Program-made: the position numbers and the translations under genes | The notes under the pieces: generated by a model | The model's input: the letters and a program-made list of their open reading frames with translations, nothing else | What the model was told of the DNA's origin: nothing | Database searches by the model: none | DNA from: an uncultured Anaeromyxobacter sp. | GTDB taxonomy: Bacteria > Myxococcota > Myxococcia > Myxococcales > Anaeromyxobacteraceae | Reading direction: 5' to 3' | NCBI GenBank assembly: GCA_903874275.1 | Contig: CAIQRS010000068.1 | Coordinates: 1 to 45,435 of the forward strand | Length of the DNA: 45,435 nucleotides | Shown: positions 1-45,435 of the stretch, piece by piece | Layout of the letters: the number at the start of each line of letters is the position of its first letter | Numbering within the stretch: position 1 is the stretch's first letter

Positions 1-1
1 C

Positions 2-322
2 CGCCGCCGCATCCCGGCGCGCGCCCGGGTCGAGCTCGACGCGGTGGACGAGGACGGGCCCCCGCACGAGCTCCCCGACCTCGCCGCCGAGCGGGCCGAC
101 GACGCCATCGAGAAGGCCCAGGTTCGGGAGGCGCTGGAGCGCGCCGTGGCCGCGCTGCCTCCCAACTACCGCGAGGTGGTGCACCTCTTCCACGTCGAGC
201 AGCTCTCCTACAAGGAGATCGCCTCGACCATGGGCATTCCCCTCGGAACCGTGATGACGTGGCTGCACCGGGCCCGCGCCCAGCTCAGGAACCTGCTCGA
301 AGGACAGGAGGTCTCGCCGTGA
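2..322 (+). CDS. ECF-type RNA polymerase sigma factor, C-terminal part (5' end outside window)
   Basis: The reading frame is open from the window edge to TGA 320-322 and gives about 106 residues. It ends in a typical sigma region 4: a helix with PPNYREVVHLFHVEQLSY followed by the helix-turn-helix KEIASTMGIPLGTVMTWLHRA, which contacts the -35 promoter element. Region 2 lies upstream of the window. In the family (sigma-70, extracytoplasmic function group) the protein directs RNA polymerase to stress or envelope promoters and is held inactive by a membrane anti-sigma factor. The next gene encodes exactly that and overlaps this stop by 4 bases (GTGA), which supports a sigma/anti-sigma pair. The specific ECF subgroup cannot be told from this fragment. 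Confidence 0.9.
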   Translation, partial: RRRIPARARVELDAVDEDGPPHELPDLAAERADDAIEKAQVREALERAVAALPPNYREVVHLFHVEQLSYKEIASTMGIPLGTVMTWLHRARAQLRNLLEGQEVSP

Positions 323-837
323 TCGACCACCGTCACCTCACCGACGACGAGGCCCAGCTTCACCTCGAGTCCGGGCTGGCCGCGCCGGAGCGCGCCCGGG
401 TCGAGACCCACCTGGCCGGCTGCCCCTCCTGCCAGGCGCTCGTGATGTCCTTCGAGGCCCTCTCCGAGGCGCTCTCGTCGATGCCGGTCGCCGAGCCCCC
501 CGCCGACTTCACCGCCGTCGTCATGGCCCGCATCGACGAGCGCGAGCTCGCACGGGCCAGCGAGCGCCAGGCTGCCCTGGCCGTTCTCGGGGCGGTGGCG
601 GTCTCGCTGGTGGCGGCGCTGGCGTTCGCCGGCCAGGCCGCCTGGGCCCCCGCGCTCTCCTCGGTCTCCACCGGGGCGGTGAAGGCCCTGCACGCCTTCC
701 GCATCACCTCCGACGTCCTCTCGCCGCTGGTCTCGGCGCTGCGCCTCCAGATCATCGTGGTGGCGGCGGTCGTCGGCATTCCGCTCACCCTCGCTCTCTC
801 CCGCCTGGCGACTCCCCGCCACGGCCAGGCCGCCTGA
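319..837 (+). CDS. Anti-sigma factor with zinc-binding (ZAS) N-terminus and membrane anchor
   Basis: 172 residues from GTG 319, which overlaps the sigma stop and is preceded by AGGACAGGAGG at 301-311. The N-terminal cytoplasmic part carries the Hx3Cx2C signature of zinc anti-sigma factors (H31, C35, C38 in THLAGCPSC), with an upstream H15 as possible fourth ligand. Two hydrophobic stretches follow, at about residues 78-100 and 145-165, so the protein is probably anchored in the inner membrane. By family knowledge it binds and silences the ECF sigma factor encoded just upstream. What signal releases it is not visible. The next gene, 13 bases downstream, encodes a membrane protein that could be the sensor or a target of the same pathway. 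Confidence 0.85.
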   Translation: MIDHRHLTDDEAQLHLESGLAAPERARVETHLAGCPSCQALVMSFEALSEALSSMPVAEPPADFTAVVMARIDERELARASERQAALAVLGAVAVSLVAALAFAGQAAWAPALSSVSTGAVKALHAFRITSDVLSPLVSALRLQIIVVAAVVGIPLTLALSRLATPRHGQAA

Positions 838-850
838 ACCGGGACACGCC

Positions 851-2557
851 ATGCTCTCCGCACTCCTCCTCGCCTTCGCACTCGCCGCCCCTCCGGCGTC
901 CCCGGTTCCGCCAGCGCCCCCCTCCCCGCGCGCCTCCGCCCAGACGGGCCGGGATCCGCGTCTCCAGGGAGACTGGCCTGAGAAGCCAAACCCGGCCAAG
1001 GTCACCCTCCGGGACGGCAAGATCAGCGTGGACAAGGCGCTCCGGAAGATCGCCGACACCGCGGGGTGGAGCATGGTGGCCAACACCGGGCGGGCCGGCG
1101 ACCGGCTGCTCGTCCTCGACCTGCGCGACGTCCCGGTGGAGGACGCGCTCCTGGCCGTCCTCGAAGGAACGCCGCTCTCCGCCATGCGGCGCGGCGACAC
1201 CATCACTGTGGCCCCGCGGGCCGCGCGCGTCGCCGAGACGCCCGTCCTCTCCGGGTTCGAGCCCCCCTCCGGCAAGAAGGTCACCGCGAACTTCACCGAC
1301 ACCCCCGTGGACAAGGCGCTTCGGCAGATCGCCGAGGCGGCCGGGTGGTCCATCGTGCTCCCCCCCGGCCTCCGCGGCGCCGTGAACGCGAACTTCCGGG
1401 CCAGCCCGGCGGAGGACGCCCTGAAGGCGGTCCTGTCGCAGGCCGGCCTGTCCGCGGCCCGGGACGGCACCATCGTGACCGTGGCCCGCGAGTCGGGTCC
1501 CCGGGTGGTCCTCCGCGGGGACAAGCGCCGGATCGTCTTCGACGGCGACGGCGAGGTGCTCACCGACGACATCCGCGGCATCGCCGAGGAGGCAAGCCGG
1601 GCCGCCGCCGAGGCCATGCGGGACGCCCAGGTTGACCAGCGCGCCGGTGGCGCGGACGACGGCGGCGAAGGCGGTGCCAAGGGCGGGCGTGACAAGGTGG
1701 TCTCCGGCGACGTCACGATCGGTCCCGGCGAGCGCTGGCAGGACGTGGTCGCGCTGCGCGGCAACGTGCGCATGGGCGCCGGGTCCTCGGCCCGGCAGGT
1801 CACGGCGGTGCTGGGATCGGTGGAGCTCGAGCCCGGCGCCACGGTGGACCGCGAGGTGGTCGCCGTGGGCGGAAACGTCCACGTCGCATCCGGGGCGCAC
1901 GTCGGCGCGGATGTCGTGAGCGTCGGCGGAGAGGTGTCCATCGACCAGGGTGGCACGGTGGAGGGGCAGGAGGTCTCGGTGGGGATTCCGGGCTTCGCCG
2001 GGCTCATCGGGCTGGCATCGCCTTCCAAGGAGACCTCGAAGGGGATCTCGGCTGGCCTCAAGATCGGCCAGGCGCTCGCCAAGTTCGTGGTCTTCTTCCT
2101 GCTGGGGCTCCTGCTCCTCACGGTGGCGCCGGCTCGCCTCGACCGGGTCACGGCCAGCCTCACCCGGGCGCCGTTCCGCGACGTGCTCTTCGGCCTGCTC
2201 GGAACCATCGCCATGCCGGTGCTGACCGTCCTCCTCGCGGTCACGATCGTCGGGATCCTGCTCATCCCGGTCCAGGCCATCGCCATCCTGATCGCCGCGG
2301 TCCTGGGCTACACGGCGCTCGCGCTCCTCATCGGCCGTGCGCTGCCCATCCACACGGAGAAGGCGAAGGGCGTCCTGCAACTCGCCGCGGGAACGGCCAT
2401 CGTGGTCCTGATCAGCGAGATCCCCTTCGTGGGCGCCATGGCGATGGTGGCGGCCTGGCTGCTCGTCTTCGGGGCCGTGCTCCGGTCCCGCGGCGGGCAG
2501 CCCTCCCCCATCGCGCCCGTTCCCACCACCCCCGTCGCACCGAGCCCCGGAACTTAG
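851..2557 (+). CDS. Membrane protein with two STN-like domains, bactofilin-like repeat and C-terminal membrane segments
   Basis: 568 residues from ATG 851. A signal peptide (about 1-20) is followed by a proline-rich stretch. Two related modules come next, at about 50-120 and 133-205. Each has the pattern VDKALRxIAxxAGWS and then a short strand pair, as in the secretin/TonB short N-terminal (STN) domain. A Gly/Asp-rich linker near 265-280 leads into a repetitive segment (about 282-375) with GDVTIG, GNVRMGAG, GSVELEPGA, GNVHVASGA and GEVSIDQGG, the spacing expected of a bactofilin-like right-handed beta-helix. Four or so hydrophobic helices fill the C-terminus. The gene follows the ECF sigma/anti-sigma pair by 13 bases and is probably in its operon. 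I do not know a described protein with this combination; a periplasmic sensing or scaffolding role is inference. Confidence 0.75.
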   Translation: MLSALLLAFALAAPPASPVPPAPPSPRASAQTGRDPRLQGDWPEKPNPAKVTLRDGKISVDKALRKIADTAGWSMVANTGRAGDRLLVLDLRDVPVEDALLAVLEGTPLSAMRRGDTITVAPRAARVAETPVLSGFEPPSGKKVTANFTDTPVDKALRQIAEAAGWSIVLPPGLRGAVNANFRASPAEDALKAVLSQAGLSAARDGTIVTVARESGPRVVLRGDKRRIVFDGDGEVLTDDIRGIAEEASRAAAEAMRDAQVDQRAGGADDGGEGGAKGGRDKVVSGDVTIGPGERWQDVVALRGNVRMGAGSSARQVTAVLGSVELEPGATVDREVVAVGGNVHVASGAHVGADVVSVGGEVSIDQGGTVEGQEVSVGIPGFAGLIGLASPSKETSKGISAGLKIGQALAKFVVFFLLGLLLLTVAPARLDRVTASLTRAPFRDVLFGLLGTIAMPVLTVLLAVTIVGILLIPVQAIAILIAAVLGYTALALLIGRALPIHTEKAKGVLQLAAGTAIVVLISEIPFVGAMAMVAAWLLVFGAVLRSRGGQPSPIAPVPTTPVAPSPGT

Positions 2558-2561
2558 GCCG

Positions 2562-2589
2562 GGGACCTGGACCGTCCCTCCAAGGTCCC
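2562..2589 (+). terminator. Possible hairpin after the STN/bactofilin gene
   Basis: GGGACCT at 2562-2568 and AGGTCCC at 2583-2589 form a perfect 7-bp stem around a 14-base loop, five bases after a stop codon. No T-run follows, so it may be only an mRNA-end hairpin or chance in GC-rich DNA. Confidence 0.25.
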
Positions 2590-2640
2590 TCCCCGGGGGG
2601 GTCCTTGAGTAACTGGGCCTTTCGGTGAACTACTGACGGG

Positions 2641-3243
2641 ATGAACCTCCCCCGACTTGCCGTCCTCGCCGCGTCCTCCGCCGTCCTCGCCTGCGCCACG
2701 CCCTCCGGGGCGCCCGTCCCGGTCACCACCCCCGCGCCCGGGGAGACCAGGCCGCCCGGCTTCAAGGCCACCGGGGAGGTCTTCTTCGATGCCCAGGGCT
2801 CGGGGACGAGCGTGGCCTTCAGCGACTTCCGCATGGTCGGGCCGCGGGTGAACATGACCCGGGCCGACGACGGCAGCTGGCGCGGCAACGTGGGCGACAG
2901 GGAGATGATCCTGAAGGTCCAGCCGGGGCGCATCACCGGCGACGGCGTGGACCTCTACGTGGTGAAGAAGCCGGGGACGGTCCCCGCCGTGAGCATCCAG
3001 GGCATGTACTTCCAGCGCCAGGTCTGGTTCACGCTGAAGGCCGGGGAGATCCAGGGCACCACCGACGGCGGGAGCTGCTCCTTCGACCTGAACCCCTCCA
3101 AGGCTCCGGGCTTCTGGTCCGGTGGCGTCGGCTGCGGCGGCAACATGCGGATGGGAACGCTCCAGTTGACCGGATCGGCCGCAAACCTGGGCGAGCCGCC
3201 GATGCCCCAGCTCGTTCTGGCCCTGATCGCCGTCCTCCCCTGA
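2641..3243 (+). CDS. Predicted lipoprotein of unknown function
   Basis: 200 residues from ATG 2641. The N-terminus is a lipoprotein signal with lipobox AVLAC (Cys18), followed by a Pro/Thr-rich linker. The mature part (about 40-200) is predicted beta-rich, with FFDAQGSGTSVAFSDFRMVG and a Gly-rich segment holding three cysteines (GGSCSFDL and GGVGCGGN), two of which might form a disulfide. I recognise no family. There is no strong Shine-Dalgarno. The 83-base gap before it could hold its own promoter, so membership of the ECF operon is open. It ends 39 bases before the oppositely oriented HEAT-repeat gene. Confidence 0.7.
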   Translation: MNLPRLAVLAASSAVLACATPSGAPVPVTTPAPGETRPPGFKATGEVFFDAQGSGTSVAFSDFRMVGPRVNMTRADDGSWRGNVGDREMILKVQPGRITGDGVDLYVVKKPGTVPAVSIQGMYFQRQVWFTLKAGEIQGTTDGGSCSFDLNPSKAPGFWSGGVGCGGNMRMGTLQLTGSAANLGEPPMPQLVLALIAVLP

Positions 3244-3282
3244 GAGCGCCGGGCGGCGCCATGACGCTCGCTGCGGCGGTCG

Positions 3283-5211
3283 TCAGGGCTTCCGGGGCAT
3301 CCGGACCGGCAGCCGCGCCAGTGCCTCGCGCGCCGCGCGCCGGACCTCGACGTCGTAGTCGGAGCGGAGCGCCTCGAGTCTCGAGGACGCCGGCTCGTAC
3401 CGGAGCCGGCCGAGCGCGCGGGCCGCCGCCGCGCGAACCGAGGGCCGGTCGGAGAGGAGTTCCGCCGAGAGCGCCTCCCCTGCGTCCTCCGAGCCGAGCG
3501 CCGCCAGGGCCTCTACGATCTCAAGGGTGCCGCTCGCCCCTCCCCCCTGTAGGGCGGCGAGCAGGACGGCGACACCGGCCGGGGCGCCCAGCCGCCCGAT
3601 GGCGCTCGCCGCCGCCGGGGCCAGGGCCCCGGCGAGGAGCGGTGAGAGGATCGGGAGCGCCGACGGGGTCCCGGTGGCGCCCAGGGCCCGGACGATGGCC
3701 TCGAGCTCCTCGGGATCTTCCAATCGGCTGGTGAGCGCCGCTGCGAGGGGTGCGACCGCCGCCTCCCCGAGTTGCCCGAGCCCCTGATAGGCCGCCCGGC
3801 GGACGTCCGGGTCCTGGTCGGCCGACAGGAGCGCGAGCGCCGCGCCCGCCCCGGGCTGGCGCGCGGCGGAGAGCGATCGGCACGCGGCCACGCGCAGGCG
3901 GGGGTCGGCCTCGGCGGCGAGCCTGGCCACGATCGGTCCGGACTGCTCCGGCGCGAGCCGGGCCAGTGCCAGGGAGATCTCGGACCGCTCCTCGGCGTCG
4001 GAGGGCTTCGGCGAGGCGAGGCGCCGCTGCAGGGCGGGGATGGCCGGCGGGAACGGGGCGAGCCCCAGGGCGCGCGCGGCCGCGGCGCGAACGGCGCCGT
4101 CGGTGCTGCTCCCGAGCAGCCCGACCGCCTTCTCGGCCGGCGCCCGGAGCCTGTCGGGCGGGAGGCGGAGGGCGCCGAGGGCGGCCAGCCCCGCGATCGC
4201 CTCGCCCCCTCCCCGGCCGATCCTCTGCGCCAGCGGGCGCTCGGGGCAGTCGGCGATCCGGTCCCGCGCCGCGGCCGCGGCGGCCCCGGTGACGGCCGGG
4301 TCGATGGCACGGAGCGCGACCTCGCACAGGGCCACGCCTACGGCGGGTGCGGGAGGGAAACCGTCGAGTGCGGCCACGGCGCTCGCGGCGAGCCGCGACG
4401 GCGCGCGGCAGCCCAGGTCGGCGAGCGCCTCCGCCGCCTGTGGGTCGCCGATCCGTCCGAGGGCCCAGGCCGCCGCCTCCGAGACCGGTGCAGGCCGGCC
4501 GAAGAGCGCCGCCTCCAGCGGCTCCACGGCGGTCCGGTTCCCGGCCATGCCCAGGCCGCGGGCGGCCGCCGCGGCGAGAAGGGGGCTCGACGCCTCGTCC
4601 TCGAGCAGCTCGACGAGAGGCTGTACCGCATCCGCGCGGCCGCTCCGTCCCAGTTCCTCGGCCGCCCCGGCCCGCGCAGTGGCGGAGCCGCCCCGCAGCT
4701 CCCGCGCGTTCTGCTCCCAGAGCTGGCGGGCCTCCGCCTCCACCGCCTCGCGCAGGGAGGCTCCGAGGGCGTGGAGAGCGGAGGCGATGGCGAGGCGCGT
4801 TCGGGAGTCGGCACGGCCGTAGGCCTGTGCCAGGGCGCGCCCGGCCCGCTCGTTCATCTCGGCCGCGAGCCGGGCGTCGGGGCCCGCGCCGTCGGGGCGC
4901 AGGGTGGCGAGGGCATGGGCCGCTGCGGACATCACTCCCGGGTCGGGGTCGGCGAGCATCGCCGAGAGGGCCTCGAGCGACCGGGAGCCGCCCCGGGCAC
5001 CCAGGGCCGCCGCCGCAGCGGCGCGCACGAGCGGATGCGGGTCCTGCTGGGCCACGAGCAGCGCGGCGAGCTCCGAGGCGTCCCGCGGGTCGGACAGCCG
5101 TTCGACCGCGGCCGCGCGCCTGGCCGGATCGGGCGAGGCGAGATCGGCCTGCCCCCCGGGCCGGCAGGCCAGGATCGCCGTCGCGAGGACCGCGGCGGCG
5201 AGACGCTTCAC
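3283..5211 (-). CDS. HEAT-repeat lipoprotein
   Basis: 642 residues from GTG 5211, which overlaps the rluB stop (GTGA). The N-terminus VKRLAAAVLATAILAC is a lipoprotein signal with lipobox AILAC (Cys16). The rest is almost entirely HEAT repeats of about 30 residues (e.g. DPDPGVMSAAAHALATL, DPDVRRAAYQGLGQLG, DRPSVRAAAARALGRL), the pattern of PBS-lyase-type HEAT and armadillo solenoids, which serve as protein-binding scaffolds. No catalytic domain is visible. It is the last gene of the scpA-scpB-rluB run, so it is co-transcribed with cytoplasmic chromosome and ribosome functions although it should sit in an envelope membrane. Its partner is unknown. Acylation depends on the GTG start; an upstream start would remove the signal peptide. 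Confidence 0.8.
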   Translation of the reverse strand: MKRLAAAVLATAILACRPGGQADLASPDPARRAAAVERLSDPRDASELAALLVAQQDPHPLVRAAAAAALGARGGSRSLEALSAMLADPDPGVMSAAAHALATLRPDGAGPDARLAAEMNERAGRALAQAYGRADSRTRLAIASALHALGASLREAVEAEARQLWEQNARELRGGSATARAGAAEELGRSGRADAVQPLVELLEDEASSPLLAAAAARGLGMAGNRTAVEPLEAALFGRPAPVSEAAAWALGRIGDPQAAEALADLGCRAPSRLAASAVAALDGFPPAPAVGVALCEVALRAIDPAVTGAAAAAARDRIADCPERPLAQRIGRGGGEAIAGLAALGALRLPPDRLRAPAEKAVGLLGSSTDGAVRAAAARALGLAPFPPAIPALQRRLASPKPSDAEERSEISLALARLAPEQSGPIVARLAAEADPRLRVAACRSLSAARQPGAGAALALLSADQDPDVRRAAYQGLGQLGEAAVAPLAAALTSRLEDPEELEAIVRALGATGTPSALPILSPLLAGALAPAAASAIGRLGAPAGVAVLLAALQGGGASGTLEIVEALAALGSEDAGEALSAELLSDRPSVRAAAARALGRLRYEPASSRLEALRSDYDVEVRRAAREALARLPVRMPRKP

Positions 5212-6167
5212 CGCTTCGTGCCCCGCCCGCCGGGGCGACCGCGCCCGCCCTTGCCCACTGCCCCGCGGGGGGTGGGGCGCTGCCGACGCGACGCCGATTC
5301 GCGGGCCGGCCGTGCGTCCCGCTCCGTCCGGGGCTCCCGCTCCGGCTTCGGCTCGCGCACCGGGCGAGGATCGGGGGCGCCGTGGCCGTGGCGGCGCGCC
5401 GCGCGTGGAAGCGGGAGCGGCGCGGCATCGCTGGCCTTCGCCTTCGAGAGCCCCGCCGACCGGCGCAACGTCTCGACCTCCTCGGGACGGAGGTCGCGGG
5501 AGTGACCGGGCCGGAGACCGGCCACGCTCACCCCGCCGAACTCGGGGCGGAAGAGGCGCAGGACGTCGAGGCCGACCGACTCGCAGAGCCGCTTCACCAG
5601 GTGGCGTCGCCCCTCCCCGACCACCACCCGGATCCAGGAGTTCTTCTCGACACGCTCGTGGAACGCGGCCTCGAGGGCCTGGGCGGGCCCGTCCTCGAGC
5701 CGGACGCCGGCCAGCATGCGGTCCAGGGAGCCGTGCGGGGGGTCGCCCTTCACCTTCACCAGGTAGGTGCGGCGGTGGCCGTAGCGGGGGTGGGCGAGCC
5801 GGTTGGCCAGGTCGCCGTCGGTGGTGAAGAGCAGCGCCCCCTCGGCGTCCCAGTCGAGCCTCCCGACCGGGAAGACCCGCTCCTTCACCGCGCCGAGGTA
5901 CTGGGCCACGGTGGGGCGCCCCTGGGGGTCGGAGAGCGTGGTCACGCACCCGGGTGGCTTGTAGAGGAGGAGGTAACGGGCGCGAGACTGGATCTCGATG
6001 GGCTGGCCGTCCACGACCACCAGGTCCTTGCCCGGATCGACACGGGTGCCCATCTCGGTCACCACCTTGCCGTTCACCGAGACGCGCCCGGCCGCGACGA
6101 GCTCCTCGGCCTTGCGGCGGGATGCGACCCCGGCTCCGGCCAGGTACTTCTGCAGCCGCTCGCTCAA
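5208..6167 (-). CDS. rluB: Pseudouridine synthase, RsuA/RluB/RluF family, with long basic tail
   Basis: 319 residues from TTG 6167, which overlaps the scpB stop (TTGA) and has AGGAGGGG 6-13 bases upstream. An S4 RNA-binding domain (about 2-60, ERLQKYLAGAGVASRRKAEE) precedes the catalytic domain, whose key aspartate lies in FPVGRLDWDAEGALLFTTD (motif GRLDxxxxGLLLxTxDG). Family members isomerise uridine in rRNA; RluB modifies 23S rRNA. The last 75 or so residues are an extension rich in Arg, Pro and Glu, probably disordered and able to bind RNA. The position directly after scpA-scpB is a common gene order in bacteria and supports the RluB call over RsuA. The last 4 bases overlap the HEAT-repeat gene. 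Confidence 0.92.
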   Translation of the reverse strand: MSERLQKYLAGAGVASRRKAEELVAAGRVSVNGKVVTEMGTRVDPGKDLVVVDGQPIEIQSRARYLLLYKPPGCVTTLSDPQGRPTVAQYLGAVKERVFPVGRLDWDAEGALLFTTDGDLANRLAHPRYGHRRTYLVKVKGDPPHGSLDRMLAGVRLEDGPAQALEAAFHERVEKNSWIRVVVGEGRRHLVKRLCESVGLDVLRLFRPEFGGVSVAGLRPGHSRDLRPEEVETLRRSAGLSKAKASDAAPLPLPRAARRHGHGAPDPRPVREPKPEREPRTERDARPARESASRRQRPTPRGAVGKGGRGRPGGRGTKR

Positions 6168-7105
6168 GGCTTCCCCTCCTGGACGCCCTCTGCGGGCGGC
6201 GGTTCGGGGTCGAGGACCGACTTGACCGAGCGTGAGCTCACGTCGGCGCGGTCGATGGCCCGCTCCAGCTCCTCGAGGGCCTGGTCCCCCTCCTCGCGCC
6301 CCTTCTCGAGGGCCGCGCGCAGGTTCGGATCGGCCAGCTCGGCCACCAGCCCCTGGAGGCTGGGCACCTCGGCGGGCGCCTCCTTCTCGACGATCTCCCG
6401 GTGCTCCTCGGAGAGCTCGTGGAACTCGCGCAGGGTGGGCAGGGAGGCCAGATCCTTGAGCGCGAAGAACTCCAGGAACTCGCGGGTCGTCCCGTAGAGG
6501 ATGGGGCGGCCCGGCTCCTCCTTCTTCCCGAGGATCTTGAGCAGCCGACGCTCCAGCAGGGCCTTCATGACCGCGCCCGAGTCCACGCCCCGGATCTCCT
6601 CGACCTCGGGGCGCGTGACCGGCTGCCGGTAGGCCACGATGGCGAGGGTCTCGAGCGCGGCGCGGGTGAGGCGCTGCGGCTTCACCCGGAGGAAACGACG
6701 GGCGAAGTCGGAGGTGTCGGGCGAGGTGCGCAGCTGCCACCCTCCGGCCACCTCGTGGAGCACGATCCCGGAGACCCCCTCGCGGAAGGTCCCGGAGATC
6801 TCGTCGAGGGCCTTGCGCACCCGGGCCGGGTCGAGTCCGGTCGCGACCCGGACCTCCTCCACGATGAGGGGCTTCTCGGAGAGGAAGAGGAGCGCCTCGA
6901 CCACCGCGCGGGCCCGTTCCGGGGAGAGCCTGCGCGCCTGCGCGGCGAGCTTCTCGAACGGTTCCTCCGGCTCGGCGCCGCCCTCCGGGACCTCGATGGC
7001 GGCCGGCTCCAGCTCGTCGAGGGACGGGTCGGCCTTGGCCTCCTCGGCGGCCTGCAGGGCCTGCAGTTCCTCGGTGCTGGGGCCGGGCCCCTGGGTCTCG
7101 CTCAT
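6164..7105 (-). CDS. scpB: Segregation and condensation protein B
   Basis: 313 residues from ATG 7105. The start overlaps the scpA stop (ATGA). An acidic, probably flexible N-terminal extension (about 1-60) precedes two winged-helix domains (about 62-215), with ARAVVEALLFLSEKPL and RAALETLAIVAYRQPVTRPE, the most conserved stretch in ScpB. A second acidic region follows to the C-terminus. ScpB dimerises and, with the kleisin ScpA, joins SMC heads into the condensin that compacts and segregates the chromosome. The protein is longer than the usual 180-200 residues because both ends are extended with charged sequence, which is seen in other myxobacterial proteins. smc itself is not in the window. 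Confidence 0.93.
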   Translation of the reverse strand: MSETQGPGPSTEELQALQAAEEAKADPSLDELEPAAIEVPEGGAEPEEPFEKLAAQARRLSPERARAVVEALLFLSEKPLIVEEVRVATGLDPARVRKALDEISGTFREGVSGIVLHEVAGGWQLRTSPDTSDFARRFLRVKPQRLTRAALETLAIVAYRQPVTRPEVEEIRGVDSGAVMKALLERRLLKILGKKEEPGRPILYGTTREFLEFFALKDLASLPTLREFHELSEEHREIVEKEAPAEVPSLQGLVAELADPNLRAALEKGREEGDQALEELERAIDRADVSSRSVKSVLDPEPPPAEGVQEGKP

Positions 7106-7971
7106 CGGTACTCCTCCAGCCCTTCCGTTCCCGGGATGCCTTCGCCCAGGGTCTCGCGCGCCTCGACCAGGATCTCGCCGTCCGCCCCGTCCTCGCCCGG
7201 CGGTGCCTGGACCACCCGGAGGAGCCTGAGCTTGGCCATCTCCAGGATGGCCAGGAAGGAGGAGATCAGCGCGGACCGGCCGCTCCCGCCGGCCGCCAGC
7301 AGCAGCTCGACGAAGGAGACCCGGCGTCGCAGCCGGAGCACCTCGGCCACCCGGCTGATGGCGTCGGTGATGGAGAGCCGGTCGGCCTCCACCTCGTGGC
7401 GCGACTCGGGTTTCAGGTTGGCGAGCGCCTTGTCGAGGGCCTCGATGAGCTGGAAGACCGAGACCTCGGCCAGGCCGTCCGGGCCGTCGGGCTGCGGCAG
7501 CCGCGCCACCCGTGCACGGCGGGTGAATACGTTCCGGTCCAGGATGTCGTGGCGCGCCAGCTCCCCGGCGGCGGCCCGGTACTTCTGGTACTCGAGCAGG
7601 CGGCGCACCAGCTCGGCGCGCGGATCGCCCTGCTCCTCGGCGGGGCCGGCGTCCTCGGCCACCTCGGTCCGCGGAAGGAGGAGCTTCGACTTCACCAGCA
7701 TGAGCTGGGCCGCCATCTGGACGAAGTCGCCGGCGACGTCGATGTCCATCTCCTGCATGGTCTTCAGCGCGGCCAGGTAGGCCTCGGTGATCCGGGCGAT
7801 GGGGATGTCGAAGACGTCCACCTGGTGCTCCTGCACCAGGTGGAGCAGCAGGTCGAGCGGCCCCTCGAAGGGCGGTTCGCCGGGGCGCGCCGGTGGCAGG
7901 GTGAACCGGAACGCCTGGGGCGCCGGTCCGTCGCCCGCGGAGGGGGCCGGGATGGCCGGATCGACGGTCAC
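7102..7971 (-). CDS. scpA: Segregation and condensation protein A (kleisin)
   Basis: 289 residues from GTG 7971, overlapping the trpS stop (GTGA). After a 25-residue Pro/Ala-rich lead it has the signature FEGPLDLLLHLVQEHQVDVF, then MAAQLMLVKSKLLLPR, which binds the SMC neck, and a C-terminal winged helix (about 230-275) that binds the SMC head. The kleisin ScpA bridges the two SMC heads and recruits ScpB, encoded immediately downstream with a 4-base overlap that would support equal synthesis. An upstream start is unlikely because it would run deep into trpS. No unusual feature apart from the acidic C-terminal tail. Confidence 0.93.
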   Translation of the reverse strand: MTVDPAIPAPSAGDGPAPQAFRFTLPPARPGEPPFEGPLDLLLHLVQEHQVDVFDIPIARITEAYLAALKTMQEMDIDVAGDFVQMAAQLMLVKSKLLLPRTEVAEDAGPAEEQGDPRAELVRRLLEYQKYRAAAGELARHDILDRNVFTRRARVARLPQPDGPDGLAEVSVFQLIEALDKALANLKPESRHEVEADRLSITDAISRVAEVLRLRRRVSFVELLLAAGGSGRSALISSFLAILEMAKLRLLRVVQAPPGEDGADGEILVEARETLGEGIPGTEGLEEYR

Positions 7972-8975
7972 CTGGAGTTCAGGTCCAGGTGCATCGCGGT
8001 GCGGACGTGCTCCATGGTCAGGGCCGCCTCGGCGCGGGCCCGGGCGGTCCCGTCGCGCACCACGTCCCGGACGTAATCGGGCTGGGCGAGCAGCGTCTCG
8101 CGCGACGCGCGGAGCCGCTCCTGGTCGGGGACGAGCCGCTCGAGCAGCTTCTTCTTGCAGTCCACGCAGCCGATCCCGGCGGTGCGGCAGTTCTCGTCCA
8201 CCCAGCCGATGGTCTCGGGGGTGCTGTAGATGCGGTGGAGGTAGAAGACGCCGCACACCTCCGGGTTCCCGGGGTCCTTGCGCAGCTTGCGGGCCGGGTC
8301 GGTCACCGCCCCCATGATCTTCTTGGTGGTGGTCTCGGCCCCCTCCCCCAGCTCGATGGCGTTCCCGTAGCTCTTCGACATCTTGCGCCCGTCGATGCCG
8401 ACCACCTTGGCCGCCTCGGTGAGGAGCGGCTTGGGCTCGGGGAAGACCTCGCCGTAGTGGAAGTTGAACTTGCGGGCGATCTCCCGGGTCAGCTCGAGGT
8501 GGGTGACCTGGTCGGCGCCCACCGGGACCATGGTGGCCTTGTAGAGGATGATGTCGGCGGCCATGAGGACCGGGTAGCCCAGGAAGCCGTAGAGCGACAG
8601 GTCGCGGTCGGTGATCTGCTCGCGCATCTCCTTGTAGGACGGGGAGCGCTCCAGCCAGCCGATGGGGGTGATCATGCCGAGGAGCAGGAACAGCTCGGCG
8701 TGCTCCTTCACCTGGCTCTGGATGAAGAGGACCGTCTTGGCCGGGTCGATCCCGGCGGCCAGGAAGTCCACGAACATCTCGAACTCGGCCAGCTTCAGCT
8801 TGTCGGTCTCGTGGTAGCTCGTGGTCAGCGCGTGCCAGTCGGCGCTGAAGAAGTGGGCCCGGGTGGTCTCCTGGAGCTTGACCCAGTTGGCGATGGCGCC
8901 GTGCAGGTGGCCGATGTGCAGCCGGCCGGTGGGGCGCATGCCGGAGACGACGATGGGGAGCTTGGGGTCGGTCAT
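7968..8975 (-). CDS. trpS: Tryptophan--tRNA ligase
   Basis: 335 residues from ATG 8975, a normal length for the bacterial enzyme. It charges tRNA-Trp with tryptophan using ATP. Class I signatures are intact: RLHIGHLHGA near residue 17 (HIGH) and GRKMSKSYG near 200 (KMSKS). It also has two Cys pairs, in GIGCVDCKKK and at CGVFYLH. The stretch around GCVDCKKKL resembles the cysteine-bearing insert of the TrpS subgroup that can carry an iron-sulfur cluster (C-x22-C-x6-C-x2-C type), but I can confirm only the nearby cysteines, not the cluster. The gene lies 12 bases after the M50 protease gene and overlaps scpA. Confidence 0.95.
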   Translation of the reverse strand: MTDPKLPIVVSGMRPTGRLHIGHLHGAIANWVKLQETTRAHFFSADWHALTTSYHETDKLKLAEFEMFVDFLAAGIDPAKTVLFIQSQVKEHAELFLLLGMITPIGWLERSPSYKEMREQITDRDLSLYGFLGYPVLMAADIILYKATMVPVGADQVTHLELTREIARKFNFHYGEVFPEPKPLLTEAAKVVGIDGRKMSKSYGNAIELGEGAETTTKKIMGAVTDPARKLRKDPGNPEVCGVFYLHRIYSTPETIGWVDENCRTAGIGCVDCKKKLLERLVPDQERLRASRETLLAQPDYVRDVVRDGTARARAEAALTMEHVRTAMHLDLNSR

Positions 8976-8987
8976 GGGGATCGGTTC

Positions 8988-9662
8988 TCAGGCGATGAGG
9001 CTGGCGAGGCGGATCATCCAGTTGATCGCGGTGTTGACGGGGCCGCCGATGAGCCGCCATCCGAAGAAGACGAAGGCCAGGAGCAAGAACATCGAGTAAC
9101 GGGAGAACGTCTCCCATCCTGGACGGAAGCGCGCCGGCAGGAACGCATCCACGATGCGGCTCCCGTCGAGGGGCGGGATGGGGAGCAGGTTGAAGATCGC
9201 CAGCACCACGTTCATCTGGATCATGCTGAAGAGGAACGCGGCGGCGATTCCGGACGCGCCTCGCCCATCCTCGCCGGCGCCCAGGGACGGATCGACGCGG
9301 GCCAAGACCCCGAGGGCGATGGCGCTGGCGATCCCGAGGAGGAAGTTGGAGGCCGGGCCCGCGAGCGCCGTGAACATCATTCCCTTCCCCAGGTCCACCC
9401 CGCGACGGAATCGACCCGGGTTCACGGGGACCGGCTTCGCCCACCCGAACGGGACGTTGGTGAACACCGGGAGGAAGAAGGTCCCGATCGGGTCCATGTG
9501 GGCGAGAGGATTGAGGGTATAGCGCCCCATCCGCATCGCGGTGTCGTCGCCCAGCCTCCGGGCCGCCCAGGCGTGGGCGAACTCGTGGACCGTGAGGGAG
9601 AGCAACAGGACAGGCAGGACGACGAGCAGTCGCTGCATGATTTCGGGCAACGAAGGAAACAA
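8988..9662 (-). CDS. Site-2 protease family (M50) membrane metalloprotease
   Basis: 224 residues if read from TTG 9662, which has GGAG 6 bases upstream; ATG 9638 (eight residues shorter) is the alternative but lacks a Shine-Dalgarno. The zinc motif HEFAH (H26, E27, H30) lies in the first membrane helix, and the third ligand in NLLPIPPLDGSRI (LDG motif), as in the short rhomboid-sized M50 peptidases. About five hydrophobic segments are present. Family members cut transmembrane substrates within the lipid bilayer; the substrate here is unknown. The short form lacks PDZ and CBS domains, so it is not RseP. It sits in a dense minus-strand run, 76 bases after xerD and 12 before trpS. Confidence 0.88.
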   Translation of the reverse strand: MFPSLPEIMQRLLVVLPVLLLSLTVHEFAHAWAARRLGDDTAMRMGRYTLNPLAHMDPIGTFFLPVFTNVPFGWAKPVPVNPGRFRRGVDLGKGMMFTALAGPASNFLLGIASAIALGVLARVDPSLGAGEDGRGASGIAAAFLFSMIQMNVVLAIFNLLPIPPLDGSRIVDAFLPARFRPGWETFSRYSMFLLLAFVFFGWRLIGGPVNTAINWMIRLASLIA

Positions 9663-9738
9663 CGGGATCTCCAGGGGAAAGGACGGTTGAGTAGCACCGG
9701 GAGGTCGGCCGGTCAACGAGACCGCCGTGCCTCCGCGC

Positions 9739-10668
9739 TCAGGCCCGCGGGTGGTGCCGGGAGTGCAGCCGGCGGGCCTGGGTCCGGTCCACGTGGGTGT
9801 AGATCTCGGTGGTCGAGACGTCGGCGTGGCCGAGCATCGCCTGGACCGCGCGCAGGTCGGCGCCCCCCTCGAGCAGGTGGGTGGCGAAGCTGTGCCGGAG
9901 CTTGTGCGGGGAGATTCGGCGGGTGATCCCGGCGGCACGGGCGTAGCGGCCGAGCAGCTTCCAGAACCCCTGCCGGGTCATGCGGCGCCCCAGGGGCGTG
10001 ACGAAGAGGTCGCGGCTCCGGCGCAGGCGCAGCACCCGTTCCCGGGGCCCCCCGAGCCAGGCGCGCAGGGCGTCGGCGGCGGGGGCGCCCACCGGGACGA
10101 GCCGCTCCTTGTTCCCCTTCCCCCGGGCCAGCAGCACCCGCGACTCGAGGTCCACCTGATTCACCTCGAGTGTGACGAGCTCGGAGACCCGCAGGCCGGT
10201 GGCGTAGAGCAGCTCGAGCATGGCCCGGTCGCGGATCCCGGCCGGGCCGCGCGCCTGGCGCGGCGCGGCCAGCAGCCGGTCCACCTCCTCCCGGGAGAGC
10301 AGCTGCGGGAGCTTGCGGGTCCGGCGCGGTGCGTCCACCTCGTCGGTGGGGTCGGTCCGGGCCACCCGCTCGGAGAGGAGCAGGCGGTGCAGGCCGCGGA
10401 TGGCCGAGAGCGCCCGGGCCTGGCTGCGCGGGGCGATGCCATCCCTGGCCAGCGCGCCCAGGTGCGCCTGGACGTCCTGGCGGGAGACCTCGTCCCAGGA
10501 GCTCCGCCCCGTCGCCGACAGGAAAACCAGGTAGCGGCGCACGTCCCGGGCGTAGGACTCCACCGAGTTCCTGGCCAGCCCCTTCTCGACGCGCAGGTGG
10601 GTGAGGAAGAGATCGAGCGCCGGGGTGAGCGGCCCCCCCTCGGCGGCCGGGGGCTCGCGGCGGGCCAT
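9739..10668 (-). CDS. xerD: Site-specific tyrosine recombinase XerD
   Basis: 309 residues from ATG 10668, which shares one base with the preceding stop (TGATG). A SAM-like N-terminal domain (about 15-105, [20 protein letters not shown]) is followed by the catalytic domain. The active-site set is complete: Arg in [12 protein letters not shown], Lys in [11 protein letters not shown], His-x-x-Arg in [14 protein letters not shown], His in [13 protein letters not shown] and the nucleophilic Tyr in TEIYTHV. XerD works with XerC at dif to resolve chromosome dimers at division. Length and sequence favour the housekeeping enzyme over a phage integrase, and the neighbouring scpAB genes also serve chromosome segregation. 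Confidence 0.9.
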
Positions 10669-11282
10669 CAGAGGTCCGAGGCGTCGCCCTTGCCGGCGCG
10701 CACCACCACCGGCTCGGGGCCGGTGAGGTTGACGACGGTGGACGGCTCGTTCGGGCGGTAGCCGCCGTCGAGGACGAGCTCGAGCCCGTGCCCGAGACGG
10801 TCGCGGACGTCCCGGGCGTCGATGAGCACCTCACCGTCGGGCGTGGCGGCGGACGTGGAGACGACCGGGTGGGCGAGCCTCCGCACGATCTCGAGCGCGA
10901 CCGGGCTGGCCGGGAGACGGACGCCGACGGTCTTCTGCCGCCGCAGGGCCAGGTCGGGGACGAGCCGGGTGGCCGGCAGGATGAAGGTGAATGGGCCGGG
11001 CGTCTTGCGGCGCAGGACCCGGAAGGCGGCGTTGTCGAGCATGGCGTAGCGCGCCACCTCGGCCAGGTCGGAGCAGATGAAGGAGAGCTCGTGGCTGTGC
11101 GGCAGCGCCTTGAGCTGGTAGATGCGCTCGATGGCCCGCTTGTCGAACAGGTCGCAGGCGATGGCGTAGTAGGTGTCGGTGGGAAACGCGACGAGGCCGC
11201 CGGAGGCGAGCACGCTCACCGCCTTCTCCACCACCCGCGGCTGCGGGTGCTCCGCGTCGATGCTCCAGATGGTCGCCGTCAT
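10668..11282 (-). CDS. yciO: Sua5/YciO/YrdC-family protein, YciO-like
   Basis: 204 residues from ATG 11282. The fold is that of L-threonylcarbamoyladenylate synthase (TsaC/Sua5), which makes the precursor of the t6A tRNA base. The sequence, however, follows the YciO branch: [17 protein letters not shown] replaces the KxR motif of TsaC, and [27 protein letters not shown] and PSTVVNL follow as in E. coli YciO. Automatic pipelines would probably name it threonylcarbamoyl-AMP synthase. Whether it supports t6A synthesis depends on whether a second TsaC/Sua5 exists elsewhere in the genome. It starts 40 bases after glnD and overlaps xerD by one base. Confidence 0.85.
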
Positions 11283-11322
11283 CGCCAGGCCTCCCCGGAG
11301 GTTACCAGGGAGGGAGCGCCGG

Positions 11323-14082
11323 TCAATTGCGCGTCAGGGCCTGGGTGACCACGTCGGCGATCCGCTTCGCCTCGGCCCCCTCGACGCGGCGCCCGTCCCG
11401 GTTGCGAACGTAGAAGGCGTCGGCGGCCCGGTGCCCCTCGGTGGTGATGCGGGCCAGGTCCACGGTGAGTCCCAGGTCGAAGAAGGTGCGGGACAGCGTG
11501 TGCAGGAGCCCCACCCGGTCGGCGGTGAAGACGTCCACCACGCTGTGGTGGCGGGAGCTGTCGTTGTCGATGACCACCTTGGTGGCGACCCGCGGCAACG
11601 GCCGGGCCGGGAGCGGCGAGGCCTTGAGCCGCCGGGCCATGAGTTCCTCGAGGTCCACCTTGTCGACCAGGACGCCCTGGAGGTCGGCCCGGGCGGCCCG
11701 CCAGCGGACCGGGTCGATGGCGCCCCCCTCCGGGCCGCGCAGCTCGAAGAGGTCGAGGGCCTGGCCGGCGATCCAGCCCAGCGCCGGGTCCACCGGCGTG
11801 GAGAAGACCTCGGCGTGCTGGATGTCGATGCGGTGGGCGGCCAGCACCCCGGCCACGAGCGCGAGCAGCCCGGCCCGGTCGGCGGCGGTGAGGGCCAGCT
11901 CGGAATGGCCGAGCGACGGACGGTGGCGCACCACCGCGGCCAGCGGCCGCTGTCGCCCCATGGCGAGGAGGCGCAGGTGGCGCGGCGCCTGCGCCGGCAG
12001 CTCGGTCAGGAAATAGCGGGCCGGCATGGCGGCGACGAAGCGCTCGCGCTCCTTCGCGGGCACCCCACGCGCCGCGAGCGCGGAGACCACGGCGGCCCGG
12101 CCGCTGGCCTCGTGGGTCCCCGGGACCGGGCGCCCTGCCCGCTCCCCGCCGGCGGTGAGCAGGCTCCGGGTCTTCTCGTAGAGCTCGCGCAGCAGCCTCC
12201 CCTTCCAGTCGGTCCAGGTCTTCGGGCCCACCGTGGCGATGTCCGCGTAGGTCAGGAGATAGAGCTTGTCGAGCCGGTCGGCGGTCCCCACCTCCTCGGC
12301 GAAGGAGTGGATGAGGTCGGGATCGGAGAGGTCGCGCCGCTGCGCGATGTTGGCCATGCGGAGGTGCTTCGCCACCAGCCACTCGACGTCGGCCGCCTCG
12401 TCCGGGTCGATCCCCATCCGCACGCAGGCGGCGGCGGCAATCTCGGCGCCGCGCGTCGAGTGGTCCTTGCCCGACCCCTTCCCGATGTCGTGGAAGAGGG
12501 TGCCCAGGTAGAGGCCGAGCGGGTGGGCCAGTCCCTGCATGAGGCCGGTGAGCCCGTCGATCTGGATGTCGCCGTTGCGGAGCGCCAGCAACCTCCGCAC
12601 CGCGAACAGGCTGTGAACGTCGACGGTGTACACGTGGTAGAGGTCGATCTGGCGGCGGGCGGTGACCCGGGCGAACTCCGGGATCACCCGCTCCATCACC
12701 CCGACCTCGTGCATGACCTGGAGGAAGCGCCCGCGCGTCCCGGGCCGGGTGAAGAGCGCGAGCAACTCCTGGTTCAGCTCCGGGTCGGCGGACGCCTCGG
12801 GGAGGAACTCGGAGGCCGCCTGGGCGGCCAGATCGCGCGCAAAGGGGTAGAGGTCGAGCCCCTCCCGGTCGGCCACGGCGAAGAGGCGGACCAGCGCGGC
12901 CGGGGATCGGCGCAGGACGTCCCGGTCGGCCACCGTGAGCCTGCCCCGGAACACCTTGAACTCACCGCCGGCGATGGGGCGCGCGTCCGGGGACAGCGTG
13001 CTGGTCTCGGCGCCCTTGCGGGAGGCCAGCGCGTCGGCGCGGCGCCAGGGCTTGGCCCGGGAGGGCTCGAGGCAGCGGTCCACCAGCGCGTCGCTGGCCA
13101 CCAGGATGGTCTTCGCCGCCAGGTAGTAGTGGCGCATGAAGTCCTCGACCGCCGCGTCACCCTCCCCGTAGCCCATGAAGGCGGCCAGCTGCGGCTGAAG
13201 GTCGAAGGTGATCTGGTCGGTCTTGCGACCGGTCAGGTAGTGGAGGTGGTTGCGGATGCGCCAGACGAAGTCGCGGGCGCGGCGCAGCTCCCGCACCTCC
13301 TGCTCGGGGAGGAGCGCCCGGGAGAGGAGGTCGGTGATGCCGGCCACCTTGAAGCGGGCACGGGCCGCCCACAGCCCCATCTGGAGATCGCGGAGGCCTC
13401 CCTCCGACTGCTTGAGGTTGGGCTCGAGGAGGTAGAGCGAGTCGCCGAACTTCTCGCGCCGCTCCCGCGCCTCCCGGGTCTTGTCGGCGATGAAGGCGTC
13501 CACCTTGGCCTGGGAGAGGCCGTGGAGCTGATCGCGCTCCAGCTCCTGGAAGAGCGCCCGATCGCCGTGGAGGTGGCGCAGGTCGAGGAGCGCCGTGCGC
13601 GCGGTGTGATCGGATGCGGCCAGCTCGTCGCAGGCGTGGATGTCGCGGATGCCGTACCCGACCTCGAGCCGCAGGTCCCACAGGGCGTAGAGGAACTTCT
13701 CGCTCGCCTCCTTCACGAACGGTCCGGGCTCCCGCTTCTCGTGGAGGACCAGGAGATCCAGGTCGCTGTAGGGGGCGAGCTCGCGCCTCCCGTAGCCCCC
13801 CAGGGCCACCAGGGCCACGGGCGTGGGGGGGTGGCTGGCCGCCGCCGAGGCGAGAGACCTCTCCCAGATCGCGGCCACGATCCGGTCCATCGCCGCGCTG
13901 AGCAGGCGGACCACGGTCCGGCCGCTCCCGCCGGCCAGGTGGACGGCCTCGACGTAGCCTCGCAGGGCGTTGAAGTCGGCCCGGACGTCGCCGGTGAGCG
14001 GCGGCATCGCCTCGAGGCGCGACTCGAACTCGTAGGGGGCGGCCCTGGGCAGCTTGGCGAATGATGCGTCCTGGACCAGCAT
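11323..14082 (-). CDS. glnD: Bifunctional [protein-PII] uridylyltransferase/uridylyl-removing enzyme
   Basis: 919 residues from ATG 14082, the usual GlnD size. Domains in order: nucleotidyltransferase (about 90-230) with GGYGRRELAPYSDLDLLVL; a helical GlnE-like linker; HD phosphohydrolase (about 470-600) with LGTLFHDIGKG; and two ACT domains, roughly 710-790 and 830-910 (e.g. VVDVFTADRVGLLHTLSRTF). GlnD adds UMP to PII when glutamine is low and removes it when glutamine is high, so it controls nitrogen assimilation. The catalytic aspartates (SDLD) and the HD pair are intact, so both activities are expected. No strong Shine-Dalgarno is seen at this ATG. No PII gene lies in the window. The gap to the amidase gene upstream is 24 bases. 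Confidence 0.95.
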   Translation of the reverse strand: MLVQDASFAKLPRAAPYEFESRLEAMPPLTGDVRADFNALRGYVEAVHLAGGSGRTVVRLLSAAMDRIVAAIWERSLASAAASHPPTPVALVALGGYGRRELAPYSDLDLLVLHEKREPGPFVKEASEKFLYALWDLRLEVGYGIRDIHACDELAASDHTARTALLDLRHLHGDRALFQELERDQLHGLSQAKVDAFIADKTREARERREKFGDSLYLLEPNLKQSEGGLRDLQMGLWAARARFKVAGITDLLSRALLPEQEVRELRRARDFVWRIRNHLHYLTGRKTDQITFDLQPQLAAFMGYGEGDAAVEDFMRHYYLAAKTILVASDALVDRCLEPSRAKPWRRADALASRKGAETSTLSPDARPIAGGEFKVFRGRLTVADRDVLRRSPAALVRLFAVADREGLDLYPFARDLAAQAASEFLPEASADPELNQELLALFTRPGTRGRFLQVMHEVGVMERVIPEFARVTARRQIDLYHVYTVDVHSLFAVRRLLALRNGDIQIDGLTGLMQGLAHPLGLYLGTLFHDIGKGSGKDHSTRGAEIAAAACVRMGIDPDEAADVEWLVAKHLRMANIAQRRDLSDPDLIHSFAEEVGTADRLDKLYLLTYADIATVGPKTWTDWKGRLLRELYEKTRSLLTAGGERAGRPVPGTHEASGRAAVVSALAARGVPAKERERFVAAMPARYFLTELPAQAPRHLRLLAMGRQRPLAAVVRHRPSLGHSELALTAADRAGLLALVAGVLAAHRIDIQHAEVFSTPVDPALGWIAGQALDLFELRGPEGGAIDPVRWRAARADLQGVLVDKVDLEELMARRLKASPLPARPLPRVATKVVIDNDSSRHHSVVDVFTADRVGLLHTLSRTFFDLGLTVDLARITTEGHRAADAFYVRNRDGRRVEGAEAKRIADVVTQALTRN

Positions 14083-14106
14083 TGGGAGGTTGCTATAGCT
14101 CGCCCG

Positions 14107-15888
14107 TCAGCGGGCCGCCACGCGGCTCCTTCCGGAGAAGTCCACGATCGCCCGGGCCACTCCGTCGGCCACCAGCTGCTGGTAGGCGGGGTTCGCGAGA
14201 CGCTGCTCCTCGGCGCGGTTCGAGATGAATGCGGTCTCGACCAGGACGGCCGGCATCCGGGCGCCGAGCAGGACGTAGAAGAGCGCGCTCTTCACCCCGC
14301 GGTCCCGCACCGGCCCCTGGGCCTGCCGGGTGCGGGCGGTGATCTCCTTCTGCACCAGCCGGGCCAGGGTCCTCGACGCGCCGGCGCTCGACTTCGAGTT
14401 CAGGTCGGTGAGGATCCGCGTCACGTCGCCGGAGGTCTCCTCCAGGTCCATCGTTCCGTTCTCGCGCGCGGCCAGGCGTCGGGCGTACCGGTCGTCGGTG
14501 ACGTTCAGGAAATAGGTCTCCACCCCGCTCCGGTCCCGGCGGGGGTTGGCGTTGGTGTGAAGCGACACGAAGAGGTCGCCGCGAGCCAGGTTGGCGATGG
14601 CGGTGCGCTCCTCGAGCTTGAGGTAGCGGTCGTCGGTCCGGGTGAGCGTGACCTCGAACCCGCTGGCGCGGAGCCTGGTGGCGAGCTTCCTGGCCATGGC
14701 CAGGGTGACGTCCTTCTCGCGCACGCCGCGGGGCCCGATGGCGCCCGTGTCGTGCCCGCCGTGGCCGGCGTCCACGATGATCCGGCGGATGGGCCTGTCG
14801 GCCGCCTCGGCATCCTCGTCCTCCCCCGGCGGGCGCGGCAGAGCCCTGGCGACGGCCTCCTTGCGGGCCTCCTCCACGCCCAGGTCCACGATGAGCCGGG
14901 GTGGGTCACCCAGCGTGAAGACCTGGTAGGCGTCCTTCCCCTTCAGCTCGAGGACCACCCGCACGGTGTCGGGGCCGTGCTGGGCGGTGCGGACGCGGTG
15001 CAGGAGCGTGTCCGCCACGGTGCGATCCCGGCCCGGTCCGTCGAGCACCGCGGGGCGCAGGTCGAGCGCGAGCCGCCTGGGATGATCGGCGGTGGCCGGC
15101 AGTTCCTGCTTCTCGAAGGAGACCGGCTGGGACAGGTAGACCGCGACGCGGGTGTAGTCGGGGCTGGTCCAGGAGTTGATCTCGGTGACGTGCGCCGGGC
15201 CCCCGGCGAGGGGCTCGGGCCCCTTCTCCGGCAACGGGACCGGCTGGGCGTCCGCCATGGCCTCCTCGAGCACCGGGTCGGCCGATTCTTCCTCCTCTGC
15301 GGCCGGCGCCGGGGGCGTCGGGGTTGGAACCGGGACGGCGGGCGGATCGACCCGGCGTGCCGGGGGAGCGCCGGGCGACGGGGCGACCTTCCGGATCGCC
15401 TTGGCGACGGGCGACGGTTCGTCCCCGGCCTCGCGCCGGATCGCGGCGGCCAGCGACGCGCCCTGCGGCGCCCCGGCCTTCGATGCGCGTGCGGCCAGGC
15501 GGAGAGCGGCCTCGCGGTCCGATTCCACCGCCGAGAACCGGTAGAGCGCGTAGCGGGCGCGGGCGGCGTCGAGGAGCGCGGGGCCGGTGTCGGGTCCGCG
15601 GGCGGCGCGCTCCAGCGACGCGATGGCCTTCTCCCAGTTGTGCCGGTACCGCCGCCTGGCGGGGCTCTTCTTGACCGCGGCAATCTCGGCCCGGGCCTTT
15701 TGAAGCGCCGGGGAGGCCTGTCGGGGGGGAGCGGCCTCCCGCGGCCGGGAGGCCGACGGAGCCGGCCGGGGGGTGCGGCCGGAGGCCTTGGCCGAACTCT
15801 TCCCGGCCGCTTCCAGGGGCAGGAGGAGCGCGATCGCCAGGGCGAGGGCGAGGGAGGCGAGCCGTTTCCTGTGGCCGGACGGGGGCAT
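14107..15888 (-). CDS. amiC: N-acetylmuramoyl-L-alanine amidase with AMIN domain (AmiC-like)
   Basis: 593 residues from ATG 15888. Domains: signal peptide (about 1-30); a long Pro/Ala-rich, probably flexible segment with a TPR-like stretch (about 55-150); an AMIN domain (about 240-340, TSPDYTRVAVYLSQPVSFEK), which targets the enzyme to the septum or to peptidoglycan; and an Amidase_3 domain (about 365-585). Zinc and catalytic residues are visible: His in VDAGHGGHDTGA, Glu in LKLEERTAIA, His in SLHTNANP and the catalytic Glu in VLVETAFISN. It hydrolyses the MurNAc-L-alanine bond in the periplasm and serves cell separation. The N-terminal extension is longer than in E. coli AmiC (417 residues). 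It is the first gene of the minus-strand run and is divergent from elbB. Confidence 0.93.
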   Translation of the reverse strand: MPPSGHRKRLASLALALAIALLLPLEAAGKSSAKASGRTPRPAPSASRPREAAPPRQASPALQKARAEIAAVKKSPARRRYRHNWEKAIASLERAARGPDTGPALLDAARARYALYRFSAVESDREAALRLAARASKAGAPQGASLAAAIRREAGDEPSPVAKAIRKVAPSPGAPPARRVDPPAVPVPTPTPPAPAAEEEESADPVLEEAMADAQPVPLPEKGPEPLAGGPAHVTEINSWTSPDYTRVAVYLSQPVSFEKQELPATADHPRRLALDLRPAVLDGPGRDRTVADTLLHRVRTAQHGPDTVRVVLELKGKDAYQVFTLGDPPRLIVDLGVEEARKEAVARALPRPPGEDEDAEAADRPIRRIIVDAGHGGHDTGAIGPRGVREKDVTLAMARKLATRLRASGFEVTLTRTDDRYLKLEERTAIANLARGDLFVSLHTNANPRRDRSGVETYFLNVTDDRYARRLAARENGTMDLEETSGDVTRILTDLNSKSSAGASRTLARLVQKEITARTRQAQGPVRDRGVKSALFYVLLGARMPAVLVETAFISNRAEEQRLANPAYQQLVADGVARAIVDFSGRSRVAAR

Positions 15889-15911
15889 CGGACGAGTCCA
15901 CCCTACGCCCG

Positions 15912-15941
15912 GTGATATCGCGATCCAGTTTTCGGTATGAT
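15912..15941 (+). promoter_or_regulatory. Putative sigma-70 promoter of the elbB-like gene
   Basis: GTGATA at 15912-15917 (4 of 6 to TTGACA) and TATGAT at 15936-15941 (5 of 6 to TATAAT) are 18 bases apart, 28 bases before the start codon, within the 80-base divergent gap. Confidence 0.45.
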
Positions 15942-15968
15942 CCGGTCCCCAGCAAACGGAGGTTCGCC

Positions 15969-16634
15969 ATGGCCACGCAGAAGCGGGTTGGAGTCATCCT
16001 CGCGGGGAGCGGGTACCTCGACGGTTCGGAGATCCAGGAGGCGACGCTCACCCTCCTCTTCCTCGACAAGCGCGGCGCGAAGGTCACGGCCATGGCGCCC
16101 GACGTCCGGCAGATGCACGTCGTCGATCACGTCAGGGGCGAGCCGGCCGGGAGCGAGGCGCGCAACGTCCTGCACGAGGCGGCCCGCATCACCCGCGGAG
16201 CCATCGTGGACGTGAAGGCGGTGAAGGCCGAGGACCTCGACGCCCTGATCATCCCGGGCGGCTACGGCGCAGCGAAGAACCTGTGCACCTTCGCGACCGA
16301 GGGGGTGAAGCTCCAGGTGAATCCCGACGTCGAGCGGCTGGTCCGGGACATGGCCGCGGCCGGGAAGCCGCTCGGCTTCGTCTGCATCGCACCGGTGATC
16401 GCCGCCAAGGTGCTCGGCGCGAAGAAGGTCAAGCTCACCATCGGCAACGACCCGGCCACGGCGGCGGCGCTGAACGCGCTCGGCGCCGTCCACGTGGACG
16501 CCCCGGTGGACCAGATCGTGGTGGACGAGAAGAACCGGGTGGTCTCGACGCCCGCTTACATGCTGGGCCCCACCATCGCCCCGGTCGCGGCCGGAATCGA
16601 GCGGCTGGTGGGAGCGGTGCTCGAGATGGCATGA
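15969..16634 (+). CDS. elbB: ElbB-like DJ-1/PfpI superfamily glyoxalase
   Basis: 221 residues from ATG 15969, with GGAGG 6-10 bases upstream. It is collinear with the isoprenoid-biosynthesis-associated ElbB: VGVILAGSGYLDGSEIQEA at the start, IIPGGYGAAKNLCTFA, and the nucleophile elbow with Cys in GFVCIAPVIAAKVL. Members of the DJ-1/PfpI superfamily use this cysteine, and glyoxalase III activity on methylglyoxal or glyoxal has been reported for ElbB. The physiological role is unsettled and the link to isoprenoids is by name only. It has its own likely promoter and is divergent from the amidase gene. The cytochrome gene follows after 154 bases, so it is probably a separate unit. Confidence 0.9.
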   Translation: MATQKRVGVILAGSGYLDGSEIQEATLTLLFLDKRGAKVTAMAPDVRQMHVVDHVRGEPAGSEARNVLHEAARITRGAIVDVKAVKAEDLDALIIPGGYGAAKNLCTFATEGVKLQVNPDVERLVRDMAAAGKPLGFVCIAPVIAAKVLGAKKVKLTIGNDPATAAALNALGAVHVDAPVDQIVVDEKNRVVSTPAYMLGPTIAPVAAGIERLVGAVLEMA

Positions 16635-16788
16635 TCCTCACGTTGACGCCGGTCAATGCGCGATGGCTCCGGTGGGGCCATCCTGCCGCGACCGTGAATC
16701 TTGGCGGACGAGTTTCGTCCCTGGATCAACCAACGATTCCTTCCGGACCAACCCTCCGGCAGGAACGCCAACCTGAAGGGGGAGTCCC

Positions 16789-17085
16789 GTGAAGAAGATC
16801 CTCAGCGCAGTCCTCGCCGTCGCCTTCATCGCCGTCGCCTCGAACGCCGTCGCCGCGCCGCCTCCCGCCGAGGTCGTCCTCAAGGGCGCGACCCAGCCGG
16901 CCGTCACCTTCGACCACAAGAAGCACCAGGGCCAGGGCTGCAAGAAGTGCCACGGGGAAGGCGCTCCCGCGAAGATCGACCTCACCAACAAGGACAAGGC
17001 CCACGCCCTCTGCATCGACTGCCACAAGGAGAAGGCCAAGGGCCCGGTGGACGCCAAGGCCTGCGCCGCCTGCCACAAGAAGTAG
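16789..17085 (+). CDS. Periplasmic triheme cytochrome c7 (PpcA-like)
   Basis: 98 residues from GTG 16789, with AAGGGGGAG 5-13 bases upstream. A Sec signal peptide (about 1-23, ending NAVAA) is followed by a mature part of about 75 residues. It has exactly three heme-binding CXXCH motifs: C51-H55 (CKKCH), C75-H79 (CIDCH) and C92-H96 (CAACH). Three further histidines, two in FDHKKH and one in KAHALC, sit where PpcA has its distal ligands, so bis-histidine coordination of all three hemes is expected. The lysine-rich surface and length match Geobacter PpcA, which carries electrons through the periplasm during metal or electrode respiration. The 154-base gap before it holds a TTGACG at 16643-16648 but no convincing -10. 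A strong hairpin follows. Confidence 0.93.
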   Translation: MKKILSAVLAVAFIAVASNAVAAPPPAEVVLKGATQPAVTFDHKKHQGQGCKKCHGEGAPAKIDLTNKDKAHALCIDCHKEKAKGPVDAKACAACHKK

Positions 17086-17111
17086 CCGGGAATTCCAGAT
17101 CGCAGCGACGG

Positions 17112-17131
17112 GGGGCCGGGCGACCGGCCCC
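17112..17131. terminator. Bidirectional hairpin terminator between cytochrome c7 and mutS
   Basis: GGGGCCGG (17112-17119) and CCGGCCCC (17124-17131) form a perfect 8-bp stem closed by GCGA, a stable GNRA tetraloop. The site lies 26 bases after the cytochrome stop and 32 after the mutS stop on the other strand, so it can serve both. T-runs on either side are weak. Confidence 0.65.
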
Positions 17132-17163
17132 TCGCCTATTTCACGGGGAGTGCAGTGTGAAAG

Positions 17164-19803
17164 CTACTCGATCCTTCGCTTCATGTCGGCGAGCAGGTTG
17201 AGCGCGTCGAGCGGCGTGAGCCGGTCCAGGACCAGCTCGCGAAGCTCGGCCCGCATCCGCTCGAGCCGAGGATCGGGCGCGGCGAAGAGGCCGAGCTGAT
17301 CGACGGGCGGGCGCTCCTTCCGCCGCGCGCCCCGGGTCAGCGCCGCGTGCCCCGCCTCGTCCACCTCGAGCGACTCGAGGTTGCGCAGGATCTCCCGGGC
17401 CCGGACCAGCACCTCGGCGGGGAGCCCGGCCAGCTTGGCGACCTCGATGCCGTAGCTGCGCGACGCGCCGCCGGACACGAGCTTGCGCAGGAACACCACC
17501 CGGTCTCCCACCTCGCGCACCGCCACGGTGAGGTTCCGCACCCGGGGGCGCTCGCGGGCCAGGTCCTGGAGCTCGTGGTAGTGGGTGGCGAAGAGCGTCC
17601 GGCAGCCGGTGCGGTCGTGGAGCCGCTCGGCCACCGCCCAGGCGATGGAGAGGCCGTCGAAGGTGGAGGTGCCGCGCCCGATCTCGTCGAGGATCACCAG
17701 CGAGCGCCGGGTGGCGTTGTGGAGGATGGAGGCGGTCTCGGTCATCTCCACCATGAAGGTGGAACGTCCACGGGCCAGATCGTCGGAGGCTCCCACCCGG
17801 GTGAAGATCCGGTCCACCACGCCGACCCGCGCGCTCTCGGCGGGGACGAAGCCGCCGGCCTGGGCCATGAGCACGAGGAGCGCCGCCTGGCGCATGACCG
17901 TGCTCTTTCCAGCCATGTTCGGGCCGGTGATGACGAGCAACTGGGCGCCCTCCGGGTCGGCGCTGGAGGTCGTGGAGACGTCGTTGGGGACGAAGCCGCC
18001 CGAGTCGGCCGGCAGCATCGCCTCGACCACCGGGTGGCGCCCCCCGACGATCTCGAGCGACTCGGAGAGGTCCAGGACCGGCCGCCGGTACCCGCGCTCG
18101 GCGGCGACCCGCGCCAGGGAGAGGATCGCGTCGCCGGTGGAGAGGGCCGACGCCGCGCCCCTGAGCTTCCCGGCCTCGGCGACCACCCTGAGCCTCAGAT
18201 CTTCGAAGATCCGCTCCTCCAGGGCGACCCGCTTCTCCTCGGCCCCGAGCACCCGCTCCTCCAGGTCCTTCAGTTCGGGCGTGACGAAGCGCTCGCCTCC
18301 CACCGTGGTCTGGCGCCGGTGGTAGTCCTCCGGGACCAGGTGGAGGTTGGGCCTGGTGACCTCGATGTAGTAGCCGAAGACCCGGTTGTAGCGGACCTTG
18401 AGCGAGCCGATCCCGGTGCGCTGCCGCTCCCGGACCTCGAGGGAGGCGATGACACCCTTGCCGTTCTCGGAGAGATCCACCACCCGGTCGAGCTCCTCCG
18501 ACCAGCCGCGCCGGATCATCCCGCCCTCGCCGGTGGTGGTGGGGGGCTCGTCGGCGACGGCCCGCTCGAGGGTGGCGGTGAGCTCCTCGAGGCCGCGCAG
18601 CGAGCGTCCGGTCGTGCCGAGGATCCCGGCGCCGGCGCCCTCGAGGAGATCCGCCGCGGCCGGGAGGGCGGAGAGCGTTCCGGCCAGCGCTCTCAGATCT
18701 CGGGCGTTGCCCTGGCGGAGCGCCAGCCGGGAGAGGAGCCGCTCCACGTCGGCCACCGGCCGCAGCGCCTCGACCAGCCGCTCCCGCAGCACCGCCCCGG
18801 AGGTCAGCGCCTCGACCCCGTCGAGCCGCGCGTCGATGGCGGCCACGTCGGTGAGCGGGTAGCGCAGCCACTCGGCGAGCCTCCGGCCGCCGGCCCCGGT
18901 GACCGTGCGGTCGAGCAGCCCCAGGAGCGAGCCCTTGCGCTTGGCGCCCACCAGGGTGCGCTCGACTTCCAGGTTGGCGCGGGTGCTCTCGTCGAGGAGC
19001 AGCACGTCGGCGGTGGGGAGCAGCGCGATCCGGTCCACGTGGCGAGGATCGGCCCGCTGGGTCTCGGACAGGTAGTGAAGGGCCCCGCTGGCGGCGGCGA
19101 CGGCGCGGGGCAGGTGGCCCACGCCGAAGCCGTCGAGCCCGGCCACGCCCAGGTGGCGGGAGAGCTTCTCGGCGGCGCGCTGGAACGCCGAGTCGTCCAC
19201 CTCGGCGACCGGGGCCCCCACGGCGCGCGCGATCTCCAGGGCGCGCGGGAGGCTCGCCTCCGAGCGGGGCAGGAGCAGTTCCCGGACCCCCGCCTTGCGG
19301 AGTTCCTCGCCGAGCCGAACGTCGCTCTCCACCTCGCCGCAGCGCAGCTCGCCCGTGGTGGCGTCGAGGAGCGCCAGCCCTCCCCCGGCTCCGGCCGGGT
19401 CGAGCGACACCGCCCCGAGAAAGCTCGACTCGCGCGGGTCGAGGGTCAGCTCGTCGAGGATCGTGCCCGGGGTGATGACCCGGGTCACCTCCCGCTTCAC
19501 GATCCCGCCCTTCCCCGGAGGCTCCACCTGGTCGCAGATGGCCACCTTGAAGCCCCGATCGAGGAGCTTGGCGACGTACCCGCGGGCGGCGTGGTACGGC
19601 ACCCCGCACATGGGGATCTTGCCGTCCCCCTTGGCGCGCGAGGTGAGGGTGATCTGGAGTGCCTCGGCGGCCTGGACGGCGTCCTCGGCGAACATCTCGT
19701 AGAAGTCGCCCAGCCGGAAGAAGAGGATGGCGTCCGGATACCTCGACTTCACCTCGAGGTACTGGCGCATCATGGGGGTCGCCGGCTGTGCGATCTCGGC
19801 CAC
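17164..19803 (-). CDS. mutS: DNA mismatch repair protein MutS
   Basis: 879 residues from GTG 19803, normal for MutS1. The N-terminal mismatch-reading domain has FFRLGDFYEMF, including the Phe-Tyr-Glu that stacks on the mispaired base. Connector, core and clamp domains follow. The ATPase domain carries the Walker A motif TGPNMAGKSTVMRQ (near residue 630), Walker B ILDEIGRGTSTFDG and the dimer helix THYHELQDLA. MutS recognises mismatches and recruits MutL. The C-terminal tail (LDALNLLADMKRRIE) matches the tetramer-forming tail of housekeeping MutS. An internal ATG at 19771 could also serve as start. mutL is in the same window, 15 kb away. It is divergent from the aarF-like gene, sharing a 62-base gap. 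Confidence 0.96.
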   Translation of the reverse strand: MAEIAQPATPMMRQYLEVKSRYPDAILFFRLGDFYEMFAEDAVQAAEALQITLTSRAKGDGKIPMCGVPYHAARGYVAKLLDRGFKVAICDQVEPPGKGGIVKREVTRVITPGTILDELTLDPRESSFLGAVSLDPAGAGGGLALLDATTGELRCGEVESDVRLGEELRKAGVRELLLPRSEASLPRALEIARAVGAPVAEVDDSAFQRAAEKLSRHLGVAGLDGFGVGHLPRAVAAASGALHYLSETQRADPRHVDRIALLPTADVLLLDESTRANLEVERTLVGAKRKGSLLGLLDRTVTGAGGRRLAEWLRYPLTDVAAIDARLDGVEALTSGAVLRERLVEALRPVADVERLLSRLALRQGNARDLRALAGTLSALPAAADLLEGAGAGILGTTGRSLRGLEELTATLERAVADEPPTTTGEGGMIRRGWSEELDRVVDLSENGKGVIASLEVRERQRTGIGSLKVRYNRVFGYYIEVTRPNLHLVPEDYHRRQTTVGGERFVTPELKDLEERVLGAEEKRVALEERIFEDLRLRVVAEAGKLRGAASALSTGDAILSLARVAAERGYRRPVLDLSESLEIVGGRHPVVEAMLPADSGGFVPNDVSTTSSADPEGAQLLVITGPNMAGKSTVMRQAALLVLMAQAGGFVPAESARVGVVDRIFTRVGASDDLARGRSTFMVEMTETASILHNATRRSLVILDEIGRGTSTFDGLSIAWAVAERLHDRTGCRTLFATHYHELQDLARERPRVRNLTVAVREVGDRVVFLRKLVSGGASRSYGIEVAKLAGLPAEVLVRAREILRNLESLEVDEAGHAALTRGARRKERPPVDQLGLFAAPDPRLERMRAELRELVLDRLTPLDALNLLADMKRRIE

Positions 19804-19865
19804 GGGGTGCTTCTAGCACGCCGGTCCGGGTTGCGGGGTCGGGGGATGCGCTCTAGCATCGGCGG

Positions 19866-21578
19866 GTGCTTCGCGACGCCATCCACGACCTGAACCGGCT
19901 CCGCGAGGTCTCCTCGGTCATCGCGCGCCACGGCTTCGGGGCCTACCTCGAGAGGGTGCGGCTCGGTTCCGCGGCCCCCCGTCCCGCGCCGGCGCCTGGC
20001 TCGCCGCCCTCCCCGCCTCCGTCCGACGGCCGCAACGCGGCCCGCTTCCGGCAGATGCTGGTGGACCTGGGACCCACCTACGTGAAGCTGGGGCAGCTGC
20101 TCTCCAGCCGCCCCGACATCCTCCCGCCCGCCTGGATCGTCGAGCTCTCGGTCCTGCAGGACGCCTGCGAGCCCGTGCCCATCGCCGCCATCCGGCGACA
20201 GATCGAGCTCGGCCTCGGCCGCCCTGCGGACGAGATCTTCGCCTGGATGGACCCGGTCCCGGCGGCCAGCGCCTCCATCGCCCAGGTCCACCGTGCCCGC
20301 ACCCACGACGGCCTGGAGGTCGCGGTCAAGGTGCAGCGCCCCGGGGTCCGCGAGCAGTTCGAGGCCGACCTGGGTCTCCTGCAGTACGTGGCCCGGCTCC
20401 TCGAGGCCCTGGTGGAGGAGACGGGCATCTACACCCCGACCGACATCCTTCACGAGTTCGACCGGGCCATCCACGAGGAGCTCGACTTCGCCAACGAGGC
20501 CCGCAACGCCCGGGACATGGCCGCCGCCTCGCGCGAGCTGCCCTTCGTCGTCATCCCCGGGGTGCACGCCACCCTCTCCTGCGCGACCGTCCTCACCCTC
20601 GACTTCGTCGAGGGGCTCAAGGTGACCGACCTCGAGGGGCGCGAGGGCTACGACCCGAAGCGGGTGGCGCGGAACATCATCGAGGCCACCTTCCGGCAGC
20701 TCTTCGGAGGCGGGATCTTCCACGGCGACCCCCACCCCGGGAACATCCTGGTCCTCCCGGAGAACCGGATCGCCTTCCTCGACTTCGGCCTGGTCGGACG
20801 CATCGGTCGCCCCATGCAGGAGTCGCTGGTCACCCTCCTCGTGGCCGTGGCGCTGCGGGACCCGGAGACGGTGGCGCGGATCCTCTACCGCATCGGCGTC
20901 CCCGAGGCCCACACCTCCATCTCCACGCTTCGGGACGACATCTCCGCCATCCTCGACCGGTACCTGGGGCTCAAGCTCGACCAGATCCGGTCCTCCACGC
21001 TCCTCACCGACATGCTCGACCTGGCGGTGCGCCACAAGATCAAGGTCCCCCGGGAGTACGCGCTCCTCGGCAAGGCCTCGGTGACCGTCGAGGGGCTCAT
21101 CCGCGGGCTCTACCCGGAGCTGGACGTGATGGAGGTGGGTCTGCCCTACGCGAAGGAGATGCTCTTCTCGCGGTTCCAGTCGGGCGACCCGTCCGGCGCG
21201 CTGCTCAAGTCGATGCTGAAGCTCCAGGGGCTCGCCGAGGACGTCCCGGCCCAGCTCACCCAGATCCTCTCCGACCTGGAGGGCGGCAAGTTCCGGGTGC
21301 ACGTCCGCTCCGAGGGGATCGACCGGATCGCCGACAACGTGCGCTCGCTGGGGCTCACCGTGTTCCTCGGCCTGCTCGCCAGCGCGCTCGCCCTGGGCGG
21401 CCTCTTCGTGGTGGCCCGGCAGCTGGCCGGCTCGCAGGCCATCCTCCTGCTGGGCTTCTCGGCCCTGCTGCTGGCGGGGTTCCTCTTCGGCGCCTCGCTC
21501 ACCGTCTACTGGCTGGGCGGCCGGATCCCCAAGCTCTCGCTGCGCAAGCTCATCCACCGGGTCTCGCGCCCGGACTGA
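19866..21578 (+). CDS. AarF/UbiB (ABC1) family atypical kinase
   Basis: 570 residues from GTG 19866. Family signatures are intact: [16 protein letters not shown] (the KxGQ motif that covers the active site), Lys in [28 protein letters not shown] and the DFG-like [11 protein letters not shown]. Two hydrophobic helices at the C-terminus (about 495-550) anchor it in the membrane. UbiB-type proteins are needed for ubiquinone synthesis in some bacteria and have ATPase activity. Here no quinone genes are adjacent, so the exact substrate is unknown, and menaquinone-using organisms also encode members. The 3' end overlaps the opposite-strand membrane protein gene by 73 bases. No Shine-Dalgarno stands out. 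Confidence 0.9.
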
Positions 21579-22474
21579 GGGGAGAGCGCGAGGACGCCCA
21601 GCGCCGAGAGGCGCCAGAGTTCCGCACCGGCGGCCACCAGCGCGGCCAGGACGGCGAGCAGCATGTCCGGGAGGACGACGAGCATCCTCGGACCGCCGCG
21701 GGCCATACCCCCGAAGGCGCCGAGGACGCCCTGGGCAGAACCGGCGGCCAGCCCCGCCGCCACCCACACCGCGAGAACCACGGCGACGCAGGCCGCCGGA
21801 CGCGACAGGAAGGCCAGCGCACCCCGGCGCAGCGCCAGCCCCGCCGGCTCGCCGGCCAGGGCGGCGCGCGCCACCGCCACGTCGCCCAGCGTGGAGAGGG
21901 AGGCCGCCAGGAAGGCGGAGCCGGCCAGGGCGAGCGCGGCCACGAAGGCCGCCGCGCCGGGAGCGCCCCGTCCCTGGATGCGCACTCCCACCCCGATGAC
22001 TCCCAGTAAAACGAGCAGGACCATGGCCTTGCCCGCGAGGTCGAGGAGGAGCGCGATCACCGCCACCGGGAGGACCCGATGGAAGCGCCAGGCCACCCCC
22101 TGCGCGAACCCGGGCGGCTCGCCGTGGGTCCCGGACAGGCGCCAGGCCACGAGCGGCGCGGCACCCGCCACCCAGGCCACCCGGACGGCGCCCCAGAGGA
22201 GGACCCCGGCGAGCCAGAGGCCGGCGGCGATGGAGAGGAACCGCGGGGAGGTCCAGGCCTGCAGGAGCGCGCCCAGGGCCGCCTCAGGCCCCCCACCCCG
22301 CCGGAGTGCCTCCCCGGCGGCCATGGACGAGACGGCCCCCACGAAGGCCACGGCGGGCAGCGCCAGGGCCCCCCGGACCACGGTCACCCCCAACCCCAGG
22401 ACCGCCACCCACGACTCCCCGGCGACGGCCCGGAACCCAGCGCCGAGCGCGCTTCCCACCGTTGGTCGGTCCAC
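21506..22474 (-). CDS. Multi-pass membrane protein of unknown function
   Basis: 322 residues from GTG 22474, the first start codon in an open frame that would otherwise run into the lexA promoter. About six hydrophobic segments are spread over its length (e.g. [69 protein letters not shown]). Gly and Ala dominate and no catalytic motif is visible. The arrangement recalls glycerophosphoryl-diester or DUF-type integral membrane proteins, but I cannot assign a family. The last 73 bases lie antisense to the end of the aarF-like gene. The start is 62 bases from the LexA-type inverted repeat, so it could share SOS control with lexA. Confidence 0.6.
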
Positions 22475-22529
22475 GCGAAGGACCGTACGCGCCCTCCCCT
22501 CGCCCGGCAAGGGCGGGAGGGAACGGAAG

Positions 22530-22566
22530 TTGCGTCTGAACGCCCGACGGGTATACTTGCGTTCAG
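22530..22566 (+). promoter_or_regulatory. lexA promoter with overlapping LexA-type operator
   Basis: TTGCGT (22530-22535), 16 bases, then TATACT (22552-22557, 5 of 6 to consensus) make a plausible promoter. CTGAACGC at 22536-22543 and GCGTTCAG at 22559-22566 are a perfect 8-bp inverted repeat spanning the spacer and -10 region. The right arm with flanks (22551-22567) fits the myxobacterial LexA motif CTRHAMRYBYGTTCAGS, as I recall it, at 15 of 17 positions. Binding would block the lexA promoter, the usual autoregulation. Confidence 0.65.
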
Positions 22567-22579
22567 GAGGGTTCACGCC

Positions 22580-23269
22580 ATGGAAGGCCTGACCGATCGA
22601 CAGCTCGAGGTGCTGCGCTTCATCGCCCGCCAGATCGAGGAGCAGGGATACCCGCCCACCATCCGCGAGATCGGCGAGGCGCTGGAAATCCGCTCCACCA
22701 ACGGCGTGAACGACCACCTGAAGGCTCTCGAACGCAAGGGCTTCCTCACCCGCGACCCGGTGAAGTCCCGTGCCCTCATCCCCACCCCCAGGGCGCGCGA
22801 GGCGCTTTCCGGGCGCGGCTCCGGGGCGCAGGTCATCTCCCTGGCCGCGCGCTCGGCCGCGAAGCAGCCCTCCCGCCTGGTGGACGTCCCCATCGTCGGC
22901 CGCGTCGCCGCCGGCCAGCCCATCCTGGCCGAGGAGCGCATCGAGGACACCGTCCAGGTGGACTCCTTCTTCCTGGGGGCGGGGCGCAAGGTCTACGGCC
23001 TCCGGGTCCAGGGCGACTCGATGATCGGCGACGGCATCCTTCCCGGCGACTACATCTTCGTCCGCAAGCAACTGAACGCCGACGACGGCGACATCGTGGT
23101 GGCCATGATCGACGACGAGGCCACCGTGAAGCGGGTCTACTTCGAGGGCGACCGAATCCGGTTCCAGCCCTCCAACCCGCGCATGGCCCCCATCTACGTC
23201 CGCGAGTCCGACTTCCGCAGCACCATGATCCTCGGCGTCGTGGTCGGCATCTACCGCCGCCTGCAGTAG
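22580..23269 (+). CDS. lexA: SOS transcriptional repressor LexA
   Basis: 229 residues from ATG 22580, with AGGAGG at 22565-22570. The N-terminal winged helix (about 1-70, [20 protein letters not shown] and [15 protein letters not shown]) binds operators. A variable linker is followed by the S24 peptidase domain. Autocleavage elements are all present: Ala111-Gly112 in GRVAAGQPI, catalytic Ser147 in [10 protein letters not shown] and Lys184 in [10 protein letters not shown]. RecA filaments on damaged DNA trigger self-cleavage, which releases the SOS genes. An inverted repeat over its own promoter suggests autoregulation, and the Shine-Dalgarno overlaps the right arm. The linker (about 75-105) is longer than in E. 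coli LexA (202 residues). The esterase gene follows after 124 bases. Confidence 0.95.
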
Positions 23270-23393
23270 CGTCCGCCTGGCATCTCCACCCCCGGGAGGC
23301 ACCCCAACAGACCTGCCCGTCCGGGATTGATTTACCGGCACAGGTGGCGAAGCATCAGCAGGGGCGCGGGCATCCGCCAGCAGGGAGGGAAGC

Positions 23394-24458
23394 ATGTACC
23401 GCTTGCTCTCATCCGCACTCGCGGCGTTGTTCCTCACGACATTCGGGCTTGCCGGCTGCGGTGGATCGGCTGACCCCGCTGGCCCGCCGGCTCCTCAGCT
23501 CCTCCGGGCCGAGACCGGCGCTGGTCGTCAGGTGATGGTTTCGTGGGCGCCCGTCGCCGCACCTGGCCTCGAACGCTACGTGATCCATTGGCGACAGGGC
23601 TCCGGCCCACAGGAGATGCTGGCCAGCGTGAGCTTGCCCGACACAGGCCGGGTGATTCCTCGGCTCCAGCCCGGCACCTACTCCTTCGCCGTCGAGGCGG
23701 TCGACGCGACAGGGCGGACCTCTCCGCGCAGCGCCGAGGTCACCACGACCGTTCTCCCCGCCCCGCAGGCCGCCATCCCGCTCGGCACCGACGGCGCGCC
23801 GAACGGCTACTACGAGTATCTGCCTGCCGGGTACGGCGACGGCGTGCCGAGGCCACTCCTGATCTACTTGCATGGCACTGGATATGGCGGAAACGGGTCG
23901 TTCGATCTCGACTCGGTGCTGGCCTGCTGCCCGCCCGGCATGGTGAACGCGGGAACCTGGCCAGCCTCCCTGCCGTTCGTGGTCCTCTCCCCACAGAGCA
24001 GCCTCACGCAGACCCGGGCGGACTGCGCGGTTGGGGAGGAGATCCACTCCTTCCTCGCCTGGGCGCTGGCTCGATACACAGTGGACCCGAAACGGATCTA
24101 CCTGACCGGCATGAGCTGCGGAGCGATTCGCGTGTGGAACTACCTCGGCGCACGCACCGACCAGCAGGTGGCGGCGGTCCTGCTGATGGCCGGGGATCCA
24201 GGGTCCGCCTGGACGCAGGCCGGCTGCGGCCTCGGCAGGGTGGCCATCTGGGCCTTTCACGGTACCGACGACCGGCAGGTATCGTTCAGTTCGGAACAAG
24301 CCATCATGCAACAACTGCTCGCATGCCCGGCTCCGCCTCGCAGGGACGTGGTCTTCACGGCGGTCCAGGGCGCCGGCCACGAGGTGGCGTGGGAAGCGTA
24401 CGAAGGGTCCACGGGGCTCGAGGCTCTGAACTGGTTGCTCGCGCACGGCAAACCGTGA
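23394..24458 (+). CDS. Lipoprotein esterase/depolymerase-like alpha/beta hydrolase with Fn3-like domain
   Basis: 354 residues from ATG 23394, with AGGGAGG about 5 bases upstream. Lipobox GLAGC places the acylated Cys at residue 22. A fibronectin type III-like domain (about 38-125: MVSWAPVAAPGLERYVIHW, GTYSFAVEAVDATGRTS) precedes an alpha/beta hydrolase fold of the PHB depolymerase/feruloyl-esterase type: LIYLHGTGYGG (oxyanion region), the nucleophile elbow GMSCG with Ser, Asp in HGTDDRQV and His in GAGHEVAW. The substrate could be a polyester or acylated carbohydrate at the cell surface, but this is inference. Codon use differs from its neighbours, with many codons ending in A or T (TTG, TCA, ACA, CTT), a sign of recent acquisition. 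The cysteine next to the nucleophile and the CC pair may form disulfides. Confidence 0.8.
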   Translation: MYRLLSSALAALFLTTFGLAGCGGSADPAGPPAPQLLRAETGAGRQVMVSWAPVAAPGLERYVIHWRQGSGPQEMLASVSLPDTGRVIPRLQPGTYSFAVEAVDATGRTSPRSAEVTTTVLPAPQAAIPLGTDGAPNGYYEYLPAGYGDGVPRPLLIYLHGTGYGGNGSFDLDSVLACCPPGMVNAGTWPASLPFVVLSPQSSLTQTRADCAVGEEIHSFLAWALARYTVDPKRIYLTGMSCGAIRVWNYLGARTDQQVAAVLLMAGDPGSAWTQAGCGLGRVAIWAFHGTDDRQVSFSSEQAIMQQLLACPAPPRRDVVFTAVQGAGHEVAWEAYEGSTGLEALNWLLAHGKP

Positions 24459-24489
24459 CGGTTGGGTGCGACGGGGTCGGGCGAACCGC

Positions 24490-25746
24490 CTACCCGCGCG
24501 TCTTCGCCTGCCTCACGTACCGATCCAGGTCCTCGCGGTCGATGAGCGAGAGGATCTCCACGGTGTTCTGCCGCTCCGCCCGCCGGTAGATGAGCCGGAC
24601 GTCGGTGGCCACCCGCACACGGTAGTAGCCCGACAGCCCCTCCAGCGGGATGGCACGCAGGCTGGGGTGGCGGTGGTCCTGGGCGAGCAGGTGGGCCTGC
24701 TTGAAGGCGGCCCGCAGGATCCTCCGGTCCCAGCCCTCGATGGAGTCGTAGAATTCCCGTGAGTAGACCGGCATGAGCCAGGTCTCGGCGTCGCTCCCCT
24801 CCGGCTCCTCCTGCGCGGGTGGACCGGGCTCCGGCGCCGCTCGCGGTGCACGCTCCGCCCTGACCCGCGTGAGCTCGGCCTCGAGCTCCTGCTCCCGCTC
24901 CCTGGACCGCTCGAGCCGCGCCTCGAGCGCCCCGAGCTTGCCCCCCAGGTCGCGGACCTCGGCGCGTGCACGGTGGGCGTCCTGCGCCGCGTCCGACGCG
25001 CGAAGCGCATCGGCCTCGGCTCGCGCGCGGGTGGCATCCTGCCGGGCGGCGGTCTCGGCATCCTGGGCCCTCGCCGACTCCTCGACCGCCCGGGACTCCC
25101 GCGCACGGGCCTCGCGCAGCGCGCCCTGGATCTTCTCCCGCTGCTCCTCGCCCTTGAGGCGGACCTCCTCGGCGCGGACCTCGCCGGCCTTCTCGGCCTC
25201 CCTCAGCCGCGTCTCCAGCCTGGCCAGCTCGCCGACCAGGGCGACGACCTGCGCGGCCGGATCGTCCGCCTCCCCCCCGTCCCGGGCCGGAGGGCGGGCG
25301 CCCTCCTCACCGGAACCGAAGTAGTGGGCCGCCAGCTCATCGAGGAACGGGAGCGCGGTGGCGCGGACCTCGCCGCTTCGGTCGGAGAGCACCCTCCAGA
25401 GCGAAAGGGCGAGCGCGGCGTCCCCGCCCCCCACGTCGAGCAGGTCGTCGGCGTCCTCGATTCCCAGCACGGTTCGCGGGAACGGGGGGCGCTCGAAGGC
25501 CTTCGTGAGCGCGTCCAGCACCGACCGCGCGGCGGGCGGGTTGGCCCGGATCTCGTCGGCGATCACGTCGCACCGCTCCACGTCGCCCAGGGAACCGGTG
25601 CGGAAGCCGGGGATGGAGAGCTTCCGCTCCTTGACGATGGCGCGGGTCTCCTCCGGCGTGAGCGCCACGTAGAGGAAGACCGAGAGCTGGTCGCGGGAGA
25701 GCCCTTCGAGCGGCGCGTCCAGGATCTGGAGCTTGCCCTTCGCCAT
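24490..25746 (-). CDS. Coiled-coil protein with C-terminal RelE/ParE-like domain
   Basis: 418 residues from ATG 25746. Three parts are visible. Residues 1-143 form an unfamiliar, mostly helical domain (LSRDQLSVFLYVALTPEETR, LDALTKAFERPPFPRTVLG). Residues about 165-300 are a long Glu/Arg/Ala-rich coiled coil. After a Pro-rich linker, residues about 328-415 match the RelE/ParE toxin fold: YSREFYDSIEGWDRRI, PLEGLSGYYRVRVATDVRLI and a terminal VEILSLIDREDLDRYV, the positions of the core strands and the usual HRxDVY end. Free-standing toxins of this fold are about 90 residues and paired with an antitoxin. Here no antitoxin gene is adjacent, so the domain may act as an RNA- or ribosome-binding module. 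The metallophosphoesterase gene starts the unit, 12 bases upstream. Confidence 0.7.
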   Translation of the reverse strand: MAKGKLQILDAPLEGLSRDQLSVFLYVALTPEETRAIVKERKLSIPGFRTGSLGDVERCDVIADEIRANPPAARSVLDALTKAFERPPFPRTVLGIEDADDLLDVGGGDAALALSLWRVLSDRSGEVRATALPFLDELAAHYFGSGEEGARPPARDGGEADDPAAQVVALVGELARLETRLREAEKAGEVRAEEVRLKGEEQREKIQGALREARARESRAVEESARAQDAETAARQDATRARAEADALRASDAAQDAHRARAEVRDLGGKLGALEARLERSREREQELEAELTRVRAERAPRAAPEPGPPAQEEPEGSDAETWLMPVYSREFYDSIEGWDRRILRAAFKQAHLLAQDHRHPSLRAIPLEGLSGYYRVRVATDVRLIYRRAERQNTVEILSLIDREDLDRYVRQAKTRG

Positions 25747-25758
25747 GACCGACCGCCT

Positions 25759-26595
25759 CTAGCTCCGCGAGGCGATGACGGGCTGGACCGAGCGGATCCC
25801 GCCACGGTCCACCTCGTAGACGAATCCGCGGGCCCGGCGGATGGGCTCCTCGGCGACGCGCGACGCCGAGCCGGCGCAGAGGATCGGGGTGGGTCCGGCG
25901 GCGCCCGGGATGTCCACGCGGAAGGCGCAGTGGCGGTGTCCGTGCAGCACGCCGGCGATCCGGACGTCGGCCACCATGCGGACGAGCTTGTCGGCGTCCT
26001 GCAGCGGCGTCCGGGCCACGAGGGCGTCCGAGGGAATCCGCTCGCGGGGGAGGAGCAGGTGGTGGTGGAGCGCGAGGAGGACCGCCCGCCCCTCCTTCAC
26101 GTGCTCCCGGACCAGCTCGCGGCAGGCCTGGAGCTGGGCCGAGCCCAGGAGGCCGGGCGTGTCGAGCGGGGCCTCGCCGAACTGGGCGCTGTCGAGGGCG
26201 ACGATGGCGATCTCGGGAGCGGGAAGGGCCGCGAACGGGTACGAGGGCTCGGGGCGCCGCATGCCCCGGCCATCGGGGCCGATCATCCGGAGGAATCGGG
26301 CTGTCTTCACCGACTCGGCCGTCCAGACGTCGTGGTTTCCCGGGACGACGGTGAGCTTGCCGGCGTCGGCCCACCTGCGCAGGAGCTTCGCCGCCCGCTC
26401 GAACTCGCTCGCCTCGGAGGAGAGCGTGAGGTCGCCGGTCACGACCAGGTGGTCCACTCCCGCCGCCTCGAGGTCATCGAGGACCCGCTGGGCGAGCCGG
26501 ACCGAGTGACGGTCGCAGTCCCTGGGAAGGTATCCGTTGCGCGGATATCGGCCGCGGTCGGAGAGATGCAGGTCGGAGACGTGGCCGAGGCGCAA
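25759..26595 (-). CDS. Calcineurin-like metallophosphoesterase
   Basis: 278 residues from TTG 26595; an in-frame TAG five codons upstream rules out a longer form. All metal-binding motifs of the superfamily are present: D8-x-H10 in [10 protein letters not shown] in VTGDLT (D55), GNHD (86-89), His in LALHHHLLL and GHRH near 217. Such enzymes hydrolyse phosphomono- or diesters (cyclic nucleotides, nucleic acids, lipid A precursors). Sequence motifs do not decide between these; the length and motif spacing are closest to the Icc/CpdA-like group. It is divergent from lon and lies 12 bases upstream of the coiled-coil/RelE-like gene, so a shared task is likely. Confidence 0.88.
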
Positions 26596-26649
26596 GCTGC
26601 CGGGATGCTATCGGCAGGGGGCAGATGCGTCAAACGGCACGGCGGCGGC

Positions 26650-26677
26650 TTGACCCCCCCTTTTCCTGTCTTAGATC
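26650..26677 (+). promoter_or_regulatory. Putative lon promoter
   Basis: TTGACC at 26650-26655 is 5 of 6 to the -35 consensus. A weak -10 (TAGATC, 26672-26677) lies 16 bases downstream, and the lon start follows 46 bases later. No CIRCE-like or sigma-32-like element is evident. Confidence 0.35.
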
Positions 26678-26723
26678 GACCAACATGGCCCCGTCGGATA
26701 CCCTGGGTACGAAGGAGCAACTC

Positions 26724-29192
26724 ATGTCCGAGAAGAAGAAGGAGGGTGCTGGCGCCCAGGTCGCCCCTGCGATGGGGCCGCCGGCCCTCATCAACAAGGA
26801 GGACATCCCCCAGGTCCTCCCCATCCTGCCCCTGCGCAACTCGGTCTTCTTTCCCGGAGGCGTGCTCCCCCTCGCGGTGGGGCGCCAGAAGACCATCGCG
26901 CTCATCAAGGACGCCGTCCGCGACGAGCAGGTCATCGGGGTCGTCACCCAGCGCCGCGCCGAGGAGGAAGACCCGGGCGCCGCCGACCTCTACACCGTCG
27001 GGACCGTCGCCCGCATCGTGAAGCTCCTCAAGATGGGGGAGGACAACTACTCCCTCGTGGTCCAGGGGCTCGCCCGGGTCCGGGTCCTCGACCTGGTCCA
27101 GGAGACGCCCTACCTCAAGGCGCGCGTCGAGCCGGTGGAGGACAAGACCTCCGTGGACGAGGTCGAGGTCGAGGCCCTGGCCATCAACTTGAAGAAGCTG
27201 GCCCGCGAGGTCATCGAGCTCATGCCGGAGCTGCCCACGGCGGCCACCGAGCTGGTGGACTCGATCACCCACCCCGGTCACCTCGCCGACCTCATCGCCG
27301 CCAACGTGGACGTCCCCATCGAGGAGAAGCAGCAGGTCCTCGAGACGGTGGACCTCAAGGCGCGCATGAAGCTCGTGCTCGAGCTGCTCAATCGCAAGCG
27401 GGAGATCCTCAAGCTCTCCAACAAGATCGACAGCGCCGTGAAGGGCGAGATGTCGAAGACCCAGCGCGAGTACTACCTGCGCCAGCAGCTCAAGGCCATC
27501 AAGGAGGAGCTGGGCGAGCTGGGCGAGGAGGAGGAGGAGCTCGACGAGCTGGGCGAGCGTCTCAAGAAGGCCGGCCTCCCTCCCGACGTGGAGAAGGTCG
27601 CCAACAAGGAGCTCAACCGGCTCAAGGCCATCCCCACGGCCAGCTCCGAGCACGCCGTGGCCCGCACCTACCTCGACTGGATCGCCGACCTCCCCTGGTC
27701 CAAGCGCACCGAGGACAACCTCGACATCGAGAACGCCCGACAGATCCTCGACGCCGACCACTACGGCCTCGACAAGATCAAGAAGCGCATCCTCGAGTAC
27801 CTGGCGGTTCGCAAGCTGAAGAACGACATGCGCGGTCCCATCCTCTGCTTCGTCGGGCCTCCCGGCGTGGGCAAGACCTCGCTCGGCCAGTCGATCGCCC
27901 GGGCCACCGGCCGCAAGTTCGTCCGGCTGAGCCTGGGCGGCGTGCGCGACGAGGCGGAGATCCGCGGCCACCGGCGCACCTACGTCGGCGCGCTTCCCGG
28001 CCGGATCATCCAGTCCATGAAGAAGGCGGGGGCGAACAACCCCACCATGATGCTCGACGAGATCGACAAGCTCGGCGCCGACTTCCGCGGCGACCCCAGC
28101 GCGGCGCTCCTCGAGGTGCTCGACCCCGAGCAGAACTTCAGCTTCTCCGACCACTACCTCGACGTGGCCTTCGACCTCTCCAAGGTGATGTTCATCGCCA
28201 CGGCGAACCTGCTCGATCCCATCCCGTCGCCGCTCCGCGACCGCATGGAGATCCTCGAGCTGCCCGGCTACACCTTCGAGGAGAAGGTGCACATCGCCCA
28301 GCAGCACCTCGTGCCCAAGCAGCTCAAGGAGCACGGCCTCTCACCCGACGCCATCGAGTTCTCCGAGAAGTCGCTCATCAAGATCATCATGGCCTACACG
28401 CGGGAGGCCGGCGTCCGGAACCTCGAGCGTCGCATCGCCGACGTGGCGCGCGCGATCGCCGTCGAGGTTGCGGGGGGCAAGGTCCCGCCCGGCGCCCGGC
28501 GCTCCATCGAGGAGCCGGATCTCGCCGACATGCTCGGGCCGGAGAAGTTCTACAACGAGACGGCCGAGCGGACCGAGGTGGCCGGCGTGGCCACCGGCCT
28601 CGCCTGGACCGCCGCGGGCGGCGACCTGCTCTTCATCGAGGCCACCCGCATGCCGGGCAAGGGTTCGCTCACCCTCACCGGCCAGCTCGGCGACGTCATG
28701 AAGGAGTCGGCGCAGGCGGCGCTGTCCTACCTCCGTTCCAAGGCCGACCACCTGGGCATTCCCGGGAACTTCCTCGAGAAGACCGACATCCACATCCACT
28801 TCCCGGCCGGCGCCATCCCCAAGGACGGTCCCAGCGCCGGGGTGACCATCCTCACGGCGCTGGTGTCGCTGCTCACCGGGATCCGCGTCCGGTCCGACGT
28901 GGCCATGACCGGTGAGGCGACGCTCCGGGGCCTCGTACTCCCCGTCGGCGGCATCAAGGAGAAGGTCCTGGCCGCCCACCGGGCGGGTATCAAGCGGGTC
29001 ATCATGCCGGCCCGGAACGAGAAGGACCTGGTGGACGTCCCGGAGCAGGCCCGCAAGGAGCTCGAGTTCGTCTTCGCCACCCACATGGACGACGTGCTCG
29101 GCGCCGCGCTGGAGGAGAACCCGGTGGGCCGCAAGGTCCCGACCCCTCCTCCGCCGGAGGGTGGCTCCAAGCCCCCTGAAGTCCGCGCCTGA
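26724..29192 (+). CDS. lon: ATP-dependent protease Lon
   Basis: 822 residues from ATG 26724, chosen because AAGGAG lies 7 bases upstream; ATG 26685 would add 13 residues. Order of domains: LonN substrate-binding domain (about 32-225, [19 protein letters not shown]), helical coiled coil, AAA+ module with Walker [10 protein letters not shown] (near 378) and Walker [11 protein letters not shown], and the protease domain with the Ser-Lys dyad, Ser704 in KDGPSAGVT and Lys in [11 protein letters not shown]. Lon degrades misfolded and regulatory proteins, including antitoxins. Myxobacteria commonly have two Lon proteins, one vegetative and one developmental; which this is cannot be told. It is monocistronic by spacing, with a 104-base gap to the kinase gene. 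Confidence 0.96.
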
Positions 29193-29197
29193 CCAGC

Positions 29198-29232
29198 GGG
29201 GGAAAGGGGCGCCGTCCGGTGGCTCCTCCCCC
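29198..29232 (+). terminator. Possible hairpin after lon
   Basis: GGGGGA at 29198-29203 pairs with TCCCCC at 29227-29232, and further imperfect pairing is possible between them. It starts 6 bases after the lon stop. No T-run follows, so termination is uncertain. Confidence 0.3.
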
Positions 29233-29296
29233 GACATCCGTGTCATAGTGATCGGCGATCGATCGGGCCGCCGTGTCGCGGTCCGGAGGGAGTGGA

Positions 29297-31105
29297 TTGA
29301 TTCGCCGGATCGACCGCTACGAACTCCTCGAGCAGGTGGGAACCGGTGGAATGTCGGTCGTCTACCGGGGTCGGGACATGGCGCTCGACCGCGAGGTCGC
29401 GATCAAGGTGCTCCACCCCCACCTCGCCACCAGGCCGGAATCGCGCGCCCGGTTCTCCCGGGAGGCCAGGGCCGTGGCGCGCCTCTCCCACCCGGGCATC
29501 GTGGAGATCTACGACTACTCCGGGGACGAGAACCCGGAGAGCTGGCTCGTCACCGAGTTCGTCCACGGTAGGACGCTGCGCGCCTTCGCCGACGACGGGG
29601 GAATCCCGCTGCCCGAGTGCGGTGCGCTCATCGGGCTGGCGCTCTCCGACGCGCTCGTGCACGCGCACGCGGCCGGGGTCATCCACCGGGACCTGAAGCC
29701 CGAGAACGTGATGATCGCCGAGTTCGGGGGGCGACCGGCGGTGAAGCTCGCCGACTTCGGGATCGCCCGCATCCTCTCGCAGGACGACCGGATGACGATG
29801 ACCGGCGCGATGGTGGGATCGCCCAACCACATGGCGCCCGAGGTGGTGGACGGGAAGGAGGCCGACGAGAGGTCGGACGTCTTCTCGCTGGGGACCATCC
29901 TCTACTGGCTCTGCACCGGACGGCTGCCGTTCGAGGCGCCGAATCCCAGCGCCACGCTGCACCGGCTGGTCACCGGCGACTTCCCCGATCCACGGTTGGT
30001 GAACAGGGCCCTCGGGGAGCCCCTGGCCCGGCTCATCACCTCTTGCCTGGAACTCGACCCGGCAGCCCGCCCCGCCGGTGCCGCCCAGGTCCGCGACGCG
30101 CTGGCCACCCTCCTGCGCGACGACGGCATCGATCGGCCCGAAGAGACCCTGACCGCCTTCCTCGCCGATCCCCGGGGAACCGCCGAGTCGCTCCGCCCCC
30201 GCATCGTTGCAGCACGGCTCCGGCGTGGGGAGGAGCACCTGGCGCGAGGCGACGTGGCGCTCGCCCTCGGCTCCTTCGATGGGGTCCTGGCCATCGAGCC
30301 CCGCCATCCCGCCGTGCTCGCCCGCCTCGCCGAGGTGGCCCGGTCCGACCGGAGAAGGCGGTTGCTGCGCCGGGGCGCGGTGGTCCTGGGAGTGCTCGCC
30401 GTCGTCGCGCTGGCCGTGATGGGGATCGCGCGCATCCCGGACTCCGTTCCGGTGGCCGGCGATGGGCTCGCCGCCCGCGCCACCGCTCAGCCGGGTCCCG
30501 TTGCCGCGGCGCCCGCGGTCCAGCCCGCGGTCCAGACCGCGGTCGGCGCCGCCGCCATCGCTCCAGCCACCTTGGCCCCGGCGCGCGTCCCGGCCGACCC
30601 CTCCCGGCCGGCGGCGGCCCGCAAGGGGCCCGCCCCCGTGCCCTTCACGGTGCACGTGCGCCCCTACGCCCAGCGCGCCCTGCTCGACGGCGTCGAGGTG
30701 GCCGCTGACGAGCAGCGGGTGGTCTTCTCGCTCTCGCCGGGGGCGCACCGGCTCCGCATCGAGCACCCCTGCTGCGAGCCGTACGAGCGCGAGATCGACA
30801 CCGCCTCGGCGCAGCGGCTCGGCGAGCTCAAGGTCCCCCTGGTTCCGCGCCCGGCTATCCTGCGCATCGGCGGCGAGCCGACCACCCGCGTGTACCTGGA
30901 CGGGAAGTTCCTCGGTTCGGCCGGCGACTCGCAGCGTGAACCGTTCCGGATCCGGATGCCCTCCGACGGACCGAACCCCTACGAGGGGGAGGTCGGCCTG
31001 CGCCTCGAGGCCCCCGGCGGGCGGGCAGCCAGCGCAACCGTGCGCGTCCGAGCCGGACAGGAGATCTCCGTTCCCGCCGTCCTGACACAGGACCCGCCCC
31101 GATGA
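29297..31105 (+). CDS. Transmembrane Ser/Thr protein kinase with PEGA-like periplasmic repeats
   Basis: 602 residues from TTG 29297, chosen because GGAGGG lies 6 bases upstream; GTG 29273 has no ribosome binding site. The eukaryotic-type kinase domain (about 8-275) is complete: glycine loop VGTGGMSVVY, Lys37 in VAIKVL, H130-R131-D132 in HRDLKPEN, DFG in LADFGIAR and the APE motif in HMAPEVV. A TPR-like stretch (about 312-345) is followed by one membrane helix (about 358-380), a Pro/Ala linker and two PEGA-type segments (HVRPYAQRALLDGVEV; RVYLDGKFLGSAG) outside the membrane. It can therefore sense an envelope cue and phosphorylate cytoplasmic targets. The FHA-domain activator two genes downstream is the obvious candidate. 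The stop overlaps the next start (ATGA). Confidence 0.93.
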   Translation: MIRRIDRYELLEQVGTGGMSVVYRGRDMALDREVAIKVLHPHLATRPESRARFSREARAVARLSHPGIVEIYDYSGDENPESWLVTEFVHGRTLRAFADDGGIPLPECGALIGLALSDALVHAHAAGVIHRDLKPENVMIAEFGGRPAVKLADFGIARILSQDDRMTMTGAMVGSPNHMAPEVVDGKEADERSDVFSLGTILYWLCTGRLPFEAPNPSATLHRLVTGDFPDPRLVNRALGEPLARLITSCLELDPAARPAGAAQVRDALATLLRDDGIDRPEETLTAFLADPRGTAESLRPRIVAARLRRGEEHLARGDVALALGSFDGVLAIEPRHPAVLARLAEVARSDRRRRLLRRGAVVLGVLAVVALAVMGIARIPDSVPVAGDGLAARATAQPGPVAAAPAVQPAVQTAVGAAAIAPATLAPARVPADPSRPAAARKGPAPVPFTVHVRPYAQRALLDGVEVAADEQRVVFSLSPGAHRLRIEHPCCEPYEREIDTASAQRLGELKVPLVPRPAILRIGGEPTTRVYLDGKFLGSAGDSQREPFRIRMPSDGPNPYEGEVGLRLEAPGGRAASATVRVRAGQEISVPAVLTQDPPR

Positions 31106-31944
31106 TCGCCCTCCTCCTCGTCCTGACGCTCGCCACCCCCGAGGCCGACGTGAAGCGGGCGCGCGACCGCTACGAGTTCGGGGCCTACGCCGACGCCGCC
31201 GGGGCGGCGCGGGAGATCCTGTCGCGCAGCACGGCCCTCCCGGAGCCCGTCGTGCTCGAGGCCTGGCGCATCCTGGGGCTCGCCGAGTACCAGCTCGGCG
31301 ACCTGCCCGCCGCCCGCGAGGCCTTCATCCACCTGCTCTCGATCGACCCCGACCAGACGCTCGACCCGTTCCTCGTCCCGCCGCCCATCGTGGAGTTCTT
31401 CGACAAGGTCCGGGCCGACGCGGAGCCCGAGCTGGCGCCGCTCCGGGAACGGAAGCGACAGCTGGAGGAGCAGGAGCGGCTGGCGGAGGAAGCGAGGCGC
31501 CGCCTCCTCGCAGAGGAGGCGATCCGCTCCGGACCGCCATCGAAGGTCATCCTGGTGGAGGAGCACGTCTACATGCTCAACTTCCTGCCCTTCGGCGTCG
31601 GGCAGTTCCAGAACGGGGACACCACCAAGGGCATCATCATCGCGGTGTCGCAGGTGGTGCTCGGCGCCATCAACCTGGGGGCGATCCTCGCGCACAACGC
31701 CATCGCCGACGACCCCTCGCGCCGCTGCCTGGTGAGCACGCCCACCAACTGCAGCAACCCGCCCATCCCCGACTCCGACCGGGCGCTGCTGCAGAACATC
31801 GACATCGTGAAGTACCTTTCCGCCGGCCTCTTCTGGGGGGTCTACGCCTACGGCGTGGTGGACTCCATCGCCAACTACGTCCCCCGCATCGAGACCGAGA
31901 TCACCCCGGGGCGCACGGCGGTGAAGCTCTCGTGGGATTTCTAG
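31102..31944 (+). CDS. Predicted exported protein with TPR-like N-terminus and membrane segments
   Basis: 280 residues from ATG 31102, overlapping the kinase stop by 4 bases. A short signal-like segment (1-12) is followed by two TPR-like helical hairpins (about 15-90, YEFGAYADAAGAAREILS; AEYQLGDLPAAREAFIHLL), a Glu/Arg-rich coiled coil (about 105-140), and two or three hydrophobic helices (GIIIAVSQVVLGAINLGAIL and YLSAGLFWGVYAYGVV). Between the helices a loop contains two cysteines (CLVSTPTNC). The C-terminal third resembles proteins annotated as DUF5683-like, found with outer-surface assemblies, but I am not certain. It lies between kinase and activator genes and may be a sensor partner of the kinase. 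Confidence 0.65.
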   Translation: MIALLLVLTLATPEADVKRARDRYEFGAYADAAGAAREILSRSTALPEPVVLEAWRILGLAEYQLGDLPAAREAFIHLLSIDPDQTLDPFLVPPPIVEFFDKVRADAEPELAPLRERKRQLEEQERLAEEARRRLLAEEAIRSGPPSKVILVEEHVYMLNFLPFGVGQFQNGDTTKGIIIAVSQVVLGAINLGAILAHNAIADDPSRRCLVSTPTNCSNPPIPDSDRALLQNIDIVKYLSAGLFWGVYAYGVVDSIANYVPRIETEITPGRTAVKLSWDF

Positions 31945-31954
31945 GAGGGCGCCC

Positions 31955-33754
31955 GTGGCGGAACTGATCCTGAAGGTCGGCGAAGGCGACCCCCGGTCGG
32001 TCCGGCTCACCCGCCGGATCACCACCGTGGGCCGGGACCCTGCCAGCAACCTGCACATCGACGACCCGACGCTGCCTCCCACCGCGTTCCACGTTCTCTC
32101 CGACGGCGACGCCTTCACCGTGTCGGCCCACACCGGCTGCGAGATGACGGTGAACGGCCGGCGCCGCACGACCTGCCGCCTGGCGCCCGGCGACGTCCTG
32201 CGGGTGGGGGTCCACGAGCTGGTCTTCTCGCCGCTGCCCCCGCTGCCCGCCCCGGCCGGTCCGGCCGTCCGGGAGGAGCCCCTGGTCCGCTTCTCCCGCC
32301 GGTTGCTCGAGGCCGGCTCGCTCGAGAGCCTTCTCGACGCCCTCCTCGACGCGCTCCTCGAGGTGACCCGCGCCGACAAGGGCTTCGTGATCGAGCTCTC
32401 CGACGGGACGCCGGAGGTGCGTGCCTCCCGGAACGTCGCCCCGGGAAACGTCGAGGACGCGGTCTCCCGCGTCTCCGACTCGATCGTCCAGAGGGTCCTC
32501 ACCACCCGCCGTCCGCTGGTGGTGGCCGACGCCCTTCACGACGCCGAATGGTCGAGCTCCGCGTCGGTCGTCGACCTCCGGCTCCAGTCGGTGATGTGCG
32601 CACCCCTCGTCGCCCGCGGGGAGATCTTCGGCGCCATCTACCTGGGCAACGACAGCGTCCGGAACCTCTTCGACGAGCGCTCGCTCGAGACCCTCACCGT
32701 CTTCTCCTCCCAGGCATCGCTTCTCCTCCAGAACGCCCTCCTCCTCAGGGACCTCCGCCGGGAGAACGAGGCGCTCCGCGAGGCCATCGAGAGCCGGCGC
32801 TACGGCGAGCTTCTGGGCGCCGGGCCGAGCATGCGCGAGGTCTACCGGCGCATCGAGAAGGTCGCGCCCACCGACGTCACCGTGCTCATCCAGGGGGAGA
32901 CCGGCACCGGGAAGGAGCTGGTCGCCCGCGAGATCCACCGGCGCTCCCCCCGCGGCGTGGGTCCGTTCGTGGCGGTGAACTGCGCGGCCATCCCCGAGGG
33001 GTTGCTGGAGTCCGAGCTCTTCGGCCACGTGAAGGGAGCCTTCACCGGCGCCGTGGCCAACCGCGCCGGCCGCTTCCAGGCCGCCTCGGGCGGCACGCTC
33101 TTCCTCGACGAGATCGGCGAGATGCCGCCTTCGCTCCAGGTGAAGCTCCTGCGGGCCATCCAGGAGCGGGTGGTCCAGCGGGTCGGCGAGTCCCGCGGTG
33201 AGCCGGTGGACATCCGCGTGGTGGCCGCCACCAACCGGAACCTGGAGGACGAGGTCCGCTCCGGACGGTTCCGCGAGGACCTCTACTACCGGCTCCACGT
33301 CGTCACCATCGACCTGCCTCCTCTCCGGGAGCGCGGAGACGACGTCACGGTCCTGGCCCGCTGGTTCCTGCAGCGCTACGCGGACGAGTTCGACTCGCGA
33401 GCCCGCGGGTTCGCGCCCGGAGCGCTGGCCGCGCTGCGGCGGTACACCTGGCCCGGCAACATCCGCGAGCTCGAGAACCGCGTGAAGAAGGCGGCCGTGC
33501 TGGCCGACGGCCCGCTGGTGACCGGCGAGGACCTCGACCTGGGCCAGGACGGTCTCGAATCCACCTTGCCCCTGGCCGACGCGCTCGAGGAGTTCCGGAA
33601 GCGCTACATCAGCGAGACCCTGGACCGAAACGGCGGCAACCGGACCAAGACGGCGAAGGACCTCGACGTGGACCCACGCACCATCTTCCGCCACCTCGAG
33701 AAGCTCGAGTCGGAGCGGCGCGGCGCCCCCCTGCCACCCGGAGCGAAGCCTTGA
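31955..33754 (+). CDS. Sigma-54-dependent activator with FHA and GAF domains
   Basis: 599 residues from GTG 31955, with AGGAGGG 5-11 bases upstream. Domains: FHA (about 18-95) with GRDPASNLHIDD and the C-terminal Asn in MTVNGRR; GAF (about 125-270) with GEIFGAIYLGND; AAA+ (about 285-515) with Walker A GETGTGKE (near 313), the sigma-54 contact loop GAFTGA (near 360) and Walker B GGTLFLDEIGEMPP; and a Fis-type helix-turn-helix (about 560-595, GGNRTKTAKDLDVDPRTI). It should open sigma-54 promoters when its FHA or GAF domain receives a signal. FHA domains bind phosphothreonine, and a Ser/Thr kinase heads this operon. The FHA motif has Thr instead of the usual Ser (TAFH for SxxH). Confidence 0.93.
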   Translation: MAELILKVGEGDPRSVRLTRRITTVGRDPASNLHIDDPTLPPTAFHVLSDGDAFTVSAHTGCEMTVNGRRRTTCRLAPGDVLRVGVHELVFSPLPPLPAPAGPAVREEPLVRFSRRLLEAGSLESLLDALLDALLEVTRADKGFVIELSDGTPEVRASRNVAPGNVEDAVSRVSDSIVQRVLTTRRPLVVADALHDAEWSSSASVVDLRLQSVMCAPLVARGEIFGAIYLGNDSVRNLFDERSLETLTVFSSQASLLLQNALLLRDLRRENEALREAIESRRYGELLGAGPSMREVYRRIEKVAPTDVTVLIQGETGTGKELVAREIHRRSPRGVGPFVAVNCAAIPEGLLESELFGHVKGAFTGAVANRAGRFQAASGGTLFLDEIGEMPPSLQVKLLRAIQERVVQRVGESRGEPVDIRVVAATNRNLEDEVRSGRFREDLYYRLHVVTIDLPPLRERGDDVTVLARWFLQRYADEFDSRARGFAPGALAALRRYTWPGNIRELENRVKKAAVLADGPLVTGEDLDLGQDGLESTLPLADALEEFRKRYISETLDRNGGNRTKTAKDLDVDPRTIFRHLEKLESERRGAPLPPGAKP

Positions 33755-34344
33755 GCCGCGCATCTTCCCGTATCGGCGCCCTCCTGCTCGCCACCTTGGC
33801 CGGGGGAGCGGTGCTGGGGGGGTGCCCCATCCCGCAGCCCCTCCCCGGCGTCGGGTCCATCGACGGCGGCCTGCCCATCACCCCCCCGCGCGTCCTGACG
33901 TCGAGCGCGGAGCCGGGGCTCGCCATGACCGACTACCGGACGTCGGCGTCGGCGACCCCCTGCCCGCCCGGATCGTTCTTCGAGGTGTCGGCCACGCTGA
34001 TCGACGAGAACAGCGAGGAACCGGTGGAGGTCCGCTGGTTCGTGGACTACGACCCGGACAACCAGCTGAAGCGCACCCCGCTCCAGATCGAGACCCTGCC
34101 ACCGCCCGCCGACCCCCAGCAGTTCAGGCGCTTCCCGGGACCCTTCCCCTTCTCGCCCTGGGACTTCGACCGACCCACCGAGCGCGTCCACGTCGTCGAG
34201 TTGACGGTGTCGAACGGCTTCCTGCCGGTGGGCGCGGTCGTCCCGCCCGGGGCCCTTCCCAACCGGACCGCCGCACCTGGCTACGAGGTGCAGATCTTCC
34301 GCTGGACCTTCCAGCCCTCGGCCACGGGTGGGTGCGGACCGTAG
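33751..34344 (+). CDS. Predicted lipoprotein ending the kinase/activator operon
   Basis: 197 residues from TTG 33751, overlapping the activator stop (TTGA), with GGAG 7 bases upstream. The lipobox VLGGC gives an acylated Cys at residue 25. The mature part (about 45-197) is Pro-rich with predicted beta strands (FFEVSATLIDENSEEPVEVR, VHVVELTVSNGF), which recalls Ig-like or cadherin-like folds, but no family is recognised. Three other cysteines (CPIPQ, ATPCPPG, GGCGP) are visible, counting the lipidated one. The tight coupling to the kinase and activator suggests a surface component of the same pathway, perhaps sensed by the PEGA region. It ends 16 bases before a convergent gene. Confidence 0.65.
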   Translation: MSRASSRIGALLLATLAGGAVLGGCPIPQPLPGVGSIDGGLPITPPRVLTSSAEPGLAMTDYRTSASATPCPPGSFFEVSATLIDENSEEPVEVRWFVDYDPDNQLKRTPLQIETLPPPADPQQFRRFPGPFPFSPWDFDRPTERVHVVELTVSNGFLPVGAVVPPGALPNRTAAPGYEVQIFRWTFQPSATGGCGP

Positions 34345-34360
34345 GGCCGGCGCCGCCGCG

Positions 34361-34894
34361 CTACCGGGTGGGGTGCGCCGCCTCGCGGGCGTGGGACATC
34401 GCCTCGGCCGCGGCGCGGGCCAGGTCGCCGTTCTCGTCGGCGAAGCGGTTCACCTGGGCGGTGTAGGCGCGGTGCAGCGCCAGCATGGCGTCGCGCGCGG
34501 CCGCCATGTCGGCGCGCTCCACGGCCCATTCACCCTTGGTTAAATCGAGCCGGCAGCGGTCGGAGAGATCTTCCACCCGCTCCTCCCAGCGCGGCGCCCA
34601 CTCGCGCCAGGCTGCCAGCGGCATGGGCCCCTCGAAGTTGGTGCCCATGGCCCATGCGCGCTGGTTCTGCTCGACGTACAGAGCATCCAGGTCGTCCATG
34701 CAGACCCGGAGCGTCGCCCGTGTGGGGATGGCGGTCCTCGAAGCCGGCGGGGCACGGCGCTCCCGCCCGCGGAGCGTCCTCACCACGCTCACCGCAAAGA
34801 AGCCGACGGCGACCGCGATGGCCAGGAAGTAGAGGATCCACGCGGCCATGCGATACGGCCGAAGCTTCGGGTCGCGCGTTGCCACTGCGCGCAA
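34361..34894 (-). CDS. Small single-pass membrane protein of unknown function
   Basis: 177 residues if read from TTG 34894; GTG 34885 or the Met before AAWILYFLAI are possible shorter starts, and none has a clear Shine-Dalgarno. One strong membrane helix (about 17-40, AAWILYFLAIAVAVGFFAVS) is followed by a basic stretch and a helical, charged domain (about 60-177) with two cysteines (LRVCMDDLDALY and DRCRLDL). No family is recognised. Its GC-rich codon use matches the genome, while the sequence just upstream is AT-richer. It is convergent with the kinase/activator operon and probably transcribed from the palindrome-bearing gap. Confidence 0.6.
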   Translation of the reverse strand: MRAVATRDPKLRPYRMAAWILYFLAIAVAVGFFAVSVVRTLRGRERRAPPASRTAIPTRATLRVCMDDLDALYVEQNQRAWAMGTNFEGPMPLAAWREWAPRWEERVEDLSDRCRLDLTKGEWAVERADMAAARDAMLALHRAYTAQVNRFADENGDLARAAAEAMSHAREAAHPTR

Positions 34895-34923
34895 TCTGAC
34901 ATCAGCGCCCCGGCGGAGTCCAG

Positions 34924-34956
34924 CATTTCATACATGAAATGTTAAGATTCATGAAT
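34924..34956. promoter_or_regulatory. Pair of operator-like palindromes
   Basis: CATTTCAT-AC-ATGAAATG (34924-34941) is a perfect 8-bp inverted repeat, followed after five bases by the perfect palindrome ATTCATGAAT (34947-34956). Both contain TTCAT/ATGAA half-sites. TAAGAT at 34943-34948 could be a -10. The arrangement resembles binding sites of a small dimeric repressor. Which gene it serves is unclear; the minus-strand gene at 34361-34894 begins 30 bases away. Confidence 0.45.
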
Positions 34957-35143
34957 GCAATCGGAATGTGACCCAACAAGGTCTCCTTTTGGGGACCTAC
35001 CCCGTGATTTCAGGATGTTGGCAAGTGTCAGGAATTGGCCCCTACCTTGCTAAACAATCCTTTGAAGCGCTGCGGGCCAGTGTAGGCATCTCCCCCCCCC
35101 GCATCCTGTGCCGGTCATGCGGCGCTTCGGCAACACGGGAGGA

Positions 35144-35195
35144 GGCTTCCGGTCGGAACAACACGTCCGACACCCAGCACAGCCGGCCGGAAGCC
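35144..35195 (-). ncRNA. Possible three-way-junction RNA structure downstream of mutL
   Basis: Read on the minus strand, GGCTTCCGG pairs with CCGGAAGCC (9 bp, ends of the element). Between them, CCGGC-TGT-GCTGG (five pairs with one G-U) and TCGGA-CGTGTTGT-TCCGA (5 bp) form two internal hairpins with only three unpaired bases at the junction. The G-U pair exists only in minus-strand RNA, the direction of mutL, whose stop lies 17 bases upstream. It could be an mRNA-end structure or a dispersed repeat. There is no T-run. Confidence 0.35.
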
Positions 35196-35212
35196 CGCCC
35201 ACTTCCCCTCCT

Positions 35213-37036
35213 TCAGCGCCGTCCGACTCGCCGTTCCAGCTCGGCCAGCGGCAATTCCACGACCACCGGCCGTCCGTGCGGACACCTGGCCTTGAAATCG
35301 ATGGCGTCGAGCCCGTCGAGCAGGGCGCGGGCCTCCTCCCTGGTGAGGTCCTGGTTGGCGCGGACGGCGGCGTGGCAGGCCATGGTGGCGAGGAGCCCGT
35401 CGAGGGCCTCGCCCACGGCGCTCCCCCGCCCCGCCTCCTCGACCTGCTCTGCGAGGTCGGTGAGGAGAGGACCCATGGCCGCCCCTCCGAGGAGCGCCGG
35501 CGCGCTCTTCACCGCGAAGGCATCCCCGCCGAAGGGCTCGACCTCCAGGCCGACCGTCGCCAGGTCGCCCACGGCCCCCTCGACCATCCGCGCGGCCGGG
35601 GGCGTCAGCGTGACCACCGGAGGAACCAGGAAGGGCTGGACCTCGAGCTGGCGGCGGCGGAGCGCCTCCCGGAGGCGGTGGAAGAGGAGCCGCTCGTGGC
35701 TGGCGTGCTGGTCGATGACGACCAGGGCGCCCCCGGGGGCCTCGCAGACCAGGTAGGTCCGGGCGTGCTGCCCGACGTAGCGCATCGAGCCGAAGTAGCC
35801 CGGCGGCTGCGCCGGCGTCACTCCCGGCGAGGAGATGGGGGCTGGCCCGGCACCGGGATCGGCCGGAGAGGGAAACGGCAGCATGTCCCGCGCCCGCTCC
35901 GCCGTCCGCTCCCGGGCTGCGGCCAGGACTCCGGCGACGTCGTCCACGTAGGGCTCGGCGGCCACCGGGGCCGGCGGGAGGGCGCCATCCACCGGGGGAG
36001 CGCCACTTCCGGCGGCGGCGCCCCCGTGGCGAAGCCAGGGCGACGGGCGGAGCGCCTCGCTCACCGCGTGGTGGACGGCGTCGCTGGCGGCCCGAGCATC
36101 CTGGAAGCGCACCTCGAGCTTCTGGGGGTGGACGTTCACGTCCACGCGGTCGAGCGGCAGGTCGATGAAGAGAACCCCGGCCGGCTGTCGGCCGGCGGGG
36201 AGGGACCCGGCGTACGCGCGCAGGACCCCGTAGGCCAGCGCCCGGTCGCGGATGAACCGGCCGTTCACGAAGAGGTAGAGGCCGCGCGCGGTGGCCGCGG
36301 AGTGGTCGGGGGAGGTGACCACCCCGTGGACGTGCACCTCCCCCCTGGCGCCATCCACGCGGACGAGCCTGCGCGCCGCCTCCCGCCCCAGCGCGATGGC
36401 CGCCCGCTCCTCGGGGGAGGCGCCAGCCGCGGTGACGATGGCCGCGCGCCCGCCCGCACGGAGCGTGAACCCGACGTCGGGCCGGGCCAGCGCCACGCGG
36501 ACCACCGCCTCGCTGGCGTGGCCGGACTCGGCCGGTGCCGACTTCATGAACTTCCGTCGCGCCGGCGTGTTGAAGAAGAGGTCGCGGACCTCGACGGTGG
36601 TGCCGCGCGCCCGCGCCACCTCCTCGACCGCCTCCACGCGCCCCCCCTCGAGCGCGATGCGCGTGCCCACCACCGCGCCCGGGGGCCCCTCCGGACAGGT
36701 GTCGATGCGCATCCGGCAGACCGACGCGATGGCGGGGATGGCCTCGCCCCGGAAGCCCATGGTGGCGATGGCGGCGAGCCCGCCCGCGTCGCGGAGCTTG
36801 GAGGTGGCGTGGCGCTCCAGCGAGAGCAGCGCGTCCTCGCGCTCCATCCCCGACCCGTCGTCGGCCACCCGCACCAGGGTGAGCCCGCCGTCCTCCAGGT
36901 CCACCTGGATCGACCGGGCCCCCGCGTCGAGCGCGTTCTCGAGCAGCTCCTTCACCACCGAGGCAGGGCGCTCGACCACCTCACCGGCGGCGATCTGGTT
37001 CACGAGCCCCGGCGGGAGCACATGGATGCGCGTCAC
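35213..37036 (-). CDS. mutL: DNA mismatch repair protein MutL
   Basis: 607 residues from GTG 37036, which puts [20 protein letters not shown] at the normal N-terminus. The GHKL ATPase domain (about 1-330) has [26 protein letters not shown] and [20 protein letters not shown] Pro-rich linker (about 345-420) precedes the dimerisation/endonuclease domain. There the metal motif reads [12 protein letters not shown] (D442-H453), so the last Glu of DQHAx2Ex4E is His, while ACH and CPHGRP match the other endonuclease motifs. MutL couples MutS mismatch recognition to strand nicking in organisms without MutH. The variant residue makes the nicking activity worth testing. It is divergent from the acyltransferase gene (65-base gap). 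Confidence 0.95.
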
Positions 37037-37101
37037 GCCTCCCTCGTACCACGCCGATCCGACCGTTTGACGGGGGCACCCTTCCCCTGTACGAAACCGG
37101 G

Positions 37102-38208
37102 ATGGCATCGAGGAAGCGGAAGCCCGCCCGCGCGCCCCAGCCCCGGCGTCCGGTCCTCGGAAACGATCCGTTCGAGCGGGGCGCGGCGGAGCGCCCGGCA
37201 CCGCCCGACCCCGTGCCTGTCCCGCCCCATGCAGCGGCCCGTCCCCCCGTGCCCCCCGTGCCGGCCCGGGTCGCACTCCCGGAGGCGCCGCCGGGCGACG
37301 GCGAGGCCCGGCTCGCCGAGGTGGCCCGCACGACCGGCGCCGCCGCCTACACCGAGGAGCTCCGCGAACTTCTCGTCCGGCTGCTCCCGGCCCTGCGCGA
37401 CGCGGTCGCCCCGCTGGCATCGCTCGCCACCCTGGTTGGATCCCCGGCCCGGCTCGACGAGCACGGCATGGACTCCGACCTGCTGGTCCGGGGGCGCGCG
37501 GTCCTCGACTTCTTCCTCGGGTCCTGGTGGCGCGTGGACATCCACGGCGCCGACCTCCTGCCCGACGGGCCCTTCGTTCTGGTGGCGAACCACGGTGGCA
37601 CGCTCCACTGGGACGCGGCCGTGCTCCGGACCACGCTGGCGCGGCAGGTCCCCCCGCGAGAGCTTCGCCCGCTGCTCGACCCGCGCGCCCTGGCGGCTCC
37701 GCTGATCGGGCAATTCCTGGTCCGGATGGGCGCAGCGCCGCTGCGCGCCGACGTGGCGCTCTCGCTCCTCGACCGCGGCTCGAGCATCTGCCTCTTCCCG
37801 GAGGGGCCCCGCGACGCGCCCCGCCCCTGGGCGGACCGCTACCGGGTGACCCGCTTCGGACGCGGCGGCTTCGCCCGGATCGCCGCGCTGGCGCGGGCGC
37901 CCATCGTCCCCTGCGCCATCGTGGGGAGCGAGGAGGCGGCGGCGCCCTTCGACCGCCGTGGATGGATGGCCGAGTCGCTCCACCTGCCCCTGCTCGCACT
38001 GGCCCCGCCCTTGCCGCTGGCCGGGCTGCTCTCCTGGCTTCCGCTGCCCTCCCGGTGGTCGATCCGGTTCGGCCAGCCCGTCGCCCCGCCCCCGCCCGAG
38101 CGGGCCGAGGACGCGGTGGCGGTGGCAGCCGCGGGAGAGCGGGTGCGCGCCGAGCTACAGCGCATGCTCGACGCCGACCTCGCCGCCCGCCGTTCGGTCT
38201 TTCTCTGA
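37102..38208 (+). CDS. Lysophospholipid acyltransferase-like protein (PlsC superfamily)
   Basis: 368 residues from ATG 37102. The first 70 or so residues are Pro/Ala/Arg-rich and probably disordered. The acyltransferase domain (about 120-345) has the catalytic block [15 protein letters not shown], the NHSGTLPWD variant of the HX4D motif seen in one branch of the superfamily, then [12 protein letters not shown], which matches the FPEG phosphate-binding block, and [16 protein letters not shown]. By family it transfers acyl groups to glycerophosphate, lysolipids or another alcohol; the acceptor is not clear. It converges on a fatty acid desaturase, with the last 54 bases overlapping, so both may tune membrane lipids. 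No signal peptide. Confidence 0.83.
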
Positions 38209-39066
38209 ACGGATCGGCGCCGGGAGCCGGCCGGCGCGCACGTGGGGCGGAGGGGTGCGCAGGTCCCAGACCAGCCCGGCGGCGGAGAGCGCCCGGAGCG
38301 CCAGGTAGGAGAGGTCGAGCTCCCACCAGAACCAGCCCTGGTTGGCGGTGCTGGCGTAGAAGTGGTGGTTGTTGTGCCACCCTTCACCGAAGGTAAGGAG
38401 CGCGAGGATCGGGTTGTTGCGCGAGTCGTCGGCGGTGGGGTAGCGGCGCGAACCGAGGACGTGCGCCACCGAGTTGATCGAGAAGGTGACGTGCCAGGCC
38501 ACCACCACGGGCACGAAGAAGCCCCAGAGCAGGGCCGGGAGGCCGCCCGCGGCGAGAAGGGCCAGGGCGAAGACCGCCGGCACCAGCATCCCGAATCGAT
38601 CGAGGAAGACCAGCTCCGGGTAGCGGGCCAGGTCCTTCACCCGGTCGGCGCGGGTGCGGTCGTGGCGGGCCGAGAGGATCCACCCGACGTGGCTCCACCA
38701 GAAGCCCCGCTGGACCGGGCTGTGGACGTCCTTCTCCCCGTCCGAGTAGCGGTGGTGGTCCCGGTGGTGGGCTGCCCACCAGAGAACGCCCTTCTGGACC
38801 GAAAGCGTGCCGAGCAGGGCCAGGACGAGCTGGAAGGCCCGGCTGGTCCGGAAGGCACGGTGGGAGAAGTAGCGGTGGAAGCCGGCGGTGATCCCGAACA
38901 TGCAGGCCGAGTAGACCGCCAGTGCGAGTCCGGCGAGCCGCCAGGTGGGCGGGACGAGGAACGGGGCGGCCAGCGCGACCGCGTGCACGAGGAGGAACGG
39001 GATCGACTTCACCCACTGGGGTCGGTCGAGATCTACGTCCGCGGAGACTTCGGGTGCGTGGTTCAC
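38155..39066 (-). CDS. Membrane fatty acid (acyl-CoA) desaturase
   Basis: 303 residues from GTG 39066, with AGGAAGG about 5 bases upstream. The three histidine boxes of the delta-9 desaturase family are intact: HRYFSH (64-69), HRDHH (101-105) and HNNHH (231-235), which hold the di-iron centre. Four or so membrane helices lie between them (e.g. [37 protein letters not shown]). The enzyme inserts a cis double bond into acyl chains with molecular oxygen, raising membrane fluidity, often in the cold. Its presence shows that oxygen is used at least at times. The C-terminal 18 codons overlap the acyltransferase gene on the other strand. Confidence 0.93.
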
Positions 39067-39188
39067 CCCACCTTCCTAGGTCATGCGTGTCACCACACGG
39101 TCACGGTCGGCGGGAGCCAACGTGCCCCTTCCCGTGCCAGCGCCTTTGGGCTATCTTCCACCCTCCCCTGGCCCGAGGTTCTCCCGAG

Positions 39189-39416
39189 ATGGCGCGTGCT
39201 TACATCGGCAACACCCCCTGCGAGGTCACCATCGACAAGGACCTCGGGGACAGCTGGGCGGTCACCGTCATCCCCCCGGCGGCGCTGCCCATCCCCGGCG
39301 CCAGGGCGCTCTCTCCGCTCGTGGTGAAGCTCCAGGGCGACGACCGGGAGAAGTGCCTGGCCGGCGGCCTCGAGATCCTCCAGAAGGCCGGGAAGATCGA
39401 CCGCTTCGACGTTTAG
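39189..39416 (+). CDS. Small conserved-looking protein of unknown function
   Basis: 75 residues from ATG 39189, with a GAGG 10-13 bases upstream. It begins MARAYIGNTPCEVTIDKD and ends in GGLEILQKAGKIDRFDV. Predicted strands (WAVTVIPP, LSPLVVKLQG) and a C-terminal helix suggest a compact alpha/beta fold. There is one Cys in TPCEV and one in EKCLAGG. No family is recognised. It is divergent from the desaturase gene (122-base gap) and converges on the CinA-like gene with a 4-base overlap of stop codons. GC-rich third positions and clean boundaries support a real gene. Confidence 0.65.
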   Translation: MARAYIGNTPCEVTIDKDLGDSWAVTVIPPAALPIPGARALSPLVVKLQGDDREKCLAGGLEILQKAGKIDRFDV

Positions 39417-40168
39417 CGCTCCAGCCCCTCCGAGCGAACCAGCGCATCCGGGGCGACGGCGGCCAGGATGGCGCCCGATGCCTCCCGCACCGCTGCGGCG
39501 TCCCTCCCCTCCACCGTGACGCGAACCCGGTGGTCGGCGCGGTCGAAGCGCGGGTAGCTGCCGACATCGACACGCGGGTGTGACTCCGCCACGGCGGCCA
39601 GCGGCGCCGCCAGCAGGTCCTCCCCCCAGGAGAAGTACAGGCTCACCAGGTGGTACGGCGCTCCGCCGAGCAGGTGGGCCACGCGCTCGAACTGGTGGCG
39701 CAGGAAGGACGGCACCCCCGGCAGCATCACCACCCGGGAGACCACCAGCGTGGGAAACTCCGGATCGCCCAGCAACTCGGTGCCCCCGGGCAGGTCGGCC
39801 ATGCGCAGCGCGGCGGCCGGGAGCGCCGCGCCGGAGTGGTGCCGGGCGTGCATCTCCCGCAGGACCCGCTCCATGCCGGGATGGCGAACCAGCGGGACCG
39901 CCAGGGCCCGGGCCACGGCAGGCAGCGTCACGTCGTCGTGGGTGGGACCCACTCCACCGCAGGTGAAGGTCCAGCCGACCCGCCGCCGTTCCAGCAGGAG
40001 GGCCTCGACGATGGCGTCGATCCGGTCGGGCACCACGTGGATGGCCGCGAGCTCGACGCCGAGCTCGTGGAGCCGGCGCGCCAGGAACGGACCGTTCTCG
40101 TCCTGGACCTTGGCGGACAGCACCTCGCTGCCGACGATCAGCACCGCTGCTGCGGGGCCGGCGCTCAC
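39413..40168 (-). CDS. Stand-alone CinA N-terminal (MoaB/Mog-like) domain protein
   Basis: 251 residues from GTG 40168, overlapping the tmk stop (GTGA). The N-terminal half is the MoCF/MoaB fold of CinA: AAVLIVGSEVLSAKVQDENG, then FTCGGVGPTHDDVTLPAVA and VMLPGVPSFLRHQFE. The C-terminal nicotinamide-nucleotide amidase domain of full-length CinA (about 400 residues) is missing, so this is a COG1058-type protein. Related proteins hydrolyse ADP-ribose or other dinucleotides, or bind molybdopterin; the activity here is unproven. It is the last gene of the recG-thrC-tmk run. It shares 4 bases with the opposite-strand small gene. Confidence 0.85.
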   Translation of the reverse strand: MSAGPAAAVLIVGSEVLSAKVQDENGPFLARRLHELGVELAAIHVVPDRIDAIVEALLLERRRVGWTFTCGGVGPTHDDVTLPAVARALAVPLVRHPGMERVLREMHARHHSGAALPAAALRMADLPGGTELLGDPEFPTLVVSRVVMLPGVPSFLRHQFERVAHLLGGAPYHLVSLYFSWGEDLLAAPLAAVAESHPRVDVGSYPRFDRADHRVRVTVEGRDAAAVREASGAILAAVAPDALVRSEGLER

Positions 40169-40800
40169 CGCGGCACGCTCCCCACCGCGTCCGCGACCTC
40201 CGCGGCGACCCGGTCCACCGGCTTCTCCCCGGAAAGGACGGCGATCCGCTCGCCTGCCTCGACCAGGCGGGCGAGCGCCCTGCCGTAGGCGCGGTGCACG
40301 CGCCTCTGGAACTCCGGGACCTCGAAGATCTCGCGCTCCGCCGTGGCCGCGTAGCGGCGCCGCAGGGCCACGGCCGGCCGGACCCGCAGGAAGACGGTCA
40401 GGTCGGGGGAAGGCGCCTTTCCGTTGATGGCGGCCACCCAGGCGGCGTCGCCGGTGGCCACCGCCTGGTAGGCCAGGCTGGAGAGGACGTAGCGGTCCGA
40501 GACCACGTCCACCCCCTCCTCGATACGCGGACGGATCTCGCTCTCCCAGTGATCGAGCCGGTCGGCCGCGAAGAGGAGCGCCAGCGCCCCCGGGTCGAAC
40601 GCGCCGCCGCCGGCGCCGCGGAGACGCCCGGAGAGGACATGGCGGATCGAGGTACCCACCGGCCCGCGGGAGGGCTCGGCGGTGAGGTGGACGCGCCGTC
40701 CCCGGGCGGCGAGCCAGGCCTGGAGGCGGGCGGCCTGCGTCGTGGTCCCGGCCCCGTCGAGCCCCTCGAGAACGAGGAACCGTCCGCGCCGCCGGGTCAC
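40165..40800 (-). CDS. tmk: Thymidylate kinase (dTMP kinase)
   Basis: 211 residues from GTG 40800, overlapping the preceding stop (GTGA). It has the thymidylate kinase layout: P-loop region FLVLEGLDGAGTTTQAARL, the TMP-binding LFAADRLDHW, DRYVLSSLAYQ and FLRVRPAVALRRR. In the P-loop the lysine of GxxGxGK[ST] is replaced by Thr19 (GLDGAGTTT). The enzyme makes dTDP from dTMP, an essential step for DNA synthesis. The substitution also occurs in other annotated dTMP kinases as I recall, so it need not mean inactivity. The gene lies in an operon with a small membrane protein before and CinA-like after, both overlapping by 4 bases. Confidence 0.9.
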   Translation of the reverse strand: MTRRRGRFLVLEGLDGAGTTTQAARLQAWLAARGRRVHLTAEPSRGPVGTSIRHVLSGRLRGAGGGAFDPGALALLFAADRLDHWESEIRPRIEEGVDVVSDRYVLSSLAYQAVATGDAAWVAAINGKAPSPDLTVFLRVRPAVALRRRYAATAEREIFEVPEFQRRVHRAYGRALARLVEAGERIAVLSGEKPVDRVAAEVADAVGSVPR

Positions 40801-41177
40801 GCGTCGATCCCCAGGCGGGCGCGGATCTCGCGAAGCCGCGCGAAATCGGCGTCCTCGACCCGCATGGCCCGGCGGGCCCGCAGGAATGCGGCCACCGCGA
40901 AGACGGCCAGGAAGAGGGCGAGGCCGAGCGCACCCAGGAAGAGCAGCGGGTAGCGCCCGGGCGGCCGGACCGGGCGCAGCCCCCATCCCCAGCGGTCCCA
41001 GGCGAACTTGACGGTGAGTCCAGCCGCCATCACCAGGCCGAAGGACGCGTAGGCCCCCTTGCGGACGTCGTCGATGGAGAGGCGGGTGGCCACCCTGCCG
41101 GCCAGGGCGTCGTGCTCGGCCCGGAGGGCGGCCTCCTCGGCGGAGGACAGGACCACCCGGGTGTCGTCCAGCGCCAC
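40797..41177 (-). CDS. Small membrane protein of unknown function
   Basis: 126 residues from GTG 41177, three bases after the thrC stop. A charged N-terminal helix (about 8-40, SSAEEAALRAEHDALAGRVA) is followed by two hydrophobic segments (about 43-60 and 76-97, LLFLGALGLALFLAVFAVAAFL) and a basic C-terminal helix (about 98-125). Nothing identifies a function. Overlap with tmk (GTGA) and close spacing to thrC show it is expressed with them. Similar small proteins of this type occur in myxobacterial operons, but I cannot name a family. Confidence 0.7.
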   Translation of the reverse strand: MALDDTRVVLSSAEEAALRAEHDALAGRVATRLSIDDVRKGAYASFGLVMAAGLTVKFAWDRWGWGLRPVRPPGRYPLLFLGALGLALFLAVFAVAAFLRARRAMRVEDADFARLREIRARLGIDA

Positions 41178-41180
41178 CGC

Positions 41181-42545
41181 TCACCTCTCCCCGAAGCGGG
41201 CCGCGACGGCTTCCTGCACCGCAGAGAGGGTGGCGGCGAGCTTCACCGGAGGATTGCGCAACGCGGGGCGAAGGCCAGGGATCGTGCCCTCGTGGTACCC
41301 GACCTTGAAGTCGGAGAACTTGAGTCCGTGGGCCGTGGAGATGACCACCACCCGCTCCTGCGGCTTCACCACCCCGCGCGCCGCCAGCTTCTCGAGCGCC
41401 GCCAGGGCCACCCCGGTGTGCGGGCAGGCGAAGGCGCCGGAGAGGTCGGCCCGGGCCGCCGCGTCGGCCAGTTCCTGCTCGCTGGCCTGCTCGACCAGCC
41501 CGTCGAGCGCCTGGATGGCGCGCAGCGCCCGCTTCGCCGAGACCGGCGCGCCGATCTGGATGGCGCTGGCCAGCGTGGTCCGGGCCTGGATGGCCTCGAC
41601 CGGGACGTCGGGACCGGCCCGCCCCGCCCGCTCGACCGCCCGGTACAGCGGGTTGGCGTTCTCGGCCTGGGCGACGACGAGGCGCGGGAGCCGGTCGAGG
41701 AGCCCGAGATCCTTCATGAGGAGGAAGCCCTTGCCCAGGGCGCCGGCGTTCCCCAGGTTGCCCCCGGGGATGATCACCCAGTCGGGCGCGGACCAGCCGA
41801 GCTGCTGGGCCACCTCGACCGCAACCGTCTTCTGCCCCTCGATGCGCAGCGAGTTCATCGAGTTCGCCAGGTAGATGTCCGGCGTGAGGGAGAGTTCCTG
41901 GACCACCCGCATGCAGCCGTCGAAGTCGGTGTCGAGCTCGAGGACCAGCGCGCCGTTCGAGACCGGCTGGATGAGCTGGGCGGTCGAGATCTTGCCGCGC
42001 GGGAGGAGCACCACCGAGGGGATGCCGGAGGCGGCGCAGTAGGCGGCCAGGGCGGCGCTGGTGTCCCCGGTGGAGGCGCAGGCCACGGCGCGGATGGGCA
42101 CTCCGCGGGCGCGCATCTCCTTCACCGCCGAGACGAGCACCGTCATGCCCAGGTCCTTGAACGACCCGGTGTGGGTGACGCCGCACTCCTTCAGCCAGAC
42201 GTCCCGGAGCCCGATCTCCCGGGCATACCGGTCGATGCGCAGCAGCGGCGTGCCCCCCTCGTACATCGAGACCACGTTCTCGACGGCGAGCTGCGGGTAG
42301 ACCCACTCCTTCTTTCCCCAGACCCCGGACCCCAGCGGCCATGCGCCTCCGCGGAACCGCCCCTCGAAGAGCGCCTTCCAGTCGGCAGCCGGAACGGCGC
42401 GGAGGGCGTCGAGGTCGTGCTCCACCTCGAGGAGCCCCTGGCAGCGCGGGCAGCGGTAGACGACCTCGGTGAGGGGGGCGCGGAAGGCGCAGCCCTCGGC
42501 GCAGCGGAACCACGCGGAGAATGTGGGGTTGGTGGATGTGCTCAT
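41181..42545 (-). CDS. thrC: Threonine synthase
   Basis: 454 residues from ATG 42545. An N-terminal zinc-ribbon-like segment (about 12-42, FRCAEGC and YRCPRCQG) precedes the PLP enzyme domain (about 75-450). The PLP lysine lies in [29 protein letters not shown] and [17 protein letters not shown] bind the cofactor phosphate and substrate. It converts O-phospho-L-homoserine to threonine with release of phosphate. The class with a zinc-ribbon head is common in bacteria outside the enteric group. The gene follows a zinc-ribbon protein gene after 59 bases and precedes a small membrane protein by 3. Other threonine genes are not in the window. Confidence 0.94.
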
Positions 42546-42604
42546 GGCGGCGGGCGGCCCAATCTGCCGAAGGTCGATGGGGATGGCAAGGGTGGCGCGG
42601 CGGG

Positions 42605-43078
42605 TCAGCGGGAGACCCGGGCGCCGCAGCCCGGGCAGAGCGAACCCTTCACCGGGGTCGAGCATTCGCTGCAGAGCCTGATCTCCAGGGGAGGTGCTGC
42701 GCCGCCGCCCGGCACGGCCGGCAGCCGCATGCCGCAATGGACGCAGAAGGTTTCTCCGGCGGGGGCCGGGTTCTGGCAGTAGCGGCAGGTCGCCACCGGC
42801 TCCGGCCCGGGCATCGGGTCGTCCGGGATGCCCTCGGCGTCGGTGGGCATGAACCCCTCCATCGCCTCCACCACGACCTGGACGGGGTCCTGGCTCGTCG
42901 CCTCGAGCTCGGGGAGCCGCTCCTCCCCGGCCGCTGCCGCCGGGAGCATCGTCGCCTCCAGCCCCTCGAGCGGCTCGACCGGGACCGGCGTACGCGCTCC
43001 GACGGGGAAGGGATGGCCGCAGAGATCGCAGCCCTCCCCGGCGGGCTGGACGTTCTCGCACAGCGCGCAGACGGGCAT
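42605..43078 (-). CDS. Zinc-ribbon protein with three Cys4 motifs
   Basis: 157 residues from ATG 43078. Three zinc-ribbon knuckles are visible: near 4-21 ([18 protein letters not shown]), near 98-116 ([19 protein letters not shown]) and near 134-151 ([17 protein letters not shown]). The middle region (about 25-95) is acidic and Pro/Glu-rich, probably disordered. Double zinc ribbons are typical of small bacterial proteins that bind nucleic acid or other proteins, often without a known role. It lies 37 bases after recG and 59 before thrC. The third motif sits at the C-terminus, which ends in GARVSR. Function unknown. Confidence 0.8.
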
Positions 43079-43115
43079 CGCGTGATGATACCAGCGCCGG
43101 AGGGCGGTGGGGCGG

Positions 43116-45434
<2,319 letters not shown>

Positions 45435-45435
45435 C

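Follow-up and report, generated by a model that had tools for sequence, protein, structure and literature searches.

A vertically inherited, antitoxin-free coiled-coil protein with a RelE-fold domain in Myxococcota

The 45,435-nucleotide stretch of uncultured Anaeromyxobacter DNA analysed here, referred to as the window, encodes a 418-residue protein, P1, which we read as a single-copy, multidomain RelE-fold protein that is inherited vertically, lacks an antitoxin and most likely works as a tethered RNase directed to the ribosome (probability roughly 0.45). RelE domains are familiar chiefly as toxins bound by an antitoxin, and the P1 gene, chromosomal and conserved in many myxobacteria, suggests that such a toxin was tamed to become an ordinary regulator of the cell. 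The reading frame lies on the minus strand, which the initial annotation had left unstated, opens with ATG and is real: its GC content at the three codon positions (0.79/0.49/0.93) is coding-like, and homologues are present in about 40 other genomes. The coordinates of P1, its parts, its neighbours and a related group of proteins are collected in Table 1.

Table 1. Positions of P1, its domains and its neighbours in the window, and of SEC-C/RelE-like proteins at other loci (locus:positions).
Feature	Position	Strand	Basis
P1, HEAT-like/coiled-coil/RelE-fold protein, 418 aa	24490..25746	-	ORF and translation; 28-member alignment; C-terminal profile in 40 genomes
P1 N-terminal helical domain, residues 10-145, HEAT-like, no named family	25312..25719	-	Full-length model, moderate confidence
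P1 long coiled coil, residues 163-297	24856..25260	-	Single predicted helix; SMC/Rad50-like matches
P1 C-terminal RelE/ParE-fold domain, residues 322-418	24493..24783	-	AlphaFold2, VIA, conservation
RelE catalytic-equivalents R376 (K52), R378 (K54), R384 (R61), R404 (R81), Y410 (Y87)	24517..24621	-	HMMER alignment to RelE 4v7k
Calcineurin-like metallophosphoesterase, neighbour, not demonstrated partner	25759..26595	-	Pfam Metallophos 41.6 bits
lon protease, divergent neighbour	26724..29192	+	ORF; likely start MSEKKKE, longest ORF starts at 26625
SEC-C/coiled-coil/RelE-like proteins	L094:2943-5018, L113:2855-4879, L114:3161-5206, L115:2207-4195, L116:2685-4646		

The N-terminal domain is modelled, with moderate confidence, as a succession of helices (residues 18-28, 31-40, 55-68, 70-83, 110-121 and 125-143). 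Pfam gives several members a weak and at most sub-threshold HEAT repeat, the N-terminal profile matches mainly designed helical-repeat proteins in the PDB, and across 195 Myxococcota genomes the domain is essentially confined to P1; an effector-associated or death-like domain was considered for this part and has no profile support, although the domain may yet prove to have a known fold. The coiled coil that follows, of about 135 residues, is predicted as one continuous helix (residues 163-297, pLDDT about 90) and draws the SMC/Rad50-like matches that are typical of coiled coils, while the linker beyond it (about residues 299-327) is of low confidence in the model. The C-terminal segment holds both of the motifs pointed out in the initial annotation, SGYYRVRVATDVRLI and ILSLIDREDLDRYV. 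The structure models were built from five sequences only, and the full-length model has a pTM of 0.33, at which domain packing is uninformative and masking of the RelE domain is not readable.

The initial annotation had described P1 as a coiled-coil protein with a RelE/ParE-like C-terminus, and the predicted structure bears this out. The AlphaFold2 model of the C-terminal domain (pLDDT 87.8) has the RelE topology, which is the one described for E. coli RelE (PMC11980606). When the predicted structure is set against RelE, YafQ and ParE, the check proposed at the outset, a RelE fold is found and the best ranks go to RelE, YoeB and YafQ: Foldseek returns 30 PDB chains at E<=0.001, essentially all of them RelE/YoeB/YafQ-type toxins, and VIA returns 93 chains at Z>=8, with the top match at Z 11.4 and an rmsd of 2.0 over 81 residues (M. 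tuberculosis RelJK/RelE3, S. aureus YoeB). Cami1 chains 8phb and 8phj are also among the structural matches. At the sequence level, the single P1 protein matches Pfam PF05016 (ParE_toxin) with E=0.0014 and 19.6 bits, below the curated cut-off of 23, and PF24732 with 13.4 bits against a cut-off of 24.4; across 28 P1 members the best E for RelE/ParE models is 0.0006, still with no match above the curated cut-off. The family profile compared with PDB sequences has RelE as its best match, at E=0.078, which is not significant alone. We take the sub-threshold scores to be a limit of sensitivity and not a structural feature, the RelE/ParE (BECR-fold) assignment being carried by the modelled fold. In contrast to P1, three short ORFs of the ParE_toxin family that stand alone elsewhere in the genome (L119, L120 and L121, on contigs C199, C102 and C97) do exceed the Pfam cut-off.

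Conservation within P1 is highest in the RelE domain, with 79% mean column identity in the 28-member alignment, and in five close pairs the dN/dS of this domain (Nei-Gojobori) is 0.07-0.14, while the N-terminal and coiled-coil parts give 0.22-0.40. In E. coli RelE, the substitutions R61A, R81A and Y87A each significantly lower cleavage, K52 and K54 are less critical, and a missing Y87 hydroxyl is tolerated only with R81 kept (PMC2807027). Mapped onto RelE 4v7k by a weak HMMER alignment (E=0.078) that the fold supports, the P1 equivalents of K52, K54, R61 and R81 are arginine in all 28 homologues, and the Y87 position is aromatic throughout (Tyr in 24, Trp in three, Phe in one), the homologues with Trp or Phe there all keeping the R81 equivalent. 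The catalytic set of the family is apparently complete. The surroundings of the set are more acidic than in RelE: R45 is replaced by E369, a glutamate in 24 of the 28 homologues, and K80 and R83 by D403 and D406 at the active-site rim. Outside the set, conservation is near-absolute at W339, R342, R359-H360 and S362-A365. Some of these arginines are also found in members of the superfamily that act on other targets, and their retention may be independent of catalysis.

In 31 loci, no ORF resembling an antitoxin was found on the same strand at a distance of up to 60 bp from P1, and nothing antitoxin-like lies beside P1 in the window, as had been noted initially; nor do Pfam scans find an antitoxin domain inside the protein. 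Because no adjacent or fused antitoxin was found, P1 is ruled out as a member of a type II toxin-antitoxin system. Among the small neighbours of known family only a rhodanese recurs, and it does so in a single family (f2: L055, L058, L059, L060 and L061), where a single-domain rhodanese gene comes after P1 and, in three of these five genomes, overlaps its stop codon by four bases.

The profile of the C-terminal domain matches 41 of the 195 Myxococcota genomes, namely 40 that carry P1, with one match each, and one (G150) with a distant relative. Almost every genome of the window's family has P1, as do members of six other families, the large family f6 contributing three genomes only, and the RelE domain is fused in every copy except those cut by a contig end. 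A contig scan with a close-relative P1 query returned four loci, all labelled myxobacteria, and no C-terminal-domain relatives were found in searches of plasmids and viral contigs. The gene order lexA, P1, phosphoesterase, lon is preserved across the window's family, which argues for vertical inheritance. In the window, lexA and P1 are separated by a lipoprotein-like gene (23394-24458, plus strand) that combines an fn3 domain with an esterase-like alpha/beta-hydrolase region; since lexA directly adjoins P1 in two sister genomes, L035 and L036, this gene looks like an insertion specific to the window's genome. Outside the family the neighbours of P1 differ (short-chain dehydrogenase and rhodanese, beta-lactamase-fold protein, HAD hydrolase, protein kinase, ABC transporter ATPase), so that P1 has no general partner in either the phosphoesterase or Lon, both of which appear to be local neighbours only.

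The possibility raised at the outset that P1 and the metallophosphoesterase form a functional pair, perhaps a two-gene stress or defence system, has to be weighed against this distribution. The neighbour itself was correctly described as intact and 12 bases away: it lies upstream in the direction of transcription and in the same orientation and starts with TTG; DxH, GD, GNHD and GHxH motifs can be recognised in it by eye, and its Pfam Metallophos score of 41.6 bits exceeds the cut-off of 21.5. The same-strand arrangement with a short gap recurs in two genomes of the same genus, and the strongest NCBIfam match of the phosphoesterase is a partial one to the anti-phage phosphoesterase model NF053862 (DS9-type), although at 77.3 of the 420 bits of the cut-off it would be at most a distant relative of such proteins. 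Against a pair, a close ortholog (E<1e-100) occurs in the window's family only, the other P1 families having distant paralogs or none; a gene of about 300 aa separates the two in most sister genera, being absent there in the window's genus; and genus g4 keeps P1 and has no phosphoesterase match. Conservation of the gene pair across Myxococcota, which had been suggested as a check, is thus lacking, with neither co-occurrence nor adjacency kept outside the window's family, and the pairing was rejected on distribution and synteny. The intervening gene has a signal-peptide-like start and no Pfam match (L037:8776-9678 and L045:9138-10052, minus strand). A link with Lon is likewise unsupported, since lon, on the other side of the phosphoesterase, is divergently transcribed and near P1 in the window's family only. 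PADLOC gives P1 only weak coiled-coil matches and no defence match, lexA and lon are housekeeping genes, and P1 is single-copy in a fixed place within the window's family, so that a defence role is without support; with its housekeeping neighbourhood conserved, a two-gene system is highly improbable.

Two other explanations concern the domain itself. P1 might be a non-catalytic RNA- or ribosome-binding adaptor, in which the fold is kept for binding, perhaps to the A site or rRNA, the coiled coil recruits factors and the arginines hold phosphate without cutting. The change of R45 to E369, the acidic IDREDLD rim and the near-absolute residues outside the catalytic set, which point to a fixed binding interface, are all consistent with such an adaptor, for which an antitoxin would be unneeded; yet every position aligned with a RelE catalytic residue is kept, including the aromatic at Y87, for which binding alone gives no obvious reason, and R45 is absent from the residues that are named as critical to cleavage by RelE (PMC2807027). 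We regard the adaptor as a serious but tentative alternative, with the odds against it. That the domain is instead a protein-binding BECR domain, acting like ParE on topoisomerase or another target and without RNA contact, is unlikely. The Pfam matches are to ParE_toxin and ParE_like models, a family containing mRNases as well as gyrase inhibitors (PMC11980606), and ParE chain 5czf matches the P1 domain model at VIA Z 10.4; ParE toxins are, however, said to be without the typical BECR RNase catalytic residues (PMC11980606), which P1 has, and the best structural ranks belong to the RelE/YoeB/YafQ RNases, although the Z differences from ParE, of about 1, are not decisive. On the aligned residues, RNase activity of the P1 domain would stand somewhat above a pure binding role, and only somewhat, because the catalytic set is kept but the positions of R45, K80 and R83 are acidic.

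As a tethered ribosome-directed RNase, P1 would probably recognise a cellular partner or signal through its helical N-terminus and oligomerise through its coiled coil, with a flexible linker probably carrying the RelE domain. The latter would most likely enter the ribosomal A site, or bind another RNA, and, when allowed, cut RNA with R376, R378, R384, R404 and Y410. Restraint would come from the N-terminal and coiled-coil part of P1 itself, in a Cami1-like manner, or from a dedicated signal, in place of an antitoxin. The initial proposal of a self-restrained toxin or RNA-binding module working with the phosphoesterase therefore survives in part: the phosphoesterase partnership is unsupported, and a self-restrained RNase or RNA/ribosome-binding module stays the right family of ideas because of the fusion of a RelE fold to a coiled coil, the lack of an antitoxin and the conserved active-site set. 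It is possible, at clearly less than even odds, that several Myxococcota families have domesticated a RelE toxin fold as an active RNase that depends on the ribosome, is tethered by a coiled coil, has no antitoxin and serves ordinary translation control and not a selfish or defence function.

No published description of the P1 family was found in the open-access literature. A 2025 survey of RelE/ParE proteins left out many multidomain proteins, either as having no identifiable antitoxin or as belonging to families that were too small (PMC11980606). The P1 family offers a well-conserved case for asking if a RelE RNase can be operated with no antitoxin at all, and if such domains take part in normal translation control.

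Compared with known systems, P1 resembles the monodomain mRNase toxins RelE, YoeB and YafQ of type II toxin-antitoxin systems in having basic or aromatic residues at the K52, K54, R61, R81 and Y87 positions, and differs from them in its fusion to an N-terminal part of about 320 residues, its lack of an antitoxin, the glutamate at the R45 position and its single-copy, vertically inherited and strongly conserved state. Fused RelE domains are already known, Cami1 and the RTL domain of CoCoNuT being precedents. In Cami1, an ancillary RNase of type III CRISPR systems, a CARF domain controls a RelE RNase that acts at the ribosomal A site (PMC11229360). Like P1, it has a C-terminal RelE fold on a longer protein, no antitoxin and a fused N-terminal control part; Cami1, however, has a cA4-sensing CARF domain and a type III CRISPR locus, whereas the N-terminus of P1 is helical and HEAT-like in the model and is followed by a coiled coil. 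Pfam and PADLOC scans find no CARF domain in P1, which for that reason is ruled out as a Cami1. The RTL domain of CoCoNuT CnuH (PMC11090510) is likewise a RelE-like domain of uncertain catalytic status in a coiled-coil-rich system, but it lies inside a large helicase with McrBC-type GTPases, and P1 is a lone small protein without such genes. A further comparison comes from Myxococcota themselves. In one genome (G037, L056:4708-6612) P1 is followed, with an overlap of one base, by a gene for a 634-aa protein that ends in a SEC-C motif. This protein and the 653-691 aa proteins described next have only the motif of 17-20 residues in common, and no link between SEC-C and P1 is drawn from it; nothing was found in the literature on SEC-C and ribosomes. 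Traced from the distant G150 relative of the P1 domain, a second architecture in five other Myxococcota genomes (653-691 aa, Table 1) combines a SEC-C motif, a helical region, a coiled-coil-like stretch and a C-terminal RelE-like domain, which in L094 has its best matches in other genomes mostly among P1-type domains. These proteins differ from P1 in their N-terminal half; they keep the R61 and R81 equivalents, but not all of them have an aromatic residue at the Y87 position. With this group, the antitoxin-less coiled-coil RelE proteins of Myxococcota amount to more than one family.

Follow-up and report, generated by a model that had tools for sequence, protein, structure and literature searches.

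The gap at 34895-35212 of the window (the whole stretch of 45,435 nucleotides analysed, from the 5.07-Mb Anaeromyxobacter genome G000) most probably holds a gene for a Pxr-type small regulatory RNA, at which PxrR and sigma-54 would drive synthesis of a short RNA with a C-rich loop (probability roughly 0.87). In Myxococcus, Pxr is a small RNA that blocks fruiting-body formation, and its gene lies beside pxrR. In M. xanthus, Pxr synthesis requires PxrK/PxrR (PMC10217877), while Pxr depends on its SL1 loop to function and on SL3 to accumulate (PMC5684412). The gap is bordered by a small membrane-protein gene on the left and mutL on the right, both on the minus strand, and the element within it reads along the plus strand toward mutL. 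The left border at 34895 assumes a TTG start; if translation begins instead at ATG 34849, the gap becomes 34850-35212. The features are as follows.

34361 to 34894, minus strand: small conserved gene for a membrane-type protein, on the left of the gap; found in 20 of 24 family genomes and matched by neither Pfam nor NCBIfam.
34926 to 34939, no strand assigned: enhancer-type palindrome 1, TTTCATACATGAAA; predicted PxrR site matching 10 of 10 motif positions, full palindrome 34924-34941.
34947 to 34960, no strand assigned: enhancer-type palindrome 2, ATTCATGAATGCAA; predicted PxrR site matching 9 of 10 motif positions.
34979 to 34998, plus strand: short inverted repeat AGGTCTCC-TTTT-GGGGACCT between enhancer and promoter; seen in the sequence, no conserved counterpart established.
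35036 to 35051, plus strand: predicted sigma-54 -24/-12 promoter, TGGCCCCTACCTTGCT; consensus match and sole such site in the window.
35064 to 35128, plus strand: hairpin 1, GAAGCGC...GCGCTTC; counterpart of Pxr SL1 by fold, models R1 and R2 and covariation in relatives.
35092 to 35100, plus strand: C9 run in the hairpin 1 loop; proposed pairing seed, C6 to C9 in the loops of extracted relatives.
35144 to 35195, plus strand: hairpin 2, probable 3' end of the RNA, from repeat search and fold; no U-run here.
35213 to 37075, minus strand: mutL, right neighbour, convergent with the RNA gene; Pfam MutL_C and DNA_mis_repair, in 21 of 24 family genomes.

The two palindromes are TTTCA-N4-TG(A/C)AA-like with starts at 34926 and 34947, 21 bp apart; with a score of 15 of 20 or more they stand alone among plus-strand pairs in the 45-kb window. 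The second stands 74 nt before the -24 element of the 35036-35051 site, which fits the sigma-54 -24/-12 consensus; TGGC-N7-TTGCW occurs here once in the window, both strands together. Hairpin 1 follows the promoter element at 12 nt and carries C9 within an 18-nt loop. Across G000, a sigma-54 promoter with a C-run at the right spacing was found once, at this mutL-side site. The predicted fold of hairpin 1 has an energy of -28.7 kcal/mol (z -2.30, 5 of 200 shuffles as good), and the 141-nt fold a z of -1.61 (10 of 200 shuffles as good); folding alone is modestly unusual and the strong evidence is comparative. Pxr is built of three stem-loops and ends in a terminator whose 8-bp stem is conserved. 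Two hairpins are predicted in the window RNA, and hairpin 2 has no U-run in G000. Under the Pxr-type reading, PxrR, a two-component sigma-54 activator, would occupy the two palindromes and activate sigma-54 polymerase at 35036-35051, with transcription expected to start near 35062-35064. Hairpin 1 would expose nine C in its loop and hairpin 2 would end or stabilise the RNA. On the model of Pxr, the C-rich loop would base-pair with G-rich segments of its target mRNAs, and by transfer from M. xanthus it would be the working part. Another sigma-54 activator gene (FHA-like, GAF, AAA+, HTH_8) lies two genes from the gap at 31955-33754 and is not PxrR.

Both flanking genes were searched for across 24 Anaeromyxobacteraceae genomes. 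The membrane gene and mutL were adjacent in 19 of them, with gaps of 47 to 1001 bp, and the element was present within the gap in 15 of the 19 and missing in four (G001, G003, G013, G016). The G008 site, read at a contig edge, holds the element too, giving 16 of 20 readable genomes, and it points toward mutL wherever found at this site (locus B). Five of the copies from genus g4 (G011, G015, G020, G021, G022) have the enhancer pair and C-loop, with -24/-12 elements off consensus. The C-run varies from 6 to 9 across relatives, which counts against a conserved reading frame through the hairpin. A DNA search with the whole gap against 60 relatives convincingly aligned only the 5' end of the flanking gene (G001, G003, G007), the rest being short fragments. 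In the longer mutL-side gaps (L027, L029, L034, L035 and others; genera g3, g4, g5), hand translation shows a small ORF of about 56-62 codons on the reverse strand, lying between membrane gene and RNA gene. It gave no Pfam match, and the window does not contain it.

PxrR orthologues were identified in 21 of the 24 family genomes (520-559 bits, about 60% identity; next paralogues at most 397 bits), and G002, with a fragment at a contig end, is the twenty-second PxrR-positive genome. The G000 orthologue (C36:33405-34754, 547 bits) is on a contig other than that of the window and abuts nuoN directly, with no RNA gene between. A Pxr-type gene beside pxrR (locus A) is found in 17 family genomes, displaced by about 3.7 kb in G012, beyond an insertion in G021 and cut by the contig end in G023. 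PxrR-positive genomes with no locus A beside pxrR are G000, G002, G004, G007 and G008; locus B is present in G000, G004, G007 and G008, and the mutL-side site was not found in the G002 assembly (74% complete). Locus A or B thus occurs in 21 of the 22 PxrR-positive family genomes, the exception being G002. Judged from sequence, the mutL-side gene is an additional Pxr-type locus, distinct from the usual one next to pxrR, and since G000 is without the usual copy it would be the only Pxr-type output of PxrR there. G013 and G016 have PxrR and a pxrR-linked copy with an empty mutL site, while G001 and G003 have neither the RNA nor pxrR and their mutL sites are empty. Next to nuoN the latter two carry a selB-like gene (NCBIfam selB E 1.1e-29, partial, below cut-off). 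Members of this genus are about equally distant (NuoN 0.89-0.90), which fits one loss of pxrR and RNA or two. In G001 and G003, a gene for a small, probably exported protein is preceded by a sigma-54-like promoter whose upstream palindrome is a different one, around GTACCGGACGGTAC (L203 at about 1265, L204 at about 1741 and L205 at about 1775, minus strand; two copies in G003). These sites, which have C-runs, were rejected as Pxr-type on account of the other promoter, the other palindrome and the small protein gene downstream.

Two covariance models were built, for which E-values are rough by the search tool's own statement. R1 (from alignment A2) used pxrR-linked copies only, seven from the family and three from Myxococcaceae, leaving out near-identical pxrR-linked copies and the diverged G009_A and G014_A. 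With filters off, R1 ranked 35064-35128 top in the 45-kb window at 30.3 bits (E 4.2e-5), the runner-up scoring 15.7 bits. In whole-genome searches R1 matched locus B in G009, G005, G012, G004 and G007 (E 4.8e-5 to 3.7e-3); the window hairpin was unlisted in the whole-genome search owing to the pre-filter, after which 150 candidates were scored. R2 combined locus A and B copies with the promoter included; G000 was deliberately withheld, and G018_B and G008_B, whose 3' arms MAFFT had misaligned, were dropped. The sole R2 match in G000 was 35036-35128 (E 3.8e-6), and R2 also matched Pxr loci in Myxococcaceae (f4) and loci in families f2, f3, f5, f7 and f9. Both sides change in 9 of 23 pairs of the pxrR-linked set and in 5 of 10 pairs of the mutL-side outer stem, the latter from alignment A4 of eight mutL-side copies (g4 copies left out as diverged), with structures drawn from the same sequences that were scored. 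An Rfam search of the gap region gave no match at E up to 5, and RF01812 gave none on the core at 35040-35215 at E up to 10. Against its gathering score of 80 bits, RF01812 scored 17.6 bits on the pxrR-linked G006 copy and 129.2 bits on the Myxococcus-type L084 (G050), so that the current Rfam Pxr model misses the Anaeromyxobacteraceae copies. The mutL-side gene is filed as a Pxr-type variant outside RF01812 because it fails this model and sits elsewhere. An R1 hit at G011:C1:20545 (E 2.5e-5) was rejected, as the stretch has no sigma-54 site or enhancer pair and resembles coding sequence, and one at G010:C336:6029 (E 0.006) has no mutL, membrane gene or enhancer pair nearby. A class-level search, largely over genomes already in the order search, brought nothing further.

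A search for the complement of the M. xanthus Pxr probe published in PMC5568312, allowing at most three mismatches, found it in 59 of the 145 genomes in the order, all of Myxococcaceae, and in 0 of 24 genomes of Anaeromyxobacteraceae. Twenty of the probe loci were fetched and read, and these show paired TTTCA-N4-TGAAA-type sites, a sigma-54 promoter, a C-loop hairpin and a terminal hairpin. The paired enhancer motif, at 19-22 bp spacing, stands upstream of all 43 Pxr-type genes examined: 15 pxrR-linked, 11 mutL-side (excluding five g4 copies missed by the promoter pattern) and 17 from Myxococcaceae (16 of the 20 fetched loci plus L084). Shuffle controls gave 0 of 300 each, a significance that is overstated because the motif was read off the same sequences; uniqueness across the window is the fairer control. 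The distance from enhancer to -24 element is 71-77 nt at mutL-side copies, 76-86 nt at Myxococcaceae pxr genes and 96-123 nt at locus A. Fourteen of the 17 Myxococcaceae pxr promoters (L070-L083, L084) also have an AAGTG(C/T) element at -40, counted from the promoter stretch, and three g4 copies (G006_A, G017_A, G019_A) have it at -51, with a similar string at -13 in the window (35023); it is possibly another binding site.

Across the order, PxrR (E <=1e-138) was found in 126 of 145 genomes and R2 matches (E <=0.05) in 117. Crossed by hand, 113 genomes have both, 13 PxrR only, 4 the RNA only and 15 neither (Fisher p 1.0e-9, uncorrected for kinship); with G002 counted as PxrR-positive these become 113, 14, 4 and 14 (p 7.4e-9, likewise uncorrected). 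Among the 13 PxrR-only genomes, G014 and G008 hold diverged copies. Three of the RNA-only genomes have weak matches (E 0.005-0.017) and G027 a strong one (E 4.1e-6). The G027 match (L190, family f5) is near nuoN, with no PxrR match in the genome and no pxrR in the stretch, where another regulator may have taken over or pxrR may be missing from the assembly. Among the matches listed from f2, f3 and f7, the RNA is on a different contig from pxrR, and unlinked placement is therefore not peculiar to Anaeromyxobacteraceae; mutL lies beside the RNA in none of the stretches read from these three families. Genomes with two to six Pxr-type copies, mostly in tandem, were also seen (G040:C158, L199; G025:C209, L201; G060-G065; G084-G087; families f9, f3 and f4).

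The original prediction had described the gap as AT-richer in its left half, with at least five inverted repeats and a C9 run, and had offered a dispersed repeat, a miniature or decayed mobile element or a regulatory RNA as its origin. The composition was borne out (GC 0.48-0.51 over 34900-35049, and 0.64-0.84 in profiled 100-base windows outside 34850-35099), and the C9 run is present. An inverted-repeat search recovered 34924-34941 (perfect 8-nt arms), 35064-35128 (10-nt arms, 90%) and 35144-35195 (13-nt arms, 92%); 34947-34956 (ATTCATGAAT) and 34979-34998 (one G.U) are absent from the tool's list and visible by eye, so that all five exist. The former makes better sense as 34947-34960, repeating the motif of the first palindrome. 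As for origin, comparison with relatives strongly supports the regulatory RNA. A dispersed repeat, miniature mobile element or recent insertion would suit the AT-richness, the many inverted repeats and the absence from two congeners, and yet we give it next to no probability. The gap is single copy, a genome-wide search with a 363-base query returning one full match and otherwise matches of 19 bases (E 0.86) and 25 bases (E 0.25) only, where many copies had been the suggested sign of a repeat family. The element occupies the same site in the same orientation in several genera, its stems change in compensating ways, and no terminal repeats or target-site duplication were seen, as the original prediction had also noted. 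The proposed search for an empty site did find two (congener gaps of 47 and 54 bp), but these were rejected as proof of insertion in G000; loss is the simpler reading, since other genera carry the element there and these congeners are without pxrR.

Several findings count against the Pxr-type reading: the lack of an RF01812 match, the absence of the window hairpin from the R1 whole-genome results, the missing U-run after hairpin 1 and its modest fold, the empty mutL sites of the PxrR-positive G013 and G016, the 13 PxrR-only genomes, and the strong R2 match in G027 with no PxrR hit. Two other alternatives were weighed. The promoter could send sigma-54-driven antisense RNA into the 3' end of mutL, adjusting mismatch-repair expression in cis with the hairpins as pause or processing sites. 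The constant orientation toward mutL fits this, as does the absence of a U-run after hairpin 1 in G000, where hairpin 2 is then followed by CGCCCACTTCCCC, a weak terminator. We nevertheless regard it as quite improbable, because relatives have plus-strand U-runs after hairpin 1 (G009, G004, G007, G005) or TTTT after hairpin 2 (several g4 genomes) before mutL is reached, and conservation of the C-loop hairpin extends to loci remote from mutL. Convergence, in which PxrR sites were recruited to an unrelated hairpin so that regulation is shared and the RNA is no relative, would account for the widely different stem sequences of the two loci and the strongly different g4 mutL-side hairpins. It is very improbable given that R1, built without mutL-side copies, recognises them, and that the GAAG...CTTC ends, the spacing from -12 to C-run and the enhancer geometry are common to both loci; duplication is simpler. 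A quite improbable elaboration of the Pxr-type reading is that in this non-fruiting branch the PxrK/PxrR pathway has been rewired onto an unlinked C-loop RNA head-on to mutL, here its whole Pxr-type output, and that weak termination may add mutL antisense, tying nutrient sensing to mismatch repair.

Pxr is known as a gatekeeper of multicellular development, and Anaeromyxobacter is described in a review as producing no multicellular fruits (PMC8538405). The retention and frequent doubling of a Pxr-type RNA under the same predicted control in Anaeromyxobacteraceae, whose type genus is described as non-fruiting, implies that the RNA originally served another purpose, perhaps in a response to nutrients or growth that development took over later. 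Genomes with two, one or no copies, and with regulator and RNA lost together, provide a ready comparison. A 2014 study of Pxr distribution is cited by later papers for an origin within Cystobacterineae, and one later paper places all the homologues it examined between nla19 and an NADH dehydrogenase gene. In the portions of the literature searched, which did not extend to the 2014 study, no report was found of Pxr in Anaeromyxobacter or of a Pxr gene close to mutL; locus A in Anaeromyxobacter may be among the loci of that study.

Compared with Pxr of M. xanthus (RF01812), the window gene has the same paired TTTCA-N4-TGAAA-type sites, predicted sigma-54 promoter and geometry, a hairpin 1 with a C-run loop and GAAG...CTTC ends that aligns to SL1, a separate and probably terminal hairpin, and pxrR in the genome. 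It differs in lying beside mutL rather than between pxrR (nla19) and nuoN (an NADH dehydrogenase gene), in its longer hairpin 1, C9 loop, lack of a clear SL2 and lack of a U-run, and in falling below the Rfam threshold. The tandem pxr paralogues of Cystobacter (PMC5568312) are likewise a case of several Pxr-type genes in a single genome, every one under a sigma-54 promoter of its own; they stand in tandem beside nla19 (pxrR), whereas the mutL-side gene is unlinked. Locus A has the enhancer pair, promoter, spacing and C-loop in common with the window gene, but its hairpin itself has a U-rich tail and its enhancer is farther upstream.
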